64,000 nucleotides of DNA, from assembly GCF_011067745.1 (NCBI RefSeq), contig NZ_JAAMPJ010000001.1, positions 1,040,829 to 1,104,828 on the forward strand. Direction: 5' to 3'. Positions 1 through 64,000 of this stretch are shown piece after piece (positions within the stretch are counted from its first letter, which is position 1; each line of letters begins with the position of its first letter). Under the pieces are notes generated by a model. It was not told the origin of the DNA. It did no database searches and saw nothing but the letters and a program-made list of their open reading frames with translations. A program made the position numbers and the translations under genes. This DNA comes from Lentzea alba (GTDB lineage Bacteria > Actinomycetota > Actinomycetes > Mycobacteriales > Pseudonocardiaceae).

Positions 1-2969
1 AACCCCTGGCGACCGTGACCGCGCTGCCGTTGCTCGGCCAGGTCGCGGTGCTGGGCCTGGGCGGCTGGCTCGCGTTGCACGGGCAGGTCACGCTGGGCAC
101 GTTCCTGGCGTTCACGACGTACGTGGCGAACCTGGTGGGCCCGACCCGGTTGCTGTCGAGCCTGATGGTGTCCGCGCAGCTGGCGCGTGCCGGGGTGGAG
201 CGGGTCTACGAGCTGATCGACTCGCAGCCGGACGTGACGGACGGCCCCGGTGAGGTGCCTTCCGGGCCGCTGGCGATCTCGTTCTCCGGCGTGACGTTCG
301 GGTACGCCCGCAGCGAACCAGTGCTGCAGGACTTCTCGATCTCCGTGGAGCCGGGCGAGACGCTGGCGCTGGTCGGCACCGCCGGTTCCGGCAAGTCGAC
401 GGTTTCCCTGCTGCTGCCCCGGTTCTACGACGTGCACTCCGGTGCCGTGCGGGTCGGCGGGGTGGACGTGCGGACGTTGCGGCTGGGGTCGTTGCGCGGC
501 GCGGTGGGCGTGGTGTTCGAGGAGGCGTTCCTCTTCTCGGACACGGTGTTCTCGAACATCGCGTACGGCATGCCGAACGCGTCGCGGGCCGAGGTCGAGC
601 GCGCCGCGAAGGCCGCCGAGGCGCACGACTTCATCGAGGCGCTGCCACTCGGCTACGACACGGTGGTCGGTGAACGCGGCCTCACTCTGTCCGGCGGGCA
701 ACGCCAACGCGTCGCGCTGGCCCGTGCGTTGCTCTCCGATCCGCGCGTGCTGGTGCTGGACGACGCGACGTCCGCGGTCGACAACGCGACCGAGGCCGCG
801 ATCCACGCGACCCTGGCCACGGTGACGGCGAACCGCACGACGTTGCTGGTGGCCCACCGCCGTTCCACGTTGTCCCTGGCCGACCGGATCGCGGTGCTGG
901 ACGCGGGCCGCGTGATCGACATCGGCACCCACGACGAGCTGACCGCGCGCTGCGCCCTCTACCGCGATCTGCTGGCGGGTCCCGGCGAGGCGATCGAGTC
1001 GACCGCACCGGCGGTCTCCGGCGAGCTGTGGCCGGAGCTGTCGCAGGCCGACCTCGACCAGCGCCTGATCGACGACGCCAAGTCGACGGCGCCCGCCTCC
1101 TCCGGCCGGCACGGAGGTGGCGGCGGCATGTCCGCGCTGGCAGGCGGCCCGCCCACCCCGGAACTGCTGGCCCAGGTGCGGAAGTTGCCGCCCGCCACCG
1201 AGGTCCCGGTGCTGCACGGCGAAGACCCGCGCGCGCCCGATCCCGGCTTCCGCCTGGCCCGCCTCCTGCGCCCGGTCCGCTGGGGCCTCGCCGCCGTGGC
1301 CGCGCTGGTGGTGCTGGACGCGCTGGTCGGCATGGGCCTGCCCGCCCTGGTGCGCCTGGGCGTCGACGGCGGCGTGACGCAGGGCGCCGAGTCCGCGTTG
1401 TGGCAGGCCGTCGTGCTGGGCGTCGGCCTGGTGCTGGTCGGCTGGCTGACGACGGCGGGCAGCACCGTGTTCGCCGCCCGCCTGGGCGAACGCCTGCTCT
1501 ACCTGCTCCGCGTCCGCAGCTACGCCCACCTGCAACGCCTCGGCCTCGACTACTACGAGCGCGAGATGGCCGGCCGCATCATGACGAGGATGACGACAGA
1601 CGTCGACGCCCTCTCCACGTTCCTGCAGACCGGCCTCGTCACCGCCGTGATCAGCCTGATCACCGTCGTCGGCATCACCGCGGCCCTGCTGGTCACCGAC
1701 GCCTCACTGGCCCTGATCGCCCTGGCCGTGGTGCCGTTGCTGCTGGTCGCGACCGTGATCTTCCAGCGCCTCTCCTCCGCCGCGTACGCCGAAGCCCGCG
1801 AACGCGTCAGCGCCGTGAACGCCGACCTCCAGGAGAACGTCTCCGGCCTGCGCGTGTCCCAGGCCTACACCCGCGAACGCCACTCCGCCGAAGCCTTCGC
1901 CGAACGCAGCGACGCCTACCGCCGCACCCGCCTGCGCGCCCAGCGCTACATCGCCACCTACTTCCCGTTCGTGGCAATGCTGTCCGGCGTGGCCCAAGCC
2001 GTCGTCCTGGCCGTAGGCGCCCACCGCGTGGCCGAAGGCTCGCTGACTCCAGGCGTCCTGCTCGCCTTCCTGCTGTACCTGGGCCTGTTCTTCAGCCCGA
2101 TCCAGCAGCTGTCCGGCGTGTTCGACGGCTACCAGCAGGCCCGCGTGGGCCTGCGCCGCATCGGCGACCTGCTGCGCACCCCGACCTCGGTGGAGCCGCC
2201 CGCCTCCCCCGTCCCCGTGCCAGCCCGCCTGCGCGGCGAGGTGCTGCTGCAGAACGTCTCCTTCACCTACGCGGGCGCCGACCAGCCGGCGCTGGACGGC
2301 GTGACCCTGCACGTCTCCCCCGGCGAGACCGTGGCGCTGGTGGGCGAAACGGGCGCGGGCAAGTCGACCCTCGTCAAGCTGATCGCCCGGTTCTACGACG
2401 CCACCGCGGGCGCCGTCCTGGTCGACGGTGTGGACGTCCGCACCTACGACCTGTCCGGCTACCGCCAACGACTGGGCGTGGTCCCGCAGGAGGCCCACCT
2501 GTTCGGCGGCGACTTGGCGGACAACGTCGCCTACGGACGCCCCGACGCCTCGCACGCCGAGATCCAGCACGCCGTAGAGGCCGTAGGAGCGCTGCAGATG
2601 GTGGCTTCCCTCCCCAACGGGTTCCGGCAGGTCGTCGGCGAGCGCGGCAACCACCTGTCCGCCGGCCAACGCCAGCTGGTGGCGCTCGCTCGGGCCGAAC
2701 TGGTCGAGCCGGACGTCCTGCTGCTGGACGAAGCCACCGCGGCGCTGGACCCGGCCACCGAGTCCGCGGTGCTGGCCGCCAGCGATCGGCTGACGGGGGC
2801 TCGGACGACCTTCGTGGTGGCGCACCGGTTGGCCACTGCGGCTCGGGCTGACCGGATCGTGGTGCTGGCCGGGGGGCGGGTTGTCGAGCAGGGGTCGCAT
2901 GAGGAGCTGCTGGCGGCTGATGGTGCTTATGCGCGGTTGTGGCGGCATGGGGTCGCTGAGGCGGCTTGA
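1..2969 (+). CDS. Fused two-half ABC exporter (5' end cut by window)
   Basis: At least 988 residues in frame from the window edge; the first half-transporter's membrane domain is mostly missing. Visible order, numbered from the GTG at 15: end of TMD1, NBD1 (Walker A GTAGSGKST at 121-129, LSGGQ 225-229, Walker B VLVLDD 245-250), linker, TMD2 (about 420-690), NBD2 (GETGAGKST, LSAGQ, VLLLDEAT, VAHRL). NBD1 has Asp for the catalytic Glu after Walker B and FEE in place of the Q-loop glutamine. NBD2 has the catalytic Glu but a variant signature. This is the asymmetric pattern of heterodimeric multidrug/lipid exporters, here on one chain, as in mycobacterial Rv0194-type proteins. Substrate unknown; exporter role is inferred from the architecture. 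Confidence 0.93.
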   Translation, partial: PLATVTALPLLGQVAVLGLGGWLALHGQVTLGTFLAFTTYVANLVGPTRLLSSLMVSAQLARAGVERVYELIDSQPDVTDGPGEVPSGPLAISFSGVTFGYARSEPVLQDFSISVEPGETLALVGTAGSGKSTVSLLLPRFYDVHSGAVRVGGVDVRTLRLGSLRGAVGVVFEEAFLFSDTVFSNIAYGMPNASRAEVERAAKAAEAHDFIEALPLGYDTVVGERGLTLSGGQRQRVALARALLSDPRVLVLDDATSAVDNATEAAIHATLATVTANRTTLLVAHRRSTLSLADRIAVLDAGRVIDIGTHDELTARCALYRDLLAGPGEAIESTAPAVSGELWPELSQADLDQRLIDDAKSTAPASSGRHGGGGGMSALAGGPPTPELLAQVRKLPPATEVPVLHGEDPRAPDPGFRLARLLRPVRWGLAAVAALVVLDALVGMGLPALVRLGVDGGVTQGAESALWQAVVLGVGLVLVGWLTTAGSTVFAARLGERLLYLLRVRSYAHLQRLGLDYYEREMAGRIMTRMTTDVDALSTFLQTGLVTAVISLITVVGITAALLVTDASLALIALAVVPLLLVATVIFQRLSSAAYAEARERVSAVNADLQENVSGLRVSQAYTRERHSAEAFAERSDAYRRTRLRAQRYIATYFPFVAMLSGVAQAVVLAVGAHRVAEGSLTPGVLLAFLLYLGLFFSPIQQLSGVFDGYQQARVGLRRIGDLLRTPTSVEPPASPVPVPARLRGEVLLQNVSFTYAGADQPALDGVTLHVSPGETVALVGETGAGKSTLVKLIARFYDATAGAVLVDGVDVRTYDLSGYRQRLGVVPQEAHLFGGDLADNVAYGRPDASHAEIQHAVEAVGALQMVASLPNGFRQVVGERGNHLSAGQRQLVALARAELVEPDVLLLDEATAALDPATESAVLAASDRLTGARTTFVVAHRLATAARADRIVVLAGGRVVEQGSHEELLAADGAYARLWRHGVAEAA

Positions 2970-2977
2970 GGTTTCAG

Positions 2978-3045
2978 GGGTCGGCTTGCGAGGGCTGGTC
3001 GCGTTCCGGGCGGGTGGGTCGGCTTGCGAGGGCTGGTCGCGTTCC
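2978..3045. repeat. 30-bp direct repeat, two copies
   Basis: An exact 30-bp sequence occurs at 2978-3007 and again at 3016-3045, separated by 8 bp, just after the ABC exporter stop. The core reads TCGGCTTGCGAGGGCTGGTC. Neither copy lies in a convincing gene. It may be a short tandem duplication; no mobile element borders it. Confidence 0.85.
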
Positions 3046-3149
3046 AGCGGAGGGGTCGCCCTGCGGGCGGACAGTCACCTTGCTCGGGTGGTCCCGCGGG
3101 CCTTACCGAGGGCGTGAGAGTTCATCGCCGCTTCGCGACGATTGCGATT

Positions 3150-3274
3150 GAGGCTTGACCTTGAGCCTCTGACGGGACGCATAGACGGCCTCAAAGCCGG
3201 GGATTAAAGCGCCCCGGCCGAGCCCACGAGGGAAGCATCCCGCCCCCTCGTGGCCTCCGCCACGAACCCTCGTG
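3150..3274. other. Hairpin-rich intergenic stretch (rest of the 2970-3335 gap)
   Basis: No credible gene lies in 2970-3335. Besides the direct repeat it holds four inverted repeats: GAGGCT/AGCCTC (3150-3155/3164-3169), GCCGGGG/CCCCGGC (3196-3202/3212-3218), a perfect 9-bp stem CCACGAGGG/CCCTCGTGG (3224-3232/3245-3253), and CACGA/TCGTG (3261-3265/3270-3274). Transcription from the ABC exporter would run through them, so they could serve as termination or processing structures. None is followed by a clear T-tract. Confidence 0.5.
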
Positions 3275-3335
3275 TCCGGCCCCGTCCGTCACGTAGAAAC
3301 CAACTCCCCGGCCACGCCAGGTCCAGGAGTTCCCG

Positions 3336-4160
3336 ATGCCGCCTCGCCCCACCGTTCTCTACGTCTCCGACTTCACCTACCCGGCCAGGGGCAGGCGCTA
3401 CTGCGACGAGGACATCTACCTGACCTCGAAGCTCCGCGACGAGTTCGACCTGGCCGTCTGCAACCCCAGGGACGCCGCGAACCTCATGGGCGGCTTCGAC
3501 ACCGTCGTCGTGCGCAACAGCGGTCCGGTGATCGAGTACCCGCAGGCCTACGCGCGCTTCCGCGAGCGGGCGAAGGCCACTGGTCAGCGCGTCTACAACC
3601 CGCTCACCGGCAAAGGTGACATGGCGGGCAAGCAGTACCTGATCGACCTGACCGGGCTCGGGTACCCCGTCATCCCCACGATCGACGATGTGGCAGACCT
3701 GGACCGGCTTCCCGAGACGGCCGAGTACGTCGTGAAACCCAAAGCCGGGGCCGACTCGCACGGGCTGGAGTTCGTGGCCCGGGACGAGCTCGCGGACAAG
3801 GCTCTCGGCGGGGACGTCCTCATCCAGCCCAAGATCGATTTTCGGTACGAGGTGTCGTTCTACTTCGTGGACCGCGAGTTCCAGTACGCGTTGAACGCGC
3901 CGGACCCCGCTCGGCGCTGGGAACTCGCCTTGTACGAGGCCTCGGCGGAGGATCTGGAATTCGCGCGGAAGTTCATCGACTGGAACGACCTCGGGTGCGG
4001 TGTGCAGCGCGTTGACGGATGCCGCACGCGGGGCGGGGAACTGCTTCTGGTCGAGTTGGAGGACTTGAACCCGTACCTGTCGCTCGACCGGACCACGGAC
4101 CGGATCAGGGAGCGGTTCGTGCAGGCGATGAGCAGCTCGATCCGGCGGGCGCTGGGCTGA
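3336..4160 (+). CDS. ATP-grasp-fold protein of unknown substrate
   Basis: 274 residues; ATG preceded by AGGAG at 3325-3329. The C-terminal two thirds look like an ATP-grasp: VVKPKAGADSHG (132-143) resembles the nucleotide-binding strand and loop, VLIQPKID (161-168) the adenine-contact strand, and LLLVELEDLNPY (235-246) the metal-binding acid/Asn strand. ATP-grasp enzymes ligate a carboxylate to an amine, thiol or similar nucleophile through an acyl-phosphate. No partner biosynthetic gene is adjacent, so the substrate cannot be inferred. The fold assignment is fairly good; the exact function is unknown. Confidence 0.72.
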   Translation: MPPRPTVLYVSDFTYPARGRRYCDEDIYLTSKLRDEFDLAVCNPRDAANLMGGFDTVVVRNSGPVIEYPQAYARFRERAKATGQRVYNPLTGKGDMAGKQYLIDLTGLGYPVIPTIDDVADLDRLPETAEYVVKPKAGADSHGLEFVARDELADKALGGDVLIQPKIDFRYEVSFYFVDREFQYALNAPDPARRWELALYEASAEDLEFARKFIDWNDLGCGVQRVDGCRTRGGELLLVELEDLNPYLSLDRTTDRIRERFVQAMSSSIRRALG

Positions 4161-4190
4161 CAAGATCAATCCGCGAGGTGGTCTTGTTGT
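4160..4190 (+). terminator. Probable terminator after the ATP-grasp gene
   Basis: Overlaps the stop codon: ACAAGATCA (4160-4168) pairs with TGGTCTTGT (4179-4187) with one G-U pair, followed by a short T-rich run. The rest of the gap to 4453 holds the kgd upstream region; I could not place a confident promoter there. Confidence 0.45.
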
Positions 4191-4453
4191 ACTTATCGTG
4201 AACTGATCACTGCGCTCGGTGCGTATGCCCGTCCAACAGCTCAGTGAGCATTGCGCGAAAGGGAGGCGACGTAGTGAGACACACATCAAGAATTGCTCAA
4301 CTGCGGGTGACGACGGGGCCGTCCTGATCGATCCTGTGACAGAGCACTCCTTGCCAGGTGCCTCCAGCGTGTGAAGGCCCGGGCCAGGGGGACTAGCCTG
4401 ACTACCGCATGAGTCAACACCAAGAGCGAGATGGATAGAGGCGAGCGCCAGCC

Positions 4454-7400
4454 GTGTCCAGCAGCAGTCCTGCGTCACAATTCGGGCCGAACGAGTGGCT
4501 CGTCGAGGAGATGTACGAGCAGTTCCTCGCGGACCCGTCATCCGTAGACCCGGCATGGCATGACTTCTTTGCCGACTACAAGCGTGCGGGCGGCAACGGC
4601 AGTACCGCCGCCACGGCCAGCGCGGGTGGTGCCACGGCCACCACGACCGCGACCGTGACGCCGCCGGCCGCCGACAACGGCAAGGCCGCGCCCGCCGCAC
4701 CCAAGCCGGCCGCGCAGCCCAAGCCCGCGGCCACGCTGCCGCAGACCGGCAAGCCCGCGCCCCAGCAGGCCGCGAAGGCCGCCCCGGTCACGCCGAGCGC
4801 GCAGCCCGAGCAGAAGCAGTTGCGCGGTGCCGCCGCCGCGATCGCGAAGAACATGGAGCTGTCGCTCACCGTTCCGACCGCGACCAGCGTGCGCGCCGTG
4901 CCCGCCAAGCTGCTGGCCGACAACCGCATCGTCATCAACAACCACCTGAAGCGGACGCGCGGCGGGAAGGTCTCCTTCACGCACGTCATCGGCTACGCGG
5001 TGGTCCGGGCGCTGCAGGCCTACCCGAACATGAACCGGCACTACGCCGAGGACAACGGCAAGCCGTTCGTCGTCACGCCGGAGCACGTGAACTTCGGCCT
5101 GGCGATCGACCTGCCCGGCAAGGACGGGCAGCGCACGCTGGTCGTCGCGTCGGTCAAGGGCTGCGAGAACATGACGTTCACGCAGTTCTGGCAGGCCTAC
5201 GAGGACCTGATCCGCAAGGCGCGCTCCGGCTCGCTGACCGCGGACGACTTCTCCGGCACCACGATCTCGCTGACCAACCCCGGCACGATCGGCACGAACC
5301 ACTCGGTGCCGCGGCTGCAGGCCGGTCAGGGCGCGATCATCGGTGTCGGCGCGATGGAGTACCCCGCGCACTTCCAGGGCACCAGCGAGCAGGCCCTGAC
5401 CGACATGGGTGTCAGCAAGATCATCACGCTGACCTCCACGTACGACCACCGCATCATCCAGGGTGCGGAGTCGGGCGAGTTCCTCAAGCGCATCCACCAG
5501 CTGCTGCTGGGCGAGGACGGCTTCTACGACGACATCTTCGCGTCGCTGCGGCTGCCCTACGAGCCGATCCGCTGGGTCGCCGACATCCCCGAGGGCGCGG
5601 TCGACAAGACGGCCCGCGTCATCGAGCTGATCGACGCGTTCCGCACCCGCGGCCACCTGATGGCCGACACGGACCCGCTGAACTACCGCCAGCGCTCCCA
5701 CGCCGACCTGGACGTGCTCAGCCACGGCCTGACGCTGTGGGATCTCGACCGCGAGTTCCCGGTCGGCGGGTTCGCCGGCCAGGAGCGGATGAAGCTGCGC
5801 GACATCCTGGGCGTGCTGCGCAACTCGTACTGCCGCACCGTCGGCGTCGAGTACATGCACATCCTGGAGCCGGAGGAGCGCCGGTGGATCCAGGACCGCG
5901 TCGAGGTTCCGCACGAGAAGCCGCCGGCCACCGTGCAGAAGTACATCCTCAGCAAGCTGAACGCGGCTGAGGCGTTCGAGACGTTCCTGCAGACGAAGTA
6001 CGTCGGCCAGAAGCGCTTCTCGCTGGAGGGCGGCGAGACCGTCATCCCGCTGCTCGACGCGGTGCTCGACAAGGCCGCCGAGCACGAGCTCGACGAGGTC
6101 GTCATCGGCATGCCGCACCGCGGCCGGCTGAACGTGCTCGCGAACATCGTCGGCAAGCCGATCTCGCAGATCTTCCGCGAGTTCGAGGGCAACCTCGACC
6201 CCGGTCAGGCGCATGGCTCCGGCGACGTGAAGTACCACCTCGGTGCCGAGGGCAAGTACTTCCGGATGTTCGGCGACGGCGAGACCAAGGTGTCGCTGAC
6301 CGCGAACCCGTCGCACCTCGAGGCCGTCGACCCGGTGCTCGAGGGCATCGTGCGCGCCAAGCAGGACCTGATCGACCGTGGCGGCGACTTCTTCCCCGTC
6401 CTGCCGGTCGCCCTGCACGGTGACGCGGCGTTCGCAGGTCAGGGTGTCGTCGCCGAGACGCTGAACCTGGCGCTCGTGCGCGGCTACCGCACCGGTGGCA
6501 CGGTCCACATCGTCGTCAACAACCAGGTCGGCTTCACCACCGCGCCGGAGCACTCGCGGTCCTCGAAGTACTCGACCGACGTCGCGAAGATGATCGGCTC
6601 GCCGGTCTTCCACGTGAACGGCGACGACCCCGAGGCCTGCTACTGGGTCGCGAAGCTGGCCGTCGACTACCGCCAGGCGTTCCACAAGGACGTCGTGATC
6701 GACATGGTCTGCTACCGCCGCCGCGGCCACAACGAGGGCGACGACCCCTCGATGACGCAGCCGGCGATGTACGACGTGATCGACCAGAAGCGCTCGGTCC
6801 GCAAGACCTACACCGAGTCCCTGATCGGCCGCGGCGACATCACCGTCGAAGAGGCCGAGAAGGCGCTGCAGGACTTCTCCAGCCAGCTGGAGCACGTGTT
6901 CAACGAGGTCCGCGAGCTCGAGAAGCACCCGGTGACGGTCAGCCCGTCGGTGGAGGCCGAGCAGCAGATCCCGGCGAAGCTGCCCACCGGCATCTCGCGC
7001 GAGGTGCTGGAGCACATCGCCGACGCGCACGTGAACCTGCCCGACGGCTTCACGCCGCACGCCCGCGTCAAGCCGGTGCTGGAGCGCCGCGCGAAGATGG
7101 CGCGCGAGGGCGGCATCGACTGGGCGTTCGCGGAGCTGCTCGCGCTCGGCTCGCTGTCGATGGAGGGCCGCAAGGTCCGCCTGGCCGGTCAGGACTCGCG
7201 CCGCGGCACGTTCGTGCAGCGCCACGCGACCCTGGTCGACCGCAAGACCGGCGACGAGTACACGCCGCTGCAGAACCTGTCGGACGACCAGGGCAAGTTC
7301 ATGGTCTACGACTCGGTGCTGTCGGAGTTCGCGGCGGTCGGCTTCGAGTACGGCTACTCGGTCGCGAACCCGCAGGCGATGGTGCTGTGGGAGGCGCAGT

Positions 7401-8143
7401 TCGGCGACTTCGTCAACGGCGCGCAGCCGATCATCGACGAGTTCATCTCGTCCGGTGAGGCCAAGTGGGGTCAGCGTTCCGACGTCGTGATCCTGCTGCC
7501 GCACGGCCACGAGGGCCAGGGTCCCGACCACACGTCGGGCCGCATCGAGCGCTGGCTGCAGCTGTGCGCCGAGGGCTCCATGACCGTCGCGGTGCCGTCG
7601 ACCCCGGCGAACTACTTCCACCTGCTGCGCCGCCACGCCCTCGACGGCGTCGACCGCCCGCTCGTGGTGTTCACGCCGAAGTCGATGCTGCGCCTCAAGG
7701 CAGCCGTCAGCGGCACCGAGGAGTTCATCAGCGACCGCTTCCACTCGGTGATGGACGACCCGACGATCAAGGACCCGAACGCGGTCACGAAGGTCCTGCT
7801 GTGCAGCGGCAAGATCTCCTACGAGCTGCACGCCGAGCGCGAGAAGCGCGGCGGCGGCGACGTGGCGATCGTGCGCGTCGAGCAGCTCTACCCGGTCCCG
7901 GCCCGCAAGCTGACCGAGACCCTGGAGCGCTACCCGAACGCGAAGGACGTCCGCTGGGTGCAGGAGGAGCCGGCGAACCAGGGCGCCTGGCCGTTCTACG
8001 GTCTGGCCCTGCCGGAACTGCTGCCCGAGCACCTGGGCACCGTCCGCCGCGTGTCGCGCCGCCCCATGGCCGCCCCGTCGGCCGGTTCGAGCAAGGTGCA
8101 CGAGGTCGAGCAGCGCGAGATCATCACCCGCGCGTTCGAGTAA
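4454..8143 (+). CDS. kgd: Multifunctional 2-oxoglutarate decarboxylase/dehydrogenase E1-E2 (Kgd/OdhA type)
   Basis: 1229 residues from a GTG start, the usual size for the actinobacterial enzyme that fuses an E2-like succinyltransferase domain to the ThDP-dependent E1 of 2-oxoglutarate dehydrogenase. Order: N-terminal E1 segment ([19 protein letters not shown]), Ala/Pro/Thr-rich linker (about 50-120), E2-type acyltransferase (about 125-365, with [15 protein letters not shown] near 330), then E1 ([11 protein letters not shown] near 550, ThDP/Mg motif HVNGDDPEA near 720, and the C-terminal transketolase domain). No lipoyl domain is present, as in Mycobacterium and Corynebacterium, where lipoate comes from the pyruvate dehydrogenase E2. 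Central TCA-cycle enzyme, cytosolic. Confidence 0.97.
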
Positions 8144-8160
8144 ACCTCGACCGACCGACC

Positions 8161-8200
8161 GAGCCGCCGGATCCGACCTGGGTCCGGCGGCTCGTTTCTT
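8161..8200 (+). terminator. Rho-independent terminator after kgd
   Basis: GAGCCGCCGGA (8161-8171) pairs perfectly with TCCGGCGGCTC (8183-8193), followed by GTTTCTT. It lies between kgd and the small downstream gene and may attenuate rather than fully separate their transcription. Confidence 0.75.
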
Positions 8201-8223
8201 GAGACGACACAGGAGTTTCAGCC

Positions 8224-8400
8224 ATGTACTTCACCGATCGCGGTATCGAGGAGCTCGAGAAGCGGCGCGGCGAGGAGGAGATCAGCTTCGCGCTGCTCGC
8301 CGACAAGCTGCGCGCTTTCGTCGACGCCAACCCCGACTTCGAGACGGCCATCGAGCGCTTTGCCACCTACCTGGCGCGCGACGACGACTTCGAGGACTAG
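8224..8400 (+). CDS. Small conserved DUF6104-like protein
   Basis: 58 residues beginning MYFTDRGIEELEKRRG and ending in an acidic tail, RDDDFED. AGGAG lies 10 bp before the ATG. A protein of this length and start is commonly found immediately downstream of kgd in actinobacteria, annotated DUF6104; that is from memory. It is acidic, probably helical, and has no signal or membrane segment. Function unknown; the fixed position suggests a link to Kgd, which is inference. Confidence 0.8.
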   Translation: MYFTDRGIEELEKRRGEEEISFALLADKLRAFVDANPDFETAIERFATYLARDDDFED

Positions 8401-8449
8401 TCACCAGGAATAGCGTCACATCCTGTGCATCTGGTGCGACTACAGGTGC

Positions 8450-11098
8450 ATGGGGAAGATCCTCGGCCTGCTCGGCGCCGCCATCGCACCACCGGCAGCC
8501 GCCTTCGCGTTCCTGCAGACCTGGGCCAAATCGCATCCCCTGCAGGCACTCCTGCTGCTCGCGGCCTACGAGGTCGTGGTCCTGGGACTGGGTTTCGTGG
8601 GCAAGCTCGTCGGCGGCACCGCCGACGAGCTGCGCAACCGCTGGAAAGACCCGCTCGCCAAGACGATCGACGAGGGCACCCGCCGCCGACTGTCCAGATT
8701 CGAACGCCGCTACCGCGAGTCGGTGCTCGGCAGCCTGAGGTTCATCGACCTCAAGGGCCTTGCCACGATGGGCTTCTACACGCCCGAGCTGGACGAGGTG
8801 TTCGTCGACGTCAGCCTGGTGCACAGCGATCCGTCGAAGGTGCCCTCGGACGTGCTGGGGCAGGCGCGGGTCGAGTCCACCCGCCGCTTCATCGGCGACC
8901 TGATCGACCAGCCGAAACCGGTGGTGCTCGCCGTGATCGGTCCACCGGGCTGCGGCAAGACGACACTCCTGCGGCACACCGCTCTGCTGATGTGCCGCAA
9001 GCGCCGCCGCCGTCGCCGCATCCCGGTGCTGTTCTACCTCCGCGATCACGTCCAGGAGATCATGGAGGGCACCTGGCTCCCGGACCTGCTTCACCGAGCC
9101 GCACCTCCCCCGGGCTGGTTCGAGCAGAAGCTGCGCGGCGGCTCCTGCGTGATCCTCCTCGACGGACTCGACGAGGTCGCGGACCAGCAGAACCGGCGCG
9201 AGGTCTCGAACTGGGTCGAGCAACAGATCGCGAGCTATCCGGCGAACGACTTCGTGATCACTTCCAGGCCGCAGGGCTACCAGACGGCGCCGATCTCGGG
9301 CGCCGACATCGTGCAGGTTCGCGGTTTCACCGACCATCAGGTGACGCGGTTCGTGCACGGCTGGTACTTCGCGTTCGAGAAGCGCAGCACGGGCGACAAG
9401 TCGGCCGATGTGGTCCAGCGCGCCGAGGCGGAGGCGACCGACCTCCTGGAACGCCTGCACCAGAACCCGACGCTGTACGAGCTCACGGTGAACCCGTTGC
9501 TGCTCACGATGATCGCGAACGTGCACAAGTTCCGCGGTGCGCTACCGGGCAGCCGCGTGGACCTGTACGGCGAGATTTGTCAGGTGCTGCTGTGGCGTCG
9601 TCAGGAGGCCAAGAAGCTCTCGTCCGAGCTGACCGGCGACCAGAAGATGACGCTCCTGAGCGGACTCGCGTACTCGATGATGAGCAGCCGGCTCCGAGAC
9701 ATCACCCGTGATCAGATCAAGATCGAGTTCCGCTCGTTCCTGCGACGCATGGCGCGTGGGATGGACGAGGACGAATTCCTGGCGGACATGACGTCGAGCG
9801 GCCTGCTGCTCGAACGCGAGCGTGACCTCTTCGCCTTCGCGCACCTCACTTTCCAGGAGTACCTGGCGGCACATCACATCCGCGAGAAGCAGCTGACGCA
9901 GGTGCTTGTCGACAACGTCGACGACGTGTGGTGGCGCGAGACCACACTGCTGCACGTGGCCCGCGCGAACGCCGACCCGATCGTCCAGGCGTGCCTCGAC
10001 TCCGGGACGGTCCGGGCGCTGTCCCTGGCGTTCGACTGCTCTGACGAGGGCAACGAGCTGGCCCCAGAGCTTCGGACGGCTCTGGACCAGCTGTTGGAGA
10101 CGGCGTTCAAACCGGGCTCGGACCCGACGATGCGCGGACTCATGACCCGTGTGGTGGCGTCACGGCATCTGCGCAAGGTCGTGCGCACCGACCAGGGCAC
10201 CCGCGTGTGCACCGAACCGGTGACGAACCGCATCTACCGGTTGTTCCTGGAGTCACAGCCACACCGCACACCCGACGGACCGTTCGGCGGACCTGACAAA
10301 CCTGTGCAGGGCGTTCGGCAAGACGACGCAGACGTGTTCGTCAACTGGGTCAACGAAGGCATCGCGGTCGAGCAGACCTTCCGCCTCGTCCGTCTCGCAG
10401 AGCTGATGTCGCCGCCACTGGCGAAGAAGCTCGACGGCCTCGCCCCATGGCTCGACGACCCGGTGTCAGTGCCCTACGGCGCAGAGCAAACCGTGTTTTC
10501 CACTGCCGAGCTGCACGATGAAGCCCAGAACGACCTGGCGTTGTCACCTGAGATCATCGCGGTTCTGGAGCGGATCAAATACGCCGTGGAATCGAGGGGA
10601 ACGCTGTACCTGAACCAGCCACGACTGCAGGTGCTGAAGCTGGGCCGTTTCCCCAGTGGCACACCATACGAAGGCATGATCGGCCAAGCACTTCTGCGTA
10701 CCGTCCACAACTCCGTGAAGTACCCGGAGGCAGCGCACTCCGGGTTCCCCAGCGCTTTTGGCGATGTAGTCGGCCCGCGGGCCGACTACAAGACCGTCGC
10801 ACTCCCCGGCTTGTTCGGTGACCTGATCACAATGGTGCGAGATGCCCCGATGTCTACCTGGGGACAGGCAACCCTGTCGGGCTTCGCCGACGTCGCTGAT
10901 GCAGTCTTTTCCAGGATCAGACCGCTGACAGGTGCGCTGGCGAGGGAGTTGCGGATCGCTGCGTTGTGCCTCGCTCTGGAGACCGATGCCGAACACGCGG
11001 TTCTCTTCCGCGAGCTCGCCGTCGGTTTGTCGATCATGCAACGACGCGCCGACGGCAGACTCCCCGCGAACGAAACGATCGTGCTGGCTACCGACTAG
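8450..11098 (+). CDS. NACHT-domain NTPase with N-terminal membrane segment (NLR-like)
   Basis: 882 residues. A hydrophobic stretch at about 31-55 suggests membrane tethering. A STAND/NACHT NTPase follows: Walker A GPPGCGKTT (164-172), Walker B VILLDGLDE (234-242) with the small-residue-plus-two-acids pattern typical of NACHT, sensor-like ITSRP near 265, then TVNPLLLTMI and the FAHLTFQEYLAAHHI element (about 462-476) seen in NACHT winged-helix regions. The last 400 residues are helical-looking with no recognisable repeats, perhaps the sensor. Bacterial NACHT proteins include anti-phage NLR-like proteins (bNACHT). It stands alone, so an immune role is inference. Confidence 0.88.
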   Translation: MGKILGLLGAAIAPPAAAFAFLQTWAKSHPLQALLLLAAYEVVVLGLGFVGKLVGGTADELRNRWKDPLAKTIDEGTRRRLSRFERRYRESVLGSLRFIDLKGLATMGFYTPELDEVFVDVSLVHSDPSKVPSDVLGQARVESTRRFIGDLIDQPKPVVLAVIGPPGCGKTTLLRHTALLMCRKRRRRRRIPVLFYLRDHVQEIMEGTWLPDLLHRAAPPPGWFEQKLRGGSCVILLDGLDEVADQQNRREVSNWVEQQIASYPANDFVITSRPQGYQTAPISGADIVQVRGFTDHQVTRFVHGWYFAFEKRSTGDKSADVVQRAEAEATDLLERLHQNPTLYELTVNPLLLTMIANVHKFRGALPGSRVDLYGEICQVLLWRRQEAKKLSSELTGDQKMTLLSGLAYSMMSSRLRDITRDQIKIEFRSFLRRMARGMDEDEFLADMTSSGLLLERERDLFAFAHLTFQEYLAAHHIREKQLTQVLVDNVDDVWWRETTLLHVARANADPIVQACLDSGTVRALSLAFDCSDEGNELAPELRTALDQLLETAFKPGSDPTMRGLMTRVVASRHLRKVVRTDQGTRVCTEPVTNRIYRLFLESQPHRTPDGPFGGPDKPVQGVRQDDADVFVNWVNEGIAVEQTFRLVRLAELMSPPLAKKLDGLAPWLDDPVSVPYGAEQTVFSTAELHDEAQNDLALSPEIIAVLERIKYAVESRGTLYLNQPRLQVLKLGRFPSGTPYEGMIGQALLRTVHNSVKYPEAAHSGFPSAFGDVVGPRADYKTVALPGLFGDLITMVRDAPMSTWGQATLSGFADVADAVFSRIRPLTGALARELRIAALCLALETDAEHAVLFRELAVGLSIMQRRADGRLPANETIVLATD

Positions 11099-11101
11099 CC
11101 A

Positions 11102-12094
11102 TCACCAGGCGTAGGCCTCCGGCGCCGGCTTCGACCCGTTCGGCGCCGGCGCCGGGAACAGCTCGTCCAGCTTCCCCAACACCTCCGCGTCCAGCTTCAA
11201 CTCCGCGGCCCGCAACGAGTTGTCGAGCTGCTCGACAGTGCGCGGCCCGATGATCGGCGCCGTGACACCGTCCTGGTGCAGCAGCCAGGCGAGGCCGACG
11301 TTGGCCGGGTCCTCCCCCAACTCCGCGCACAACTTCTCGTAGGCGTCGATGGTGTCGCGGTACTTCTCCAGTGCGTCCGCGGAACGCCCGGACGAGCTGC
11401 GGGATGCCCCACCTTCGCGCTGCTTGCGCAGGACGCCGCCCAGCAGGCCGCCGTGCAGCGGCGACCACGGGATCACGCCGAGGCCGTAGTGCCGAGCTGC
11501 CGGCAGGACTTCCAGCTCGATCCAGCGGGTCATCAGGTTGTAGATGGACTGCTCGGACACCAGGCCGAGGAAGCCGCGGGTGCGGGCGGCCTCGGCTGCC
11601 TGGGCGATGTGCCAGCCGGCGAAGTTCGACGAGCCGAAGTAGATGACCTTGCCCTGCTGGCGCAGCACAGAGAAGGCTTCCCAGATTTCGTCCCACGGCG
11701 TTTCGCGGTCCACGTGGTGCATCTGGTACAGGTCGATGTAGTCGGTTTGCAGGCGCTTCAGGGAGGCGTCGCAGGCGCGGCGGATGTTCAGCGCAGACAG
11801 CTTGGTCTCGTTGGGCCAGTCGCCCATGCTGCCGTAGAGCTTGGTGGCCACGACCGTCTTCTCGCGACGGTCGCCACCCTGGGCGAACCACCGGCCGATG
11901 ATGTTCTCGGTGACGCCCTCGCCCTTCTTCCAGCCGTAGACGTTGGCCGTGTCGAAGAAGTTCAGGCCGTGTTCGTGGGCGCGATCCATGATCGCGTGAC
12001 TGTCGGCCTCGGTCGTCTCGGGACCGAAGTTCATCGTGCCGAGGCACAGGCGGGAGACGGACAGGCCGCTGCGACCGAGGTTGGTGTACTCCAT
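11102..12094 (-). CDS. Aldo/keto reductase
   Basis: 330 residues starting MEYTNLGRSGLSVSRL; a GTG three codons upstream (12103) is the alternative start. AKR fold with the catalytic tetrad visible: Asp and Tyr in FFDTANVYG, Lys in VVATKLYG, His in YQMHHVD. The C-terminal cofactor-binding strand APIIGPRTVEQLDN is typical. NADPH-dependent reduction of aldehydes or ketones is expected; substrate unknown. It ends 3 bp from the convergent NACHT stop, with no obvious terminator between. Confidence 0.92.
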   Translation of the reverse strand: MEYTNLGRSGLSVSRLCLGTMNFGPETTEADSHAIMDRAHEHGLNFFDTANVYGWKKGEGVTENIIGRWFAQGGDRREKTVVATKLYGSMGDWPNETKLSALNIRRACDASLKRLQTDYIDLYQMHHVDRETPWDEIWEAFSVLRQQGKVIYFGSSNFAGWHIAQAAEAARTRGFLGLVSEQSIYNLMTRWIELEVLPAARHYGLGVIPWSPLHGGLLGGVLRKQREGGASRSSSGRSADALEKYRDTIDAYEKLCAELGEDPANVGLAWLLHQDGVTAPIIGPRTVEQLDNSLRAAELKLDAEVLGKLDELFPAPAPNGSKPAPEAYAW

Positions 12095-12159
12095 GTCCAC
12101 CACCCTGCACCGCGGCGCGGCGGTGTGCCACGTGGAGTTGCTCCAGGCGACACGGGCCT

Positions 12160-13407
12160 TCAGCGGCCGGCTTTTCGGCTCACTTCCGACTCGAACAGGT
12201 TCGCGGCGATCGAGAGTCCTCCCGACACCGTGGAGTCGGGCCGGAGAACGAACGTCCGCGTCGCGGACGGCCTGCCGGTGATGGAGAACCTCAGCGGTGA
12301 GGACATGCCGCCCGATTCCACGCTTTCGACCTCGCGGAACGCCTTGAGGACGCCCTCGCGCGAGAAGTCCTTGTGGTCGCAGGCCCGCTGCAGCACCGAG
12401 CCGAAGCTCAACCCGACCAGGTAGCCGTAGTTGACCGCCATGGACGGAACCCCCTGCGGATAAGTCGACCGGTACGCCGCCGCGACCTGGCGCGGGCCGG
12501 CGATCGCGGAATCGAAGGGGGCGACGGACGACAGCACGAAGACCTGACGCTCCATGACGGTCGCGAGTTGTCCCTGCAACAGCTCAGGAGCGAAGCCGGG
12601 ATTGTTGATGATGATCGGAACGGTGAGCCCGAGTTGCGCGGCAGCGGCGACGGCACTCGCTGTCTGCCGCGGGTTGGTGCTCAGGACGACCGCCTTCACG
12701 CCGGCTTGTTTGAGAGCCGCCATTCCCGGCGACATGTCCGGGTCAGCGTTCTTGAGCGACGCCTTGGTGAGGTTGAGGCCGAGTTGTGCGACAGCGAAAG
12801 AACTACCGGAGAGGGCGTCGTCACCGTATTCGGCCTCGTCGCTGATGTGCAGGTGGCCCACCGTGTCGCCACGACTGAGCAGGCCCTCTCGCATCAGGTG
12901 TTCGATGCCGTTCATGACATCGACCTTGTAGGTCGCCCCCACCACCATCATGTACGGGTTGTCGAGCAGGGCGCTTTTCCACGAGGTCGGCGCCATCAGG
13001 ATCTGCTGGTGGAGCATGTCGTCCTCGATCGACTCGGCGATCTGCGCTCCGACGAGCTGGACGAAGCCGAGCACCTCGGGCTCCAGGGACAGGTACTCCT
13101 TTTTCCCCTTTTCGGTGTCGAACGCGTGATCGCGCACGATCAGTTCGACTTTCCTGCCGCAGATGCCGCCTTCGGCGTTCACCTTGTCGACGAAGAGCTG
13201 ATTGCCCTCGGTGACGTTCTTGCCGCCCGAGGCGAAGGGCCCGGAGAGATCGCTCAGCACACCCAGGAAGATCTTGTCCTGCGTTACTCCAGGGCCGCCG
13301 CGAAAGCTGCCGTTCGAGTTCGCGGAATCACCGCTCTCTTCGCCACAGGCCGCCAGAAGAACCGCAGCCATGACCAAAGGAAGTAACCCACGGGGATTCG
13401 CGGACAA
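12160..13407 (-). CDS. Lipoprotein, type-1 periplasmic binding protein (branched-chain amino acid-like)
   Basis: 415 residues with a lipoprotein signal: LLPLVMAAVLLAAC, lipobox Cys near 21. The rest matches Leu/Ile/Val-type (LivJ/type-1) solute-binding proteins: VLSDLSGPFASGGKNVTEGNQ at the start of lobe 1 and VNAEGGICGRKVELI. No permease or ATPase gene is adjacent, so it is an orphan that may use a transporter elsewhere or serve as a ligand sensor. Divergent from the subtilase gene across a 304-bp gap. Confidence 0.85.
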   Translation of the reverse strand: MSANPRGLLPLVMAAVLLAACGEESGDSANSNGSFRGGPGVTQDKIFLGVLSDLSGPFASGGKNVTEGNQLFVDKVNAEGGICGRKVELIVRDHAFDTEKGKKEYLSLEPEVLGFVQLVGAQIAESIEDDMLHQQILMAPTSWKSALLDNPYMMVVGATYKVDVMNGIEHLMREGLLSRGDTVGHLHISDEAEYGDDALSGSSFAVAQLGLNLTKASLKNADPDMSPGMAALKQAGVKAVVLSTNPRQTASAVAAAAQLGLTVPIIINNPGFAPELLQGQLATVMERQVFVLSSVAPFDSAIAGPRQVAAAYRSTYPQGVPSMAVNYGYLVGLSFGSVLQRACDHKDFSREGVLKAFREVESVESGGMSSPLRFSITGRPSATRTFVLRPDSTVSGGLSIAANLFESEVSRKAGR

Positions 13408-13711
13408 GAATTCACTCTCCCGGAGAACGACACACCAGCTTGAGTCGGCAAGCCAGCGAGTCTACCGTTGCCGCCACCTGGTCAACAGCGGTGCGAACAC
13501 ACCTCACAGGACTCTGCAAACGTTTTATTGGCGGCTTTCTACTGTCAACTTTCATGTACGGGTGACGCCACTCACGTCGAACGGGTTGGCACACTGGTGC
13601 TTCGCCACAGTTTTGACAGTATTGATGACTGAAGTTTCGAACCTGTTGCCCAGCCCACAGGTCGCGTTAGCTTCTCGGTGTTCCCCAGTTCATTCCCTGC
13701 AGGAGGAACTC
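13408..13711. other. Divergent intergenic region, lipoprotein/subtilase
   Basis: No gene is visible. A TTGACA hexamer sits at 13613-13618 toward the subtilase gene, but no good -10 lies 16-18 bp downstream. An alternative TTGCCC / TAGCTT pair is closer to the ATG. Neither is strong enough to call as a promoter. AGGAGG at 13701-13706 is the subtilase ribosome-binding site. Confidence 0.4.
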
Positions 13712-14884
13712 ATGGCACTCCGGCGTCGTGTCGCCATTGCGGCGGCATTCGGCATCGCTTCCACAGCGGTGCTGACGCCCACCGCGACAGCCGAGGAGGC
13801 GGTGCGACCTGGTGCGGGCGCGCAGGCGGTCGAGGGCAGCTACATCGTGGTGCTGAAGGACGGCGCGCGCACCTCTGCCAGCGCGTTGGCGTCCCGCTAT
13901 CAGGGCTCTGTGAAGCACACGTACAGCACCGCGCTGCGCGGGTTTTCCGTCACCGGGATGTCCGAACGACAGGCGCGGCGGCTCGCGGCCGACGCGGACG
14001 TCGACTTCGTCGAGCGCAACACGTTCGCCACGATCCAGGAGACCCAGTCGAACCCGGCCTGGCACCTCGACCGGATCGACCAGGCGGACCTGCCGCTCGA
14101 CCAGAAGTTCACCTACCCGAACACGGCCTCCAACGTCACCGCGTACGTTTTCGACACCGGAATCCGAAAAACGCACACCGAATTCGAGAATCGCGCAGTC
14201 GACGGTTACGACTTCATCGACAACGACCCCGTCGCGGAGGACTGCGAGGGTCACGGCACGCACGTCGCCGGCACGGTCGCGGGCAAGACCTACGGTGTCG
14301 CGAAGAAGGCGCAGGTCGTCGGTGTGCGCGTGCTCGACTGCTTCGGCAGCGGGCCGTGGGACGGCATCATCCGCGCGATCGACTGGGTGACGCAGAACGG
14401 CAAGAAACCCGCCGTGGTGAACATGAGCCTGGGCGGCACCGGGACGAACGCCGCCTTGGAGAACGCCGTACGGCGCTCGATCAATGCGGGCTTCACGTAC
14501 GTGCTGTCTGGCGGCAACAGCGGTGTGGACGCCTGCGGCGAAACGCCGGGCCGCACGCCCGAGGCGATCACGGTCGGCGCGTCGGACCAGACCGACACGC
14601 GCTCGGTCTGGATCGGCGGCACGTCGAACTTCGGTCCGTGCCTGGACATCTGGGCACCGGGCAGCGACATCGTCTCGGCCTCGTACCGCAGCGACATGGG
14701 AACGCGGTCGACCGGCGGCACGTCGATGGCGGCTCCGCACGTCGCGGGTGCGGCAGCGCTCTACCTGAGCGCCAACCCGGACGCGACGCCCGCCCAGGTC
14801 CGCGAGGCACTCGTCGGCGCGGCCACACCGAACAAGCTGAGCGACATCAAAGCCGGTTCACCGAACCTGCTGCTGAAGGTCTAG
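13712..14884 (+). CDS. Secreted subtilisin-like serine protease (S8)
   Basis: 390 residues from the ATG after AGGAGG; upstream in-frame starts are rejected because the signal peptide (MALRRRVAIAAAFGIAS..., cleavage near 27) begins here. Inhibitor-I9-type propeptide (about 41-105, GSYIVVLKDG), then a peptidase S8 domain with catalytic Asp148 (VFDTG), His181 (GHGTHVAG), oxyanion Asn269 (SGGNSG) and Ser338 (GTSMAAPHVAG). Proteinase-K-like subfamily from the overall spacing. Extracellular protein degradation expected; no C-terminal domain beyond the protease. Confidence 0.95.
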   Translation: MALRRRVAIAAAFGIASTAVLTPTATAEEAVRPGAGAQAVEGSYIVVLKDGARTSASALASRYQGSVKHTYSTALRGFSVTGMSERQARRLAADADVDFVERNTFATIQETQSNPAWHLDRIDQADLPLDQKFTYPNTASNVTAYVFDTGIRKTHTEFENRAVDGYDFIDNDPVAEDCEGHGTHVAGTVAGKTYGVAKKAQVVGVRVLDCFGSGPWDGIIRAIDWVTQNGKKPAVVNMSLGGTGTNAALENAVRRSINAGFTYVLSGGNSGVDACGETPGRTPEAITVGASDQTDTRSVWIGGTSNFGPCLDIWAPGSDIVSASYRSDMGTRSTGGTSMAAPHVAGAAALYLSANPDATPAQVREALVGAATPNKLSDIKAGSPNLLLKV

Positions 14885-14988
14885 CAACCACGCCGGAACC
14901 GGCTCCCTGCACCGGTGACGGCCGTCCTGCCCCTGATGCCCAGGCCGATTGCGGCTCGGCCGACGGCGTCGATCAACTGGGGCGCGAA

Positions 14989-15023
14989 GCGGTGGGGGTG
15001 GGTCCTAATCCCACTCCCACCGC
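14989..15023. terminator. Bidirectional hairpin between subtilase and XRE regulator
   Basis: GCGGTGGGGGTGGG (14989-15002) pairs with CCCACTCCCACCGC (15010-15023) with one G-U pair and a 7-base loop. It overlaps the last codons and stop of the minus-strand regulator and lies about 100 bp after the subtilase stop. Confidence 0.55.
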
Positions 15024-15886
15024 ACTCCACAGATTCCGGGCTTCGAGTTCCGCACGTGGATGTGCGTGGACGCGGTCGTCCCGATCCACAGGTCGTTCAG
15101 CGCGGTTTCGGGTTCCTGCAACGAAGGCCTGGCGAACTCGTAGCACCGAGCGGGCACGGCGTCCGGGTGGAAGTCGATCTGCAGCACGTAGTCGCCTACC
15201 GGCCGCAGGAACCGCCGGTCGGACACCTCGCTGTCCGCGCCGGGTCTCATCCGGACCGTGTAGTCGACCAGGGCGGTCTCCCCTGCTCTGAGCATCCGGT
15301 CGAAGAGGATTTCCGCGACGAGGAACCCGGTGGCGTCGTCGCTGCGCACCCGCCCGAGCCGGCACGGCGCACCGGCCTCGATCGAGGGCACGCCGAGGTC
15401 CGTCTCATCGGCGAGCTGGATGGCCAGGAACCTGTCGACCCCGTCCTCCAGCGCCTGCACGATGCCGGTGCAGTGCATCGACACCTCGCGCCGATCAGGG
15501 CCGATCACCTGCCGGTCCCGCACGCTGAGGTAGGTCGACGCCATCGGCTGCAGCCTGTCGATCCGCGCCATGACCTCACCGAGGTCGGTGGCGCGCGAGT
15601 CCCACATGTCCTCGAGCGACATCGCCTGCCCGACCCACCGCCCGCGCGGCCGCTTGTCGCCGAGCCGGTCGGTGAGGAAGCCCTCACCGAGGTTGAGCAG
15701 GTCCTCCAGCGCCGTGACGACCTTCAGCGACTCCGGACGCTCCGGCCTGCTGCGGCCGCGTCGCCAGTAGCTCAGCGTCGAAAGGCTCACCTGCATGCCG
15801 CGGGCCGCGAGGTGGTGCTGGATGCGTTCGAGGCTGAGGCCGCTGCTGTCGACGGCTTTCGTCAGGGCCTCCGCGAAGTCCGCCAC
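15005..15886 (-). CDS. XRE-family helix-turn-helix regulator
   Basis: 293 residues from the GTG chosen here (VADFAEALTKAVDSSG); a GTG at 15931 adds 15 residues (WAYWRRVPPPYGAG) and cannot be excluded, as neither start has a good ribosome-binding site. The N-terminal HTH spans about 5-60 (LSLERIQHHLAARGMQVSLSTLSYWRRGRSRPE). The remaining 230 residues have no domain I recognise and may sense a ligand. Target unknown; it is adjacent to hutI but on the same strand downstream, so a hut role is not implied. Confidence 0.8.
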   Translation of the reverse strand: MADFAEALTKAVDSSGLSLERIQHHLAARGMQVSLSTLSYWRRGRSRPERPESLKVVTALEDLLNLGEGFLTDRLGDKRPRGRWVGQAMSLEDMWDSRATDLGEVMARIDRLQPMASTYLSVRDRQVIGPDRREVSMHCTGIVQALEDGVDRFLAIQLADETDLGVPSIEAGAPCRLGRVRSDDATGFLVAEILFDRMLRAGETALVDYTVRMRPGADSEVSDRRFLRPVGDYVLQIDFHPDAVPARCYEFARPSLQEPETALNDLWIGTTASTHIHVRNSKPGICGVRWEWD

Positions 15887-15953
15887 GCCAGCACCGTACG
15901 GCGGCGGCACCCTCCGCCAGTAGGCCCACACGGAGGGTCATGAGACAGCGGTC

Positions 15954-17087
15954 TCAGATGACTCGTTCGCCCCGTTGCCACACCGAATGCGTCAACGGGA
16001 CGCCCGGACGGTAAGCCAGATGCGTGATCGACGGCGCGTCCAGCACGTGGAGATCCGCCCGTGCACCAGGCCTGATCACGCCGACGTCGTCCCTGCGCAA
16101 CGCCCGCGCGCCACCCGCCGTCGCCGACCACACCGCTTCCTCGACGGTCATCCGCATCTGCAGGACCGCTGTCGTCACGCAGAACGCCATTGACGAGGTG
16201 TAGGAGGAGCCGGGGTTGCAGTTGCTGGCCAGCGCGACCGCGGCACCGGCGTCCAGGAGGGCGCGGGCGGGCGGCAGCGACTGACGGGTCGACAGGTCGC
16301 ACGCGGGGAGCAGCGTGGCGACCGTGTCCGACGACGCGAGCGCGTCGACGTCCTCCTGCGACAGGTAGGTGCAGTGGTCGACCGAGGCGGCGCCGAGTTC
16401 CACCGCGAGCCGCACGCCGGGACCCTCGCCGAGCTGGTTGCCGTGCACGCGCAGGCCCAGCCCCTTCTCCCGCGCGGCCACGAGCACGGCCTTCGACTGG
16501 TCGTAGTCGAACGCGCCCTTCTCGCAGAACACGTCGGCCCAGCGCACGAGGGGCGCGACGGCGTCGAGCATCTCGCCGCGGACCAGGTCGACGTAGGTGT
16601 CGGCGTCTTCGCCGGGCGGGACGAGGTGGGCGCCGAGGAACGTCACCTCGTCGGCGTGCTCGGCGGCGATGCGGGCGCTTCGCACCTCGTCCGGGACGTT
16701 CAGGCCGTAGCCGGTCTTGGTCTCCACGAACGTCGTGCCCTGCTTCAGGGCCTCGGCGACGTGCTTGCGGACGACCTCCGCCAGTTCGGCGTCGGTGGCC
16801 TGCCGGGTCGCGTTCACCGTCACGGCGATCCCGCCCGCGGTGTAGGGCTTGCCGGCCATGCGCGCACCGAACTCGGCGGTGCGATCGCCCGCGAACACCA
16901 GGTGCGTGTGGCTGTCGACCCAGCCGGGCAGCACGGCGCGCCCCTCGACGTCGACGCGCTCGTCCGCTGCCGGGGCGCTTCCCGAGTGCCCGACCCAGGC
17001 GATCTCCGAGCCGTCGATGATCAGCGCGTCGCCGGCGGCCTCGCTGTTCGTGGTCAGCTCACCGATGCCGGTGATCAGCACGCTCAT
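15954..17087 (-). CDS. hutI: Imidazolonepropionase
   Basis: 377 residues. Converts 4-imidazolone-5-propionate to N-formimino-L-glutamate, third step of histidine degradation. Amidohydrolase fold with metal and substrate motifs: [50 protein letters not shown] and SNCNPGS. The ATG overlaps the hutF stop by 4 bp, so an upstream extension to 17849 in the same frame is rejected. Last gene of the hut operon. Confidence 0.96.
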
Positions 17088-18358
17088 GCCCACAGCTCCT
17101 CGATCGCGTCCGTCAGCAGCCTGCCGACGTCTCCCAAAGTCTCGTGCACGCCACCGCTCGCGACCACCCGGCCGCCGACCACCACGGTGTCCACATCGGA
17201 CGCCGTGGCCGACAGCAACACCTGCTGCGGCAACGAACCCGCGGTGCGCGGAGTCGAGCAGCTGATCGCCACGAGGTCGCACGGCGCGCCGACCTCGATG
17301 CGTCCACCGTCCCAGCCGAGCGCGGAGTGACGAGTGGCGGTTTCGAGCAGTTCGGCCGGCGAGAACCGTCCGCGCCGGCCGGTGCGGAGGCGTTCGTTGT
17401 GCTCCAACGCGCGGGTTTCCAGCAGCGGGTCGATCACCGCGTGCTGGTCGCTGCCCAGCGACAACGGGCTGCCCGCGTCGGCCAGCTCGCGAGCCGGGCC
17501 GATGCCGTCGGCCAGGTCGGCCTCGGTGGTCGGGCAGAAGCACGCGCCGGTCCCCGTGTCGCCGAGGGTTGCGATGTCCTCGGGCGTCAGGTGCGTGGCG
17601 TGCACGGCCGTCGTGCGTGGTGACAGCGCGCCGGCTTCTTGGAGAAGCCCGGTCGGGGTGAGGCCGTACGCCGCGAGGCACGCCTCGTTCTCCGCCGGTT
17701 GTTCGGAGAGGTGGACGTGCAGCGGCGCGTCTGGAAATGCTTGCGCCACCACGGGAAGCTCGGCTCGCGGGACCGCGCGGACCGAGTGGATCGCGGCGCC
17801 GACCTTCATCACGTCGTCGGACTTGAGCTCGGCGACTCTGGACGCCCAAGCCTCGGCGGTGCCGTCGGAGAAGCGTTGCTGGACCTCGTTGAGCGGTTGG
17901 TCGATGCCGCCCGCGAGGTAGCAGGTGTCGAGCAGGGTGAGGCGGATGCCCGCGTCACTCGCGGCTTCTCTGAGGGCATACCCGAACTCGTTCGACCGGT
18001 CGTGCACGTAGTGGAACTCGCCCACGGACGAGACCCCGGCGAGCGCCATCTCGCCGTAGACCGCGCGGGCGAGTCGGTAGTACGACTGCGGGGTCAGTTT
18101 GGAGGCCAGCGCGTACATGCCTTCGCGCCACGTCCAGAACGTGCCGCCACCGTCGTGCGTGCGGCCTCGCAGCGCGCGGTGGAACGCGTGCGAGTGGGCG
18201 TTCGCGAAGCCCGGCACGACAACGCCGTACAGCCTGCGCACACCCAGCGGAATGGTGTCCACTGTGGACACGCTGGCGATCACGCCGTTCTCGACCCTGA
18301 TCAGCACGCGTTCGGCGAGCCCGCCGGGCAACCAGGCTCGCTCACACCAGAAGTTCAT
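17084..18358 (-). CDS. hutF: Formimidoylglutamate deiminase
   Basis: 424 residues. Hydrolyses N-formimino-L-glutamate to N-formyl-L-glutamate and ammonia. Amidohydrolase/deaminase family: [16 protein letters not shown] (first His pair), [32 protein letters not shown], and the terminal metal Asp in [12 protein letters not shown]. Start overlaps the preceding amidohydrolase stop by 4 bp and its own stop overlaps hutI by 4 bp, indicating translational coupling. Carries an internal 17-bp palindrome (18255-18271). Confidence 0.95.
18255..18271. repeat. 17-bp perfect odd-centred palindrome inside hutF
   Basis: GTGTCCAC-T-GTGGACAC, perfectly symmetrical around one base. Shorter forms of the same element occur at 18726-18740 and 22304-22316, all inside hut operon genes. 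Confidence 0.8.
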
Positions 18359-19524
18359 GAGCCGAGGTGTTCGATCGTCGCGGCCAGCGCCCGCACGCCC
18401 TCGTCGACGTCGGCCTGTTCGGCGAACTCCTCCGGCGCGTGGCTCACGCCGGTGGGGTTGCGCACGAACAACATCGCGGTCGGCACGTGCTCAGCGAGGA
18501 TGCCCGCGTCGTGGCCCGCGCCGGTCGGCAACGCCGGAACGCCGCCGAGCGCTCCCGCGATGTCGTCGCGGAGCTTCGGGTCGAAGTGCACGGTGTCGCC
18601 GTACGACTCCTCGGTGATGGTCACCTCGCAACCCTCCTCCTTGGCGGCCTGGTGCGCCGCTTCGGAGATTTCCGCGACCATCGCACGGGTGCGCGCGTCG
18701 TCGCTGTCCCGCGCGTCCAGCCACACGTCCACAGTGGACGCAATGACGTTCGTGCCACCGGGGTTGGGGACGAGCCGTCCCACGGTGGCACGCCCGCCGT
18801 CGCGAGCCGCCCGTCGAGCGGCCAGGACCAGTTGGGACGCCGGCAGCATCGGATCGCGGCGGTCCTCGATCAGCGTCGCGCCGGCGTGGTTGCCCTCGCC
18901 GGAGAACGTGAAGCGCCACCGGCCGTGCGCGAGAATGCTGCTCGCCACGCCCACCGGCACCGTCAGGCCGCGCCCCTGTTCGACGTGCAGCTCGACGAAC
19001 TGGCCGATGCGCTTCAGGGCGCGCTCGTCCTTGCCGACCAGATCAGGGTTGTAGCCGGCGGCCTTCATGGCCTCGGCCAGCGTGATGCCGTCCGGGTCCT
19101 TGAGGTTCAACGCCTTCTCCGGGGAGATGGCGCCGGTCAGCAGCCGGGAGCCGAGGCACGCGACGCCGAACCGACCGCCTTCCTCTTCGGCGAAGACCGT
19201 GATGGCGAACGGCCTGCCCGGCTTGAACCCCTTGGCCTGCAACAGATCGACGGCCTGCAGCGAGCTGGTCACGCCGAGCGGGCCGTCGAACGCGCCGCCG
19301 CCGGGCACCGAGTCCAGGTGGCTGCCGGTGATGAGCGCGTTGTCGCCGCGCTCGCCCCACCACGCCCAGAGGTTGCCGTTCTGGTCGGTCTCGACGTTGA
19401 GGCCGCGCTTGACGGCCTGTTCGACGAACCAGTGGCGGAGCTCGAGTTCCGGCTTGGTGTAGCCGTGGCGCGAGTAGCCGCCGCGCTTGAGGTCCCGGCC
19501 GACATCGGTGATCTGGTCGAGCAT
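18355..19524 (-). CDS. M20-family amidohydrolase (allantoate amidohydrolase-like) in the hut operon
   Basis: 389 residues from the ATG that overlaps the hutU stop by 1 bp (TGATG); a longer in-frame extension to 19743 lies inside hutU and is rejected. Metallo-carboxypeptidase-like N-carbamoyl-amino-acid/allantoate amidohydrolase fold: metal motifs ITGSHLDSVPGGGAFDG, FAEEEGGRFG, ELHVEQGRGL, and PTGAGHDAGILA near the end. No HutG is encoded here, and HutF makes N-formylglutamate, so this enzyme is a good candidate for removing the formyl group. The same gene order is known from Streptomyces (from memory). Exact substrate is inferred. Confidence 0.88.
   Translation of the reverse strand: MLDQITDVGRDLKRGGYSRHGYTKPELELRHWFVEQAVKRGLNVETDQNGNLWAWWGERGDNALITGSHLDSVPGGGAFDGPLGVTSSLQAVDLLQAKGFKPGRPFAITVFAEEEGGRFGVACLGSRLLTGAISPEKALNLKDPDGITLAEAMKAAGYNPDLVGKDERALKRIGQFVELHVEQGRGLTVPVGVASSILAHGRWRFTFSGEGNHAGATLIEDRRDPMLPASQLVLAARRAARDGGRATVGRLVPNPGGTNVIASTVDVWLDARDSDDARTRAMVAEISEAAHQAAKEEGCEVTITEESYGDTVHFDPKLRDDIAGALGGVPALPTGAGHDAGILAEHVPTAMLFVRNPTGVSHAPEEFAEQADVDEGVRALAATIEHLGS
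18726..18740. repeat. 15-bp palindrome inside the M20 amidohydrolase gene
   Basis: CGTCCAC-A-GTGGACG; shares the GTCCAC-N-GTGGAC core with the copies in hutF and hutH. Confidence 0.8.
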
Positions 19525-21164
19525 CAGCCCTCCATCGGAATGCGAACGCCCTTGTCCGCGGCCACCGTCTTCGCCTCGTCGTACCCGGCGTCCACGTGCC
19601 GGATGACGCCCATCCCGGGGTCGTTGGTCAGCACGCGCTCGATCTTCTGCGCCGCCAGCGCAGTGCCGTCCGCGACCGTCACCTGACCGGCGTGGATCGA
19701 CCGTCCGATGCCCACCCCACCACCGTGGTGGATCGACACCCACGTGGCACCCGAGGCCGTGTTGACCAGGGCGTTGAGCAACGGCCAGTCCGCGATCGCG
19801 TCGGAACCGTCGGCCATCGCCTCGGTCTCGCGGTACGGGGAGGCCACCGAGCCGCAGTCGAGGTGGTCGCGGCCGATGACGATCGGCGCGGACAGCTCGC
19901 CGGACGCCACCATCTCGTTGAACTTCAGGCCGGCCAGGTGCCGTTCGCCGTAGCCGAGCCAGCAGATGCGGGCGGGCAGGCCCTGGAACTCGACGCGTTC
20001 ACCGGCCATCTTGATCCAGCGGGCGAGCTGCTCGTTCTCGGGGAAGAGCTCCAGGATGGCGGCATCGGTCTTGGCGATGTCCGCCGGGTCGCCCGACAGC
20101 GCGGCCCAGCGGAACGGGCCCTTGCCCTCGCAGAACAGCGGCCGGATGTACGCGGGCACGAAGCCGGGGAACGCGAACGCGCGGTCGTAGCCGCCGAGCT
20201 GCGCCTCGCCGCGGATCGAGTTGCCGTAGTCGAACACCTCGGCGCCGCGATCCATGAAGCCGACCATCGCCTCGACGTGCGTGGCCATCGAAGCCCGCGC
20301 CCGGTCGGTGAACTCCTCCGGCTTCGCGGCGGCGTAGTCCTGCCAGTCCTCCAAAGCCACACCGACAGGCAGGTACGCCAACGGGTCGTGCGCCGACGTC
20401 TGGTCCGTCACGATGTCGACGGCGACCTCGCGGCGCAGCAGTTCGGGCAGGATCTCCGCCGCGTTGCCCACCACACCAACGGAAACGGCCTCACCGGCAG
20501 CCTTCGCGGCCAGCACACGCTCAACAGCGGAGTCCAGATCCGCGGCGATCTCGTCGAGGTAGCGGGTCTCCAGACGGCGCTGGGCGCGGTGCGGGTCGAC
20601 CTCGATGCACAGCGCGACGCCCTCGTTCATCGTCACGGCGAGAGGCTGCGCACCGCCCATGCCGCCCAGACCGGCGGTCACGGTCAGAGTGCCCTTCAAC
20701 GAACCGCCGAAGCGCTTGGTGGCGACGGCGGCGAACGTCTCGAAGGTGCCCTGCAGGATGCCCTGGGTGCCGATGTAGATCCACGAACCGGCGGTCATCT
20801 GCCCGTACATCGTGAGGCCCTCGGCCTCCAGGCGGCGGAACTCCGGCCAGTTCGCCCAGTCCGGCACCAGGTTCGAGTTCGCGATGAGCACGCGCGGCGC
20901 CCACTCGTGCGTGCGCATGACGCCGACGGGGCGTCCGGACTGCACGAGCAGCGTCTCGTCGGCTTCGAGGTTCTTGAGCTCACGGGAGATCGCGTCGAAC
21001 GACGGCCAGTCACGCGCGGCTTTGCCGGTGCCGCCGTAGACGACGAGGTCCTCGGGGCGCTCGGCCACGTCCGGGTCGAGGTTGTTGTGGAACATCCGCA
21101 GGGCGGCCTCGGTGGACCAGTTCTTCGCGGTCAGCGAGGTACCTCGGTCAGCACGAACAACCAT
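19524..21164 (-). CDS. hutU: Urocanate hydratase
   Basis: 546 residues, full length for the family. Converts urocanate to 4-imidazolone-5-propionate using bound NAD as an electrophile. Family signatures include [44 protein letters not shown] (NAD-binding glycine-rich region), [13 protein letters not shown] and [17 protein letters not shown]. Stop and start overlap neighbours by 1 bp each (TAATG with hutH, TGATG with the amidohydrolase). Confidence 0.97.
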
Positions 21165-22669
21165 TACAGGGCTCCACTTCGAATCAGGGCCTCGGCGGCA
21201 GCGATCTCGGGCGCGAGGTGGCGGTCAGGACCGGGGCCCTGGACCGTCTCGCGCAACTTCGCCACGGCGGCGGCCGTCGCGGGGGCGGGCTTGAGGGGCG
21301 CGCGCAGATCCAGCGCACGCGCGGCGGTGAGCAGTTCAATGGCGAGGACAGTGGTGAGGCCGTCCACGGCCTTGCGCAGCTTGCGGGCGGCGGACCAGCC
21401 CATCGACACGTGGTCCTCCTGCATCGCGGAGGACGGGATCGAGTCGACGGACGCCGGCACGGCCAGGCGCTTGAGCTCGGACACGATCGCGGCCTGCGTG
21501 TACTGGGCGATCATGTGACCGGAGTCGACGCCAGGGTCGTCGGCGAGGAACGGCGGCAGGCCGTGCGACCGCGACACGTCGAGCATGCGGTCGGTGCGGC
21601 GTTCGGCGATGGACGCGACGTCCGCGAGCGGGATCGCGAGGAAGTCCAGCGCGTAGGCGACCGGTGCGCCGTGGAAGTTGCCGTTGGACTCGACCCGGCC
21701 GTCCGCCAGCACCACCGGGTTGTCGATCACCGACGACAGTTCGCGGTCGGCCACCGTCGCCGCGTAGGCCACCGTGTCGCGCGCCGCGCCGTGCACCTGC
21801 GGGGAGCAGCGCAGCGAGTACGCGTCCTGCACGCGGGTGCAGTCGGGGCCGCGGTGCGAGGCGACGATCTCGGAGTCGCGCAGGAACGCGAGCATCCGGG
21901 CGGCACTCAGGTTCTGGCCGGGATGCGGGCGCAGTGCGTGCAGTTCCGGGGAGAAAACGCGGTCGGTGCCGAGCAGCGCCTCGACGCTCATCGCGGCGGT
22001 GAGGTCGGCGATGTCGAGCAACCGGGTCAGGTCCGCGATCGCCAGCGACAGCATGCCGAGCATGCCGTCGGTGCCGTTGATCAGCGCGAGGCCTTCCTTC
22101 TCGGCCAGCTGCACCGGTTCGATGCCCGCCGCCCTGAGCGCCTCGGCCGCGGGGACGAGCTCGTTCGCCGCGTTGCGGACCATGCCCTCGCCCATCAGCG
22201 CCAGCGCGTTGGCCGAGAGCGGCGCCAGGTCGCCGGAGCAGCCCAGCGAGCCGAACTCGTGCACCACCGGGGTGATGCCGGCGTTCAGCATGCCCGCCAT
22301 CGCGTCCACAGTGGACAGTCGGACGCCGGTGTGGCCGGTGGAGAGGGTGCGCAGCCGCAGCAGCATCAGCGCCCGGACGACCTCGCGCTCGACCTCGGGC
22401 CCCGAACCGGCGGCGTGCGAGCGGATCAACGACCGCTGCAGCTGGGCCCGGCGGTCCGGCGGGATGTGCCGGACGGCGAGCGCGCCGAACCCGGTCGACA
22501 CGCCGTAGGTGGGGCGTTCGGCCGTGGCGAGCTGTTCGATGTGGCCGCGGGCGGTGGTGACCGCCTCGCGGGCCGCCGCGGTGATCGTCACCGGGGCACC
22601 GTCGCGAGCGACGGCGTGCACGTCCTCGAGGGTCAGAGGCTTCGGACCCAGCTCCACCGGTTGTGTCAT
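21164..22669 (-). CDS. hutH: Histidine ammonia-lyase
   Basis: 501 residues starting [17 protein letters not shown]; further in-frame upstream codons run into the intergenic hairpin and are rejected. Removes ammonia from L-histidine to give urocanate. Substrate motif [11 protein letters not shown] (55-65) and prosthetic-group motif [13 protein letters not shown]: the autocatalytic MIO triad here is Cys-Ser-Gly (144-146) instead of Ala-Ser-Gly, a variant I recall from other actinobacterial enzymes. First gene of the operon; its stop overlaps hutU. Confidence 0.96.
22304..22316. repeat. 13-bp palindrome inside hutH
   Basis: GTCCAC-A-GTGGAC, third copy of the hut-internal palindrome. Confidence 0.78.
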
Positions 22670-22680
22670 GCAGACATCAC

Positions 22681-22716
22681 AGCGCTCCGGGGCCGACTCA
22701 GCGACCCCGGAGCGCT
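22681..22716 (-). terminator. Strong hairpin immediately upstream of hutH
   Basis: AGCGCTCCGGGG (22681-22692) pairs perfectly with CCCCGGAGCGCT (22705-22716), loop 12 bases. On the minus strand it follows the anti-sigma-like gene (stop 22744) and ends only 11 bp before the hutH ATG. It may terminate the upstream transcript. The only GGAG near hutH lies inside the stem, so it could also control hutH translation or read-through. Confidence 0.65.
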
Positions 22717-22723
22717 CGATGGT

Positions 22724-22739
22724 GTCTGGTATCCCAGAC
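22724..22739. promoter_or_regulatory. Dyad-symmetric operator candidate upstream of hutH
   Basis: GTCTGG-TATC-CCAGAC, 6-bp arms around 4 bases, in the 74-bp gap before hutH and just after the upstream gene's stop. Size and symmetry suit a dimeric repressor, perhaps the IclR-type regulator encoded 1.6 kb away; that link is inference. Confidence 0.45.
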
Positions 22740-22743
22740 GGGG

Positions 22744-23694
22744 CTACACGCCTCGGCCGATCCACACCGTGTCGGGCTGGGGCACGATCTGGAGCTGGAC
22801 GCGGCCGGCGGCGGCCACGAGGGCGTCACGCTCCCCTTGAGCACCGTTGACGGTGATCCAGAACCCGCTGCTGTCCCGCACGGTGACCGTGCCGTCGTCG
22901 ATCAGCGAGCCCTTCTGCCCGCGCAAGGTCACGAGCGCGCCGTCGGTCTTCGCCGGGGCGCTCGTCGACACCGTCACCCCGTACTTCTCGCCGGCCCAGC
23001 GGGCGGTCCAGTCGTAGGGCGAGTCGCCCCAGACCTCGGAGGCCGGTGCGCCGTCGAGCCAGAACGGCGGCAGGAAGGTGACCTTCGCGTCCATCCGCAC
23101 GGAGTCGGCCACGCGGAGCGCGATCGACTTGGGGTCGGCCACCCCGCGCACGGTCACGTTGAGCACGTCCTGCGCCTTCCAGAAGAGCTCGGCCACGGAG
23201 CCGTGCACGACGACCCAGGCCGGCAGCTGTCGGACGCTGACCTGCTCGAACTTGTCGCGGTCCGCCGGCAGGTCCTTGATGGTCTGCACCGTGATGCGCG
23301 GCTGCTCGGCCTTCTCCAGCGGGTTGCCCTTGCTGCCCGCCGGCACCCAGTCGCGGCTGACCTGGTCTCCGGACGCCGCGCGGTGCGTCTCGACGAACCC
23401 GTCCGGCAGCCAGTGCGGCGCGTACTTGAGCGGGATGGGCTGCCCGGCCGACTTGTGCGGCATGAGCGCGGCGGCCGCGTCGTTGTGGCTGGGCGGCGTG
23501 TACTTGTCGCTCGCGACGAGGCCCGTGAAGATCAGGACGGCGACGGCGGCCATGCCGGCGGTGGCGATCAGGAAGATGTTGTTCCGGTGCTGCTTCCGCT
23601 TGCGCCGCAGGGCGTTGAGCGTCGGGCCCGGATGCGGGGTACGTTCGGCGAGCTTGCCGAGCGCATCCTTGACGAGCTGTTCGGTGTCGTTCAC
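22744..23694 (-). CDS. Single-pass membrane protein paired with ECF sigma factor (putative anti-sigma)
   Basis: 316 residues from a GTG that overlaps the sigma factor stop by 4 bp (GTGA). Basic cytosolic N-terminus (RRKRKQHRNN, about 30-39), one membrane helix (NIFLIATAGMAAVAVLIFTG, about 39-58), then about 255 extracytoplasmic residues with no domain I can name. Co-translation with an ECF sigma and this topology fit a membrane anti-sigma factor or sensor, but no zinc anti-sigma motif is visible in the cytosolic part. Confidence 0.7.
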   Translation of the reverse strand: MNDTEQLVKDALGKLAERTPHPGPTLNALRRKRKQHRNNIFLIATAGMAAVAVLIFTGLVASDKYTPPSHNDAAAALMPHKSAGQPIPLKYAPHWLPDGFVETHRAASGDQVSRDWVPAGSKGNPLEKAEQPRITVQTIKDLPADRDKFEQVSVRQLPAWVVVHGSVAELFWKAQDVLNVTVRGVADPKSIALRVADSVRMDAKVTFLPPFWLDGAPASEVWGDSPYDWTARWAGEKYGVTVSTSAPAKTDGALVTLRGQKGSLIDDGTVTVRDSSGFWITVNGAQGERDALVAAAGRVQLQIVPQPDTVWIGRGV

Positions 23695-24218
23695 GACAGG
23701 CCCTCCCCGAGCCGCAACCCGACACCAGCGGGCTCCGGCGTGTGGTCCATCCGGAGTGTGGCCAGCGCACGTGAGATGTGGCTGCGCACGGTTCCCTCGG
23801 CACAACCGAGCATCTGTGCGATCTCCGAGTCCTCGTAGTTCTCGTAGTAGCGGAGCACGACCGCGGCCCGCTGTTTGCGGGGCAGCTTGGCGATCCGCTG
23901 CAACATGGCTTCGCGCTCGTCGTAGTGGTGCGTCGTGTCTCCGACGGGCGGTGTGACGGACTCCAGCGTCGTCATGCAGAGGGCGACGTCCTTGGCGGCC
24001 CTGCGTCTGCGCCACGAGAGGTACTCGTTGGTCACCATGCGCTTGACGTAGGCGTGAGGGAGGTCGACGGAACCGATGCGATCCCACTTCTGCTGCGCGC
24101 GCAGCAGCACTTCCTGGACCACGTCCTGGGCCAGGTGCGGGTCACACGTGAGCACGGTGGCATAGCGCAGCAACGGGGTCACCTGTTCTGCCACGAAGTC
24201 ATCGAAACTCGGTGTCAA
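23691..24218 (-). CDS. SigE-family ECF RNA polymerase sigma factor
   Basis: 175 residues. Region 2 FDDFVAEQVTPLLRYATVLTCDP...LAQDVVQEVLLRAQQKW...AYVKRMVTNEYLSWRRR, and region 4 with HTH (KLPRKQRAAVVLRYYENY, then IAQMLGCAEGTVRSHISRAL). Typical of the small actinobacterial SigE-type group, which usually pair with a co-transcribed membrane protein, as here. Target promoters unknown. The 114-bp gap to the divergent IclR gene must hold both promoters. Confidence 0.92.
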   Translation of the reverse strand: MTPSFDDFVAEQVTPLLRYATVLTCDPHLAQDVVQEVLLRAQQKWDRIGSVDLPHAYVKRMVTNEYLSWRRRRAAKDVALCMTTLESVTPPVGDTTHHYDEREAMLQRIAKLPRKQRAAVVLRYYENYEDSEIAQMLGCAEGTVRSHISRALATLRMDHTPEPAGVGLRLGEGLS

Positions 24219-24332
24219 TCCCGACCCCCTTCAAAACCGTCACGTCACCTACAACGCACGTGCCGCCTGTTCTGTTGAGTGTGCACTGATGGCGGAACGG
24301 CGTGGGCTGGATCACGTGGGAAAATCACTGTT

Positions 24333-25118
24333 GTGGGCAGCAGCAGTGACGTTCCCGCGCTGCGGCGAGGTCTCTCGGTCCTTCGGCTGCTGGCGGGCAG
24401 ACCAGGTCCGGTCTCCGCGGCGTCGGTGGCGCGCGAGCTTAATCTGCCCAGGTCAACGACCTATCACCTGCTGTCGGAACTCACCGAGGCGGGCTTCGCG
24501 ACCCACTTCCCCGAGGAGAAGCGCTACGGCCTGGGCGTCGCCGCGTTCGAGCTCGGGTCCGCCTATCTGCGGCACGACCCGCTGGAACGCCTCGCCCGCC
24601 CGTTGCTGCGACGGCTCGCCGACCGGATGGAGAAGGTCGCGCACCTGGGCGTCCTGCACGGCGCGGAGGCCCTGTACCTGGTGCGCGAGCAGCCCCGGCA
24701 GCCCCAGGCGATCGTGTCCGACGTCGGCGTCCGCCTGCCCGCGCACCTGACGGCCTCGGGCCGCGCGATGCTGGCGCACGTGCCTCCCGCGCAGGTCAGG
24801 GCACTGTTCCCGTCCGTGGCGTCGTTCGTCGACCGGACCGGCCGGGGCCCGCACAACCTGCCGGCGCTGCGCCGGTCGCTGACCGCGGAACGCCGGCAGG
24901 GCTGGGCGGTCGAGGACGGGTTCGTGACCGCGGGGTTCGCGTCGGTGGCGGCGCCGGTGTTCGACCACGGGGAACGCCCGATCGCGGCCATCACGCTGAC
25001 GTTCCGGCACCTGTGCGACACGCCCTGCGGCCAGACCTGGCCCGACTTGGCCAAGGAGGTCCGCAAGGCCGCCGACGAGCTGACGGTCCGGATCGGCGGT
25101 CACGCGGCTTCAAGTTAG
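24333..25118 (+). CDS. IclR-family transcriptional regulator
   Basis: 261 residues from GTG 24333 (VGSSSDVPALRRGLSVL); GTG 24279 is an alternative that adds 18 residues. N-terminal winged HTH (VLRLLAGRPGPVSAASVARELNLPRSTTYHLLSEL, about 12-46) and C-terminal IclR effector domain (VGVRLPAHLTASGRAMLA, then RQGWAVEDGF and SVAAPVFDHGERPIAAITLT). IclR proteins bind small carboxylates or aromatics. It is near the hut operon but separated by the sigma/anti-sigma pair, so regulation of hut is only a possibility. Confidence 0.9.
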   Translation: MGSSSDVPALRRGLSVLRLLAGRPGPVSAASVARELNLPRSTTYHLLSELTEAGFATHFPEEKRYGLGVAAFELGSAYLRHDPLERLARPLLRRLADRMEKVAHLGVLHGAEALYLVREQPRQPQAIVSDVGVRLPAHLTASGRAMLAHVPPAQVRALFPSVASFVDRTGRGPHNLPALRRSLTAERRQGWAVEDGFVTAGFASVAAPVFDHGERPIAAITLTFRHLCDTPCGQTWPDLAKEVRKAADELTVRIGGHAASS

Positions 25119-25121
25119 TAG

Positions 25122-25133
25122 CTATGTACATAG
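25122..25133. promoter_or_regulatory. Palindromic operator candidate upstream of the MarR gene
   Basis: CTATGTACATAG, a perfect 12-bp AT-rich palindrome starting 4 bp after the IclR stop, with a related half-site CATGTAC at 25138-25144. A TACTGT -10-like hexamer (25142-25147) is 8 bp before the MarR ATG. Position and symmetry fit autoregulation by a MarR dimer. Confidence 0.6.
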
Positions 25134-25154
25134 TAGCCATGTACTGTATCTGCC

Positions 25155-25577
25155 ATGAGCAGTGCAGAACCGACGCCTGGGCACCTCGTGTGGCGTTTGG
25201 CGATGAAGTGGCGGACGGCCGTTGACCGCGCGTTGGATCCCCTCGAACTGACGCACGCGCAGTACGTCGTGCTGTCGTCACTTCTGGCGTTGGACCGTCC
25301 CTCGCAGCGCGAACTGGCCGACCACACGGGCCTCGAACCGCTGTACGTCTCGAAGCTGGCGCGCTCGTTGGAGGCGTCCGGGTTCATCTCGCGCGCACGG
25401 GATGCCGTCGACACACGGACCGTGCGGCTTGCACTGACCCCGCACGGCCGTTCGACCGTCGAGCCCGCCGTCGCGTTGGTCCGGTCGCTGCTGGACCGGC
25501 TGTTGGAGCCCCTCGGCGAGCGCACCGCCGCCTTCTCTCGCGAGTTGACTGCTCTGCTCGCCGTTCGCCTCGACTAA
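25155..25577 (+). CDS. MarR-family transcriptional regulator
   Basis: 140 residues. Winged helix at about 35-100: LTHAQYVVLSSLLAL, SQRELADHTGLEPLYVSKLARSLE (recognition helix), and wing DAVDTRTVRLALTPHG. Only 12 bp separate it from the dehalogenase-like gene, so it probably controls that operon through the upstream palindrome, with release by a ligand that may be the hydrolase substrate. Ligand unknown. Confidence 0.9.
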   Translation: MSSAEPTPGHLVWRLAMKWRTAVDRALDPLELTHAQYVVLSSLLALDRPSQRELADHTGLEPLYVSKLARSLEASGFISRARDAVDTRTVRLALTPHGRSTVEPAVALVRSLLDRLLEPLGERTAAFSRELTALLAVRLD

Positions 25578-25589
25578 GGACGTTCCGTC

Positions 25590-26420
<831 letters not shown>

Positions 26421-26425
26421 CGTGC

Positions 26426-27421
26426 ATGGGGGTTACCGTCGAGAAGTTCGATCCAGCGCACGCGCCCGAAGCCGATCTCCGCGCCTTTCACGAGGTGACG
26501 ATCGCCAGGTATGCCGACGATCGACCCAAATGGACCGCGCCGACCTACGAGGAAATCCTGTTCCGGCTGAGGACGCCGTTCCAGGGGTTCGGGCCGTCAC
26601 ACCGGTGGTCGGCCCGCCACGACGGTGACCTCGTCGGGGTCGCCGAGCTGCTCTTCGCGGACTGGGAACACGCGGCGTTGCTGGAGATCGTGGTGCACCC
26701 GCGAGCCCGGCGCCGCGGAGTCGGCACAGCGGTCCTGCGCGCCTTGCTGCCTGAGGTCGAGGCCCGCGGCCGTACTCAGCTCGAAGGCTGGCAGATCACC
26801 AAGGACAGCGACGGCGCCCGGTGGGCCGCGAACCGCGGATTCCGGACGGTCAACACCAACATCCTCCAGAGCCTGACGTTCGCCGAGGTGGACAGCGCGC
26901 TCTGGGACGTCCCGGTGCCACCCGGCTACCGGCTCGTGCAGTGGACCAACCGCGCGCCCGACGATCTGCTCTCCTCCTATTCCGCCGCACGCAATGCGAT
27001 CCACGACGCACCTGTGGGCGAGACGAACGTGCCATTGCCTCAATGGACGCCCGAACGGACGCGCGAAGCGGAGCAGGACTACCTCGACCGCGGCGCCGAG
27101 CAACGGGTCGTCGTCGCGGTGCACGAGGCCAGCGGTGCCGTGGGCGGCCTGACCGAACTCGAACTGCACAGCGAACGCCCAAGCCGCGCGTTCCAGCAGG
27201 ACACCGCCGTGACGCCGGCACATCGCGGCCGCGGCCTCGGCCGGTGCATGAAGGCGCACATGATCCGCTGGACGCTGTCCGAGCGGCCGGCGCTCACCGA
27301 GGTCGCCACCGGCACCGCCGCCGCGAACGTGCACATGGCACGGGTCAACCATTCGCTCGGCTACGTCACGATCAGCGACATGATCGCCGTCAGCGCGCCG
27401 ATCGCGGAGGTGCGGGCGTGA
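26426..27421 (+). CDS. Tandem-GNAT N-acetyltransferase 1
   Basis: 331 residues from the ATG 5 bp after the hydrolase stop. Two GNAT folds: first with the acetyl-CoA loop VVHPRARRRGVGTAVL (about 93-108), second with VTPAHRGRGLGRCMKA (about 263-278), the last followed by NVHMARVNHSLGYV, typical of the GNAT C-terminal segment. Overlaps the next gene by 4 bp (GTGA). Acceptor substrate unknown. Confidence 0.87.
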   Translation: MGVTVEKFDPAHAPEADLRAFHEVTIARYADDRPKWTAPTYEEILFRLRTPFQGFGPSHRWSARHDGDLVGVAELLFADWEHAALLEIVVHPRARRRGVGTAVLRALLPEVEARGRTQLEGWQITKDSDGARWAANRGFRTVNTNILQSLTFAEVDSALWDVPVPPGYRLVQWTNRAPDDLLSSYSAARNAIHDAPVGETNVPLPQWTPERTREAEQDYLDRGAEQRVVVAVHEASGAVGGLTELELHSERPSRAFQQDTAVTPAHRGRGLGRCMKAHMIRWTLSERPALTEVATGTAAANVHMARVNHSLGYVTISDMIAVSAPIAEVRA

Positions 27422-28368
27422 TCGAGGAACTGGACTTCGCGCAGGCATCCGAGGACGACCGGCGCGGTCTGCACGAGGTGGTGGCGGCCTGGGCCGTCGA
27501 GAGCTCGCCCGGCAGGGAGAAGCCGCCCTACGCGGCCAGTGTCGCCAGGTGGGAGAAGCGCGACGAACTCGGCTTCGAACCGCCGCGCTTCGTCGTCGCC
27601 CGAGACGGCGGGAAGATCACCGGATACGCCCAGGTACAGGTCTCGGAGGCCGAGGCGAACGCACACCTCGCCATCGTCACCGTGGTGGTGCTGCCCGAAC
27701 ACCGCCGCCGTGGCATCGGTACCGCCTTGCTGCACGCCGTGCCGTCGTTGCTGAACGGCCAGACCGTCATCGAGTCGTGGAGTGTGGTCAAGGGCAGTGC
27801 CAGTGAGCCGTTCGCCGCAGCCCGCGGCTTCCGGGTCATCACCTCCATGACGAGGCAACGACTGGACGTCGGCGAGCCGCCGGAGGCAGGCGAGCTGCCA
27901 CCCGGATACGAGCTGGTCAACTGGTTCGGTGCGGCGCCAGAGGAGTTCGTGGAGGCGTACGTCCAAGGCCTCAACGCGATCGCGGACGCACCGTTCGGCG
28001 AGACCTCACTCGACCACGCGCACAACACGGTCGAGAGCATCCGTCAGGGCGAGGCCGTCTCGGACCGGTGGGTGGTTCTCCTGCTGCACAAGGGCGAGGT
28101 CGCCGGAGTGACGGTGGTGGAGCGGAACTCCGCCGTCCCCACCGTGGCCGAGCAACTGCACACGGTCGTGCTTCCCGCACATCGCGGCAAAGGACTGGGC
28201 CGACTGATCAAGGCCCGCATGCTGCACGACCTGACGGGTGTCGAACGCGTCTTCACTCGCACCAGCAGCGACAACGAACACATGCTCCGCGTGAACCGCT
28301 CGCTGGGCTACATCGATCTCTACACGTACATGGCCGTACAAGCGAAAACCGCCGACCTGCAGCCGTGA
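27418..28368 (+). CDS. Tandem-GNAT N-acetyltransferase 2
   Basis: 316 residues from a GTG that overlaps the previous stop. Same two-domain design as the upstream gene: VVLPEHRRRGIGTALL (about 92-107), then VVLPAHRGKGLGRLIKA (about 250-266), and NEHMLRVNRSLGYI. The pair are paralogues in one coupled unit, probably an old duplication. Acceptor unknown. A possible shared terminator with the convergent gene is AACCGCCG/CGGCGGTT at 28347-28354/28379-28386. Confidence 0.86.
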   Translation: MIEELDFAQASEDDRRGLHEVVAAWAVESSPGREKPPYAASVARWEKRDELGFEPPRFVVARDGGKITGYAQVQVSEAEANAHLAIVTVVVLPEHRRRGIGTALLHAVPSLLNGQTVIESWSVVKGSASEPFAAARGFRVITSMTRQRLDVGEPPEAGELPPGYELVNWFGAAPEEFVEAYVQGLNAIADAPFGETSLDHAHNTVESIRQGEAVSDRWVVLLLHKGEVAGVTVVERNSAVPTVAEQLHTVVLPAHRGKGLGRLIKARMLHDLTGVERVFTRTSSDNEHMLRVNRSLGYIDLYTYMAVQAKTADLQP

Positions 28369-28398
28369 GGCAGCGGGCCGGCGGTTCTCAGCGAGCGA

Positions 28399-29298
28399 TC
28401 AGAGGCCCGCGGAGGCGAGCCACTCCTTGGCGACCTTCTCCGGCTCCGGCTTGTCCGGCGCCGAGAGCTTCTGGTTCAGGTCCAGCAAGGTCTTCGTGTC
28501 GAGCTTCTTCGAGATGGCGTTGAGGGTGTCGCGAACCTGCTGCGACGCCTTCTTCTCGTTGACGAGCGGCAACACGTTCTGTGCGGCGAAGACGTTCTTC
28601 GGGTCTTCCAGCACCACGAACTCGTTGGCCTTGATGGCGGCGTCGGTCGTGAACAGGTCGGCCGCCTGCACCGTGTTGTCCTTGAGACCCGCGACGGTCA
28701 GCGGGCCGCCGACGTCGAGCGACTTGAACTGCTTGAACTCGCAGGCGTACTTGGCCTTGAGGCCGGGCAGGCCGTCGGGGCGGTTCTGGAACTCCGGCGG
28801 CCCGCCGAAGACCAGGTCCTTGCAGTACGGCACGAGGTCGTCGATCGACTTGAGGCTGTACTGCGCGGCGATCTGCTTGGTGACGACGACCGCGTCCTTG
28901 TCCTCTGCGGCTGACTTGTCGAGCACGATGAGGCCCTGGGGCAGCGCCTTCTTCAGCGCCGCGTACACCTCGTCGGAGCCGACCTCGGCAGCCTCCTTGT
29001 TGACGTGCTTGAGAAGCACGCCGCTGTACTCGGGGATCAGGTCGATCGAGCCGTCCTGCACACCCTTGAAGTACAGCTCGCGGTTGCCGATGTTCAGTTT
29101 CTTGGAGATCTTGACGCCCTTGGCGGCCAACGCCTGCGCGTAGATCTCCGCCAGCACGGTCGACTCCGGGAAGTTGGCGGAGCCCACGACGATGGTGTCC
29201 GTCGGGGCCGGGTTGTTGTTGCCGCCGCCCTGCAACGGGTCGCCGCCGCACGCCGACAGAAGCATCACGGCAGCGACAGCCGTGGCGATGCGCTTCAT
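28399..29298 (-). CDS. Osmoprotectant ABC transporter substrate-binding lipoprotein (OpuC/ProX type)
   Basis: 299 residues; lipobox LLSAC with Cys17. Type-2 binding fold of quaternary-amine transporters: TIVVGSANFPESTVLAEIY, LIPEYSGVLLKHV, and FTTDAAIKANEFVVLEDP. Starts after GGAAAG and overlaps the permease stop by 4 bp. Last gene of a four-gene ABC operon; likely captures glycine betaine, choline or related compounds. Substrate cannot be set from sequence alone. Confidence 0.9.
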   Translation of the reverse strand: MKRIATAVAAVMLLSACGGDPLQGGGNNNPAPTDTIVVGSANFPESTVLAEIYAQALAAKGVKISKKLNIGNRELYFKGVQDGSIDLIPEYSGVLLKHVNKEAAEVGSDEVYAALKKALPQGLIVLDKSAAEDKDAVVVTKQIAAQYSLKSIDDLVPYCKDLVFGGPPEFQNRPDGLPGLKAKYACEFKQFKSLDVGGPLTVAGLKDNTVQAADLFTTDAAIKANEFVVLEDPKNVFAAQNVLPLVNEKKASQQVRDTLNAISKKLDTKTLLDLNQKLSAPDKPEPEKVAKEWLASAGL

Positions 29299-29960
29299 TT
29301 CTTTCCTCCGGTTCCCACTGGACGCAGCCCTGGGGAGACCGTCAGCCGTTGCAGGCCGGCGAACCCCAGGTCGACGAGAACGGCGAGCAGTGCCACGAGC
29401 ACCGCGCCGGCGAGCATCTGACCGAACTCCTGCAGGGCGAGGCCGTCGAAGACGAACCTGCCCAGACCACCGGCGCCGGTGTAGGCGGCGATGGTGGCGG
29501 TCGCGACGACTTGCAGTGCGGCGCCGCGGAACCCGCCGAAGATCAGCGGAAGCGCGTTCGGGATCTCCACGTTCAGCAGCACGCCCGACTCGCGCATGCC
29601 GACGCCTCGTGCGGCGTCGACCGTCACCGGGTCGACCGCGCGGATGCCCGCGTAGGTGCCCGCCATGATCGGCGGGATCGCCAGCAGCACCAGTGCGACG
29701 TACACCGGGAAGTCGCCGAGACCCGCCCACAGCACCACGAGGATCAGCACCGCGGTCGTCGGCAGCGCGCGCAGCACGTTCGAGAGCCCGACGATCACGA
29801 ACCCGCCTTTGCCGGTGTGGCCGACGAACGCGCCGAGCGGCACCGCGATCACCGCGGCGATCACCAGGGTCAGCAGCGTGTAGCCGAGATGTTCCAGCAG
29901 CCGCACCGGAATCCCGGTCGGGCCGGACCAGTGCGCGGGGTCGAAGAGCCAGCCGCCCAT
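29295..29960 (-). CDS. Osmoprotectant ABC transporter permease 2
   Basis: 221 residues, five to six membrane segments, from HLGYTLLTLVIAAVIAVPLGAF onward. BPD-transport EAA-type loop: VDAARGVGMRESGVLLNVEIPNALP. The motif TATIAAYTGAGGLG is typical of OpuCB/OpuCD permeases. Pairs with the upstream permease (5-bp gap). Confidence 0.9.
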   Translation of the reverse strand: MGGWLFDPAHWSGPTGIPVRLLEHLGYTLLTLVIAAVIAVPLGAFVGHTGKGGFVIVGLSNVLRALPTTAVLILVVLWAGLGDFPVYVALVLLAIPPIMAGTYAGIRAVDPVTVDAARGVGMRESGVLLNVEIPNALPLIFGGFRGAALQVVATATIAAYTGAGGLGRFVFDGLALQEFGQMLAGAVLVALLAVLVDLGFAGLQRLTVSPGLRPVGTGGKK

Positions 29961-29965
29961 TCAGC

Positions 29966-30600
29966 TCACCTCCCCGCCCTTGCCCACGGCGTGAGCAGTC
30001 GCCCGATCAGCAACAGCAATCCGTCCGCCAGTGCCGCGAGCACGACCGTCCCGATGAGACCCGCGAAGACCTTGGCGCTGTTGTCGGTCTGGTAGCCCTC
30101 GGTGAAGAGCTGGCCGTAACCGCCGAGCCCGACGAGCGCGCCGACGCTCACCATGCTGATGTTCGACACGGTCGCGACCCGCAGGCCCGCGATCGTGACC
30201 GGCAGCGCCAGCGGGAAGTCGACGGTGAGGAACCGGCGCAACGGCCGGTATCCCATGGCGTTCGCGGCGGCGATCACGTTGCCCGGCACCGCCGACAGCG
30301 CGTCGGCGACCGAGCGGACCATCAGCGCGACCGTGTAGATCACCAGCGGCACGATGACGTTGATCTCGTCGAGGATCTTCACGCCGATCAGCACCGGGGT
30401 GATCACGATCAGCGCGATGGACGGGATCGTGAACAGGACGTTGGCGAGCGGGAAGAGCACCGCGCGCGCCGTCTGCGACCGGCTCGCCCACCACCCGAGC
30501 GGGATGGAGAGCGCGAACCCGATCAGCACCGGCACGACGGAGAGCCGGAGGTGCACCTCGGTGACTTCCCAGAACCTGTCCCAGTTCTCGAAAATCCAGG

Positions 30601-30604
<4 letters not shown>
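29966..30604 (-). CDS. Osmoprotectant ABC transporter permease 1
   Basis: 212 residues from a GTG overlapping the ATPase stop by 4 bp. Membrane segments, then the permease loop AAANAMGYRPLRRFLTVDFPLALP and SMVSVGALVGLGGYGQLF. Same family as the following permease; together they form the membrane channel. Confidence 0.9.
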
Positions 30605-31683
<1,079 letters not shown>

Positions 31684-31815
31684 CCTTCGGATCCCTCCGG
31701 TCGTGACGGCCTCCCCGTTTGGGCCGCCCTGGATGCAGATCTGAACGACCTTAACTCGTTCGGCGTACCCCGGCACAGCGTTCCACCCTGTGACAGGCCG
31801 TATGGTTTCCTGCTT

Positions 31816-33372
31816 GTGACGATCGACCAGGTACGCCAGAAGGTGGCGGAACGCGGCGTGCACGCCCGCAAGCTCCGCGAGGTGTTGTCCCTGCTCAGCG
31901 AGGACTGGCACCCGCTCGCCGAACTCGTGCGCCTGCCGGCCGTGCCCCGCCGCACGGTCCAGGACCTGCTGAAAGCCCTGGGCGACGACGTCGAATCTTC
32001 AGGCGATCGTTACCGCATCGCGCCTGGTGCGGTGGCGTCCTACCGGTCGGAGTTCGGGATTCCGGGCGTGCGCGATCACACAGACGTGCTGCGGCAGATC
32101 CTCGTGGACATCGCCGACGTGCCGCCGCCGTTGTCCTCGTTGGACCACGTGCAGGCCACCGCCGAGACCGCCCTGAACCGCGCGGTGTGGCTGGACTCCA
32201 CGTACGAGCTGGCAGGCAAGCGTTTGCTGTGCCTGGGCGACCACGACCTGACCTCCCTCGCCGTGGCGGCGGTCAACCCGCACGTGTCGATCACGGTGGT
32301 GGATCTCGACGAGCGCCTGCTGGAGTTCATCGACTCGCGCGCCCAGTCGCGTGGGCTCGACATCCGGACGTTGCACTGCGACATGCGTTTCGGGCTGCCC
32401 GCTTCGGTTCTCGAATCCTTCGACCTGGTGTTCAGCGACCCGCCCTACACGCCGGAGGGCATGGGCTTGTTCGCCGGTCGCGCGGTCGAGGCGCTGGCGG
32501 ACATCGCCGCGGGCCGCCTGTTGCTGGCGTACGGGTTCTCCGACCGGACGCCCGCGCTGGGGTTGAAGGTGCAGCAGGAGCTGCAGAAGCTCGGCTTGGT
32601 GTTCGAGGCGATCCTGCCCGCGTTCCACCGGTTCGACGGCGCGCAGGCCATCGGTTCCGCGGCCGATCTGTACGTCTGCCGCCCGACCGGCCGCCGCGCG
32701 GTGTCCGGTGGGACGCGGATCTACACGCACGGCGCGCAGTCCGTGGAGTCGTCCGGTCCTTCGAAGGAAGCTTTGTCCGCCTTGTCGGAACTGGCTCCCC
32801 GCCCCGAATCCTCGCCGCCGCCGAAGCCTCGGGCCGCCGGCTGGGCCGAGCCCGTCGGGAAGGGGGCTGCTTCGCTGGCCGTCGACCTGTCGGCTGATCC
32901 GGGGCCGTGGTTGCTGCGCACGCTGTTGGCTTCCTCACCGGCGCGGCTGGCTTGCTTGGTGCCGAACAACCATCCGGCGGTCTCGTCGGCCGCGGGGCAG
33001 CAGGAGCTGCAATCCCTCGTGCGGACGCGGTTCGCGTTGAAGTTCCTGCGCAACAACCCGGACAGCAAGACCACGATCGTCGTCGCCGACCAGGTGCTGG
33101 CCGGGACGCTGTCGGTCGGCGAGCGGGTGGTGCGCGAGATTCTGCTGAAGGCGCACGGGAAGCTGCGCAACGTGTGGCGGGAGGCGTTGATCGGCGGGTC
33201 GTCCGGGTTGCTGACCAAGAACCAGGCCCGGGAGATCGTCGACTCCGCCGGAATCGCCGACGAGGACCTGGAACTGCGGTTGATCGACCTGCCGAAGCAC
33301 CGGATCGCGGCGGTGCTGACGGCGGCGGAGGACAGCGCCAAGTACCTGGAAGCGCCGACGCCGAGCGCCTAG
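31816..33372 (+). CDS. Branched-polyamine synthase (BpsA, PF01861)-like protein
   Basis: 518 residues from GTG 31816. N-terminal winged-helix-like part (LREVLSLLSEDWHPLAELVRLP), central Rossmann aminopropyltransferase-like domain: GDHDLTSLA (141-149), VVDLDERLLEFI, SDPPYTPEG (207-215). These match N4-bis(aminopropyl)spermidine synthases of thermophiles, where GDDD is the catalytic motif as I recall; here the third residue is His. A further 200 residues (310-518) have no family I can name. Mesophilic actinomycetes are not known for branched polyamines, so function is open. Confidence 0.75.
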   Translation: MTIDQVRQKVAERGVHARKLREVLSLLSEDWHPLAELVRLPAVPRRTVQDLLKALGDDVESSGDRYRIAPGAVASYRSEFGIPGVRDHTDVLRQILVDIADVPPPLSSLDHVQATAETALNRAVWLDSTYELAGKRLLCLGDHDLTSLAVAAVNPHVSITVVDLDERLLEFIDSRAQSRGLDIRTLHCDMRFGLPASVLESFDLVFSDPPYTPEGMGLFAGRAVEALADIAAGRLLLAYGFSDRTPALGLKVQQELQKLGLVFEAILPAFHRFDGAQAIGSAADLYVCRPTGRRAVSGGTRIYTHGAQSVESSGPSKEALSALSELAPRPESSPPPKPRAAGWAEPVGKGAASLAVDLSADPGPWLLRTLLASSPARLACLVPNNHPAVSSAAGQQELQSLVRTRFALKFLRNNPDSKTTIVVADQVLAGTLSVGERVVREILLKAHGKLRNVWREALIGGSSGLLTKNQAREIVDSAGIADEDLELRLIDLPKHRIAAVLTAAEDSAKYLEAPTPSA

Positions 33373-33381
33373 CCTTGTTCG

Positions 33382-34590
33382 GTGCCTTTCGACGCGCGTG
33401 TGTTTCAGATCCTCATCGCCTCCCCCGGTGATGTGCAGGCGGAGCGGGACACGATCACCGAGGTCATCCACGAGTGGAACTACCTCAACTCCCGCGAGAA
33501 GGGGATCGTCCTGCTGCCGTTGCGATGGGAGACGCACGCGGCGCCGGAGCTGAACGAACGCCCGCAGGACGTGATCAACCGTCAGGTCGTTGATCAGTGC
33601 GACATGGCGGTCGGGGTGTTCTGGACACGCATGGGCACGCCCACGGACGTGGCGGCGAGCGGCACGGCGGAGGAGGTGCAGCGCGTTGGCGAGGCCGGGA
33701 AGCCGGTGATGCTCTACTTCTCGCGCCAGAAGGTCGATCCGGAAGATCTCGATCCCGCCGAGCTCGCACGGCTAGCCAAGTTCAAGTTGAAGACCTTCCC
33801 GCAGGGGTTGATCGAGAAGTACGCGACGCCACTGGAGTTCCGCGACAAGTTCTCCCGCCAGCTCTCGATCAAGGTGCGCGAACTCGTCGCCGGAGACAGC
33901 AGGGAGCAGTCCACCCACCACGCAGAATTGCAGCTGAGGCTCGCCGAGGGCACCTCGCTGCTGCAAGAAGACGCCCTGGTCGAGGTTGAACAGATCGTCT
34001 GCGTGGACATCGAGGACATCCCTGACTACCTGCCGACACCGCCACCGATTTCCGAACCTGTAAGCGGGGTGATCAACGTCATCGGGTTCGGCAGGCCGAA
34101 CCCGGCCTACCACCGCGAAGTCGTGCAAACCTACCTGCAACGACAGGCGTACCGCGGTTTCCGTCTGGCTTTGGTGAACTCAGCAGTTCAAGGACAGCAG
34201 GACCTGTTCCTCGACCTCGTCGTGACGTCGATGACTGGTGATGCGCAGCTCGTCGCCGCTGAACCCAAGCCGAGGCGCCCCACCCGCACGACTGGAGACT
34301 TCCACGTCCCAGGGACGATCATTCATCTAGGACCTGGAAATATTCAGCTACGGCAGGAGGGCCCGGGCAATTGGCGGATGGAACTCGAAATCCCGGTAGT
34401 CCACGCCACTAGAACCGTCTTCTCCAAGAACGAGTTCTGGGTGAAGGTCGCCAAGCCGTCGACGATCACCTTGGTGTGCACCACGTACTCGCCGAACTCG
34501 GAACCGTTCACGATGCGCACCAGTCTCGAAGTCAAGGTCAACTACCGCGAGATGACCTGGCGCGAGATCGTGGCGGCTTACGAGTCCTAA
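33382..34590 (+). CDS. DUF4062-domain protein
   Basis: 402 residues from a GTG 9 bp after the previous stop. The first 110 residues fit DUF4062, a TIR/nucleoside-transferase-like Rossmann domain often found at the front of STAND-type NTPases: FQILIASPGDVQAERDTI, CDMAVGVFWTRMGTPT and GTAEEV. No NTPase follows; the remaining 250 residues include a putative beta-rich segment (about 290-400) and have no named domain. Likely co-transcribed with the BpsA-like gene. Role unknown; possibly an effector or sensor. Confidence 0.72.
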   Translation: MPFDARVFQILIASPGDVQAERDTITEVIHEWNYLNSREKGIVLLPLRWETHAAPELNERPQDVINRQVVDQCDMAVGVFWTRMGTPTDVAASGTAEEVQRVGEAGKPVMLYFSRQKVDPEDLDPAELARLAKFKLKTFPQGLIEKYATPLEFRDKFSRQLSIKVRELVAGDSREQSTHHAELQLRLAEGTSLLQEDALVEVEQIVCVDIEDIPDYLPTPPPISEPVSGVINVIGFGRPNPAYHREVVQTYLQRQAYRGFRLALVNSAVQGQQDLFLDLVVTSMTGDAQLVAAEPKPRRPTRTTGDFHVPGTIIHLGPGNIQLRQEGPGNWRMELEIPVVHATRTVFSKNEFWVKVAKPSTITLVCTTYSPNSEPFTMRTSLEVKVNYREMTWREIVAAYES

Positions 34591-37500
34591 CCCGCCCTGG
34601 GAATGTGCAGCGGTCCCAACGCCAGCACCGCCCGGAACTCCTTCGGTGGCACCGGCCGCGAGAACAACCACCCCTGGTAAGCGTCCACGCCGACACCGCG
34701 CAGAACGTGGAACTGCGTCGCCGTCTCCACGCCCTCGGCGACGCACTTGCGTCCCATCGCCCGAGCCATGTCCACCACGGCACGGGCGACGGCGAAGTCG
34801 CTCGAATCGTTGCCCACGCCGGAAACGAACCGCCGGTCCACCTTGATGATCTGCGCCGGCAGGTCCTTCAGCCGCGCCAACGACGAGTAGCCGGTGCCGA
34901 AGTCGTCCACCGCGAACTGCACGCCACGCTGCACCAGCTCGTCCATCGACTGCCGGACGCGTGAGGGTAGATCGACGAACGCGGTCTCGACCAGCTCCAG
35001 CACCACCCGTTCCCAGGGCACGCCGGACTCCAGGATCGCGTTCGACACGATGTCGACGAACTCGGGATCGCCCGGCACCAGCCCGGCGAGGTTCACCGCC
35101 ACCGACACCGGCCGGCCGTCGGGCGCGGGCCAGGTCGCGGCCTCCTTCAACGCGGTGCGCAGGACCCAGCGGTCCAGCTCGCGCATCAGGTCGCCCTGCT
35201 CGGCGACCGGCAGGAACACGTCCGGCGGCAGCAGCCCGCGGTCCGGATGCGGCCAGCGCACCAGGGCCTCGGCCGTGAGCACGGCACCGTCGACGCCGAC
35301 GACCGGTTGGTAGTGCAACGCCAGGCCGTCGTGCTGCAACGCGTCCCGCAGCTGGCCTTCGAGGTGCACCTGACGGTCGGCGGAGGCGATCAACGCGGCC
35401 GAGGCCAGCGAAACCCGTCCGGCGCCGTTGCGCTTCGCCTCGAACATCGCGGCGTCGGCGAACCGCAACAGGTCGGCGCCGTTCGCCCGCGATCCGTTCG
35501 GCACGGCCGCACCGATCGAAGCGGAGACCCTGACCAGCTGCCCGTGCACCGGAACGGCCGTGCGCAACAAGGAAGCGACACGGGTGGCCAGCGCGTCCAC
35601 GCCGCCCACGGCGTCGATGTCCTCGGAGATGATCACGTACTCGTCGCCGGACAGCCGGGCCGCGGTGCAGCCCTCCGGCAGGCCGCCCTCCAGCCGCCTC
35701 GCCAGCGCCACGAGCAGCTCGTCGCCGGCGTCGTGGCCGAGGGAGTCGTTGACGCGCTTGAAGTTGTCGATGTCGCAGAACAGGACCGCGACCTTGGACC
35801 GGCCGGGACCGTCGAGCACCTTGCCGAGGATCTCCTTCACCAGCGCGCGGTTCGGGAGTCCGGTCAGCTCGTCGTGGGTGGCCTGGTGCCGCAACGCCTC
35901 GGCGGCGCGGCGGCGTTCGGTGATGTCCAGGAACACGATCAGCCAGAACCGGCGGCCGTCGTCCTGCACGGACAGCGCGATGTGCAGCTCGCAGTAGACC
36001 TTTTCGCCGTCGGGGCGCACGAGGATGCGCTGCGGGATCTTCTGCGTGCGCTCGGCGGCCCACTGCAGGCCTGGCGAGGTGTCCTCGGGGTGGGTGAGCT
36101 GTTCGGCGGTGACACCGCGCAGCTGCTCCAGCTCCATGCCGAGCAGGTCGCACAACGCGTCGTTGGCGTCGACCAGGCGCTCGGCCTCGTCGAACAGGCC
36201 GATGCCGACCGGTGTGACCGAGACGAGGTCGGTGAAGCGCTGCGAGGAACGCTTCATGCGGGCTTCGGCGGCGCGCTGTTCGGTGACGTCCTGGGCGGTG
36301 CCGACGGCGAGCTGCTTGCCGTGCGGGTCGTGGACGATCATGCCGTGGCACCGGAAGATGCGCGTCGAGCCGTCGCCGCGCAACACGCGGTGCTCGAACT
36401 GCGAGGCGACCTCGTCCACCACCAGCTGGCGGCACGTGTCGTCGACCCAGCCGCGATCTTCGGGGTGCACCAGATCGAGGTACGCCTGGTAGCTGCCGGG
36501 GAGGTCCGCGGGCAGGCCGAAGAGCTCGCGCAGCATGTCCGACCACACGACGTCGCCGGTCGCCGGGTTCCACTCCCACATGCCGAGGCGGGCGGCCTGC
36601 TGCGCGTCCGCCAGTCTTCGGCGGTCCTCGCGCATCTGACGTTCGAGCGCGCGTGCCTCGGTGACGTCCTGGATGGTGCCGTGGTAGCGCTCGATCCGTC
36701 CGGACGGGTCGATCTCCGCGCGGGCGCGGCACATGTAGACGCGGTCGCCGGTCTCGCTGCGGACCTCGACCTCGACCGGCAGGTCGTCGCGGGTGTGCAG
36801 CAGCTGGTGCCGCAGCGCCTTGACGGCCTCCCGGTCGTCCGGGTGCACGCCGCTGAGCAGGTCGTCGTCCGGCGCCATGCCGAGCTCGGCGTACATCTCC
36901 ATCAGCACTTCGCTGCGGTGCACCGCGCGCGTGCCGGTCTCGTAGGCCCAGCTGCCGATGCGGGCGATGCGCTGCGCTTCCAGCAGCCGCGCCCGTTCCT
37001 GCGCGAGCTCGGTGGCCGCGCGCTTGGACTCGGTGATGTCGCGGATGTAGCCGGTGATCTTGTCCAGCTGGCCGGCGTCGGTCAGGCGGGCCTCCGCGAC
37101 ACCGCGGATCCACCGCAGCTGGCCGTCGGGGCGCACGATCCGGTACTCGATGTCGATCGGGTCGCCGGTGATCTCGCGGCCCTGCCAGTACGTCTCGACC
37201 ATGCGGTAGTCGTCGGGGTGCACGACGTCGAGAACGGCCTGCGCGCCCGGCACGACCTGGCCGCGTTCGACGCCGAGCAGTTCGTAGTGGGTGTCCGACC
37301 AGATGGTCAGGCCGGTCTCCGGGTCGAACTCCCACGAGCCCAGGTTCGCGACCCGCTGGACCTTGCGCAGCCGGCGCTGTTCGTCGCGCAAGGCGTCCGC
37401 GGCGGCGGCGAGGTCGGAGACGTCGATCAGCAGGACGGCCTGCAGGCCCGTTCCCGGGACCGGGTGGCGGGCGACGCGCACCGGCAGTTCGGTGCCGTCA

Positions 37501-37772
37501 CCGCGGGACAACCGCAGGTCGGACGGGTTGCCGAGGAGCAGCTCACCGAGCGGGTGACCGACGAGGTCGTCGGGTCCCTGGGCACCGGCCAGCTCCACGG
37601 CGGCCGGGTTCGCCTGCATGACGACGCCCTTGACGTCCACGAGCAACGACGGCGCATCGGGCAACGTCAGCCCGTCCAACGTCACCGGAGGCTTTCCAGA
37701 CGTCGCGGTGTTCGACACAGCCGTCCGTGCACGGCCGTTCACCACCGTCGCGCGTCCCACCCACTTGGGCAC
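34587..37772 (-). CDS. Multi-PAS GGDEF/EAL cyclic-di-GMP protein
   Basis: 1061 residues from GTG 37772 (VPKWVGRA) after a G-rich ribosome-binding site. Five PAS/PAC-like modules (about 30-620), then GGDEF (DELTGLPNR; signature is SGDEY, no RxxD inhibitory site) and EAL. The EAL catalytic set is intact: AEALVRW, VAVNLAGL, LELVETAF, DDFGTGYSS, KVDRRFV, AEGVET, YQGWLFSRP. A phosphodiesterase is likely; cyclase activity is uncertain because of the altered signature. No membrane segment, so PAS modules probably sense cytosolic signals. Its stop overlaps the convergent DUF4062 stop by 4 bp. Confidence 0.93.
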   Translation of the reverse strand: MPKWVGRATVVNGRARTAVSNTATSGKPPVTLDGLTLPDAPSLLVDVKGVVMQANPAAVELAGAQGPDDLVGHPLGELLLGNPSDLRLSRGDGTELPVRVARHPVPGTGLQAVLLIDVSDLAAAADALRDEQRRLRKVQRVANLGSWEFDPETGLTIWSDTHYELLGVERGQVVPGAQAVLDVVHPDDYRMVETYWQGREITGDPIDIEYRIVRPDGQLRWIRGVAEARLTDAGQLDKITGYIRDITESKRAATELAQERARLLEAQRIARIGSWAYETGTRAVHRSEVLMEMYAELGMAPDDDLLSGVHPDDREAVKALRHQLLHTRDDLPVEVEVRSETGDRVYMCRARAEIDPSGRIERYHGTIQDVTEARALERQMREDRRRLADAQQAARLGMWEWNPATGDVVWSDMLRELFGLPADLPGSYQAYLDLVHPEDRGWVDDTCRQLVVDEVASQFEHRVLRGDGSTRIFRCHGMIVHDPHGKQLAVGTAQDVTEQRAAEARMKRSSQRFTDLVSVTPVGIGLFDEAERLVDANDALCDLLGMELEQLRGVTAEQLTHPEDTSPGLQWAAERTQKIPQRILVRPDGEKVYCELHIALSVQDDGRRFWLIVFLDITERRRAAEALRHQATHDELTGLPNRALVKEILGKVLDGPGRSKVAVLFCDIDNFKRVNDSLGHDAGDELLVALARRLEGGLPEGCTAARLSGDEYVIISEDIDAVGGVDALATRVASLLRTAVPVHGQLVRVSASIGAAVPNGSRANGADLLRFADAAMFEAKRNGAGRVSLASAALIASADRQVHLEGQLRDALQHDGLALHYQPVVGVDGAVLTAEALVRWPHPDRGLLPPDVFLPVAEQGDLMRELDRWVLRTALKEAATWPAPDGRPVSVAVNLAGLVPGDPEFVDIVSNAILESGVPWERVVLELVETAFVDLPSRVRQSMDELVQRGVQFAVDDFGTGYSSLARLKDLPAQIIKVDRRFVSGVGNDSSDFAVARAVVDMARAMGRKCVAEGVETATQFHVLRGVGVDAYQGWLFSRPVPPKEFRAVLALGPLHIPRAG

Positions 37773-37854
37773 CGGCCCACCCTCTCCCGTATCCGCCGCC
37801 CGCGGCAATTCGGGTGGGCACGACAACGGGCACCCGAACGGCGGCAAACACGAA

Positions 37855-37886
37855 CCCTCTCCTCGGGTGAACACCCGAGGAGAGGG
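37855..37886 (-). terminator. 14-bp perfect hairpin between malic enzyme and GGDEF/EAL genes
   Basis: CCCTCTCCTCGGGT (37855-37868) pairs with ACCCGAGGAGAGGG (37873-37886) around GAAC. It is 138 bp after the malic enzyme stop and about 80 bp before the GGDEF/EAL start on the minus strand. A T-containing run follows (TTCGTGTTTG). Most likely a terminator for the malic enzyme transcript. Confidence 0.7.
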
Positions 37887-38023
37887 ACGGTAGCGCTTCA
37901 GAGCGTCATCGCCCACCCCTGCACGGGTTAACGAAAAGCCACGTTCGTGGTTCCGGTACCCGTGCACATGCGAAAGGGCTGGCGAATGAACTGCAGGTTC
38001 AGGCCCGTGATCAGGCCGTTTGA

Positions 38024-39220
38024 TCAGGCCACGCCGTCGGCCTTCGCGGCGAGCGCCACAGCTGCGGCGACCTCGGGACCGACGCGCGGGTCCAGTGCGG
38101 ACGGAACAATTCGGTCTGGACCCAAATCATCTTTCGCAACGGCCAGAATGGCATCCGCGGCGGCGAGCTTCATGCCTTCGGTGATCCGTCGCGCACCCGC
38201 GTCGAGCGCCCCGCGGAAAATGCCCGGGAACGCGAGCACGTTGTTGATCTGGTTCGGGAAGTCGCTGCGACCCGTCGCCACGATGGCGGCGTGCCGAGCG
38301 GCGACCTCCGGGTGCACCTCGGGGTCCGGGTTGGACAGTGCGAACACGATCGAGTCGTCCACCATGCTCGCGATCAGGTCCTCGGACACCTTTGACGACG
38401 AGACGCCGATGAAGACGTCCGCGCCGCGCAGAGCCACGTCGATGCCGCCGTCGAGGTTGCTGGAGTTGGTGACCGCCGCGATCTCTTCCTTGACCGGGTT
38501 GAGGCCGGCGCGGCCCGTGCGGACGATGCCGCGCGAGTCGAGCAGCGTGATGTCGCCGGCGCCGGCGGCAAGGAGGATCTTGGCGATCGCGATGCCCGCG
38601 GCGCCCGCACCGGAGATGACCACCCGCTGGTCGCCGATGTTCTTGCCGAGCACCGTGTTCGCGCCGTTGAGCGCGGCGAGCGAGACGACCGCCGTGCCGT
38701 GCTGGTCGTCGTGCATGACCGGGCAGTCGAGCGCCTCGATCAGCTTCTGCTCCAGCTCGAAGCAGCGCGGCGCGGAGACGTCCTCGAGGTTGACCGCGCC
38801 GAACGACGGACGCAGCCGGACCAGCGTCTCGACGATCTCGTCCACGTCCGTCGTGTTGAGCACGAGCGGGATGGAGTCGAGGCCGCCGAAGGTCTTGAAC
38901 AGCGCGGACTTGCCCTCCATGACGGGCAGCGACGCGCTCGGGCCGATGTCACCGAGGCCGAGCACGGCGGTGCCGTCGCTGACGACGACGACCAGGCGGT
39001 GCGCCCAGGTGTACTTCGCGGCGAGCGCGGCGTCCTCCGCGATGGCCTTGCTCACTCGTGCGACACCAGGGGTGTACGCGATGGACAGCGCTTTCGGGTC
39101 AGCGAGCGAGGCGGTCGCGCCGACCTCGAGCTTCCCGCCCAGGTGCGCGTTGAAGATCTCCTCGTCCGTCAACTGCGTCGGATCGGAGTTCTCGATACGG
39201 GCTTCGTTCACTGCTGTCAC
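38024..39220 (-). CDS. NAD(P)-dependent malic enzyme (malate dehydrogenase, oxaloacetate-decarboxylating)
   Basis: 398 residues from GTG 39220, preceded by GGAGG; a longer in-frame reading to 39430 is rejected. Oxidative decarboxylation of malate to pyruvate and CO2. Family motifs: IAYTPGVARVSKAIAED, VVSDGTAVLGLGDIGP, MEGKSALFKTFGG, VNLEDVSAPRCFELE, HDDQHGTA, Rossmann ISGAGAAGIAIAKIL, and SNPDPEVHPE. Monofunctional short form, no phosphotransacetylase domain. Tandem TGATCAGGCC (38008-38017, 38021-38030) spans its stop. Confidence 0.95.
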   Translation of the reverse strand: MTAVNEARIENSDPTQLTDEEIFNAHLGGKLEVGATASLADPKALSIAYTPGVARVSKAIAEDAALAAKYTWAHRLVVVVSDGTAVLGLGDIGPSASLPVMEGKSALFKTFGGLDSIPLVLNTTDVDEIVETLVRLRPSFGAVNLEDVSAPRCFELEQKLIEALDCPVMHDDQHGTAVVSLAALNGANTVLGKNIGDQRVVISGAGAAGIAIAKILLAAGAGDITLLDSRGIVRTGRAGLNPVKEEIAAVTNSSNLDGGIDVALRGADVFIGVSSSKVSEDLIASMVDDSIVFALSNPDPEVHPEVAARHAAIVATGRSDFPNQINNVLAFPGIFRGALDAGARRITEGMKLAAADAILAVAKDDLGPDRIVPSALDPRVGPEVAAAVALAAKADGVA

Positions 39221-39555
39221 GGCGTCCCTCCTGCGGTGCGGGCGGCGTAGTAGCCCCGGACATGGGCTCATCACCAAACGGCGCACCGGCCCAGCGTTGT
39301 CACGCCGGGTACACGGGGCCTTGAAACTCGGTCGACTTCGTCCACGAGTTTTCCGTCGACGAACCGCCCGAGTGCTGCGGGTGACGGAAGTGTGGCAGGG
39401 TCCCGGTCTGCTGTCTGCGGCGGGGATCACACTTTTTCCGCAGGTCAGAGGGCATGCAACAAGACGTCCGTCCGGTTTTCTGCACCGACCAGTCGGTTTA
39501 TGCAGGCAGGAAGCACCCGATCGGTCAAGAAAGATTGACGCCTTAGAGTGACGGC
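39221..39555. other. Divergent intergenic region, malic enzyme/epimerase
   Basis: 335 bp with no credible gene. Contains AAACTCG/CGAGTTT arms at 39324-39330/39345-39351. Near the epimerase ATG a TAGAGT -10-like hexamer lies at about 39546, but no convincing -35 is visible. Confidence 0.4.
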
Positions 39556-40155
39556 ATGCAGGCGAGTTCGCTGAAAATTGACGGCGCGTTCGAGTTCATC
39601 CCTCGGACTTTTCCCGACGACCGCGGCGTGTTCGTCTCGCCGTACCAGGAGGCAGCCTTCGTCGAGGCGGTCGGCCACCCGCTGAAGGTCGCCCAGACGA
39701 ACCACAGCGTGTCCCGCGCCGGCACCATCCGCGGCATCCACTACGCGGACGTCCCGCCGTCGCAGGCGAAGTACGTCTTCTGCCCCCGCGGCTCGTTCAT
39801 CGACATGATCATCGACATCCGGGTCGGCTCGCCCACGTTCGGCCAGTGGGAGGCGGTGCACGTGTCCTCCACCAAGTGCAACGCCGTCTACCTGGCCGAG
39901 GGGCTCGGCCACGCGATGATCGCGTTGGAAGACGACACGACCATGAACTACCTCTGCTCCACCGTCTACAACCCGTCCGGCGAACACGGCCTGACGCCCC
40001 TGGACCCCGCGCTGGACCTGCCGTGGCCGCGCGAGCTCGAGTTCCTGCTGTCGGAGAAGGACACGGCCGCCCCGACGCTGGCCGAGGCCTACGAAGCCGG
40101 CGTGCTGCCGCGCTACGAGGACTGCGTGGCCCTGTACGCGTCCCTCAAAGTCTGA
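39556..40155 (+). CDS. dTDP-4-keto-6-deoxyhexose 3,5-epimerase (RmlC/RfbC family)
   Basis: 199 residues, cupin fold. Catalytic His62 in RGIHY and Tyr132 in TMNYLCST are both in place; FVSPYQEAAF and QTNHSVSRAGTIRG are family motifs. Expected to epimerise C3 and C5 of a dTDP-4-keto-6-deoxysugar, in rhamnose or antibiotic-sugar pathways. No other nucleotide-sugar gene is near, so it is an orphan here. Its 3' end overlaps the convergent sodX gene by 11 bp. Confidence 0.9.
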   Translation: MQASSLKIDGAFEFIPRTFPDDRGVFVSPYQEAAFVEAVGHPLKVAQTNHSVSRAGTIRGIHYADVPPSQAKYVFCPRGSFIDMIIDIRVGSPTFGQWEAVHVSSTKCNAVYLAEGLGHAMIALEDDTTMNYLCSTVYNPSGEHGLTPLDPALDLPWPRELEFLLSEKDTAAPTLAEAYEAGVLPRYEDCVALYASLKV

Positions 40156-40447
40156 ACCGGGGCCTCGGCCATAGTCGAGCTTTGACGACTCCGAGCACCT
40201 CCGCAGGTCCGAGGTGTTCGGAGTCCGTGCTGGCGAACGGGTTGTCTCCCACCACGTGCCACCCGCCGTCCACTGGGTGGGAGGCCCGCTTGACCGACAG
40301 TTGACCCGGCCTGCTGGCCCATGTGACGAGCACGACGTCGTTGGGTTTCGGCGCCACACCCCACCTGACCAGCACGATGTCGTCGTTGCGCAGGGCCGGC
40401 ACCATCGACGGCCCCTTCACGAGCACGGTGGAGAGACGCGGTCTCAA
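40145..40447 (-). CDS. sodX: Nickel-SOD maturation protease (S24/S26 family)
   Basis: 100 residues with the signal-peptidase-like Ser/Lys dyad: Ser14 in GPSMVPAL and Lys53 in SVKRAS, plus GDNPFAS. It has no membrane anchor, unlike true signal peptidase I. Divergent from sodN with 75 bp between, the classic sodN-sodX pairing, so it should remove the N-terminal leader of nickel superoxide dismutase to expose the nickel-binding His. Small and soluble, as expected for SodX. Confidence 0.9.
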   Translation of the reverse strand: MRPRLSTVLVKGPSMVPALRNDDIVLVRWGVAPKPNDVVLVTWASRPGQLSVKRASHPVDGGWHVVGDNPFASTDSEHLGPAEVLGVVKARLWPRPRFRL

Positions 40448-40470
40448 CGATCACCCTTCGGTCAGCCGGA

Positions 40471-40482
40471 GTAGGGTCCTAC
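40471..40482. promoter_or_regulatory. Inverted repeat in the sodX-sodN divergent promoter region
   Basis: GTAGG-GT-CCTAC in the 75-bp gap shared by the two genes. It does not resemble the Nur box. A regulator or promoter role is possible but unproven. Confidence 0.35.
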
Positions 40483-40522
40483 CTGTCGGAGCATCCACTG
40501 TTTTTTGATTCTGGGAGGAACG

Positions 40523-40930
40523 ATGCGACTCGTGTCGCGCATTCTCCGCCCGCGCGTCGAAGCCACCGCGCACTGCGACCTGCCCTGTGGCGTCTACGAC
40601 CCGGCGCAGGCCCGCATCGAGGCCGAGTCGATCAAGGCGGTCCAGGAGAAGTACCAGGCCAACGAGGACCCGGAGTTCCGGGAGCGCGCTGTCCTGATCA
40701 AGGAGCAGCGCAGCGAGCTCGTCAAGCACCACCTGTGGGTGCTGTGGACGGACTACTTCAAGCCGCCGCACTTCGAGAAGTACCCCGAGCTGCACGACCT
40801 GTTCAACCGCGCCACCAAGGCCGCGGGTGCGGGCGGCACCAAGGGGTCGATGGACCCGGCGTCGGGTCAGGCCCTGCTGGACCTGATCGCGCAGATCGAC
40901 AAGATTTTCTGGGAGACCAAGCAGGGCTGA
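40523..40930 (+). CDS. sodN: Nickel superoxide dismutase
   Basis: 135 residues; GGAGG at 40514-40518 precedes the ATG. A 16-residue leader (MRLVSRILRPRVEATA) is followed by the nickel hook HCDLPCGVYDP (17-27): after leader cleavage the new N-terminal His plus Cys18 and Cys22 (mature 1, 2 and 6) bind nickel. The rest is the four-helix bundle of the homohexamer. Converts superoxide to oxygen and hydrogen peroxide in the cytosol. Ends with a strong terminator. Confidence 0.97.
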   Translation: MRLVSRILRPRVEATAHCDLPCGVYDPAQARIEAESIKAVQEKYQANEDPEFRERAVLIKEQRSELVKHHLWVLWTDYFKPPHFEKYPELHDLFNRATKAAGAGGTKGSMDPASGQALLDLIAQIDKIFWETKQG

Positions 40931-40946
40931 GCCCCTCTGGTCTTTG

Positions 40947-40990
40947 AACGGCGCCGCTCCCCTGGGCAGGGGGCGGCGCCGTTTGTCGTT
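40947..40990 (+). terminator. Terminator after sodN
   Basis: AACGGCGCCGCTCCCCT (40947-40963) pairs with AGGGGGCGGCGCCGTT (from about 40968) with one bulge, followed by TTGTCGTTT. Confidence 0.85.
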
Positions 40991-41058
40991 TGAGGTAACC
41001 CATCATTGGTGCTGTGCGATGTGACCTGATGCACACGCTTTGAGGGGTGGGATTCCAG

Positions 41059-43404
41059 GTGCCGGACTTCTTCGTGTCGTACACGGGGGCCGACAAGGCC
41101 TGGGCCGAGTGGATCGCCTGGGAACTGGAAGCGGCAGGCCACGAGGTGCTCGTACAGGCCTGGGACATGGTGCCCGGCACCAACTGGGTCGACCTGATGC
41201 ATCGGGGCGTGCAGGCTTCCGAACGCACCATCGCCGTGCTGTCCGCCGCGTACCTGGACTCCGTGTACGGGACGGCCGAATGGCAGGCCGCGTGGCGGGA
41301 CGATCCCACCGGTGCTGATCGCAAGCTGCTCGTGCTGCGGGTGGAGGACTGCGAACGGCCTGGGCTCCTGGCGTCGGTCGTCTCAGCGGACCTGTTCGGG
41401 CTGAACGAGGACGCGGCGCGCACCGAACTGCAGCGCGTTGTGCGGGGCGCGCTGACGGGTCGACTGAAGCCTCCTACGAGCCCCCACTTTCCGGGTCGGC
41501 CGACGAGGCCAAGCTTTCCCGGGGCACTCCCTGCTGTGTGGAACGTGCCGGGCCGCAACCCGCACTTCACCGGCCGGGTCGAGTCGCTCGACCGCATGCG
41601 CAAGGCCATGAATTCGGGCCGGACTGTCACCGTCCATTCGTTGCTCGGCATGGGCGGTGTGGGAAAGACACAACTCGCGATCGAGTACGCACACCGCTTT
41701 GCGAGCGACTTCGAGATCGTATGGTGGATCCCTGCCGAACAACCGACGTTGATCCCGGACCATCTCACTGAACTGGGGATCGCCCTCGGCTTGGACGTCG
41801 TTCCTTCCGCGAACGCGCAGGTGCTGACCACTCTCCGGGCTCGCCAACGGTGGCTGCTGGTCTTCGACAACGCGGAAGACCCCGCGGCACTGCGGCCCTA
41901 TCTACCCTCAGGCCAGGGTCAGGTCGTGATCACGACGCGGCGCAGCACGTTCGGGGCTTTGGGCGCTGTGCTTGATCTCGACGTGCTCGATCGTGCCGAA
42001 AGCACCGCGCTGTTGCGACGAAGAGTTCCCGGCGCCTCCGACAAACAGGTGAACAGCCTGGCCGAACTGCTCGGCGACCTACCGCTGGCGATCGAGCAGG
42101 CCGCTGCCTACATCGAGAGCACCGGGATGTCGGTGGACGGCTATTTGCGCCTGTTCCGCCGGCGAGCAGCGGATATGATCGGTCGCGGACAGGTGATCGG
42201 CAGACAGGAAACGCTCACCACGCTGTGGAATCTGTCCCTGGCGGCGTTGAGCGAACAGAATCCCGCAGCGGTCCAGCTTCTCAACCTGATCGCGTGGATG
42301 GCGCCGGAGCCCGTGCCACTTGACCTCTTCACCAACCATCCTGAGAAGCTGCCCTCACTCTTAGCCGAGGCCGTTCAGGACGAACTCACCTGGCAGGACA
42401 CCGTCGGTGAACTGGTCAACTGGTTCTTCGTCCGACGCACCAGCGACGAGATCACGATCGTCCACCGACTTCTCCAGCATTCGCTGCGAGCACGAGACCA
42501 CGACTTACCTACAATTAGTGAAGTGCAAAAGCTCCTCGCGACCGACCTACCCGGTAATGACGCTCTAGGCACACCGGTGAATTGGCCACGATGGCGAGTT
42601 CTGTTGCCCCACGTTCTCGCAGTTATAGAGGTTGTGCACAAGCCTACGGGCGCCACGTCATGGCTATGTGATCGTGCGGGAACGTACCTCCATACAACCG
42701 GCCGTCCCTTGGAGGCCATCTCCCTGCACGAGCAGGCGCTGTCAATTGATGAAACCAGTCATGGCGCGGGCAGTCCCATGGTTGCCACTCGACTGAACAA
42801 CGTCGCACTCGCGCTCAACGCCGTGGGCAGGACTGACGAAGCGCTGCTTCACATCAAACGGGCTCTCACGATCAACGAATCGACCCATGGCCATGACACC
42901 CCGAGGGTCGCCGAGAACCTCATCAACCTCGCCGGATTCCTCTGTGGCCAGAACCGCCACGCCGAAGCTCTGCCGTTGGCTCAACGGGCGCTCGCCATTG
43001 ACGAAGCCGCTCATGGGCCAAGGCACCCCAGATTGATCACTCACCTGAACGCTATCGGCGTCGCTCACAGTGGGTTGGCCCAACTGGACGATGCTCTCGC
43101 CACACTCCAACGAGCACTCGCCATCACCGAAGCCACCTACGGCCCCAACCACCCCTATTTCGCGACCACGCTGATCAATCTCGCTGGCGCTTTCATTGAT
43201 CTCAACGATCCGGGTGAGGCCGTGTCTCTGCTCGAACGAGCTCTAGCGATCGATGAAGCAGCCTACGGGTCCAAGCATCCAAATATCGCCCTCGATCTCA
43301 GGCGCCTCAGCAGTGGGCTCGAGCTAATGGGCCGTGTCGATGAAGCGCGAACCATGCGTCGGCGCGCACAAGAAATCGAGGAACAGAACGGTGCCGCCTC
43401 CTGA
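41059..43404 (+). CDS. TIR-NB-ARC-TPR STAND protein (NLR-like)
   Basis: 781 residues from GTG 41059 ([10 protein letters not shown]); GTG 41047 is the alternative, 4 codons longer. TIR domain (1-130) with the probable NADase Glu74 in [15 protein letters not shown]-loop GMGGVGKT (197-204), Walker B LLVFD (266-270), ITTRR, and [14 protein letters not shown] (GLPL motif). Five or so TPR/Kinesin-light-chain-type repeats (about 555-775; units such as [16 protein letters not shown]). This is the plant-NLR-like layout also found in bacteria, where TIR NADases can drive abortive anti-phage responses. Immune role here is inference. GC dips slightly in the middle. Confidence 0.92.
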
Positions 43405-43422
43405 GCGGGAAGCGGCACCGTT
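43387..43422. terminator. Bidirectional terminator between TIR gene and secreted hydrolase
   Basis: AACGGTGCCGC (43387-43397) pairs perfectly with GCGGCACCGTT (43412-43422). It overlaps the TIR stop and precedes the convergent gene's stop by 18 bp. Confidence 0.75.
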
Positions 43423-43439
43423 CGCTTGTCGTGCAAGGA

Positions 43440-46097
43440 CTACGCGGCGTCAGTGACCTTGCCGGTCACCTCGAACTCCACCCCGGTCGGCCGCTGCCCC
43501 TCGAACCGGAACCGCACCTGCTCCTCCCCCTCGGCAACGGTGTCGGCCAAGGTCGGCACCGGCACCTCGATCGAGGTCTGACCAGGCGGGATGACCACCC
43601 ACAGGTACATCTGCGTCGAAGACAGCGGCCGCGAAGGCAGCACGTCCTCACCCGAGTTCTGGAAGAACCAGTCGGGGTCGACGTCCGTTGTGGACAGTTC
43701 CGTCCCGGCGGCCGGCGCGATCGGGAAGGCCGCGAAGAGGACGCTGGCGTCGGCGGTCTCGGACAAGGTCAGCTTCCACTTCAGAGCACCTCCCTCCACG
43801 ACGCTGTCAGCCACCGGAGCGACCGAGACGGTGGGAGCCGGGTCGTCGTTGCGCACCAACAGCCCGCCGAACGCGGAGCCGACGACGGCGTTGGAGATCG
43901 CCTGCACCGTCACCGGGTGGCGGGTGTCGGCGCTCCACCTCGTGTTGCCGGTGAACGAGACCGGCACCTCGACACGGTGCTCGCCGGGCTTCAGCGTCAC
44001 GAGCTTGGTCGCCGGCTGGTTGTCCGGGGTGTTGTAGAAGAGCCGGAACACGCGGGTGCCGGTGCCGGACGCCGAGACGACGATGTTGTGCGTCTGGGTA
44101 CCGGAGTCGCCCTCGTCCACCGCGATCGTGGTGGCGTCCACGCGGCCGAGGCGCGCCGGCACGACCGGGACGAGGCCCTTGTTCCAGCCGTAGGCGTCGA
44201 TCAGCCACGCCGTACCGGAAGCGGACTCGGGCACCAGCTCCAGCGACGTGACACGGCCGACGCCGGAAGGCAACCCAATGCGGACTTCCTGTGCCCACAG
44301 GGAACTCGTGCGATCAGTGCCGGGCAGCCCCGCCACGGAAACCGATCCCAAAGAACGCTTCTGTCCACTTTGGTCAGTCACTGAAACGGCGAACCGAGAA
44401 GCGGACGCGTTCGGCGGGACGGCCAGGCGGAGGGCAAGAGCGCGCGAACCGTGCAACGACACGGGCGAAGAAGGCTGGACCACAGCCGCCTGTCCCGCGG
44501 CCGACCACTGCAGGGCAATCGAGAGGCGTTCGGGCTGTGAGGTGCCAAAACGGAAGGCGACGAAGTGCGGTGAACGCGAGCCGCCGCACGTGACCGCCGG
44601 GGCGTTCGAGGTTTGCTGGCACACCCGAGCGCTGCCGGAGGCAACCGTGGAAGCGTCCGGCACCACGAAAGGCTTGCGGGCGCCCCCGATCGCGTGCGAG
44701 AGGACGCGGGCCGGGTCGGCGGACGGGGCGCGGACACCCGTGCCGTCGAGCAGGGGCAGCAGCGAGGTGTCGCGGGACAGGAACAGGCCTGCGGACGCCG
44801 CCACGTAGGTCGCGCCGGCGGCTTGCTGCTGGTCGGCGGTCAACCGAGTCGCGGTGCCGGGCGTGCACAACGGGTCCGGGGTCTGGCCCGGCCAGAAGTC
44901 GTCGAACGCCGGCGCTTCGGCCTGGCCTGGCGTCCACTCGCTGTTGAAGTAGTTGTGGTTGGCGCCGACCATGTACAGGGCGCTGTGCAACGCCTCGCCA
45001 CGGCTCAGGCCGCGGGTCTGGTCCACGAACATCTGGCCCTGCAAGTCGGACACGTCGCCGTCGCAACCGGGCAGGAACGTCACCGAAGGCACGTCCGGCG
45101 CTGGGTTGTGGCCGAAGATCGTGGGGCCGATCAGCACGGTGCCGCGGATGTTCCAGCGCACCTGGCCGGTGAAGCCGGTGTCACCCGGTGGCGGGGTGAG
45201 GCTGTCGGTGGCGGCGCGGTTGACGCCCTCACCGCCGCGGGAGTGGCCCACCAGCAACACCTTCGACATGTCGGCGGGTGCGGATCGAACGATCGGCGGC
45301 ACCGAGCCGCGGCCGGCGGACCAGTCCGCCCACAAGGCCAGGTGGTGGCGCACCAACGAAGAACGTCCCTGCGCGCCCAGGTCGCTGGTCTGGTTGTCCT
45401 GGGCGTTGATGCCGTTGGCCGAGATCGACACCGTCACGTATCCCTGCGACGCCAGCAGTTCCTGCGTCTTCAGGTAACCGCGGTGACTCGGCACGGCGGT
45501 CAGACCGTCGGGACACGGCCAGTTTAGGGTGATCTGGTTCGGGTTCGTCTTGTTGTAGCAAGTGAAGTGCCTGCCGTGCAGGAACAGCACCAGCGGCCGC
45601 TTGCCGGGAGCACCCTTGGGCGCGACGACGACGGCTTCCATCTCGATCGGCGCCGCGTACTCGGGCAGCTTGATCGAGTCGAGTTCGTACTCACCGGAAC
45701 TGGTGCCGTACGGGCCGGGCTTTCCGGGATCGACCTCCGCCGACGGCTGCAACTCGGGCAGCACGGGAGCGGTCAGCGAAGCCACCGAAGGTTCGGTGAC
45801 GTCCAGCCGCCTGCCCGCCGAACGCACCTGCAGTGCGGCGGGGTCTCTCAAATCGGCTCTCAACGTGAAGGTGCGCAGGTTCGTGGACTCCTGGGCCCGG
45901 CCCAGGAACTTGTCGCCCTCCCAGAACTCGACACCCGCGTCCAGCAACGGCATCGGCGCGGGAGCGGTCCACCGGATCACGTCTCCGGCGACGGCCCAGC
46001 CCGGAACCGACGGCGGTTCCGGCGCGGCCGACGCGGGCAGTGCGGGTATTACCGCGGCCAGCAGAACAGGTAGTAACAGCGCGACTGTGCGACGCAT
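43440..46097 (-). CDS. Large secreted alpha/beta hydrolase with C-terminal beta domains
   Basis: 885 residues. Signal peptide MRRTVALLLPVLLAAVIPALPASAA. Hydrolase core: PLVLFLHGRHFTCYN (oxyanion region), LLVGHSRGGEGVNRA (nucleophile Ser), FLPGCDGDVSDLQG (acid), and GANHNYFNSEW (probable base His). Then about 450 residues of beta-rich sequence, the last part with Calx-beta-like repeats (IAVDEGDSGTQTHNIVV; DSVVEGGALKWKLTLSETAD). Presumably an extracellular esterase or peptidase; substrate unknown. Confidence 0.8.
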   Translation of the reverse strand: MRRTVALLLPVLLAAVIPALPASAAPEPPSVPGWAVAGDVIRWTAPAPMPLLDAGVEFWEGDKFLGRAQESTNLRTFTLRADLRDPAALQVRSAGRRLDVTEPSVASLTAPVLPELQPSAEVDPGKPGPYGTSSGEYELDSIKLPEYAAPIEMEAVVVAPKGAPGKRPLVLFLHGRHFTCYNKTNPNQITLNWPCPDGLTAVPSHRGYLKTQELLASQGYVTVSISANGINAQDNQTSDLGAQGRSSLVRHHLALWADWSAGRGSVPPIVRSAPADMSKVLLVGHSRGGEGVNRAATDSLTPPPGDTGFTGQVRWNIRGTVLIGPTIFGHNPAPDVPSVTFLPGCDGDVSDLQGQMFVDQTRGLSRGEALHSALYMVGANHNYFNSEWTPGQAEAPAFDDFWPGQTPDPLCTPGTATRLTADQQQAAGATYVAASAGLFLSRDTSLLPLLDGTGVRAPSADPARVLSHAIGGARKPFVVPDASTVASGSARVCQQTSNAPAVTCGGSRSPHFVAFRFGTSQPERLSIALQWSAAGQAAVVQPSSPVSLHGSRALALRLAVPPNASASRFAVSVTDQSGQKRSLGSVSVAGLPGTDRTSSLWAQEVRIGLPSGVGRVTSLELVPESASGTAWLIDAYGWNKGLVPVVPARLGRVDATTIAVDEGDSGTQTHNIVVSASGTGTRVFRLFYNTPDNQPATKLVTLKPGEHRVEVPVSFTGNTRWSADTRHPVTVQAISNAVVGSAFGGLLVRNDDPAPTVSVAPVADSVVEGGALKWKLTLSETADASVLFAAFPIAPAAGTELSTTDVDPDWFFQNSGEDVLPSRPLSSTQMYLWVVIPPGQTSIEVPVPTLADTVAEGEEQVRFRFEGQRPTGVEFEVTGKVTDAA

Positions 46098-46244
46098 GTG
46101 TGGTCCCCCTCACAACAGATGGAGCCACTCCGTTCTAGCGACGCCGCACAGCACTCGGGGCACCATTGCGCCGGAATCTGCCAATCAAAACGACAACCCG
46201 CCCGAGGTATTACGCCGTTCAGCCCAACAACCGGGGGAACACAC

Positions 46245-46742
46245 GTGGAACAGGCAAGAGGTCTCGTCGCGACGGACGCGGGAATGCAGGTGCTGTGGCA
46301 CCGCAAGCCGTTCAGCCACGTCGTCGACTACGACAGCTGGGACGAGGAACTGCTTGAAGACGCGGGCATCATGCGCCACATCGAGATCGGCTCGATGGTC
46401 CCGCTCAGCACCGGCATGGACGGCGCCTGGGAGTTCGTCGTGCGGTGGGGCGACGAAGCGGCGCTCACCGAGACCGAACAGCGGCACGTCGTCGTCAGCT
46501 CCGAGCCGTACCTGCTGGTGAGCGAGACCGACGTGCGGGTGGGCGGAATCGAGCACATCACCGGAAACGCCGAGGACGACGAAGGTTTCGCGGTGCCGTT
46601 GCCACCGGGGCGGTGGAGCGTGACCACGCACATGATCGACGCAGACGCCTCAGGCGAGCAGCTGGACTTCGTGGTGCTGATCAAGCCCGGCACCGCGGGC
46701 GAGCGCTACCGGACCTCGGAGCAGCCGTTCGAACGGCGCTAG
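46245..46742 (+). CDS. Hypothetical protein
   Basis: 165 residues from GTG 46245 after GGGGG; upstream codons to 46098 in frame are rejected because they cross the divergent promoter gap. Sequence is acidic and soluble (VEQARGLVATDAGMQVLWHRKPF at the start, FVVLIKPGTAGERYRTSEQPFERR at the end). No domain recognised. It is divergent from the secreted hydrolase and adjoins a small convergent gene. Confidence 0.65.
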   Translation: MEQARGLVATDAGMQVLWHRKPFSHVVDYDSWDEELLEDAGIMRHIEIGSMVPLSTGMDGAWEFVVRWGDEAALTETEQRHVVVSSEPYLLVSETDVRVGGIEHITGNAEDDEGFAVPLPPGRWSVTTHMIDADASGEQLDFVVLIKPGTAGERYRTSEQPFERR

Positions 46743-46743
46743 C

Positions 46744-46905
46744 TCACTCGATTCTCGGGTCGGCGTCGCGCTCGTTCTGGCGCAACTTGTTCCACGTCGA
46801 GGTCAGTTCCGTCCGGATGCGCGCGACGCGAACCCCGAAGGCCTCGCGGATCTCGTGTGGGTCGACCTCGTCGGGGGCGCCGTGGTCAGGGTGCTCGGCG
46901 GTCAT
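46744..46905 (-). CDS. Small hypothetical protein
   Basis: 53 residues from ATG 46905 (MTAEHPDHGAPDEVDPHEIREAFGVRV...NERDADPRIE); GTG 46956 would give 70 residues but would overlap the next gene's ribosome-binding region. Charged and helical, with no known domain. Stop lies 1 bp from the convergent gene. Confidence 0.5.
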   Translation of the reverse strand: MTAEHPDHGAPDEVDPHEIREAFGVRVARIRTELTSTWNKLRQNERDADPRIE

Positions 46906-46973
46906 GGCGAGCGGGGTACCTCGAACGTGGACTCCCCCAAACGTGGTGCCCGTCACCTCCTAGGATCGAACAG

Positions 46974-47570
46974 GTGAGCACCCACCTCTACCTGCTGCGC
47001 CACGGCCAGACCGAGTGGTCCGAGAGCGGCAGGCACACGGGACGCACTGACATCGAGCTGACGCCCGAGGGCGAGCAGCAGGCACGCCGGGCGGGCGCCA
47101 CGCTCGCCCGGCTGAGGGGAACGGACCAGGCGCCGGCGCTCGTGCTGACGAGTCCGCGGCAGCGTGCCACCAGAACGGCCGCGCTGGCCGGGCTGGAGGT
47201 CAACGCGACGACCGAGGAGCTCGCCGAGTGGGACTACGGCGACTACGAGGGCATCACCACGCCGCAGATTCGCGAGCGCGTGCCGGGATGGACGGTGTGG
47301 ACGCACCCGATGCCGGGCGGCGAGACGCACGCGGAGGTGCAGGAGCGGGCCCGCGCGGTGCTCGCCGACGTGCGCAAGATCCTGCCCGGCGGCGACGTGG
47401 TGCTGGTGGGCCACGGGCACTTCAGTCGCGTGCTGATCGCGGCGTGGCTGGGCCTGGCACCCGACCAGGGTGTCCACTTCGGACTGGACCCGGCGGGCAT
47501 CTGCCAGCTGGGCGACGAGCGGGGCGACCCGCAGGTGCGCAGGCTCAACGTGCCTGCTTGGGAGATCTGA
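46974..47570 (+). CDS. Histidine phosphatase-family protein
   Basis: 198 residues from GTG 46974. Phosphoglycerate-mutase-like fold: catalytic RHG motif YLLRHGQTEW (phospho-acceptor His10), TSPRQRATRTA, Glu in EWDYGDYEG, second His in VLVGHGHFSRVL. More like a small acid phosphatase than a true mutase. Stop and the next start overlap by 1 bp (TGATG). Confidence 0.92.
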   Translation: MSTHLYLLRHGQTEWSESGRHTGRTDIELTPEGEQQARRAGATLARLRGTDQAPALVLTSPRQRATRTAALAGLEVNATTEELAEWDYGDYEGITTPQIRERVPGWTVWTHPMPGGETHAEVQERARAVLADVRKILPGGDVVLVGHGHFSRVLIAAWLGLAPDQGVHFGLDPAGICQLGDERGDPQVRRLNVPAWEI

Positions 47571-48043
47571 TGATCCGACGGGTAGAACCGCGTGACGTCG
47601 ACGCGGTCGTGAAGCTGGTGCACGAGCTCGCCCTGTACGAACGGGCGCCTGAGGAGTGTCACCTCACCTCCGAGCAGTTGCACACCGCGCTGTTCGACGA
47701 CAACCCCGCGCTGTTCGGCCATGTGGCCGAAGTGGACGGTCAGGTCGTCGGGATCGCGTTGTGGTTCCTCAACTTCTCGACGTGGGACGGCGTGCACGGC
47801 ATCTACCTGGAGGACCTCTACGTCACGCCGGCGCAACGCGGCAGCGGCATCGGCAGGAAACTTCTGGAAACACTCGCCCAGGAGTGCGTCGCCAAGGGTT
47901 ACACGAGGCTCCAGTGGTCGGTCCTCAACTGGAACGAGCCCAGCATCGGTTTCTACAAGAAACTCGGTGCCGTCCCAATGGACGAGTGGACGGTGATGCG
48001 AGTGGCCGATGAAGCGCTGCAAAAGCTGGCTTCTTCACTCTGA
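47570..48043 (+). CDS. GNAT acetyltransferase, spermidine/diamine acetyltransferase-like
   Basis: 157 residues. Resembles the SSAT/thialysine acetyltransferase group along its length: LVHELALYERAPEECHLTSEQL, IYLEDLYVTPAQRGSGIGRKLL (acetyl-CoA loop) and LNWNEPSIGFYKKLGAVPM. SSAT enzymes acetylate polyamines or thialysine; the assignment is by similarity. Coupled to the phosphatase gene. AGGACC/GGTCCT (48091-48109) downstream could be a weak terminator. Confidence 0.86.
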   Translation: MIRRVEPRDVDAVVKLVHELALYERAPEECHLTSEQLHTALFDDNPALFGHVAEVDGQVVGIALWFLNFSTWDGVHGIYLEDLYVTPAQRGSGIGRKLLETLAQECVAKGYTRLQWSVLNWNEPSIGFYKKLGAVPMDEWTVMRVADEALQKLASSL

Positions 48044-48171
48044 AGGTTGACGGAAGGTCTCGAAAAGCTCACGAAACGGGAATTCCACACAGGACCGGTC
48101 CACGGTCCTGGCAGCGTCCCCGCTCGCCGATCCCCCGGCACAAAAAGTAAGCGTGGAAAGAAGGAACGACC

Positions 48172-48591
48172 GTGGGCACTGACCCGACCACCGAGATCGA
48201 CCCGTCCGCCGCCGCAGGCATCGGCATCGTCGGCACGATCATCTACCTGGCGTTCATCGTCTTCGCCGTCGTCGTGATGTGGAAGACCTTCACGAAGGCC
48301 GGTCAGCCGGGCTGGGCGGCGATCATCCCGATCTACAACATCTACGTGTGGCTGAAGGTCGCGGGCCGTCCCGGCTGGTGGCTGATCCTGATGCTGATCC
48401 CGTTCGTCAACATCATCATGGCGCTGATCGTCTCGATGGACATCTCGAAGTCCTTCGGCAAGGACTCCGTCTTCGGCGTCGTCGGCCTGTGGCTGTTCAG
48501 CATCATCGGCTACGCGATCCTCGCGTTCGGTGGCGCGCAGTACCGCGGCCCGGCCGCGCTCGCGGGCCCGCAGGGCGCCTACCAGGGCTGA
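48172..48591 (+). CDS. DUF5684-like small membrane protein
   Basis: 139 residues from GTG 48172 with GGAAAGAAGGA upstream. Three to four membrane helices (IGIVGTIIYLAFIVFAVVVMW; WWLILMLIPFVNIIMALIVS; VVGLWLFSIIGYAILAFGG) separated by the conserved AIIPIYNIYVWLKVAGRPGWW and KSFGKDSVFG. Family of unknown function, sometimes annotated as signal peptidase-like but without catalytic residues. Confidence 0.82.
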   Translation: MGTDPTTEIDPSAAAGIGIVGTIIYLAFIVFAVVVMWKTFTKAGQPGWAAIIPIYNIYVWLKVAGRPGWWLILMLIPFVNIIMALIVSMDISKSFGKDSVFGVVGLWLFSIIGYAILAFGGAQYRGPAALAGPQGAYQG

Positions 48592-48607
48592 GCCGCACCA
48601 CTCTGAC

Positions 48608-48652
48608 AGGCCGGGCCACGAAGTCACCCCTGTACTTCAGGCCCGGCCTTCA
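48608..48652 (+). terminator. Terminator after the DUF5684-like gene
   Basis: AGGCCGGGCC (48608-48617) pairs with GGCCCGGCCT (48640-48649), with an inner GAAGT/ACTTC stem. Followed by TCACTAA. Confidence 0.65.
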
Positions 48653-48665
48653 CTAAGGTCAGAAA

Positions 48666-48679
48666 TGAAATCGTTTTCA
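48666..48679. promoter_or_regulatory. LacI-family-type operator before the GH28 gene
   Basis: TGAAATCGTTTTCA, with TGAAA/TTTCA half-sites around a central CG, as LacI-family sugar repressors prefer. It lies 63 bp before the GH28 ATG, so it could control that gene in response to a sugar. No LacI gene is in the window. Confidence 0.55.
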
Positions 48680-48741
48680 GTGCGTTTCAGACGCCGGGCT
48701 GCCGCCGCCCTCGACGCAGGACGAGGAAGGACCTCTCAACG

Positions 48742-50214
48742 ATGAGGCGTCGACTGACCGGCGCGTTCGTCGCACTAGCGGTGGTCGTGGCACCGGTGGG
48801 CGTGGCGAAGGCGGCCAGCTTCAACGTCAAGGACTACGGCGCGAAGGGCGACGGCAAGGCGATCGACTCGGTCGCCATCGACAAGGCCATCGCGGCGGCG
48901 AGCGCGGCCGGCAACGGGATCGTCGAAATCCCGCCGGGCACGTACCTGTCCCGCTCGATCCACCTCAAGAGCAACGTCACCATCAACGTCCAGCAGGGCG
49001 CGCGGATCGTGGCGTCCGGCAGCGGCATCGACGCGCCGGAGTCCAACCCGAACTCGAAGTACCAGGACTTCGGGCACAGCCACTTCCGCAACGCGCTGCT
49101 GTGGGGCGAGAACGTCGAGAACGTCAACTTCACCGGCAAGGGCGTCATCGACGGCGCCAACAAGCTGGAGACCGGTGAGAACATCCCGGCCGGCAAGGGC
49201 GACAAGATGCTGTCGCTCAAGTTCTGCAAGAACGTCAACATCACCGACGTGACGTTCCGGGAGGCCGGTCACTTCGCGATCATCGTCAACGGCTGCAACG
49301 GGATGAAGCTCGACCGCATCACCGTCGACAGCCCCGACGACCGCGACGGCATCAACTTCATCAACAGCTCCAACGTCGAGCTGTCGAACTCCACGATCGT
49401 CGCGAGCGACGACGCGGTGGCGTTCAAGAGCGACTACGCCACCGGCAAGACGTTCCTGAGCGAGAACAACGTCGTCCGCGACTCCACCATCGGGTCGACG
49501 GAGAACAACGCGATCCAGTTCGGCTCGGAGACCTGCGGCAGCTTCAAGAACATCCAGTTCCGCAACCTCAAGGTCACCGGCGCCTCCAAGGCGGGGCTGG
49601 GCATGGTGTCCATGGACGGCGCGGTGATCGAGGACGTCGTCTACGACAACATCCAGCTCACCAAGACCGCCTCGCCGATCTTCATCCACATCGGCAAGCG
49701 CGGCCGCTGCCCGAACAACCCGCCGGCGGGCAAGATCCGCAACATCACGTATCGGAACATCACCGGCACCAACCTGACCGCGCCGCGCGACATCCCCGGC
49801 GACCCGGAGTACGCGTCGACCATCTCCGGCCGGTCGGACTCGAAGATCACGGGCCTGACCTTCGACAACGTGAAACTCACGGTTCCCGGCAACCACAAGG
49901 AATCCGACGCCTCGAAGAGCCCGCCGGAGGTCTCCGGCGAGTACCCGCCGCGCATCTTCGGCGTGCGGCCGGCGTTCGGGTTCTGGATCCGCAACGCGAC
50001 CGACGTGAAGTTCATCGACAGCACGATCGAGTTCGACAAGAACGACGGACGGCCCGCGTTCACCACCGACAGCGTGCAGAACATCTCGCTCAACGGCGTG
50101 AAGGTGGAACGCAGCACTGGCGCGAACGACCTGCTGTGGCGCAAGAGCACCGGAACGTCGGTCACGAACAGCACGACGACGACCGGCCAGACACTGCGAG
50201 CAAAAACGAACTAG
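48742..50214 (+). CDS. Secreted glycoside hydrolase family 28-like (pectin/polygalacturonan) enzyme
   Basis: 490 residues. Signal peptide (cleavage near AKA-ASF). Right-handed beta-helix: FNVKDYGAKGDGKAIDS is the standard GH28/pectate-type N-terminus. Active-site region SPDDRDGINF and VASDDAVAFKS corresponds to the NTD and DD motifs of GH28, although the canonical GHG and RIK motifs are not obvious. Likely cleaves a pectic or related uronate polysaccharide outside the cell. Stop overlaps the convergent methyltransferase stop (CTAG). Confidence 0.85.
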   Translation: MRRRLTGAFVALAVVVAPVGVAKAASFNVKDYGAKGDGKAIDSVAIDKAIAAASAAGNGIVEIPPGTYLSRSIHLKSNVTINVQQGARIVASGSGIDAPESNPNSKYQDFGHSHFRNALLWGENVENVNFTGKGVIDGANKLETGENIPAGKGDKMLSLKFCKNVNITDVTFREAGHFAIIVNGCNGMKLDRITVDSPDDRDGINFINSSNVELSNSTIVASDDAVAFKSDYATGKTFLSENNVVRDSTIGSTENNAIQFGSETCGSFKNIQFRNLKVTGASKAGLGMVSMDGAVIEDVVYDNIQLTKTASPIFIHIGKRGRCPNNPPAGKIRNITYRNITGTNLTAPRDIPGDPEYASTISGRSDSKITGLTFDNVKLTVPGNHKESDASKSPPEVSGEYPPRIFGVRPAFGFWIRNATDVKFIDSTIEFDKNDGRPAFTTDSVQNISLNGVKVERSTGANDLLWRKSTGTSVTNSTTTTGQTLRAKTN

Positions 50215-51011
50215 ATGACGCCGACCGCGCCATAGGTCGACGCGTCGGCCAGCGCCGAGGTACCCGGCAGCTCGCCGTCCGCCCGCCAGTGGGCGGCGAG
50301 CACCAGTCCGGGTTCGAGCAGCTTGAGCCCGCAGACGAAGTCCTCGACGTCCTGCTTGGACCGCGGCACGAGCGCGGACCCCATCTCGCTCGAGAGATTG
50401 AGCAGCTGGTCCACCAGACCAGGCTCGACGTCCTTCGTGAGGTGCGTCAACGCCAGAACGCTGCCTTCGCACAACGCGGCGCGATAGCGCGCAACGACAC
50501 CCGCGGGCTCGTCGGAGACGTACGGGAGGATGCCGACCATCAGCACGGCGGTCGGTTTGGTGAAGTCGATCAGACGGCGCGTTTCCGGGTCTCGTAAGAC
50601 GGCTCCGACGTCGCACACGTCGGACTGCACGATGGCGGCGTTGAGGTTGTCGCGCAGCATCGTGCGGGCGTGAGCGACGGTCACCGGGTCGTGGTCGACG
50701 TAGACGACGTTGCACGACGGGTCGATGGACTGGGCCACCTCGTGCACGTTGCCCGCGGTCGGGATGCCGCTACCGAGGTCGAGGAACTGGCGGATGCCCA
50801 TTTCCTCCGCGCACAGCCGCACCACGCGCCGGGAGAAAGACCTGATCGTGCGGGCCATTTCGGCGACCGGGAAGTGCTTGATGCTCTCCTCGGCGACCGC
50901 GCGGTCGACCGCGAAGTTGTGTGCCCCGCCGAGGTAGTAGTCGAACAGGCGAGCCACATTTGGGCGTTCGGAATCGCCGTTGGTGGTCACCCGCTTCGGG
51001 CCGTCCTGCAC
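50211..51011 (-). CDS. DUF574-type SAM-dependent methyltransferase
   Basis: 266 residues from GTG 51011 with GAGGTG upstream; GTG 51056 is rejected. Family marks: RPNVARLFDYYLGGAHNFAVD, IRQFLDLGSGIPTAGNVHEVAQ (SAM loop), VVYVDHDPVTVAHA. This large actinobacterial family (PF04672) is usually of unknown substrate. Convergent with the GH28 gene; the two stop codons share bases. Confidence 0.92.
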   Translation of the reverse strand: MQDGPKRVTTNGDSERPNVARLFDYYLGGAHNFAVDRAVAEESIKHFPVAEMARTIRSFSRRVVRLCAEEMGIRQFLDLGSGIPTAGNVHEVAQSIDPSCNVVYVDHDPVTVAHARTMLRDNLNAAIVQSDVCDVGAVLRDPETRRLIDFTKPTAVLMVGILPYVSDEPAGVVARYRAALCEGSVLALTHLTKDVEPGLVDQLLNLSSEMGSALVPRSKQDVEDFVCGLKLLEPGLVLAAHWRADGELPGTSALADASTYGAVGVI

Positions 51012-51180
51012 TGCGCACCTCACCCTGCTCCCCGAGCGCGCGAACGCTGGAGGCACGGTAACCGGCTACTCCGTTCGTGTCCATCCACCATTAGTGAACA
51101 CGCAGGGTGACGCCCGCAGATGGCACGCGGGGCGCTTTCGCACTGTCACACAGTACGAAAGGGCCCCGCGTGCGGTCAGA

Positions 51181-51894
51181 TCAGACGCCGGCGTTGGTGG
51201 TGATCCAGGAGCGGTAGGTGGCGATGCGGGTGTAGTTGGAGCGCGTTGCGCGGTCCGAGGTGGACGCGACGCCGACCTGACGACCGGCCGCGAACATCGG
51301 GCCGCCCGAGTCACCACCGGCGGCGATGCCGTCGATGCGCTGGACGGAGATCGCACGACCACCGCGGTAGTCCGAACCGTTGGGGTTCGTGACGCTGGTG
51401 TTCGCGACCTTCAGGTAGCGCGACTGGCAGTTGATCTCCGGCTGGTTGGTGCAGGTGGCGCCCCAGCCGTAGAGCTGCACGGTCTGGCCCCTGGTCACGC
51501 CGTCGGAGCTGCCGGCGAGCGGGGAGAACGGCGCCGTCATCGTCGTGCCGACCTGGACGAGCGCCAGGTCTGCCGACGGGTGCTTGATGATCCGGGTACC
51601 GGTCACCAGCTGGCCGCCGGAGGTCTGGTCCAGGCTGCCCGCGCGGAACGTGTACGTGCCGTTGCCCGACACGCAGTGCTCGGCGGTCAGGATCCACCGA
51701 GGGGCGATCTTCGTGGCGGAGCAGTTCTCCCGGCCGTTGAAGAACAGCCGGGCGGCGTACGGGAAGTTCGACGCGTAGCCGCCGCCGATGATCATCGGCG
51801 ACATGTTCGGGTCCTCGGGCGCTGCCGAAGCCGTCACGGGAGCGAGGGAGAGCGCCGCCAGGAGGGCGCCCGCGATCGCGGTCAGAACACGCAT
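51181..51894 (-). CDS. Secreted trypsin-like serine protease (S1)
   Basis: 237 residues with GAGGTG before the ATG. Signal peptide MRVLTAIAGALLAALSLAPVTASA, short pro-segment, then mature start IIGG (35-38). Catalytic triad His73 (TAEHC), Asp109 (ADLALV), Ser196 (GDSGGP). The residue six before the catalytic Ser, which sets primary specificity, lies in the loop RIDGIAAGGDSGGP. It is not the Asp of classical trypsins, so specificity is uncertain. Two to three disulfides expected. Confidence 0.93.
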   Translation of the reverse strand: MRVLTAIAGALLAALSLAPVTASAAPEDPNMSPMIIGGGYASNFPYAARLFFNGRENCSATKIAPRWILTAEHCVSGNGTYTFRAGSLDQTSGGQLVTGTRIIKHPSADLALVQVGTTMTAPFSPLAGSSDGVTRGQTVQLYGWGATCTNQPEINCQSRYLKVANTSVTNPNGSDYRGGRAISVQRIDGIAAGGDSGGPMFAAGRQVGVASTSDRATRSNYTRIATYRSWITTNAGV

Positions 51895-51976
51895 GGTTGG
51901 TCACCTCGTGAGTGCAGGGAGTGGTTAAGCAACCACGCACAGCTTCACTCGGTCGTGTGACCGTGACCACCCTCCG

Positions 51977-52396
51977 TTAGTCGGCTTTGTCACCTTCGTT
52001 CACATCGCTCAGGCCCAACGCCCACTGGCGGCCATCACGGGTGAACAGGAAGACGAGCACGACAACGCAGTAGATGCCGCCCAGCGAACCGAGCAGCTGC
52101 TGCTCCGACGGTCCGTACGCGTACCAGGCGCAGCCGAGCAACAGCAGCTGCGTGACGATCACGGGCGTGCGCGCACCGTGCTCACCGCGGAACAACAGGA
52201 CCGACGCGAGGATCGCGCCGCCGAACCAGATCACCAGCACACCGGCGGCGCCGAGGATCGGGCCCGCGGGGGTCGCCCCGCCGATCACCCGGACGGCGAG
52301 CGCGACGGCCAGCCCGACACCGCCCAGACCCTGCAGAAAGGTGAGCACGGCGGCGACGCGCACCGAGCGCGGTGGCGCCGGGGTCCCAGTAGTCAC
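51977..52396 (-). CDS. Small integral membrane protein
   Basis: 139 residues from GTG 52396 with AGGAAAGG upstream. Four predicted membrane helices (VRVAAVLTFLQGLGGVGLAVALAV; ILGAAGVLVIWFGGAILASVLLF; PVIVTQLLLLGCAWYAYG; LGGIYCVVVLVFLFT). No named family recognised; such genes are common in actinobacteria. Confidence 0.75.
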   Translation of the reverse strand: MTTGTPAPPRSVRVAAVLTFLQGLGGVGLAVALAVRVIGGATPAGPILGAAGVLVIWFGGAILASVLLFRGEHGARTPVIVTQLLLLGCAWYAYGPSEQQLLGSLGGIYCVVVLVFLFTRDGRQWALGLSDVNEGDKAD

Positions 52397-52648
52397 AGGA
52401 GACCTTTCCTCACGTTCTGTACCTGGTCACGGATCGTAGGCCACCCGGTTGGAGGGCTCTCTCGGCACGCTCGGCGCGGGAAGATCAAGGGGCCTTCAGC
52501 GAGCCGGCGGTCGTCCGGGGTGCACTCGTCTGCGAGGCGCACGCGGTGCTGACGGAAGGGAGATTTGCGCCACTTTCGTGAGGCTGGAGCCACCCTGAGG
52601 GAGGACATGCGCGCCGCTGACGGTCACGCACTGTCTTACCCTCAAGTA

Positions 52649-53590
52649 GTGCGCGCTCTTCTCGTGGTGAACCCGCAGGCGACTACAACAACGCCGGCGG
52701 GCCGTGACGTGTTGGCGCACGCGCTCGCCAGCGACGTGCAGCTGGAGATCATCCAGACCTCCTACCGCGGCCACGCGGCCGACGCCGCGAGCAAGGCCGC
52801 CGAGGACGGGTTCGACCTGGTCATCGCCCACGGCGGCGACGGCACGGTGAACGAGGTCGTGAACGGCATCCTGCGCGGCGGCCCCCGCCCCAACAAGCCG
52901 ATGCTCGGCGTCGTGCCCGGCGGTTCGGCGAACGTCTTCGCGGGCGCGCTCGGCATCCCGCGCGACCCGGTCGAGGCCACCCACGTGCTGCTGCAGTCCA
53001 TCGAGCACGGCACCAAGCGCCGGATCGGGCTCGGTCAGGTCTTCTCGGACGTCGTCGAGGGCGGCAAGGGCCGCTGGTTCACGTTCAACGCGGGCATGGG
53101 CCTGGACGCCGACGTCGTCGCCGGCGTGGAGAAGAAGCGCGCCAAGGGCCGCAACGCGAGCCCCGCTCTCTATCTGAGCGTCGCGCTCGGGGCTTATGCG
53201 CAGAACGTGCGCAAGCCGCAGCACTTCACGGTCGAGGTTCCGGGCGAGGCGCCGTTCAACGACGTCGGCATGGTGTTCGTGTCGAACACCGACCCGTGGA
53301 CGTACTTCGGCGACCGGGCCATCCAGCTCAACCCCAGCACGTCGTTCGACGGCGGCCTCGGCCTGAGTGCCCTGAAGACGCTGCGGGTGCCCACGGTCGG
53401 GCGGTACATCGCCCAGGTCCTGGCGACGGGCAATCCCAAGGGCGGGAATCTCGTTCGGCGTGATGACGTGGGTTATGTCAGAGTGAAGTGCGAGGAGCCC
53501 GCCAACCTCCAGGTCGACGGAGATTTCCTCGGCATGACGACTGCGGTGGAGTTCCGGGCAGTCCCCGACTCGTTGACTGTTGCCGTATAA
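52649..53590 (+). CDS. Diacylglycerol kinase-family lipid kinase
   Basis: 313 residues from GTG 52649 (VRALLVVNPQATTTT), chosen because family proteins start there; a TACCCT -10-like hexamer 6-12 bp upstream suggests a leaderless message. ATG 52610 with GGGAGG nearby would add 13 residues. DAGK catalytic domain: IAHGGDGTVNEVVNGIL, VPGGSANVFAGALGIPRDP, and the C-terminal LQVDGDFLG. Phosphorylates a lipid such as diacylglycerol or a sphingoid/undecaprenol analogue. Neighbour of whiB1, as in mycobacteria. Confidence 0.92.
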   Translation: MRALLVVNPQATTTTPAGRDVLAHALASDVQLEIIQTSYRGHAADAASKAAEDGFDLVIAHGGDGTVNEVVNGILRGGPRPNKPMLGVVPGGSANVFAGALGIPRDPVEATHVLLQSIEHGTKRRIGLGQVFSDVVEGGKGRWFTFNAGMGLDADVVAGVEKKRAKGRNASPALYLSVALGAYAQNVRKPQHFTVEVPGEAPFNDVGMVFVSNTDPWTYFGDRAIQLNPSTSFDGGLGLSALKTLRVPTVGRYIAQVLATGNPKGGNLVRRDDVGYVRVKCEEPANLQVDGDFLGMTTAVEFRAVPDSLTVAV

Positions 53591-53597
53591 GCAACTT

Positions 53598-53625
53598 GAC
53601 AGTCCGTGATCGGTTCGTGACTGTC
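53598..53625 (+). terminator. Weak hairpin after the lipid kinase gene
   Basis: GACAGTC (53598-53604) and GACTGTC (53619-53625) are inverted repeats 8 bp after the stop; no clear T-tract follows. Confidence 0.35.
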
Positions 53626-53702
53626 TCGGTACTCACCCGGGATGTACTGCAGTCGAGTGACAGCAGAGCGTTAAACCCCAGGTGAACGCTGTCGATCTTT
53701 TG

Positions 53703-53718
53703 GGTGAGTTCACTCACC
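53703..53718. promoter_or_regulatory. CRP-like site 1 upstream of whiB1
   Basis: GGTGAGTTCACTCACC: matches GTGA-N6-TCAC with perfect outer symmetry. Centre is about 60 bp before the start site predicted from the TTGACA box, a usual class I activation position. Mycobacterial whiB1 is known to be controlled by a cAMP-CRP protein. Confidence 0.6.
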
Positions 53719-53735
53719 GGGTCAGTGCTAACCCC

Positions 53736-53764
53736 TTGACATCCCAGCCGTTCGTGAAAGCATT
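53736..53764 (+). promoter_or_regulatory. Probable whiB1 promoter
   Basis: -35 TTGACA (53736-53741), then a 17-bp spacer and a weak -10 AGCATT (53759-53764). The -10 is far from TATAAT, which would fit dependence on an activator. Confidence 0.45.
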
Positions 53765-53768
53765 CACA
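53753..53768. promoter_or_regulatory. CRP-like site 2 overlapping the whiB1 -10 region
   Basis: CGTGAAAGCATTCACA contains GTGA-N6-TCAC. It covers the putative -10, a position expected to repress. Centre-to-centre distance to site 1 is 50 bp, about five helical turns. Confidence 0.55.
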
Positions 53769-53836
53769 AGCACCCCAAAACGACCGCTGACAACCGGCGT
53801 GCCCTTGTGCGCGCCTACTGCTGAGGAGTAGTTCCA

Positions 53837-54091
53837 ATGGACTGGCGCCACCGCGCGATCTGCCGCGACGAGGACCCCGAGCTGTTCTTCCCCGTTGGGA
53901 ACAGTGGTCCCGCGCTGCTTCAGATCGCCGAGGCGAAGACCGTCTGCCGCCGCTGCCCCGTCGTCTCCGACTGCCTCGCGTGGGCGCTCGAGAGCGGCCA
54001 GGACGCCGGCGTCTGGGGCGGGATGAGCGAAGACGAGCGCCGCGCACTCAAGCGCCGCAACGCCCGCACGCGGGCCCGCAGCAACGCCTGA
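53837..54091 (+). CDS. whiB1: WhiB-family iron-sulfur regulator WhiB1/WblE
   Basis: 84 residues, GAGGAG upstream. Four cysteines for a [4Fe-4S] cluster at 9, 37, 40 and 46 (C, then CRRC, then C), then the WhiB G(V/I)WGG turn GVWGGM, and the basic C-terminal tail RRALKRRNARTRARS for DNA contact. Length and cysteine positions equal those of M. tuberculosis WhiB1, an NO-sensitive, SigA-binding essential regulator. Next to the lipid kinase and pdtaS as in mycobacteria. Confidence 0.95.
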   Translation: MDWRHRAICRDEDPELFFPVGNSGPALLQIAEAKTVCRRCPVVSDCLAWALESGQDAGVWGGMSEDERRALKRRNARTRARSNA

Positions 54092-54121
54092 CCAGGCAGT
54101 TAGCCGCGAACAACACATAAA

Positions 54122-54165
54122 GAAGAAGCCCGACACCGTGCCAGGTGTCGGGCTTCTTCGTTTGT
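54122..54165. terminator. Strong terminator after whiB1
   Basis: GAAGAAGCCCGACACC (54122-54137) pairs perfectly with GGTGTCGGGCTTCTTC (54144-54159), loop GTGCCA, followed by GTTTGTTT. The symmetric stem could also end the convergent pdtaS transcript. Confidence 0.92.
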
Positions 54166-54232
54166 TTGCACACCCTCCCGCATGACCACGTGAGACCGCT
54201 GAGGCTGATCGTCACGTGTGCACGGCGTTAGT

Positions 54233-55711
54233 TTAGCGCCGCCCTCTGAGCGGCACGCGCAGGACCGCCTCTGTACCGCCTCGGGGCCTTCGCCGCAAGC
54301 TCAACGAGCCCCTCAGTTCGGAATCCACAAGGGTCCGAACGATCTGCAGACCGAGACGATCCGTGCGCTCCAGGGAGAAACCGGGCGGAAGCCCCTTTCC
54401 GTCGTCGGTGATCGTCACGTCGAGCCATTTCGCGGACCGCTCGGAGTGCACGACGACCTCTCCGCGCTGGCCAGGGGCGTAAGCGTGCTCGAAGGCGTTC
54501 TGCACGAGCTCGGTCAGCACCATCACCAGCGGAGTGGCGATCTCGGCCGGAACGATCCCAAAACCACCCTCCCGACGCACGCTCACCTGAGTCTCGGTGA
54601 CCGCCACGTCGCTCATCATCGGGATCACCTTGTCGACCACGTCGTCAAGATCGACTCGCTCGTCGACCGACATCGACAACGTCTCGTGAACCAGTGCGAT
54701 GGAAGTCACACGGCGGACCGACTCGGCCAGCGCCTCCTTCGCCTCCGGGTTGCTCAACCTGCGGCTTTGCAGCCTCAGCAGGGCCGCGACGGTCTGCAGG
54801 TTGTTCTTCACCCGGTGGTGGATCTCGCGGATGGTGGCGTCCTTGGACATCAACGCGCGGTCGCGCCGGCGCACCTCGGTGACGTCGCGGCACAGCACGA
54901 TGGCGCCCGCGGCCTGCCCGCGTGGCCTGAGGGGCAACGAACGGAACAACACGGCGGCACCGCGGCGTGACTCGGCCTCCATGCGCATCGACGGCTGGCC
55001 GTCCAACGCCTGCCTGATCCGCTGAGCGACTTCCGTGGCGTCGAACGGGTCGCCGATGAGGCTGCGGGTGAGCGGTGCGAGGTGCACGCCCACGAGGTCC
55101 GAAGCGTGGCCCATGCGGTGGTACGCCGACAGGGCGTTCGGCGAGGCGAACACCACCGCGCCGGACGGATCGAGCCTGATCAGGCCGTCACCCACACGTG
55201 GGCTGGTGTGCACGTCCGGCGACGGTTCGGGGGCGGGGAACGTGCCGTCCGCGATCATCTGGCACAGGTCGGCGGCGCTGCCGAGGTACGAGATCTCCAA
55301 CGGCGAGGGCACCCGCGGCACCGCCAGGTTCGTGCTGCGGCTCAGCACCGCGATGACCTGGGTGCCCAGCCGCACCGGGATGGTCTCGCGCCGCACCGGG
55401 ACGCCCAGGTGCCAGCGCGGGTCCTCCTCGCGGCAGATCCGCGACTCGTCGATGGCCCGGCGCAGCTGCGGGTGTTCCTCGGTGTCCACCTCGCTGCCGA
55501 CCACGTCCTCCGGGTGAGCCGTCGGCGCCGTGGTGGGACGGGCCTGCGCGACGCAGAGGAACTTGTGGTCGTCCAGCGGCACCCACATGTTGAAGTCCGC
55601 GAACGAGAGGTCGGAGAGGAGTTGCCACTCCGCGACGACCAGTTGGAGGTGGTCGACGGCGGCGCCGGAGAGCTTGGTGTGCTCGGCCAGCAGGTCCGTG
55701 AGGGTAGACAG
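54233..55711 (-). CDS. pdtaS: Two-component sensor histidine kinase PdtaS, probable CTG start
   Basis: 492 residues if translation starts at CTG 55711, preceded by GGAGGAG. This gives STLTDLLAEHTKLSGAAVDH, the conserved N-terminus of mycobacterial PdtaS; no in-frame ATG, GTG or TTG lies upstream of ATG 55588, which would remove 41 conserved residues. GAF-like N-terminus, PAS (about 175-280, GLIRLDPSGAVVFASP), HisKA_2 H-box REIHHRVKNNLQ (His near 298), HATPase with VMVLTELVQNAFEHA and DDGKGLPPGF. Cytosolic; its antiterminator-type response regulator PdtaR is not in this window. Confidence 0.92.
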   Translation of the reverse strand: MSTLTDLLAEHTKLSGAAVDHLQLVVAEWQLLSDLSFADFNMWVPLDDHKFLCVAQARPTTAPTAHPEDVVGSEVDTEEHPQLRRAIDESRICREEDPRWHLGVPVRRETIPVRLGTQVIAVLSRSTNLAVPRVPSPLEISYLGSAADLCQMIADGTFPAPEPSPDVHTSPRVGDGLIRLDPSGAVVFASPNALSAYHRMGHASDLVGVHLAPLTRSLIGDPFDATEVAQRIRQALDGQPSMRMEAESRRGAAVLFRSLPLRPRGQAAGAIVLCRDVTEVRRRDRALMSKDATIREIHHRVKNNLQTVAALLRLQSRRLSNPEAKEALAESVRRVTSIALVHETLSMSVDERVDLDDVVDKVIPMMSDVAVTETQVSVRREGGFGIVPAEIATPLVMVLTELVQNAFEHAYAPGQRGEVVVHSERSAKWLDVTITDDGKGLPPGFSLERTDRLGLQIVRTLVDSELRGSLSLRRRPRGGTEAVLRVPLRGRR

Positions 55712-55765
55712 AACTCCTCCATGAGAAACTGGTGGTTGAAGCAGTTCTGATCCTAGGAGACACCC

Positions 55766-55840
55766 ATGTCGAAGCGTGCTCGCAAGCGCCGCGACCGCAA
55801 AAAGGGCGGCGCCAACCGAGGCAAGCGCCCCAACGCCTGA
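55766..55840 (+). CDS. Small basic ribosomal protein bL37
   Basis: 24 residues: MSKRARKRRDRKKGGANRGK then RPNA. AGGAG 8 bp before the ATG. Matches the tiny actinobacterial large-subunit protein bL37 seen in mycobacterial ribosomes, including the RPNA end. Ten of 24 residues are Arg or Lys. Followed by a strong terminator, so it is a single-gene transcript, divergent from pdtaS. Confidence 0.85.
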   Translation: MSKRARKRRDRKKGGANRGKRPNA

Positions 55841-55848
55841 GTGCTGCG

Positions 55849-55890
55849 AAAGGCCCTGGTCACGAGCACGTGACCAGGGCCTTTTGTCTT
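55849..55890. terminator. Strong terminator after bL37
   Basis: AAAGGCCCTGGTCACG (55849-55864) pairs perfectly with CGTGACCAGGGCCTTT (55869-55884), loop AGCA, then TGTCTT. It also faces the 3' end of the minus-strand rsrA. Confidence 0.92.
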
Positions 55891-55900
55891 GGGCGAGGAC

Positions 55901-56161
55901 TCAGTCCTCGGAGCGGATCTCCACGATCGTGGCCCTGATGCGCGCCTTCAGGTCGGCCGGGGCGTAGTCGCCGCCGCACTTGCGCGCGAGCAGCGCCTTG
56001 AGGTGCTCCTCCAGCCCGAACTGCTCCAGGCACGGATGGCACTCGTCGAGGTGCGTCTGCAGCGCCGCACGGCGAGTCTGGTCACATTCCTGGTCCAGGA
56101 ACAGCCAGACCTCGGACAGCACCTCTGAGCAGTCGGTGTCGTGGGGTTCGCCGCAGTTCAT
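55901..56161 (-). CDS. rsrA: Zinc-binding redox anti-sigma factor RsrA/RshA (mycothiol system)
   Basis: 86 residues. ZAS-type anti-sigma with Cys3, Cys11, His37, Cys41 and Cys44 (THLDECHPC), the zinc/redox switch positions of RsrA, plus Cys62. Binds SigR in reducing conditions and releases it on disulfide stress. Start overlaps the sigR stop by 4 bp (ATGA). Longer readings of this frame through sigR are rejected. Confidence 0.94.
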
Positions 56162-56835
56162 GACGCGTCTCCGTTGCTTCCTCGGAGGAATCCGCGCTCG
56201 CGGGCGACGTCCGCCAGCATGTCGCGGAGCTGGCGACGGCCCCGGTGCAACCGGGACATCACCGTGCCGATCGGGGTGCCCATGATGTCTGCGATCTCCT
56301 TGTACGCGAAGCCTTCGACATCGGCGAGGTAGACCGCGATCCGGAACTCCTCCGGCAACCGCTGCAATGCTTCCTTGACGTCGCTGTCGGGCAGGTTGTC
56401 GAGTGCCTCGACCTCGGCGCTGCGCAGCCCGGACGAGGTGTGGCTCTCCGCCTGCGCCAGCTGCCAGTCCGTGATCTCGTCGGTCGGCTGCTGAATCGGC
56501 TGGCGCTGCTTCTTGCGGTAGCCGTTGATGTAGGTGTTCGTCAGGATCCGGTACAGCCAGGCCTTGAGGTTCGTGCCCTCCGAAAAGGACGCGAACGCCG
56601 AGTAGGCCTTGAGGAACGTCTCCTGGACCAGGTCCTCGGCATCGGCCGGGTTGCGCGTCATGCGCAGGGCCGCCGAGTACAGCTGGTCGAGCATGGGCAT
56701 CGCGTCGCGCTCGAAACGCGCGGCTCGCTCCGCCGTCGTCTCCGTCGTGCCGGTGGCGGGCACCGCGCTCCCTTCCCACTGGTTCTGGGTCGGGTCTGAC
56801 TCTACGCGGGGCCGCTCGAGCATGTTCGTCACCAC
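56158..56835 (-). CDS. sigR: Disulfide-stress ECF sigma factor SigR/SigH
   Basis: 225 residues from GTG 56835; GTG 56832 and ATG 56823 are nearby alternatives, and shorter isoforms are plausible, as S. coelicolor sigR has two starts. Region 2: [31 protein letters not shown]; region 4: [41 protein letters not shown]. Directs the thiol-oxidative response (thioredoxin, mycothiol genes). Preceded by a SigR-like promoter. Confidence 0.95.
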
Positions 56836-56844
56836 GTCCTCAGT

Positions 56845-56871
56845 AACAACGAACGTGCTGGTAGTAATTCC
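56845..56871 (-). promoter_or_regulatory. SigR-type autoregulatory promoter
   Basis: On the minus strand GGAAT (56871-56867) is followed by GTT after 16 bp (56850-56848) or 19 bp (56847-56845). The SigR consensus is GGAAT-N18-GTT, so spacing is near but not exact. The start would fall close to GTG 56835. Confidence 0.6.
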
Positions 56872-56873
56872 GC

Positions 56874-57350
56874 ATGGCCGGACGTGGGACGCCCGCCACA
56901 GCGTTGCTGGACAAGCAGCGGGTGGCGCACACCTTGCACTCGTACGAGCACGACCCCCGCCACGAGTCCTACGGGCTGGAGGCGGCCGAGGCGCTCGGGC
57001 TGGTGCCGGGCCGCGTCTTCAAGACGCTCGTGGCCGAAGTGGACGGCAAGCTCGCGGTCGGCGTCGTGCCGGTCACCGGGCAGCTCGACCTGAAGGGTCT
57101 CGCCGCGGCGTTGAAGGGCAAGAAGGCCAAGATGGCCGTCGTCGCCGACGCCGAGCGCGCCACCGGGTACGTCGCGGGCGGGATCTCGCCGCTGGGCCAG
57201 AAGAAGCGGCTGCCGGTCGTCATCGACTCATCGGCGTTGGAGTTCGAGACGGTGTTCTGCAGTGCCGGCAGGCGTGGCCTCGAAGTCGAGATCACGCCTG
57301 CCGAACTGGTTCGCCTGACCTCGGCCGTGGTGGCCTCGATCAGCGCTTGA
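56874..57350 (+). CDS. ybaK: YbaK/EbsC-family Cys-tRNA(Pro) deacylase
   Basis: 158 residues. Single editing domain: [41 protein letters not shown] (catalytic Lys strand), [21 protein letters not shown]. Removes Cys mischarged on tRNA-Pro. Divergent from sigR; the sigR promoter lies just before its ATG. Confidence 0.92.
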
Positions 57351-57358
57351 GCCGTGTC

Positions 57359-57847
57359 CTAGTCAGCCGGCCTCCGCAGGCCTCCCACCTGGACGAGCGC
57401 GCCGATACCCGACGGCCAGGCGACGGCCACACGATCGCCGGGGCCGTCCTGGCCGGGCAGGTCGAAATGGATCGACGCCGGGAAGACCTGGGGACCTTGG
57501 ATCGTCGAGATCACGTAGGCAGCGGCCTCGTAGATCCCGCCGACCGGTACCGCGACGTCCTCCCCGGGCTCGCCCCCGGTCACCTGGAGGTTCATCTCCC
57601 GCCCTCCCTCGTCGACGAAGCGCACGTTGCCGAGCGTGCCGCTGATCTTGCAGGAGGCGCCCTCGGCGGGGGCGAACCTCATCCAGTGCTGCGTCTTGTT
57701 CGCCGACGGCTTGTTCATGCGGTGGGCGCTGATCACCAGGTCGCTGCCGGTGCACCACGGGGTTTCGGCCTGGGCCACCGAGGTTCCCGTCACGGCCATG
57801 AGGGCGGCACCGGCCAGTGCCACAGCGGTCTTGCCGAGCATGCTCAC
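57359..57847 (-). CDS. Secreted DUF4232-like protein
   Basis: 162 residues from GTG 57847 with GGAG 5 bp upstream. Signal peptide SMLGKTAVALAGAALMAVTGTSVAQA. Mature part TPWCTGSDLVISA... with two cysteines (WCTG, SCKISG) and the pattern of DUF4232 exported proteins. Function unknown. Upstream in-frame extension to 58069 is rejected. Confidence 0.78.
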   Translation of the reverse strand: MSMLGKTAVALAGAALMAVTGTSVAQAETPWCTGSDLVISAHRMNKPSANKTQHWMRFAPAEGASCKISGTLGNVRFVDEGGREMNLQVTGGEPGEDVAVPVGGIYEAAAYVISTIQGPQVFPASIHFDLPGQDGPGDRVAVAWPSGIGALVQVGGLRRPAD

Positions 57848-57920
57848 ATGTACTCCGAATGCTTCTCGATTGGTGTTGCCCGGACACACCGGAAACGCCT
57901 TCGATCCGCGTTCGGTTGTA

Positions 57921-57934
57921 TCGAAACGTTTCGA
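57921..57934. promoter_or_regulatory. 14-bp perfect palindrome, LacI-type operator candidate
   Basis: TCGAAACGTTTCGA, centred on CG, 74 bp before the DUF4232-like start and after the DinB-like stop. It resembles LacI-family operators. It does not fit the LexA box, which needs TCGAAC-N4-GTTCGA. Confidence 0.5.
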
Positions 57935-57945
57935 GCCGGCGCTCG

Positions 57946-58488
57946 CTATTCGCCGGTCTGACCGTCGATCGCCTCGCGGAGCAGGTCCGCGTGACCGTTG
58001 TGCCGCGCGTACTCCTCGACCATGTGGGTCAGGATCCAGCGCAGGCTCATCCTGCGGCCGTCGCTCCACGGCGCGCGCTTGGCGAGTTGGCCGAGGTCAC
58101 CGGTTTCGAGGGCCTCTTCGACGGCCTTGCGGGCTCGGGCGACGTCGTCCTGCCAGAGGGAGTTGAGCTGCTCAGGCGTGTCGTCGGCGGCCGAGTGCCA
58201 GTCCCAGTCGTTGTCGGCCTTCCAGTCGACGCTCGCCCACGGCTCCAGCGGCTCGCGGTCCTGCAGCACGACGTGGAACCACTGCTGTTCCACGTAGGCC
58301 ATGTGCTTGAGGATGCCGCCGAGCGTCATCGACGACTTCGCCACGGTCCGGTTGAGCTGCTCCGCGTCGAGGCCCTTGGTCTTCCACGCGAGAGTGGCGC
58401 GCTGCCACTCCAGGAAGCCGTTCAGGGTGGCGAACTCGTCGCCGTCCATCGGCGGTTCGGGACGGCCGTGCTCGTCGAAGTCGCTCAT
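57946..58488 (-). CDS. DinB-like/DUF664 metal-binding protein
   Basis: 180 residues from ATG 58488 (MSDFDEHGRPEPP). Four-helix DinB/mycothiol-transferase-like fold: ILKHMAYVEQQW supplies one metal His, HMVEEYARHNGHADLLREAIDG the other two. DUF664 proteins are putative thiol-dependent transferases or hydrolases; in actinobacteria mycothiol is a plausible cofactor (inference). Confidence 0.88.
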   Translation of the reverse strand: MSDFDEHGRPEPPMDGDEFATLNGFLEWQRATLAWKTKGLDAEQLNRTVAKSSMTLGGILKHMAYVEQQWFHVVLQDREPLEPWASVDWKADNDWDWHSAADDTPEQLNSLWQDDVARARKAVEEALETGDLGQLAKRAPWSDGRRMSLRWILTHMVEEYARHNGHADLLREAIDGQTGE

Positions 58489-58499
58489 GATCCAGGACG

Positions 58500-59111
58500 T
58501 TAGTCGAGCGGACGCAGAACCCGGTCCAGCCATTCGCCGACAGATCGGCCGACGTCCGCGACGGACGCCTTGAGCGAGTGGTCACCCTGCAGCAGCACGA
58601 CTTCGCGGTGCTTGGACCGCTCGGGCTGGCCGAACGGGTCGTTCTCACCCTGCACGACCAGGGTCGCGACCTCGACACCGTCCAGCTCGGCCATGCGGGA
58701 CTTCTCCGGCTTGCCCGGCGGGTGCACGGGGAAAGCCAGGCACAGCACCGCGACGGCCTGGCCCTCGACGCTCGTGCGACAGGCCACGCGCGCGCCCGAC
58801 GACCGGCCGCCGAACACCAGCGGCAGGCCGTCGAACCAGCGTTCGCCCAGGTCGTCGACCACGGACAGCCAGGCGGTGTCGAGCTGCTTGGCCGGCGCGG
58901 GGGCACGGCGGCCCGCGACGCGGTAGGGCTGCTCGATCAGGGCCACGTGCACGCCGACCTTGTTGGCGGCGTGGCACGCGGCGACCAGATCCGGGGCCTC
59001 CACCCCACCACCGGCGCCGTGGCCCAGCAGCAGTGCCGCACGCGGTTCGTGGGCACAGTGCAGCGAGGCCCGCGCGGGGCCGTGCGGCGTGTCCACCAAC
59101 AGCGTCGTCAC
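58500..59111 (-). CDS. KANL3/Tex30-type alpha/beta hydrolase
   Basis: 203 residues. LLLGHGAGGGVEAPDL (oxyanion loop), FGGRSSGARVA (nucleophile Ser elbow), VVQGENDPFGQ (acid) and QGDHSLK (base His). Small dienelactone-hydrolase-like group of unknown substrate. Start overlaps the yedK stop by 4 bp. Confidence 0.85.
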   Translation of the reverse strand: MTTLLVDTPHGPARASLHCAHEPRAALLLGHGAGGGVEAPDLVAACHAANKVGVHVALIEQPYRVAGRRAPAPAKQLDTAWLSVVDDLGERWFDGLPLVFGGRSSGARVACRTSVEGQAVAVLCLAFPVHPPGKPEKSRMAELDGVEVATLVVQGENDPFGQPERSKHREVVLLQGDHSLKASVADVGRSVGEWLDRVLRPLD

Positions 59112-59836
59112 GACTGCTCGAACAACGTGGGTGCGGGCTTCTCGTCTTCAGTCAACGAGACGCGGTCCATCAACGAGGCGTTGTTGTTCTTCACACTGTT
59201 CACCGCCGTCGATACCGGGCGCAGTTCGAGCGCGTCGACGATCGAAGGATCAGGAGCCAGCAGCTCGCTCGGGTCGAGGGACGTCGGGTCGAGCCAGGCG
59301 GACCAGCGGTCCTGAGGCAGCAGCAACGGCATGCGGTGGTGCACCTCGGTCACAGCGCCGATGGCGTCCGTGGTGAGCACCGCGCACGTGACGGTGGGGA
59401 CGTCGTCCTTCCACCACACCGACCAGATGCCGGCCATGGCCAGCGAAGCGCCATCGCCGAGGGTGATGAAGTACGGCTGTTTGCGCCCTTCGCCCGGCTG
59501 CCATTCGTACCAGCCCTCGGCGGGAAGGATGCAGCGGCGCTTGATCGCGGACTGCTTGTAGGCGGGCTTGGTCAGCACGCTCTCGGCGCGGGCGTTGATC
59601 ATCTTGGCGGCGCCGGAGAGGTCCTTGGCCCAGTGCGGGACGAGGCCCCAGCGCATGACGCGGATGCTGCGCTCCAGCTCCTCGTCCTCTGGTTTGCGCT
59701 CGACCACGGCCATGACGTGCTTGGTGGGAGCGATGTTGTAGTCCGCCCCCGGCGCTTCGTCGCCGGTCCCGTCCACCGCGTCGAACTCGGCCGCCAGCAG
59801 CGCCGGGTCCTTGGTGGAGGCGTACCTACCGCACAA
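59108..59836 (-). CDS. yedK: SOS response-associated peptidase, abasic-site DNA-protein crosslinker (YedK/HMCES)
   Basis: 242 residues beginning MCGRYAS; Cys2 becomes the N-terminal residue after Met removal and forms the thiazolidine crosslink with abasic sites in single-stranded DNA. Other conserved parts: [31 protein letters not shown] and [10 protein letters not shown]. No SOS box was seen in front. Position between sigR and aroA recalls Rv3226c. Confidence 0.93.
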
Positions 59837-59921
59837 AACCGATCACCTCCGAAGTCGTCATCGTCGCACGTCGGGAACACCTGTGCGAGCCACGCCATTG
59901 GGGATGCGGGATCATTCACGC

Positions 59922-61187
59922 ATGACTCAGCACTGGTCAGCTCCCAGCGCACCCGGTCCAGTCCACGCGACCGTGCCGGTGCCCGGCTCGAAGTCGATCA
60001 CCAACCGCGTGCTGGTGCTCGCGGCACTGGCCGACGGGCCCTCCACCGTGCACGCGCCGTTGCGCAGCCGGGACACCGTGTTGATGGCCGCCGCACTCTC
60101 GTCGTTGGGCGTCGGTTTCGCCGACCGGGAGGACGGCGGCTGGGACGTGACGCCCGGTGCGTTGCGCGGGCCTGCCGACGTCGACTGCGGTCTCGCGGGC
60201 ACGGTCATGCGGTTCCTGCCGCCCGCCGCCGCGCTGGCCGAGGGCGAGATCAGGTTCGACGGCGACCCGCACGCCCGCACGCGGCCGATGGCGACCGTGC
60301 TGAGTGCGTTGCGTTCGCTGGGCGCGGACATCGAGGGCGACTCGCTGCCGTTCACGTTGCGCGGCACGGGATCGGTGGCCGGTGGCGAGGTGACGATCGA
60401 CGCGTCGGGCTCGTCGCAGTTCGTCTCCGGGCTGCTGCTGTCCGCCGCGCGGTACGAGAAGGGCGTGACGGTGCGGCACGACGGCAAGCCCGTGCCTTCG
60501 TTGCCGCACATCGACATGACGGTCCAGACGCTGCGTTCGGTGGGCGTCCGGGTGGAGACCGAGGCGAACCTGTGGCACGTCGAGCCCGGTCCAATCGCCG
60601 CCCGCACGTGGCACGTGGAGCCGGACCTGTCGAACGCGACGGTGTTCCTGGCGGCGGCCGCGGTGACCGGTGGCGAGGTGACGATTCCGCACTGGCCCGC
60701 TTCGACCACCCAGCCCGGTGACTCGGTGCGCGACATCCTGGAGCGCATGGGATGCACGGTCGAGTTGTCCGAGCGCGGGCTGACGGTGCGCGGGCCGGCG
60801 CGACTGTCCGGTTTGGACATCGACCTGCGCGACGAGAGCGAGCTGACGCCGACGGTGGCAGCGCTGGCCTCGCTGGCCGAGGGACAGACCGTCATCCGCG
60901 GTGTCGCGCACATCCGCGGCCACGAGACCGACCGGATCGCGGCGCTGGTGAACGAGATCAACGGGTTGGGCGGCAACGCCTCCGAGACCGAGGACGGCCT
61001 GATCATCGAGCCGGCGCCGTTGCGTGGCGGCGTGTGGAAGGCCTACGCGGACCACCGGATGGCGACCGCGGGCGCGATCATCGGGCTGCTGGTGCCGGGC
61101 GTCGAGGTCGACGACATCGGCAGCACCACCAAGACGATCCCCGACTTCCCGGGGATGTGGGACGCCATGCTCGGCGGGGGCGCGTAG
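59922..61187 (+). CDS. aroA: 3-phosphoshikimate 1-carboxyvinyltransferase (EPSP synthase)
   Basis: 421 residues from ATG 59922 ([13 protein letters not shown]). Shikimate pathway, sixth step. PGSKSITNR (Lys of the PEP site), [53 protein letters not shown]. No clear ribosome-binding site. Two bp separate its stop from rsgA. Confidence 0.96.
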
Positions 61188-61189
61188 AA

Positions 61190-62188
61190 GTGAGCAAGCG
61201 GGACTGGCGCAACCTCGACGAGTCCGACGTGCGCGTGCGCCCCGGCAAGGGGACGCGGCCGCGCAGCAAGAGGCGACCCGAACACGCCGACGCCGAGAGC
61301 GCGATGGTGATCGGCGTGGACCGCGGCCGCTGGACGTGCGCGTTGGAGTCCGGTGTCGTCGTCACCGCGATGCGTGCGCGCGAACTGGGCCGCACGCCCG
61401 TGGTGGTGGGAGACCAGGTCGGCATCGTCGGTGACACGTCGGGCCAGCCGGACACGCTGGCCCGCATCGTGCGCGTCGAGGAGCGGACCTCGGTGCTGCG
61501 CCGGACCGCGGACGACACCGATCCGTTCGAACGGGTCGTCGTCGCGAACGCCTCCCAGCTCATCATGGTGGTAGCGCTGGCGGATCCCCCGCCGCGCACG
61601 GGTTTCATCGACCGGTGCCTGGTCGCCGCGTACGCCGGCGGCCTGGAACCGGTGCTGTGCCTGACGAAGTCGGACCTCGCGTCCGCGGAGAAGTTGCTCG
61701 CGCTGTACACCGAGCTCGACGTACCGGTCATCGTGACGCGGTTCGACGAGGAGCCCGCCGTCCTGCGCGCGCGGCTGACGGACACGGTGTCGTGCCTGAT
61801 CGGCCACTCCGGTGTCGGCAAGTCCACGCTGGTCAACAAACTGGTGCCGGACGCGAACCGCGCGGTGGGCGTGGTGTCGGGTGTCGGCAAGGGCCGGCAC
61901 ACCTCGACCCAGGCCGTGGCGCTGCGCCTGCCCGACGGCGGCTGGGTCGTGGACACGCCGGGCATCCGCTCGTTCGGCCTCGCGCACATCACGCCGGACG
62001 ACATCGTGAAGGCGTTCCCGGACTTCGCCGAGGCCGCCGAGGAGTGCCCGCCCGGCTGCGGCCATCTGGGTGCGCCCGAGGATCCCGGCTGCATGCTGGA
62101 CGAGCTCGTGCCGGACGCGCCGGGCCGGTTGGCGTCGTTGCGGCGGCTGCTGGCGTCCAAGGCCGGGTTGGACGAACACCCGGAATGA
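61190..62188 (+). CDS. rsgA: Ribosome-small-subunit-dependent GTPase A
   Basis: 332 residues from GTG 61190. Circularly permuted GTPase: OB-fold N-terminus, then G4 LTKSDL, G1 GHSGVGKST, G3 DTPGIRSFG, and a zinc-binding C-terminus (ECPPGCGHLGAPEDPGC). Late 30S assembly factor. Likely co-transcribed with aroA. Confidence 0.95.
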   Translation: MSKRDWRNLDESDVRVRPGKGTRPRSKRRPEHADAESAMVIGVDRGRWTCALESGVVVTAMRARELGRTPVVVGDQVGIVGDTSGQPDTLARIVRVEERTSVLRRTADDTDPFERVVVANASQLIMVVALADPPPRTGFIDRCLVAAYAGGLEPVLCLTKSDLASAEKLLALYTELDVPVIVTRFDEEPAVLRARLTDTVSCLIGHSGVGKSTLVNKLVPDANRAVGVVSGVGKGRHTSTQAVALRLPDGGWVVDTPGIRSFGLAHITPDDIVKAFPDFAEAAEECPPGCGHLGAPEDPGCMLDELVPDAPGRLASLRRLLASKAGLDEHPE

Positions 62189-62216
62189 GATTGCGCCCAT
62201 CAGTCACACTTCGGGC

Positions 62217-62798
62217 GTGATCAGACTTCTGGGGGCGGTCGGGCTGGTGGTGGCCCTGGCCTCGTGCACCACGCAGCCACGAGCCACGCCGCCGAGCACG
62301 ACCAGCACGGCGGCGTCGACGGGGACGACGGGGACGACGACGGTGACCACGACGTCGCCGCGCATCGACACGCCGCGCAACGTCGCGTCGGTCGACCCGT
62401 GCACGCTCTTCACCGAGAAGGACCTCACGAAGTACAAGTACGGCCCGTTCTCCGTCCCGCCCGCGCCTTACGAGCAGATCCCGGGCACCTGCGCGGCCAC
62501 GTTCGGCACCGGTGCACCCGACGACCTCGTCGTGCTCGTCGGCGTGCTGCCGCGTGCCTACGACGCGGAGAAGGCCGCCAACCCCGGCGGCCACCAGGGC
62601 CTGATCGAGGGCCACCACGTGTGGTTCTCGTGCGGCGGCGACGCGGCACAGGTGTCGTGCGCCGCGTGGGCGGCCGTGGCGCCGGAGCACTCGCTCTCGG
62701 TGTCGTTGGGGCAGAAGGGCGGCAACGAATCCCGGTTGCTGCTCAACACCCAGTCGCTGATCACCGACGTGCTCACACGGATGCCGAAGGCCTCATGA
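62217..62798 (+). CDS. DUF3558-like lipoprotein 1
   Basis: 193 residues from GTG 62217. Signal VIRLLGAVGLVVALASC, lipobox Cys17, then a Thr/Ser-rich spacer and TSPRIDTPRNVASVDPCTLF, the usual start of the DUF3558 domain. Overlaps the next gene by 4 bp (ATGA). Function unknown. Confidence 0.85.
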   Translation: MIRLLGAVGLVVALASCTTQPRATPPSTTSTAASTGTTGTTTVTTTSPRIDTPRNVASVDPCTLFTEKDLTKYKYGPFSVPPAPYEQIPGTCAATFGTGAPDDLVVLVGVLPRAYDAEKAANPGGHQGLIEGHHVWFSCGGDAAQVSCAAWAAVAPEHSLSVSLGQKGGNESRLLLNTQSLITDVLTRMPKAS

Positions 62799-62934
62799 AG
62801 CGCTACCTGCCACTGCTCCTCCTGCTCACCGGTTGCGCCGCCGCTCCGGTCACGTCCACCCCGAGCACCACGAGCGCGACGACGACAACCACGACGGTCG
62901 CCACGACGTCGCCGCGCATCGACACGCCGCGCAA
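62347..62934. repeat. 34-bp identical segment shared by two lipoprotein genes
   Basis: 62347-62380 and 62901-62934 are identical for 34 bp; both encode the linker peptide TTSPRIDTPR. The rest of the two genes has diverged more. Confidence 0.8.
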
Positions 62935-63325
62935 GCTGCCCGCCGACCCGTGCCTGCTGCTGAGCGCCGAGGACTTCGACAGTCCCCTGGCCGATCCACC
63001 GGCGCCGTACCCCGACCTCCCGCGGTCGTGTGCGTTCCGCGAGGGGACGGGCGCCGAGTCAGACCTGCTCGTCCTGGTGGTGTTCGCGGACGCCTACGCG
63101 AAACCGGAGAACGCCAGGGAGTCGCTCATCGGTGACGGCCACTCGGCGGCGGTGTCGTTCGCCGTCGCACCCGGAATCACGGAGTGCACCTACCTCGTCG
63201 CGGTCAACGCGACCGAGTCGTACAAGGTCATCGCGAGCCTGCGGAACGCGACCTCCGGCGACCAGGTGTCGGCGATCGCGCTGGGCAAGGCACAGCGGGC
63301 GTTCAAGCGGCTTGTCACGTCCTGA
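62795..63325 (+). CDS. DUF3558-like lipoprotein 2
   Basis: 176 residues. Signal MKRYLPLLLLLTGC, lipobox Cys14, Thr-rich spacer, TSPRIDTPRKLPADPCLLLSAEDF. Paralogue of the upstream gene and coupled to it. Confidence 0.85.
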   Translation: MKRYLPLLLLLTGCAAAPVTSTPSTTSATTTTTTVATTSPRIDTPRKLPADPCLLLSAEDFDSPLADPPAPYPDLPRSCAFREGTGAESDLLVLVVFADAYAKPENARESLIGDGHSAAVSFAVAPGITECTYLVAVNATESYKVIASLRNATSGDQVSAIALGKAQRAFKRLVTS

Positions 63326-63347
63326 CGCGCTGTCTCGTCCCCTGGTC

Positions 63348-64000
63348 ATGAAGGTATTCGTGATCGGTGCGACGGGTGTGCTCGGACGGGAGGCGGTGCC
63401 GCTGCTGCGGGCGGCCGGACACGAGGTCGGGGTGCTGGACCGGCGCACGACCTCGATGTTCGACGCGCGGCAGCTCGCCACCGCGCTGACCGGCTACGAC
63501 GCCGTCGTCAACCTCGCCACCCGCATCCCGCTGAGCGCCAAGGCCGTCCTGGCCAGTGCCTGGGCGGAGAACAACCGCATCCGGACCGAGGGCAGTGCCG
63601 CGGTGGCCGAGGCGGCGCGGATGGCCGGTGTCGGGCGGATCGTGCAGGAGGGCATCTCGTTCGTCTACGCGGACGGCGGTGACCGGGAGCTCTACGAGGA
63701 CGCGCCGCTCAAGCCGGTCGGGCACATCGCCAGTTCGGTCACCGCGCAGCACAACGTCCTGGCGCACCCCGGCGGGGTCTTCCTGCGCATCGGGATGCTG
63801 ATCGGCGGCGAGGCGCAGTCGCCGCCGGTGCTCATCGGCGACGGCTGGATGTCCGTCGTGCACCCCGGTGACGCCGCGGCCGCTGCCGTGGCGGTGCTGG
63901 ACGCGCCTCCCGGGATCTACAACGTCGGTACGCCGGTGTTGAAGCGGGACCTGGGCATCACGCGGCTGCCGGCCTTCCTGGGCAGGTTCGCCGCGTCGTT
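63348..64000 (+). CDS. NAD(P)-dependent epimerase/reductase, 3' end cut by window
   Basis: At least 217 residues from ATG 63348; no stop before the window ends. Rossmann start MKVFVIGATGVLGREAVPLL, then DAVVNLATRIP and GVGRIVQEGISFVYAD, as in atypical/extended short-chain dehydrogenases acting on nucleotide sugars or related compounds. Substrate unknown. Confidence 0.85.
   Translation, partial: MKVFVIGATGVLGREAVPLLRAAGHEVGVLDRRTTSMFDARQLATALTGYDAVVNLATRIPLSAKAVLASAWAENNRIRTEGSAAVAEAARMAGVGRIVQEGISFVYADGGDRELYEDAPLKPVGHIASSVTAQHNVLAHPGGVFLRIGMLIGGEAQSPPVLIGDGWMSVVHPGDAAAAAVAVLDAPPGIYNVGTPVLKRDLGITRLPAFLGRFAAS

What the first reader, a model, noticed from the sequence alone, without database searches (positions are those of the whole stretch)
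8450..11098. Orphan membrane-tethered NACHT NTPase: candidate single-gene immune system
A complete NACHT core (GPPGCGKTT, VILLDGLDE) follows a hydrophobic N-terminal stretch instead of a recognisable effector domain. Bacterial NACHT proteins with short N-terminal effectors or membrane segments act in phage defence. The 400-residue C-terminal part shows no repeats I know and could be a new sensor. The gene sits between housekeeping genes (kgd/DUF6104) and an aldo/keto reductase with no partner.
Basis: partly seen in the sequence, partly recalled or inferred. Interest (0 to 1): 0.7.

Follow-up and report, generated by a model that had tools for sequence, protein, structure and literature searches.

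The report
Membrane NACHT receptor with hypervariable sensor
A filamentous bacterium carries a membrane-anchored, NOD-like (NACHT) protein whose sensor is built on half of a C-type-lectin-like domain interrupted by a very fast-changing stretch, as might be expected of an immune or self-recognition receptor, though no function has been tested.

Summary
The gene is real: an intact 882-residue NACHT protein at 8450-11098 with two predicted N-terminal membrane segments. The "unknown" C-terminus can partly be named. Residues ~585-675 are the first half of an FGE/C-type-lectin-fold domain (Pfam FGE-sulfatase in 29 of 56 family C-termini at E<=1, best 5e-8; their profile against PDB, best E 1.3e-9). 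The catalytic half is missing; in its place lies a hypervariable insert (33-319 aa; 15-50% identical to the window in six genus copies compared) and a conserved tail. At the kgd|aldo/keto-reductase slot, of 24 genus genomes 8 carry the gene, 8 are empty, 7 hold other cargo and 1 is unassessable. The same kgd-AKR-hut segment holds other lineages of this family in two more genera. No reverse transcriptase was found in the genome, so a diversity-generating retroelement is unlikely. Best reading: a single-gene, membrane-tethered NLR-like receptor, probably an abortive-infection sensor; self/non-self recognition and non-immune signalling are rivals. NACHT plus C-type-lectin sensors are already described; the split, non-retroelement form and recurrent site are the new parts. 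Function is untested; structure prediction was never available.

The parts
8450..11098 (+). TM-NACHT-split FGE/C-type-lectin gene, 882 aa, whole
   Evidence: 56 homologs
8459..8509 (+). predicted membrane segment 1 (residues 4-20)
   Evidence: hydropathy; at least one N-terminal segment in 62 of the 66 proteins counted
8549..8599 (+). predicted membrane segment 2 (residues 34-50)
   Evidence: hydropathy; two segments in 36 of 66
8630..8923 (+). pre-NACHT linker (residues 61-158), best conserved at 101-120
   Evidence: conservation profile
8924..9364 (+). NACHT NTPase (residues 159-305), Walker A 164-172, Walker B 236-242, ITSRP 270-274
   Evidence: Pfam E 1.1e-14; motifs
9365..10189 (+). conserved part after the NACHT domain (residues 306-580) with FAFAHLTFQEYLAA at 461; helical nature is inference
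   Evidence: conservation; motif
10202..10474 (+). first half of an FGE/C-type-lectin-fold domain (residues ~585-675)
   Evidence: window alone 590-652 at E 0.15 and 0.04
10475..10939 (+). hypervariable insert (residues ~676-830)
10940..11095 (+). conserved C-terminal tail (residues 831-882), possibly the last strand of the lectin-like fold
   Evidence: the strand assignment is inference
8224..8400 (+). small ORF between kgd and the slot (reader: DUF6104); marks the upstream edge of the slot, not part of the receptor
11102..12103 (-). aldo/keto reductase; marks the downstream edge of the slot, not part of the receptor

Best explanation
A single-gene, NLR-like immune receptor of filamentous actinomycetes. 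Shown by sequence: one or two N-terminal hydrophobic segments, NACHT NTPase core, a half FGE/C-type-lectin domain followed by a hypervariable insert, conserved tail. Inferred: the insert and the lectin-like half form the ligand-binding face in the cytoplasm; binding a phage (or other invader) component releases autoinhibition, ATP exchange at the NACHT drives oligomerisation, and the clustered N-terminal membrane segments disrupt the membrane and kill or arrest the infected hyphal compartment.
For: NACHT core with intact motifs. N-terminal hydrophobic segment in 62 of 66 proteins counted (of 70 examined; 4 not counted), across actinobacterial, cyanobacterial and Anaerolineae relatives. C-terminus: FGE-sulfatase hit in 29 of 56 members at E<=1, best 5e-8, the next family hitting 2 of 56; profile against PDB gives 7spq (ToxD) at 1.3e-9, two chains named 'Lipoprotein, putative' and two PorK/GldK at 0.006-0.008, then a designed miniprotein at 0.16 and formylglycine-generating enzymes from 0.86 (that ToxD and PorK have the FGE fold is recalled); profile-profile with FGE/EgtB-type domains E 6.8e-7. 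Of 10 C-termini scanned 9 matched, each ending at profile position 111-135 of 255; 4 of 10 pass the Pfam cut-off. RGGSW-like and VWEW motifs of the second half are in 0 of 57. Hypervariability: 15-50% identity to the window in 676-830 for six genus copies, against 60-88% in 61-480. Against G022, dN is 0.42 in the insert and 0.05-0.14 in segments 1-580, with similar fourfold divergence in core and 585-830 (0.33, 0.38). Presence/absence at one locus.
Against: No functional data of any kind. No defence island seen: the neighbours are housekeeping or secreted-protein genes. The chromosomal address is shared with two other genera, which is less usual for mobile phage-defence genes. The window copy by itself gives only a weak FGE hit (E 0.15 and 0.04, below the Pfam cut-off). 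The tail profile matches only one of 15 distant relatives. dN/dS is below 1 in every segment of the four pairs computed. No structure could be predicted. Membrane disruption is a guess from topology.
Confidence: 0.5

Rival explanations
1. A self/non-self (kin or hyphal fusion) recognition receptor: allelic variants of the insert recognise a partner in non-self hyphae and trigger death, as fungal NACHT/HET proteins do.
For: Fixed chromosomal address with allele-like divergence between species and patchy presence. G016 and G001 share a NACHT lineage (support 100) although the flanking genes pair G016 with G004 (support 76), as under trans-species polymorphism or exchange. The comparison with fungal hetero-incompatibility NACHTs is drawn in PMC7159879 (passages).
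Against: 8 of 23 assessable genomes have an empty slot and 7 hold other cargo; hyphal fusion is not established in these bacteria (recalled). No within-species data were available here.
Confidence: 0.2
2. A membrane-anchored STAND signalling regulator (stress, envelope or nutrient), not an immune protein; the insert varies because it is a loosely constrained oligomerisation or linker region.
For: Residence in the kgd-AKR-hut segment in three genera. dN/dS stays below 1 in every segment of the four pairs computed (0.53 in the insert against G022). No defence neighbours seen.
Against: Patchy presence (6 changes on the locus tree; 706 of 2000 label shuffles need 6 or fewer). The hypervariable region lies between a conserved half-domain and a conserved tail, so it is not terminal drift. 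No DNA-binding or other output domain found in the window protein.
Confidence: 0.25
3. A DGR-diversified C-type-lectin/STAND sensor of the kind described in Thiohalocapsa and other multicellular bacteria.
For: Same combination of NACHT and C-terminal FGE/CLec domain (PMC10907252, section 12).
Against: No PF00078 reverse transcriptase in the window's genome at E<=1e-3 (0 of 1; the same search rings in 3 of 14 control genomes). Variation includes large length changes. A search for a template repeat was not run.
Confidence: 0.03

Closest known systems
Bacterial NACHT (bNACHT) antiphage proteins, e.g. bNACHT25, bNACHT12
   Same: Central NACHT between an N-terminal and a C-terminal part, single gene
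   Different: bNACHT25 has an N-terminal nuclease and an NCH1 domain; clade 14 (bNACHT12) has a short SNaCT domain and no discernible effector (PMC12169576, passages); here N-terminal hydrophobic segments and a split lectin-like C-terminus
DGR-associated CLec/FGE-STAND putative antigen sensors (Dore et al. 2024)
   Same: NACHT or nSTAND fused to a C-terminal FGE/C-type-lectin domain, variable sensor, multicellular bacteria
   Different: No reverse transcriptase found; the lectin-like domain is interrupted by a length-variable insert
EruA (NCBIfam NF058535)
   Same: Shares residues 233-480, E 8.6e-13
   Different: 47 bits against an equivalog cut-off of 1000; best stretch covers positions 70-306 of 1318 only
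FGE-fold proteins (ToxD 7spq, PorK/GldK, SUMF1)
   Same: First half of the domain, up to the RLPTEAEW-like strand
   Different: Catalytic half absent, so no enzyme is expected

Membership tests
bacterial NACHT / NLR-related (bNACHT) protein | NACHT module over the Pfam cut-off with intact Walker A and B | tested here: met
   55 bits against 26.7; motifs
bacterial NACHT / NLR-related (bNACHT) protein | C-terminal sensing part and N-terminal output part around the NACHT | tested here: inconclusive
   The anatomy is there; sensing and output are not shown
bacterial NACHT / NLR-related (bNACHT) protein | Antiphage activity | not testable with these tools
bacterial NACHT / NLR-related (bNACHT) protein | Placement in one of the published bNACHT clades | not tested
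   The clade paper is not held
EruA antiphage protein (NF058535) | Whole-protein score over the equivalog cut-off of 1000 bits | tested here: not met
   47.3 bits, residues 233-480
FGE / formylglycine-generating enzyme | Complete domain with the catalytic second half | tested here: not met
   Match stops at profile 111-135 of 255 in the 9 of 10 C-termini that matched; RGGSW-like and VWEW motifs in 0 of 57 (motifs recalled)
C-type-lectin (CLec) fold sensor | Sequence homology to FGE-type CLec domains | tested here: met
   First half only, and by family profile; the window copy alone is below the cut-off:
C-type-lectin (CLec) fold sensor | Complete CLec fold in three dimensions | not tested
   Structure prediction answered busy at all 22 attempts (first, last)
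DGR-diversified STAND sensor | Reverse transcriptase in the genome | tested here: not met
   PF00078 in 0 of 1 genome
DGR-diversified STAND sensor | Template repeat with adenine-specific mismatches to the variable region | not tested
PADLOC-listed defence system | Strong hit to a defence model over most of the protein | tested here: not met
   Best E 6.4e-5 over residues 152-186, the P-loop

The most novel reading that the evidence does not exclude
A non-retroelement route to hypervariable immune receptors in filamentous bacteria: C-type-lectin-fold NACHT sensors diversify by growth, decay and exchange of an in-frame insert placed where the second half of the lectin-like domain would be. In three of eight distant relatives examined the sensor region contains conspicuous multi-copy arrays with units of 6 to 42 bases (score above 80; the window copy has none), and one chromosomal segment (kgd-AKR-hut) is a recurrent home for such receptors although no mobility gene was seen in the intervals examined.
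Probability: 0.2. Interest if true: 0.78.

Novelty: new variant of a known kind. Interest (0 to 1): 0.5.

Why it matters
CLec domains on STAND proteins have been proposed as antigen sensors but, by the authors' own account in 2024, not characterised experimentally (PMC10907252, section 12). This family offers a one-gene version, with no reverse transcriptase found, natural insert variants and empty sites in sister species, so swapping inserts between alleles would directly test whether the insert sets specificity. It also asks why one housekeeping segment keeps holding members of the same receptor family.

Tried and rejected

Positive selection as a simple answer: not supported. dN/dS is below 1 in every segment of the four pairs computed. 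Synonymous divergence by codon counting is higher in 585-830 than elsewhere between the window and G022 (pS 0.477 against 0.317; 1 of 10,000 shuffles, 5 of 881 circular shifts), but at fourfold sites of unchanged residues this disappears for that pair (0.38 against 0.33, 1230 of 5000) and for G007-G004 (0.52 against 0.50, 2209 of 5000), and is weak for G016-G001 (0.54 against 0.41, 143 of 5000). It holds for window-G006 (0.70 against 0.42, 1 of 5000) and G006-G010 (0.69 against 0.34, 0 of 5000). So segmental exchange is supported only for the two pairs that involve G006, and fast in-place change for the others.

Microsatellites in the window copy: none found by Tandem Repeats Finder at score 40 in its sensor. 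Arrays of score 40 or more occur in 15 of 62 cores and 15 of 62 sensors; at score 50 in 3 of 62 cores and 11 of 62 sensors (L149, L152, L153 dropped as fragments).

Tail as a shared last strand: of 15 distant relatives the tail profile finds only the Actinoplanes one, L158 (2.6e-11); the others, the Actinomadura and Streptomyces ones included, score no better than 3000 shuffled decoys.

Recurrent partner gene: among 276 neighbour ORFs (simple gene calling; the 12 widest clusters printed) the only large clusters are the reductase and the hut genes. The cluster with most genera is a kinase/NTPase-like protein in 3 members of 3 genera at varying position; the other cross-genus clusters printed have 2-3 members in 2 genera.

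Structure prediction: answered busy; no fold search was therefore run.

Full report
What is there. The frame 8450-11098 encodes 882 residues without interruption. Pfam finds NACHT at 159-305 (E 1.1e-14), with GPPGCGKTT at 164, LLDGLDE at 236, ITSRP at 270 and FAFAHLTFQEYLAA at 461. Two hydrophobic segments precede it, residues 4-20 and 34-50. The gene starts 49 bases after a small ORF that follows kgd, and it converges on an aldo/keto reductase. It is one of many: the same 10.2-Mb genome shows 36 NACHT matches at E<=1e-3, 20 of them over the Pfam cut-off (150 of 439 candidates scored).

Relatives. Counting the window's own genome, 34 of 99 relatives have a match at E<=1e-20, and 49 of 390 genomes of the family have one at E<=1e-60, from 11 of 46 genera (two candidates scored per genome, so paralogs are undercounted). 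Of the 59 match places only 7, the window included, run to the end of the query; the rest stop at or before residue 714. A Saccharothrix contig there has the same length (15,039 bases) and nearly the same match as one family contig, so the family is probably Pseudonocardiaceae; this is inference. The profile of the C-terminus alone finds 2 of 296 genomes drawn from the phylum, one of them the window's own.

Anatomy of the family. I extracted 56 homologs from 48 other genomes. Per 20-residue block, identity to the window is 33-79% over residues 81-580, falls to 13-23% in 661-820 and rises to 35-47% in 821-880. An N-terminal hydrophobic segment is present in 62 of 66 proteins counted, two segments in 36 (70 examined). 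This is a simple hydropathy count, not a trained topology predictor, and start codons were chosen by alignment.

The sensor. Pfam's FGE-sulfatase domain, a C-type-lectin-fold family, hits 8 of 20 full proteins (E<=1, best 1.7e-6) and 29 of 56 C-termini (E<=1, best 5e-8; homolog L149 was dropped as too short). The window's own hit is weak: 0.15 for the whole protein, 0.04 for the C-terminus. A profile of the 56 C-termini against all PDB sequences returns ToxD (7spq) at 1.3e-9, two chains named 'Lipoprotein, putative' at 0.0064 and two PorK/GldK at 0.0079, then a designed miniprotein at 0.16 and formylglycine-generating enzymes from 0.86; that ToxD and PorK have the FGE fold is recalled. Profile-profile comparison gives E 6.8e-7 (probability 92) with four FGE/EgtB-type domains and 2.8e-15 with five distant NACHT relatives, whose own link to FGE is 2.7e-8. 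Of 10 C-termini scanned singly 9 matched (two only at E 0.03 and 0.09), 4 over the cut-off, each ending at profile position 111-135 of 255. RGGSW-like and VWEW motifs of the second half are in 0 of 57 family members but in 3 of 16 distant NACHT proteins, which carry full domains. So the protein has the first half of the fold; what follows is a variable insert and a conserved tail. In a cyanobacterial relative (L162) the insert is almost absent and KGIRVVRT follows soon after the half-domain, which suggests that the tail is the closing strand. A direct profile test supports tail homology only for the Actinoplanes relative, so this point is inference.

Hypervariability. In six genus copies the insert is 15-50% identical to the window's while residues 61-480 are 60-88% identical. 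Insert length ranges from 33 to 319 (median 204; window 155; 54 sequences). Between window and G022, dN is 0.42 in the insert and 0.05-0.14 in segments 1-580, with fourfold divergence of 0.38 in 585-830 and 0.33 in the core. For window-G006 and G006-G010 fourfold divergence itself rises in the sensor (0.70 against 0.42 and 0.69 against 0.34; 1 and 0 of 5000 permutations), as expected of exchanged segments; for the other three pairs tested it does not, or only weakly. GC3 is 0.892 in the core, 0.752 in the sensor, 0.965 in kgd, 0.925 in the reductase and 0.832 in the next gene; the sensor is lower than the core in 45 of 54 homologs, which are not independent. In three of eight distant relatives examined (L155, L157, L165) the sensor contains multi-copy arrays with units of 6 to 42 bases; the window copy has none. 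The genome has no PF00078 reverse transcriptase at E<=1e-3.

The locus. kgd is present in 24 of 24 genus genomes. Between kgd and the reductase, 8 carry the NACHT gene, 8 are empty (266-405 bases between the protein hits; the small ORF fills the gap in the two inspected, L085 and L104), 7 carry other cargo (secreted lectin-like or lipase-lectin-like proteins, a large membrane protein, a cluster with a radical-SAM-like protein; names by eye), and 1 contig ends too early. On a tree of the flanking genes the presence pattern needs 6 changes (shuffled mean 6.8; 706 of 2000 shuffles need 6 or fewer); that tree is weakly supported. The eight kgd|AKR copies form one clade (support 100). Further along lie hutI-, hutF- and allantoate-amidohydrolase-like genes (window 15960-19524, - strand; names by my reading of the sequences). 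G016 has a second, distant copy between the reductase and hutI. Nine loci of genus g64 sit beside the reductase, eight of them with hutI next on the other side, and two of g27 beside hutI. The g64, g27 and G016 copies fall in different parts of the tree (not every support was printed). So this segment seems to have been occupied more than once by the same receptor family. No other neighbour recurs widely.

How it most likely works. By analogy with NLRs and bacterial NACHT proteins: sensing by the C-terminus, ATP-dependent assembly by NACHT, output by clustered membrane segments. Only the anatomy is shown; ligand, assembly and killing are inferred. Immune sensing of phage is my first choice; self/non-self recognition and non-immune signalling remain open.

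What is known. NACHT or nSTAND proteins with DGR-diversified C-terminal FGE/CLec domains were described in Thiohalocapsa and other multicellular bacteria and proposed as antigen sensors (PMC10907252; passages and section 12). FGS/CLec domains in related conflict systems are discussed in PMC7159879 (passages). Antiphage NACHT proteins with other ends are in PMC12169576 and PMC13092281 (passages). I saw no description of the split form without a reverse transcriptase, or of this chromosomal site, in the listings or in those passages; the original bNACHT survey is not held, so this is not a claim that none exists.

Noticed in passing
G000:C1:70896-72170 (L001), with equivalents in other genus genomes: A distant NACHT paralog (27-29% identical to the window gene) with an open frame of 961-969 codons appears in 17 of the 24 genus genomes; it may be a vertically kept contrast to the patchy window gene. 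Synteny not checked.
   Followed up: no
L157:6084-6386, L155:8406-8770, L165 sensor: Distant NACHT relatives whose sensor is coded partly by arrays with units of 6 to 42 bases; in L155 and L157 these give long Ala/Leu/Asp/Arg runs.
   Followed up: partly
L105:2824-13346 (G023, kgd|AKR slot): The same slot holds a ~10-kb cluster with a radical-SAM-like protein, an NB-ARC/TPR-like protein and a MoxR-like AAA ATPase (names by eye, not searched).
   Followed up: no
L084, L101, L093, L094, L103 (kgd|AKR slot): The slot alternatively holds secreted ricin-lectin-like or GDSL-lipase-lectin-like genes, so it takes more than immune cargo (names by eye).
   Followed up: no
window 7001-13407: Between the window and G022, the last 380 codons of kgd have synonymous divergence 0.046 but the reductase 0.28 and the next gene 0.31, a steep step across a few kilobases.
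   Followed up: no
alignment A3 (56 C-termini): One member hits Bac_transf at 9.4e-57 and one VMAP-C at 0.0012 (the table does not name the members): possibly fused or swapped C-terminal domains.
   Followed up: no
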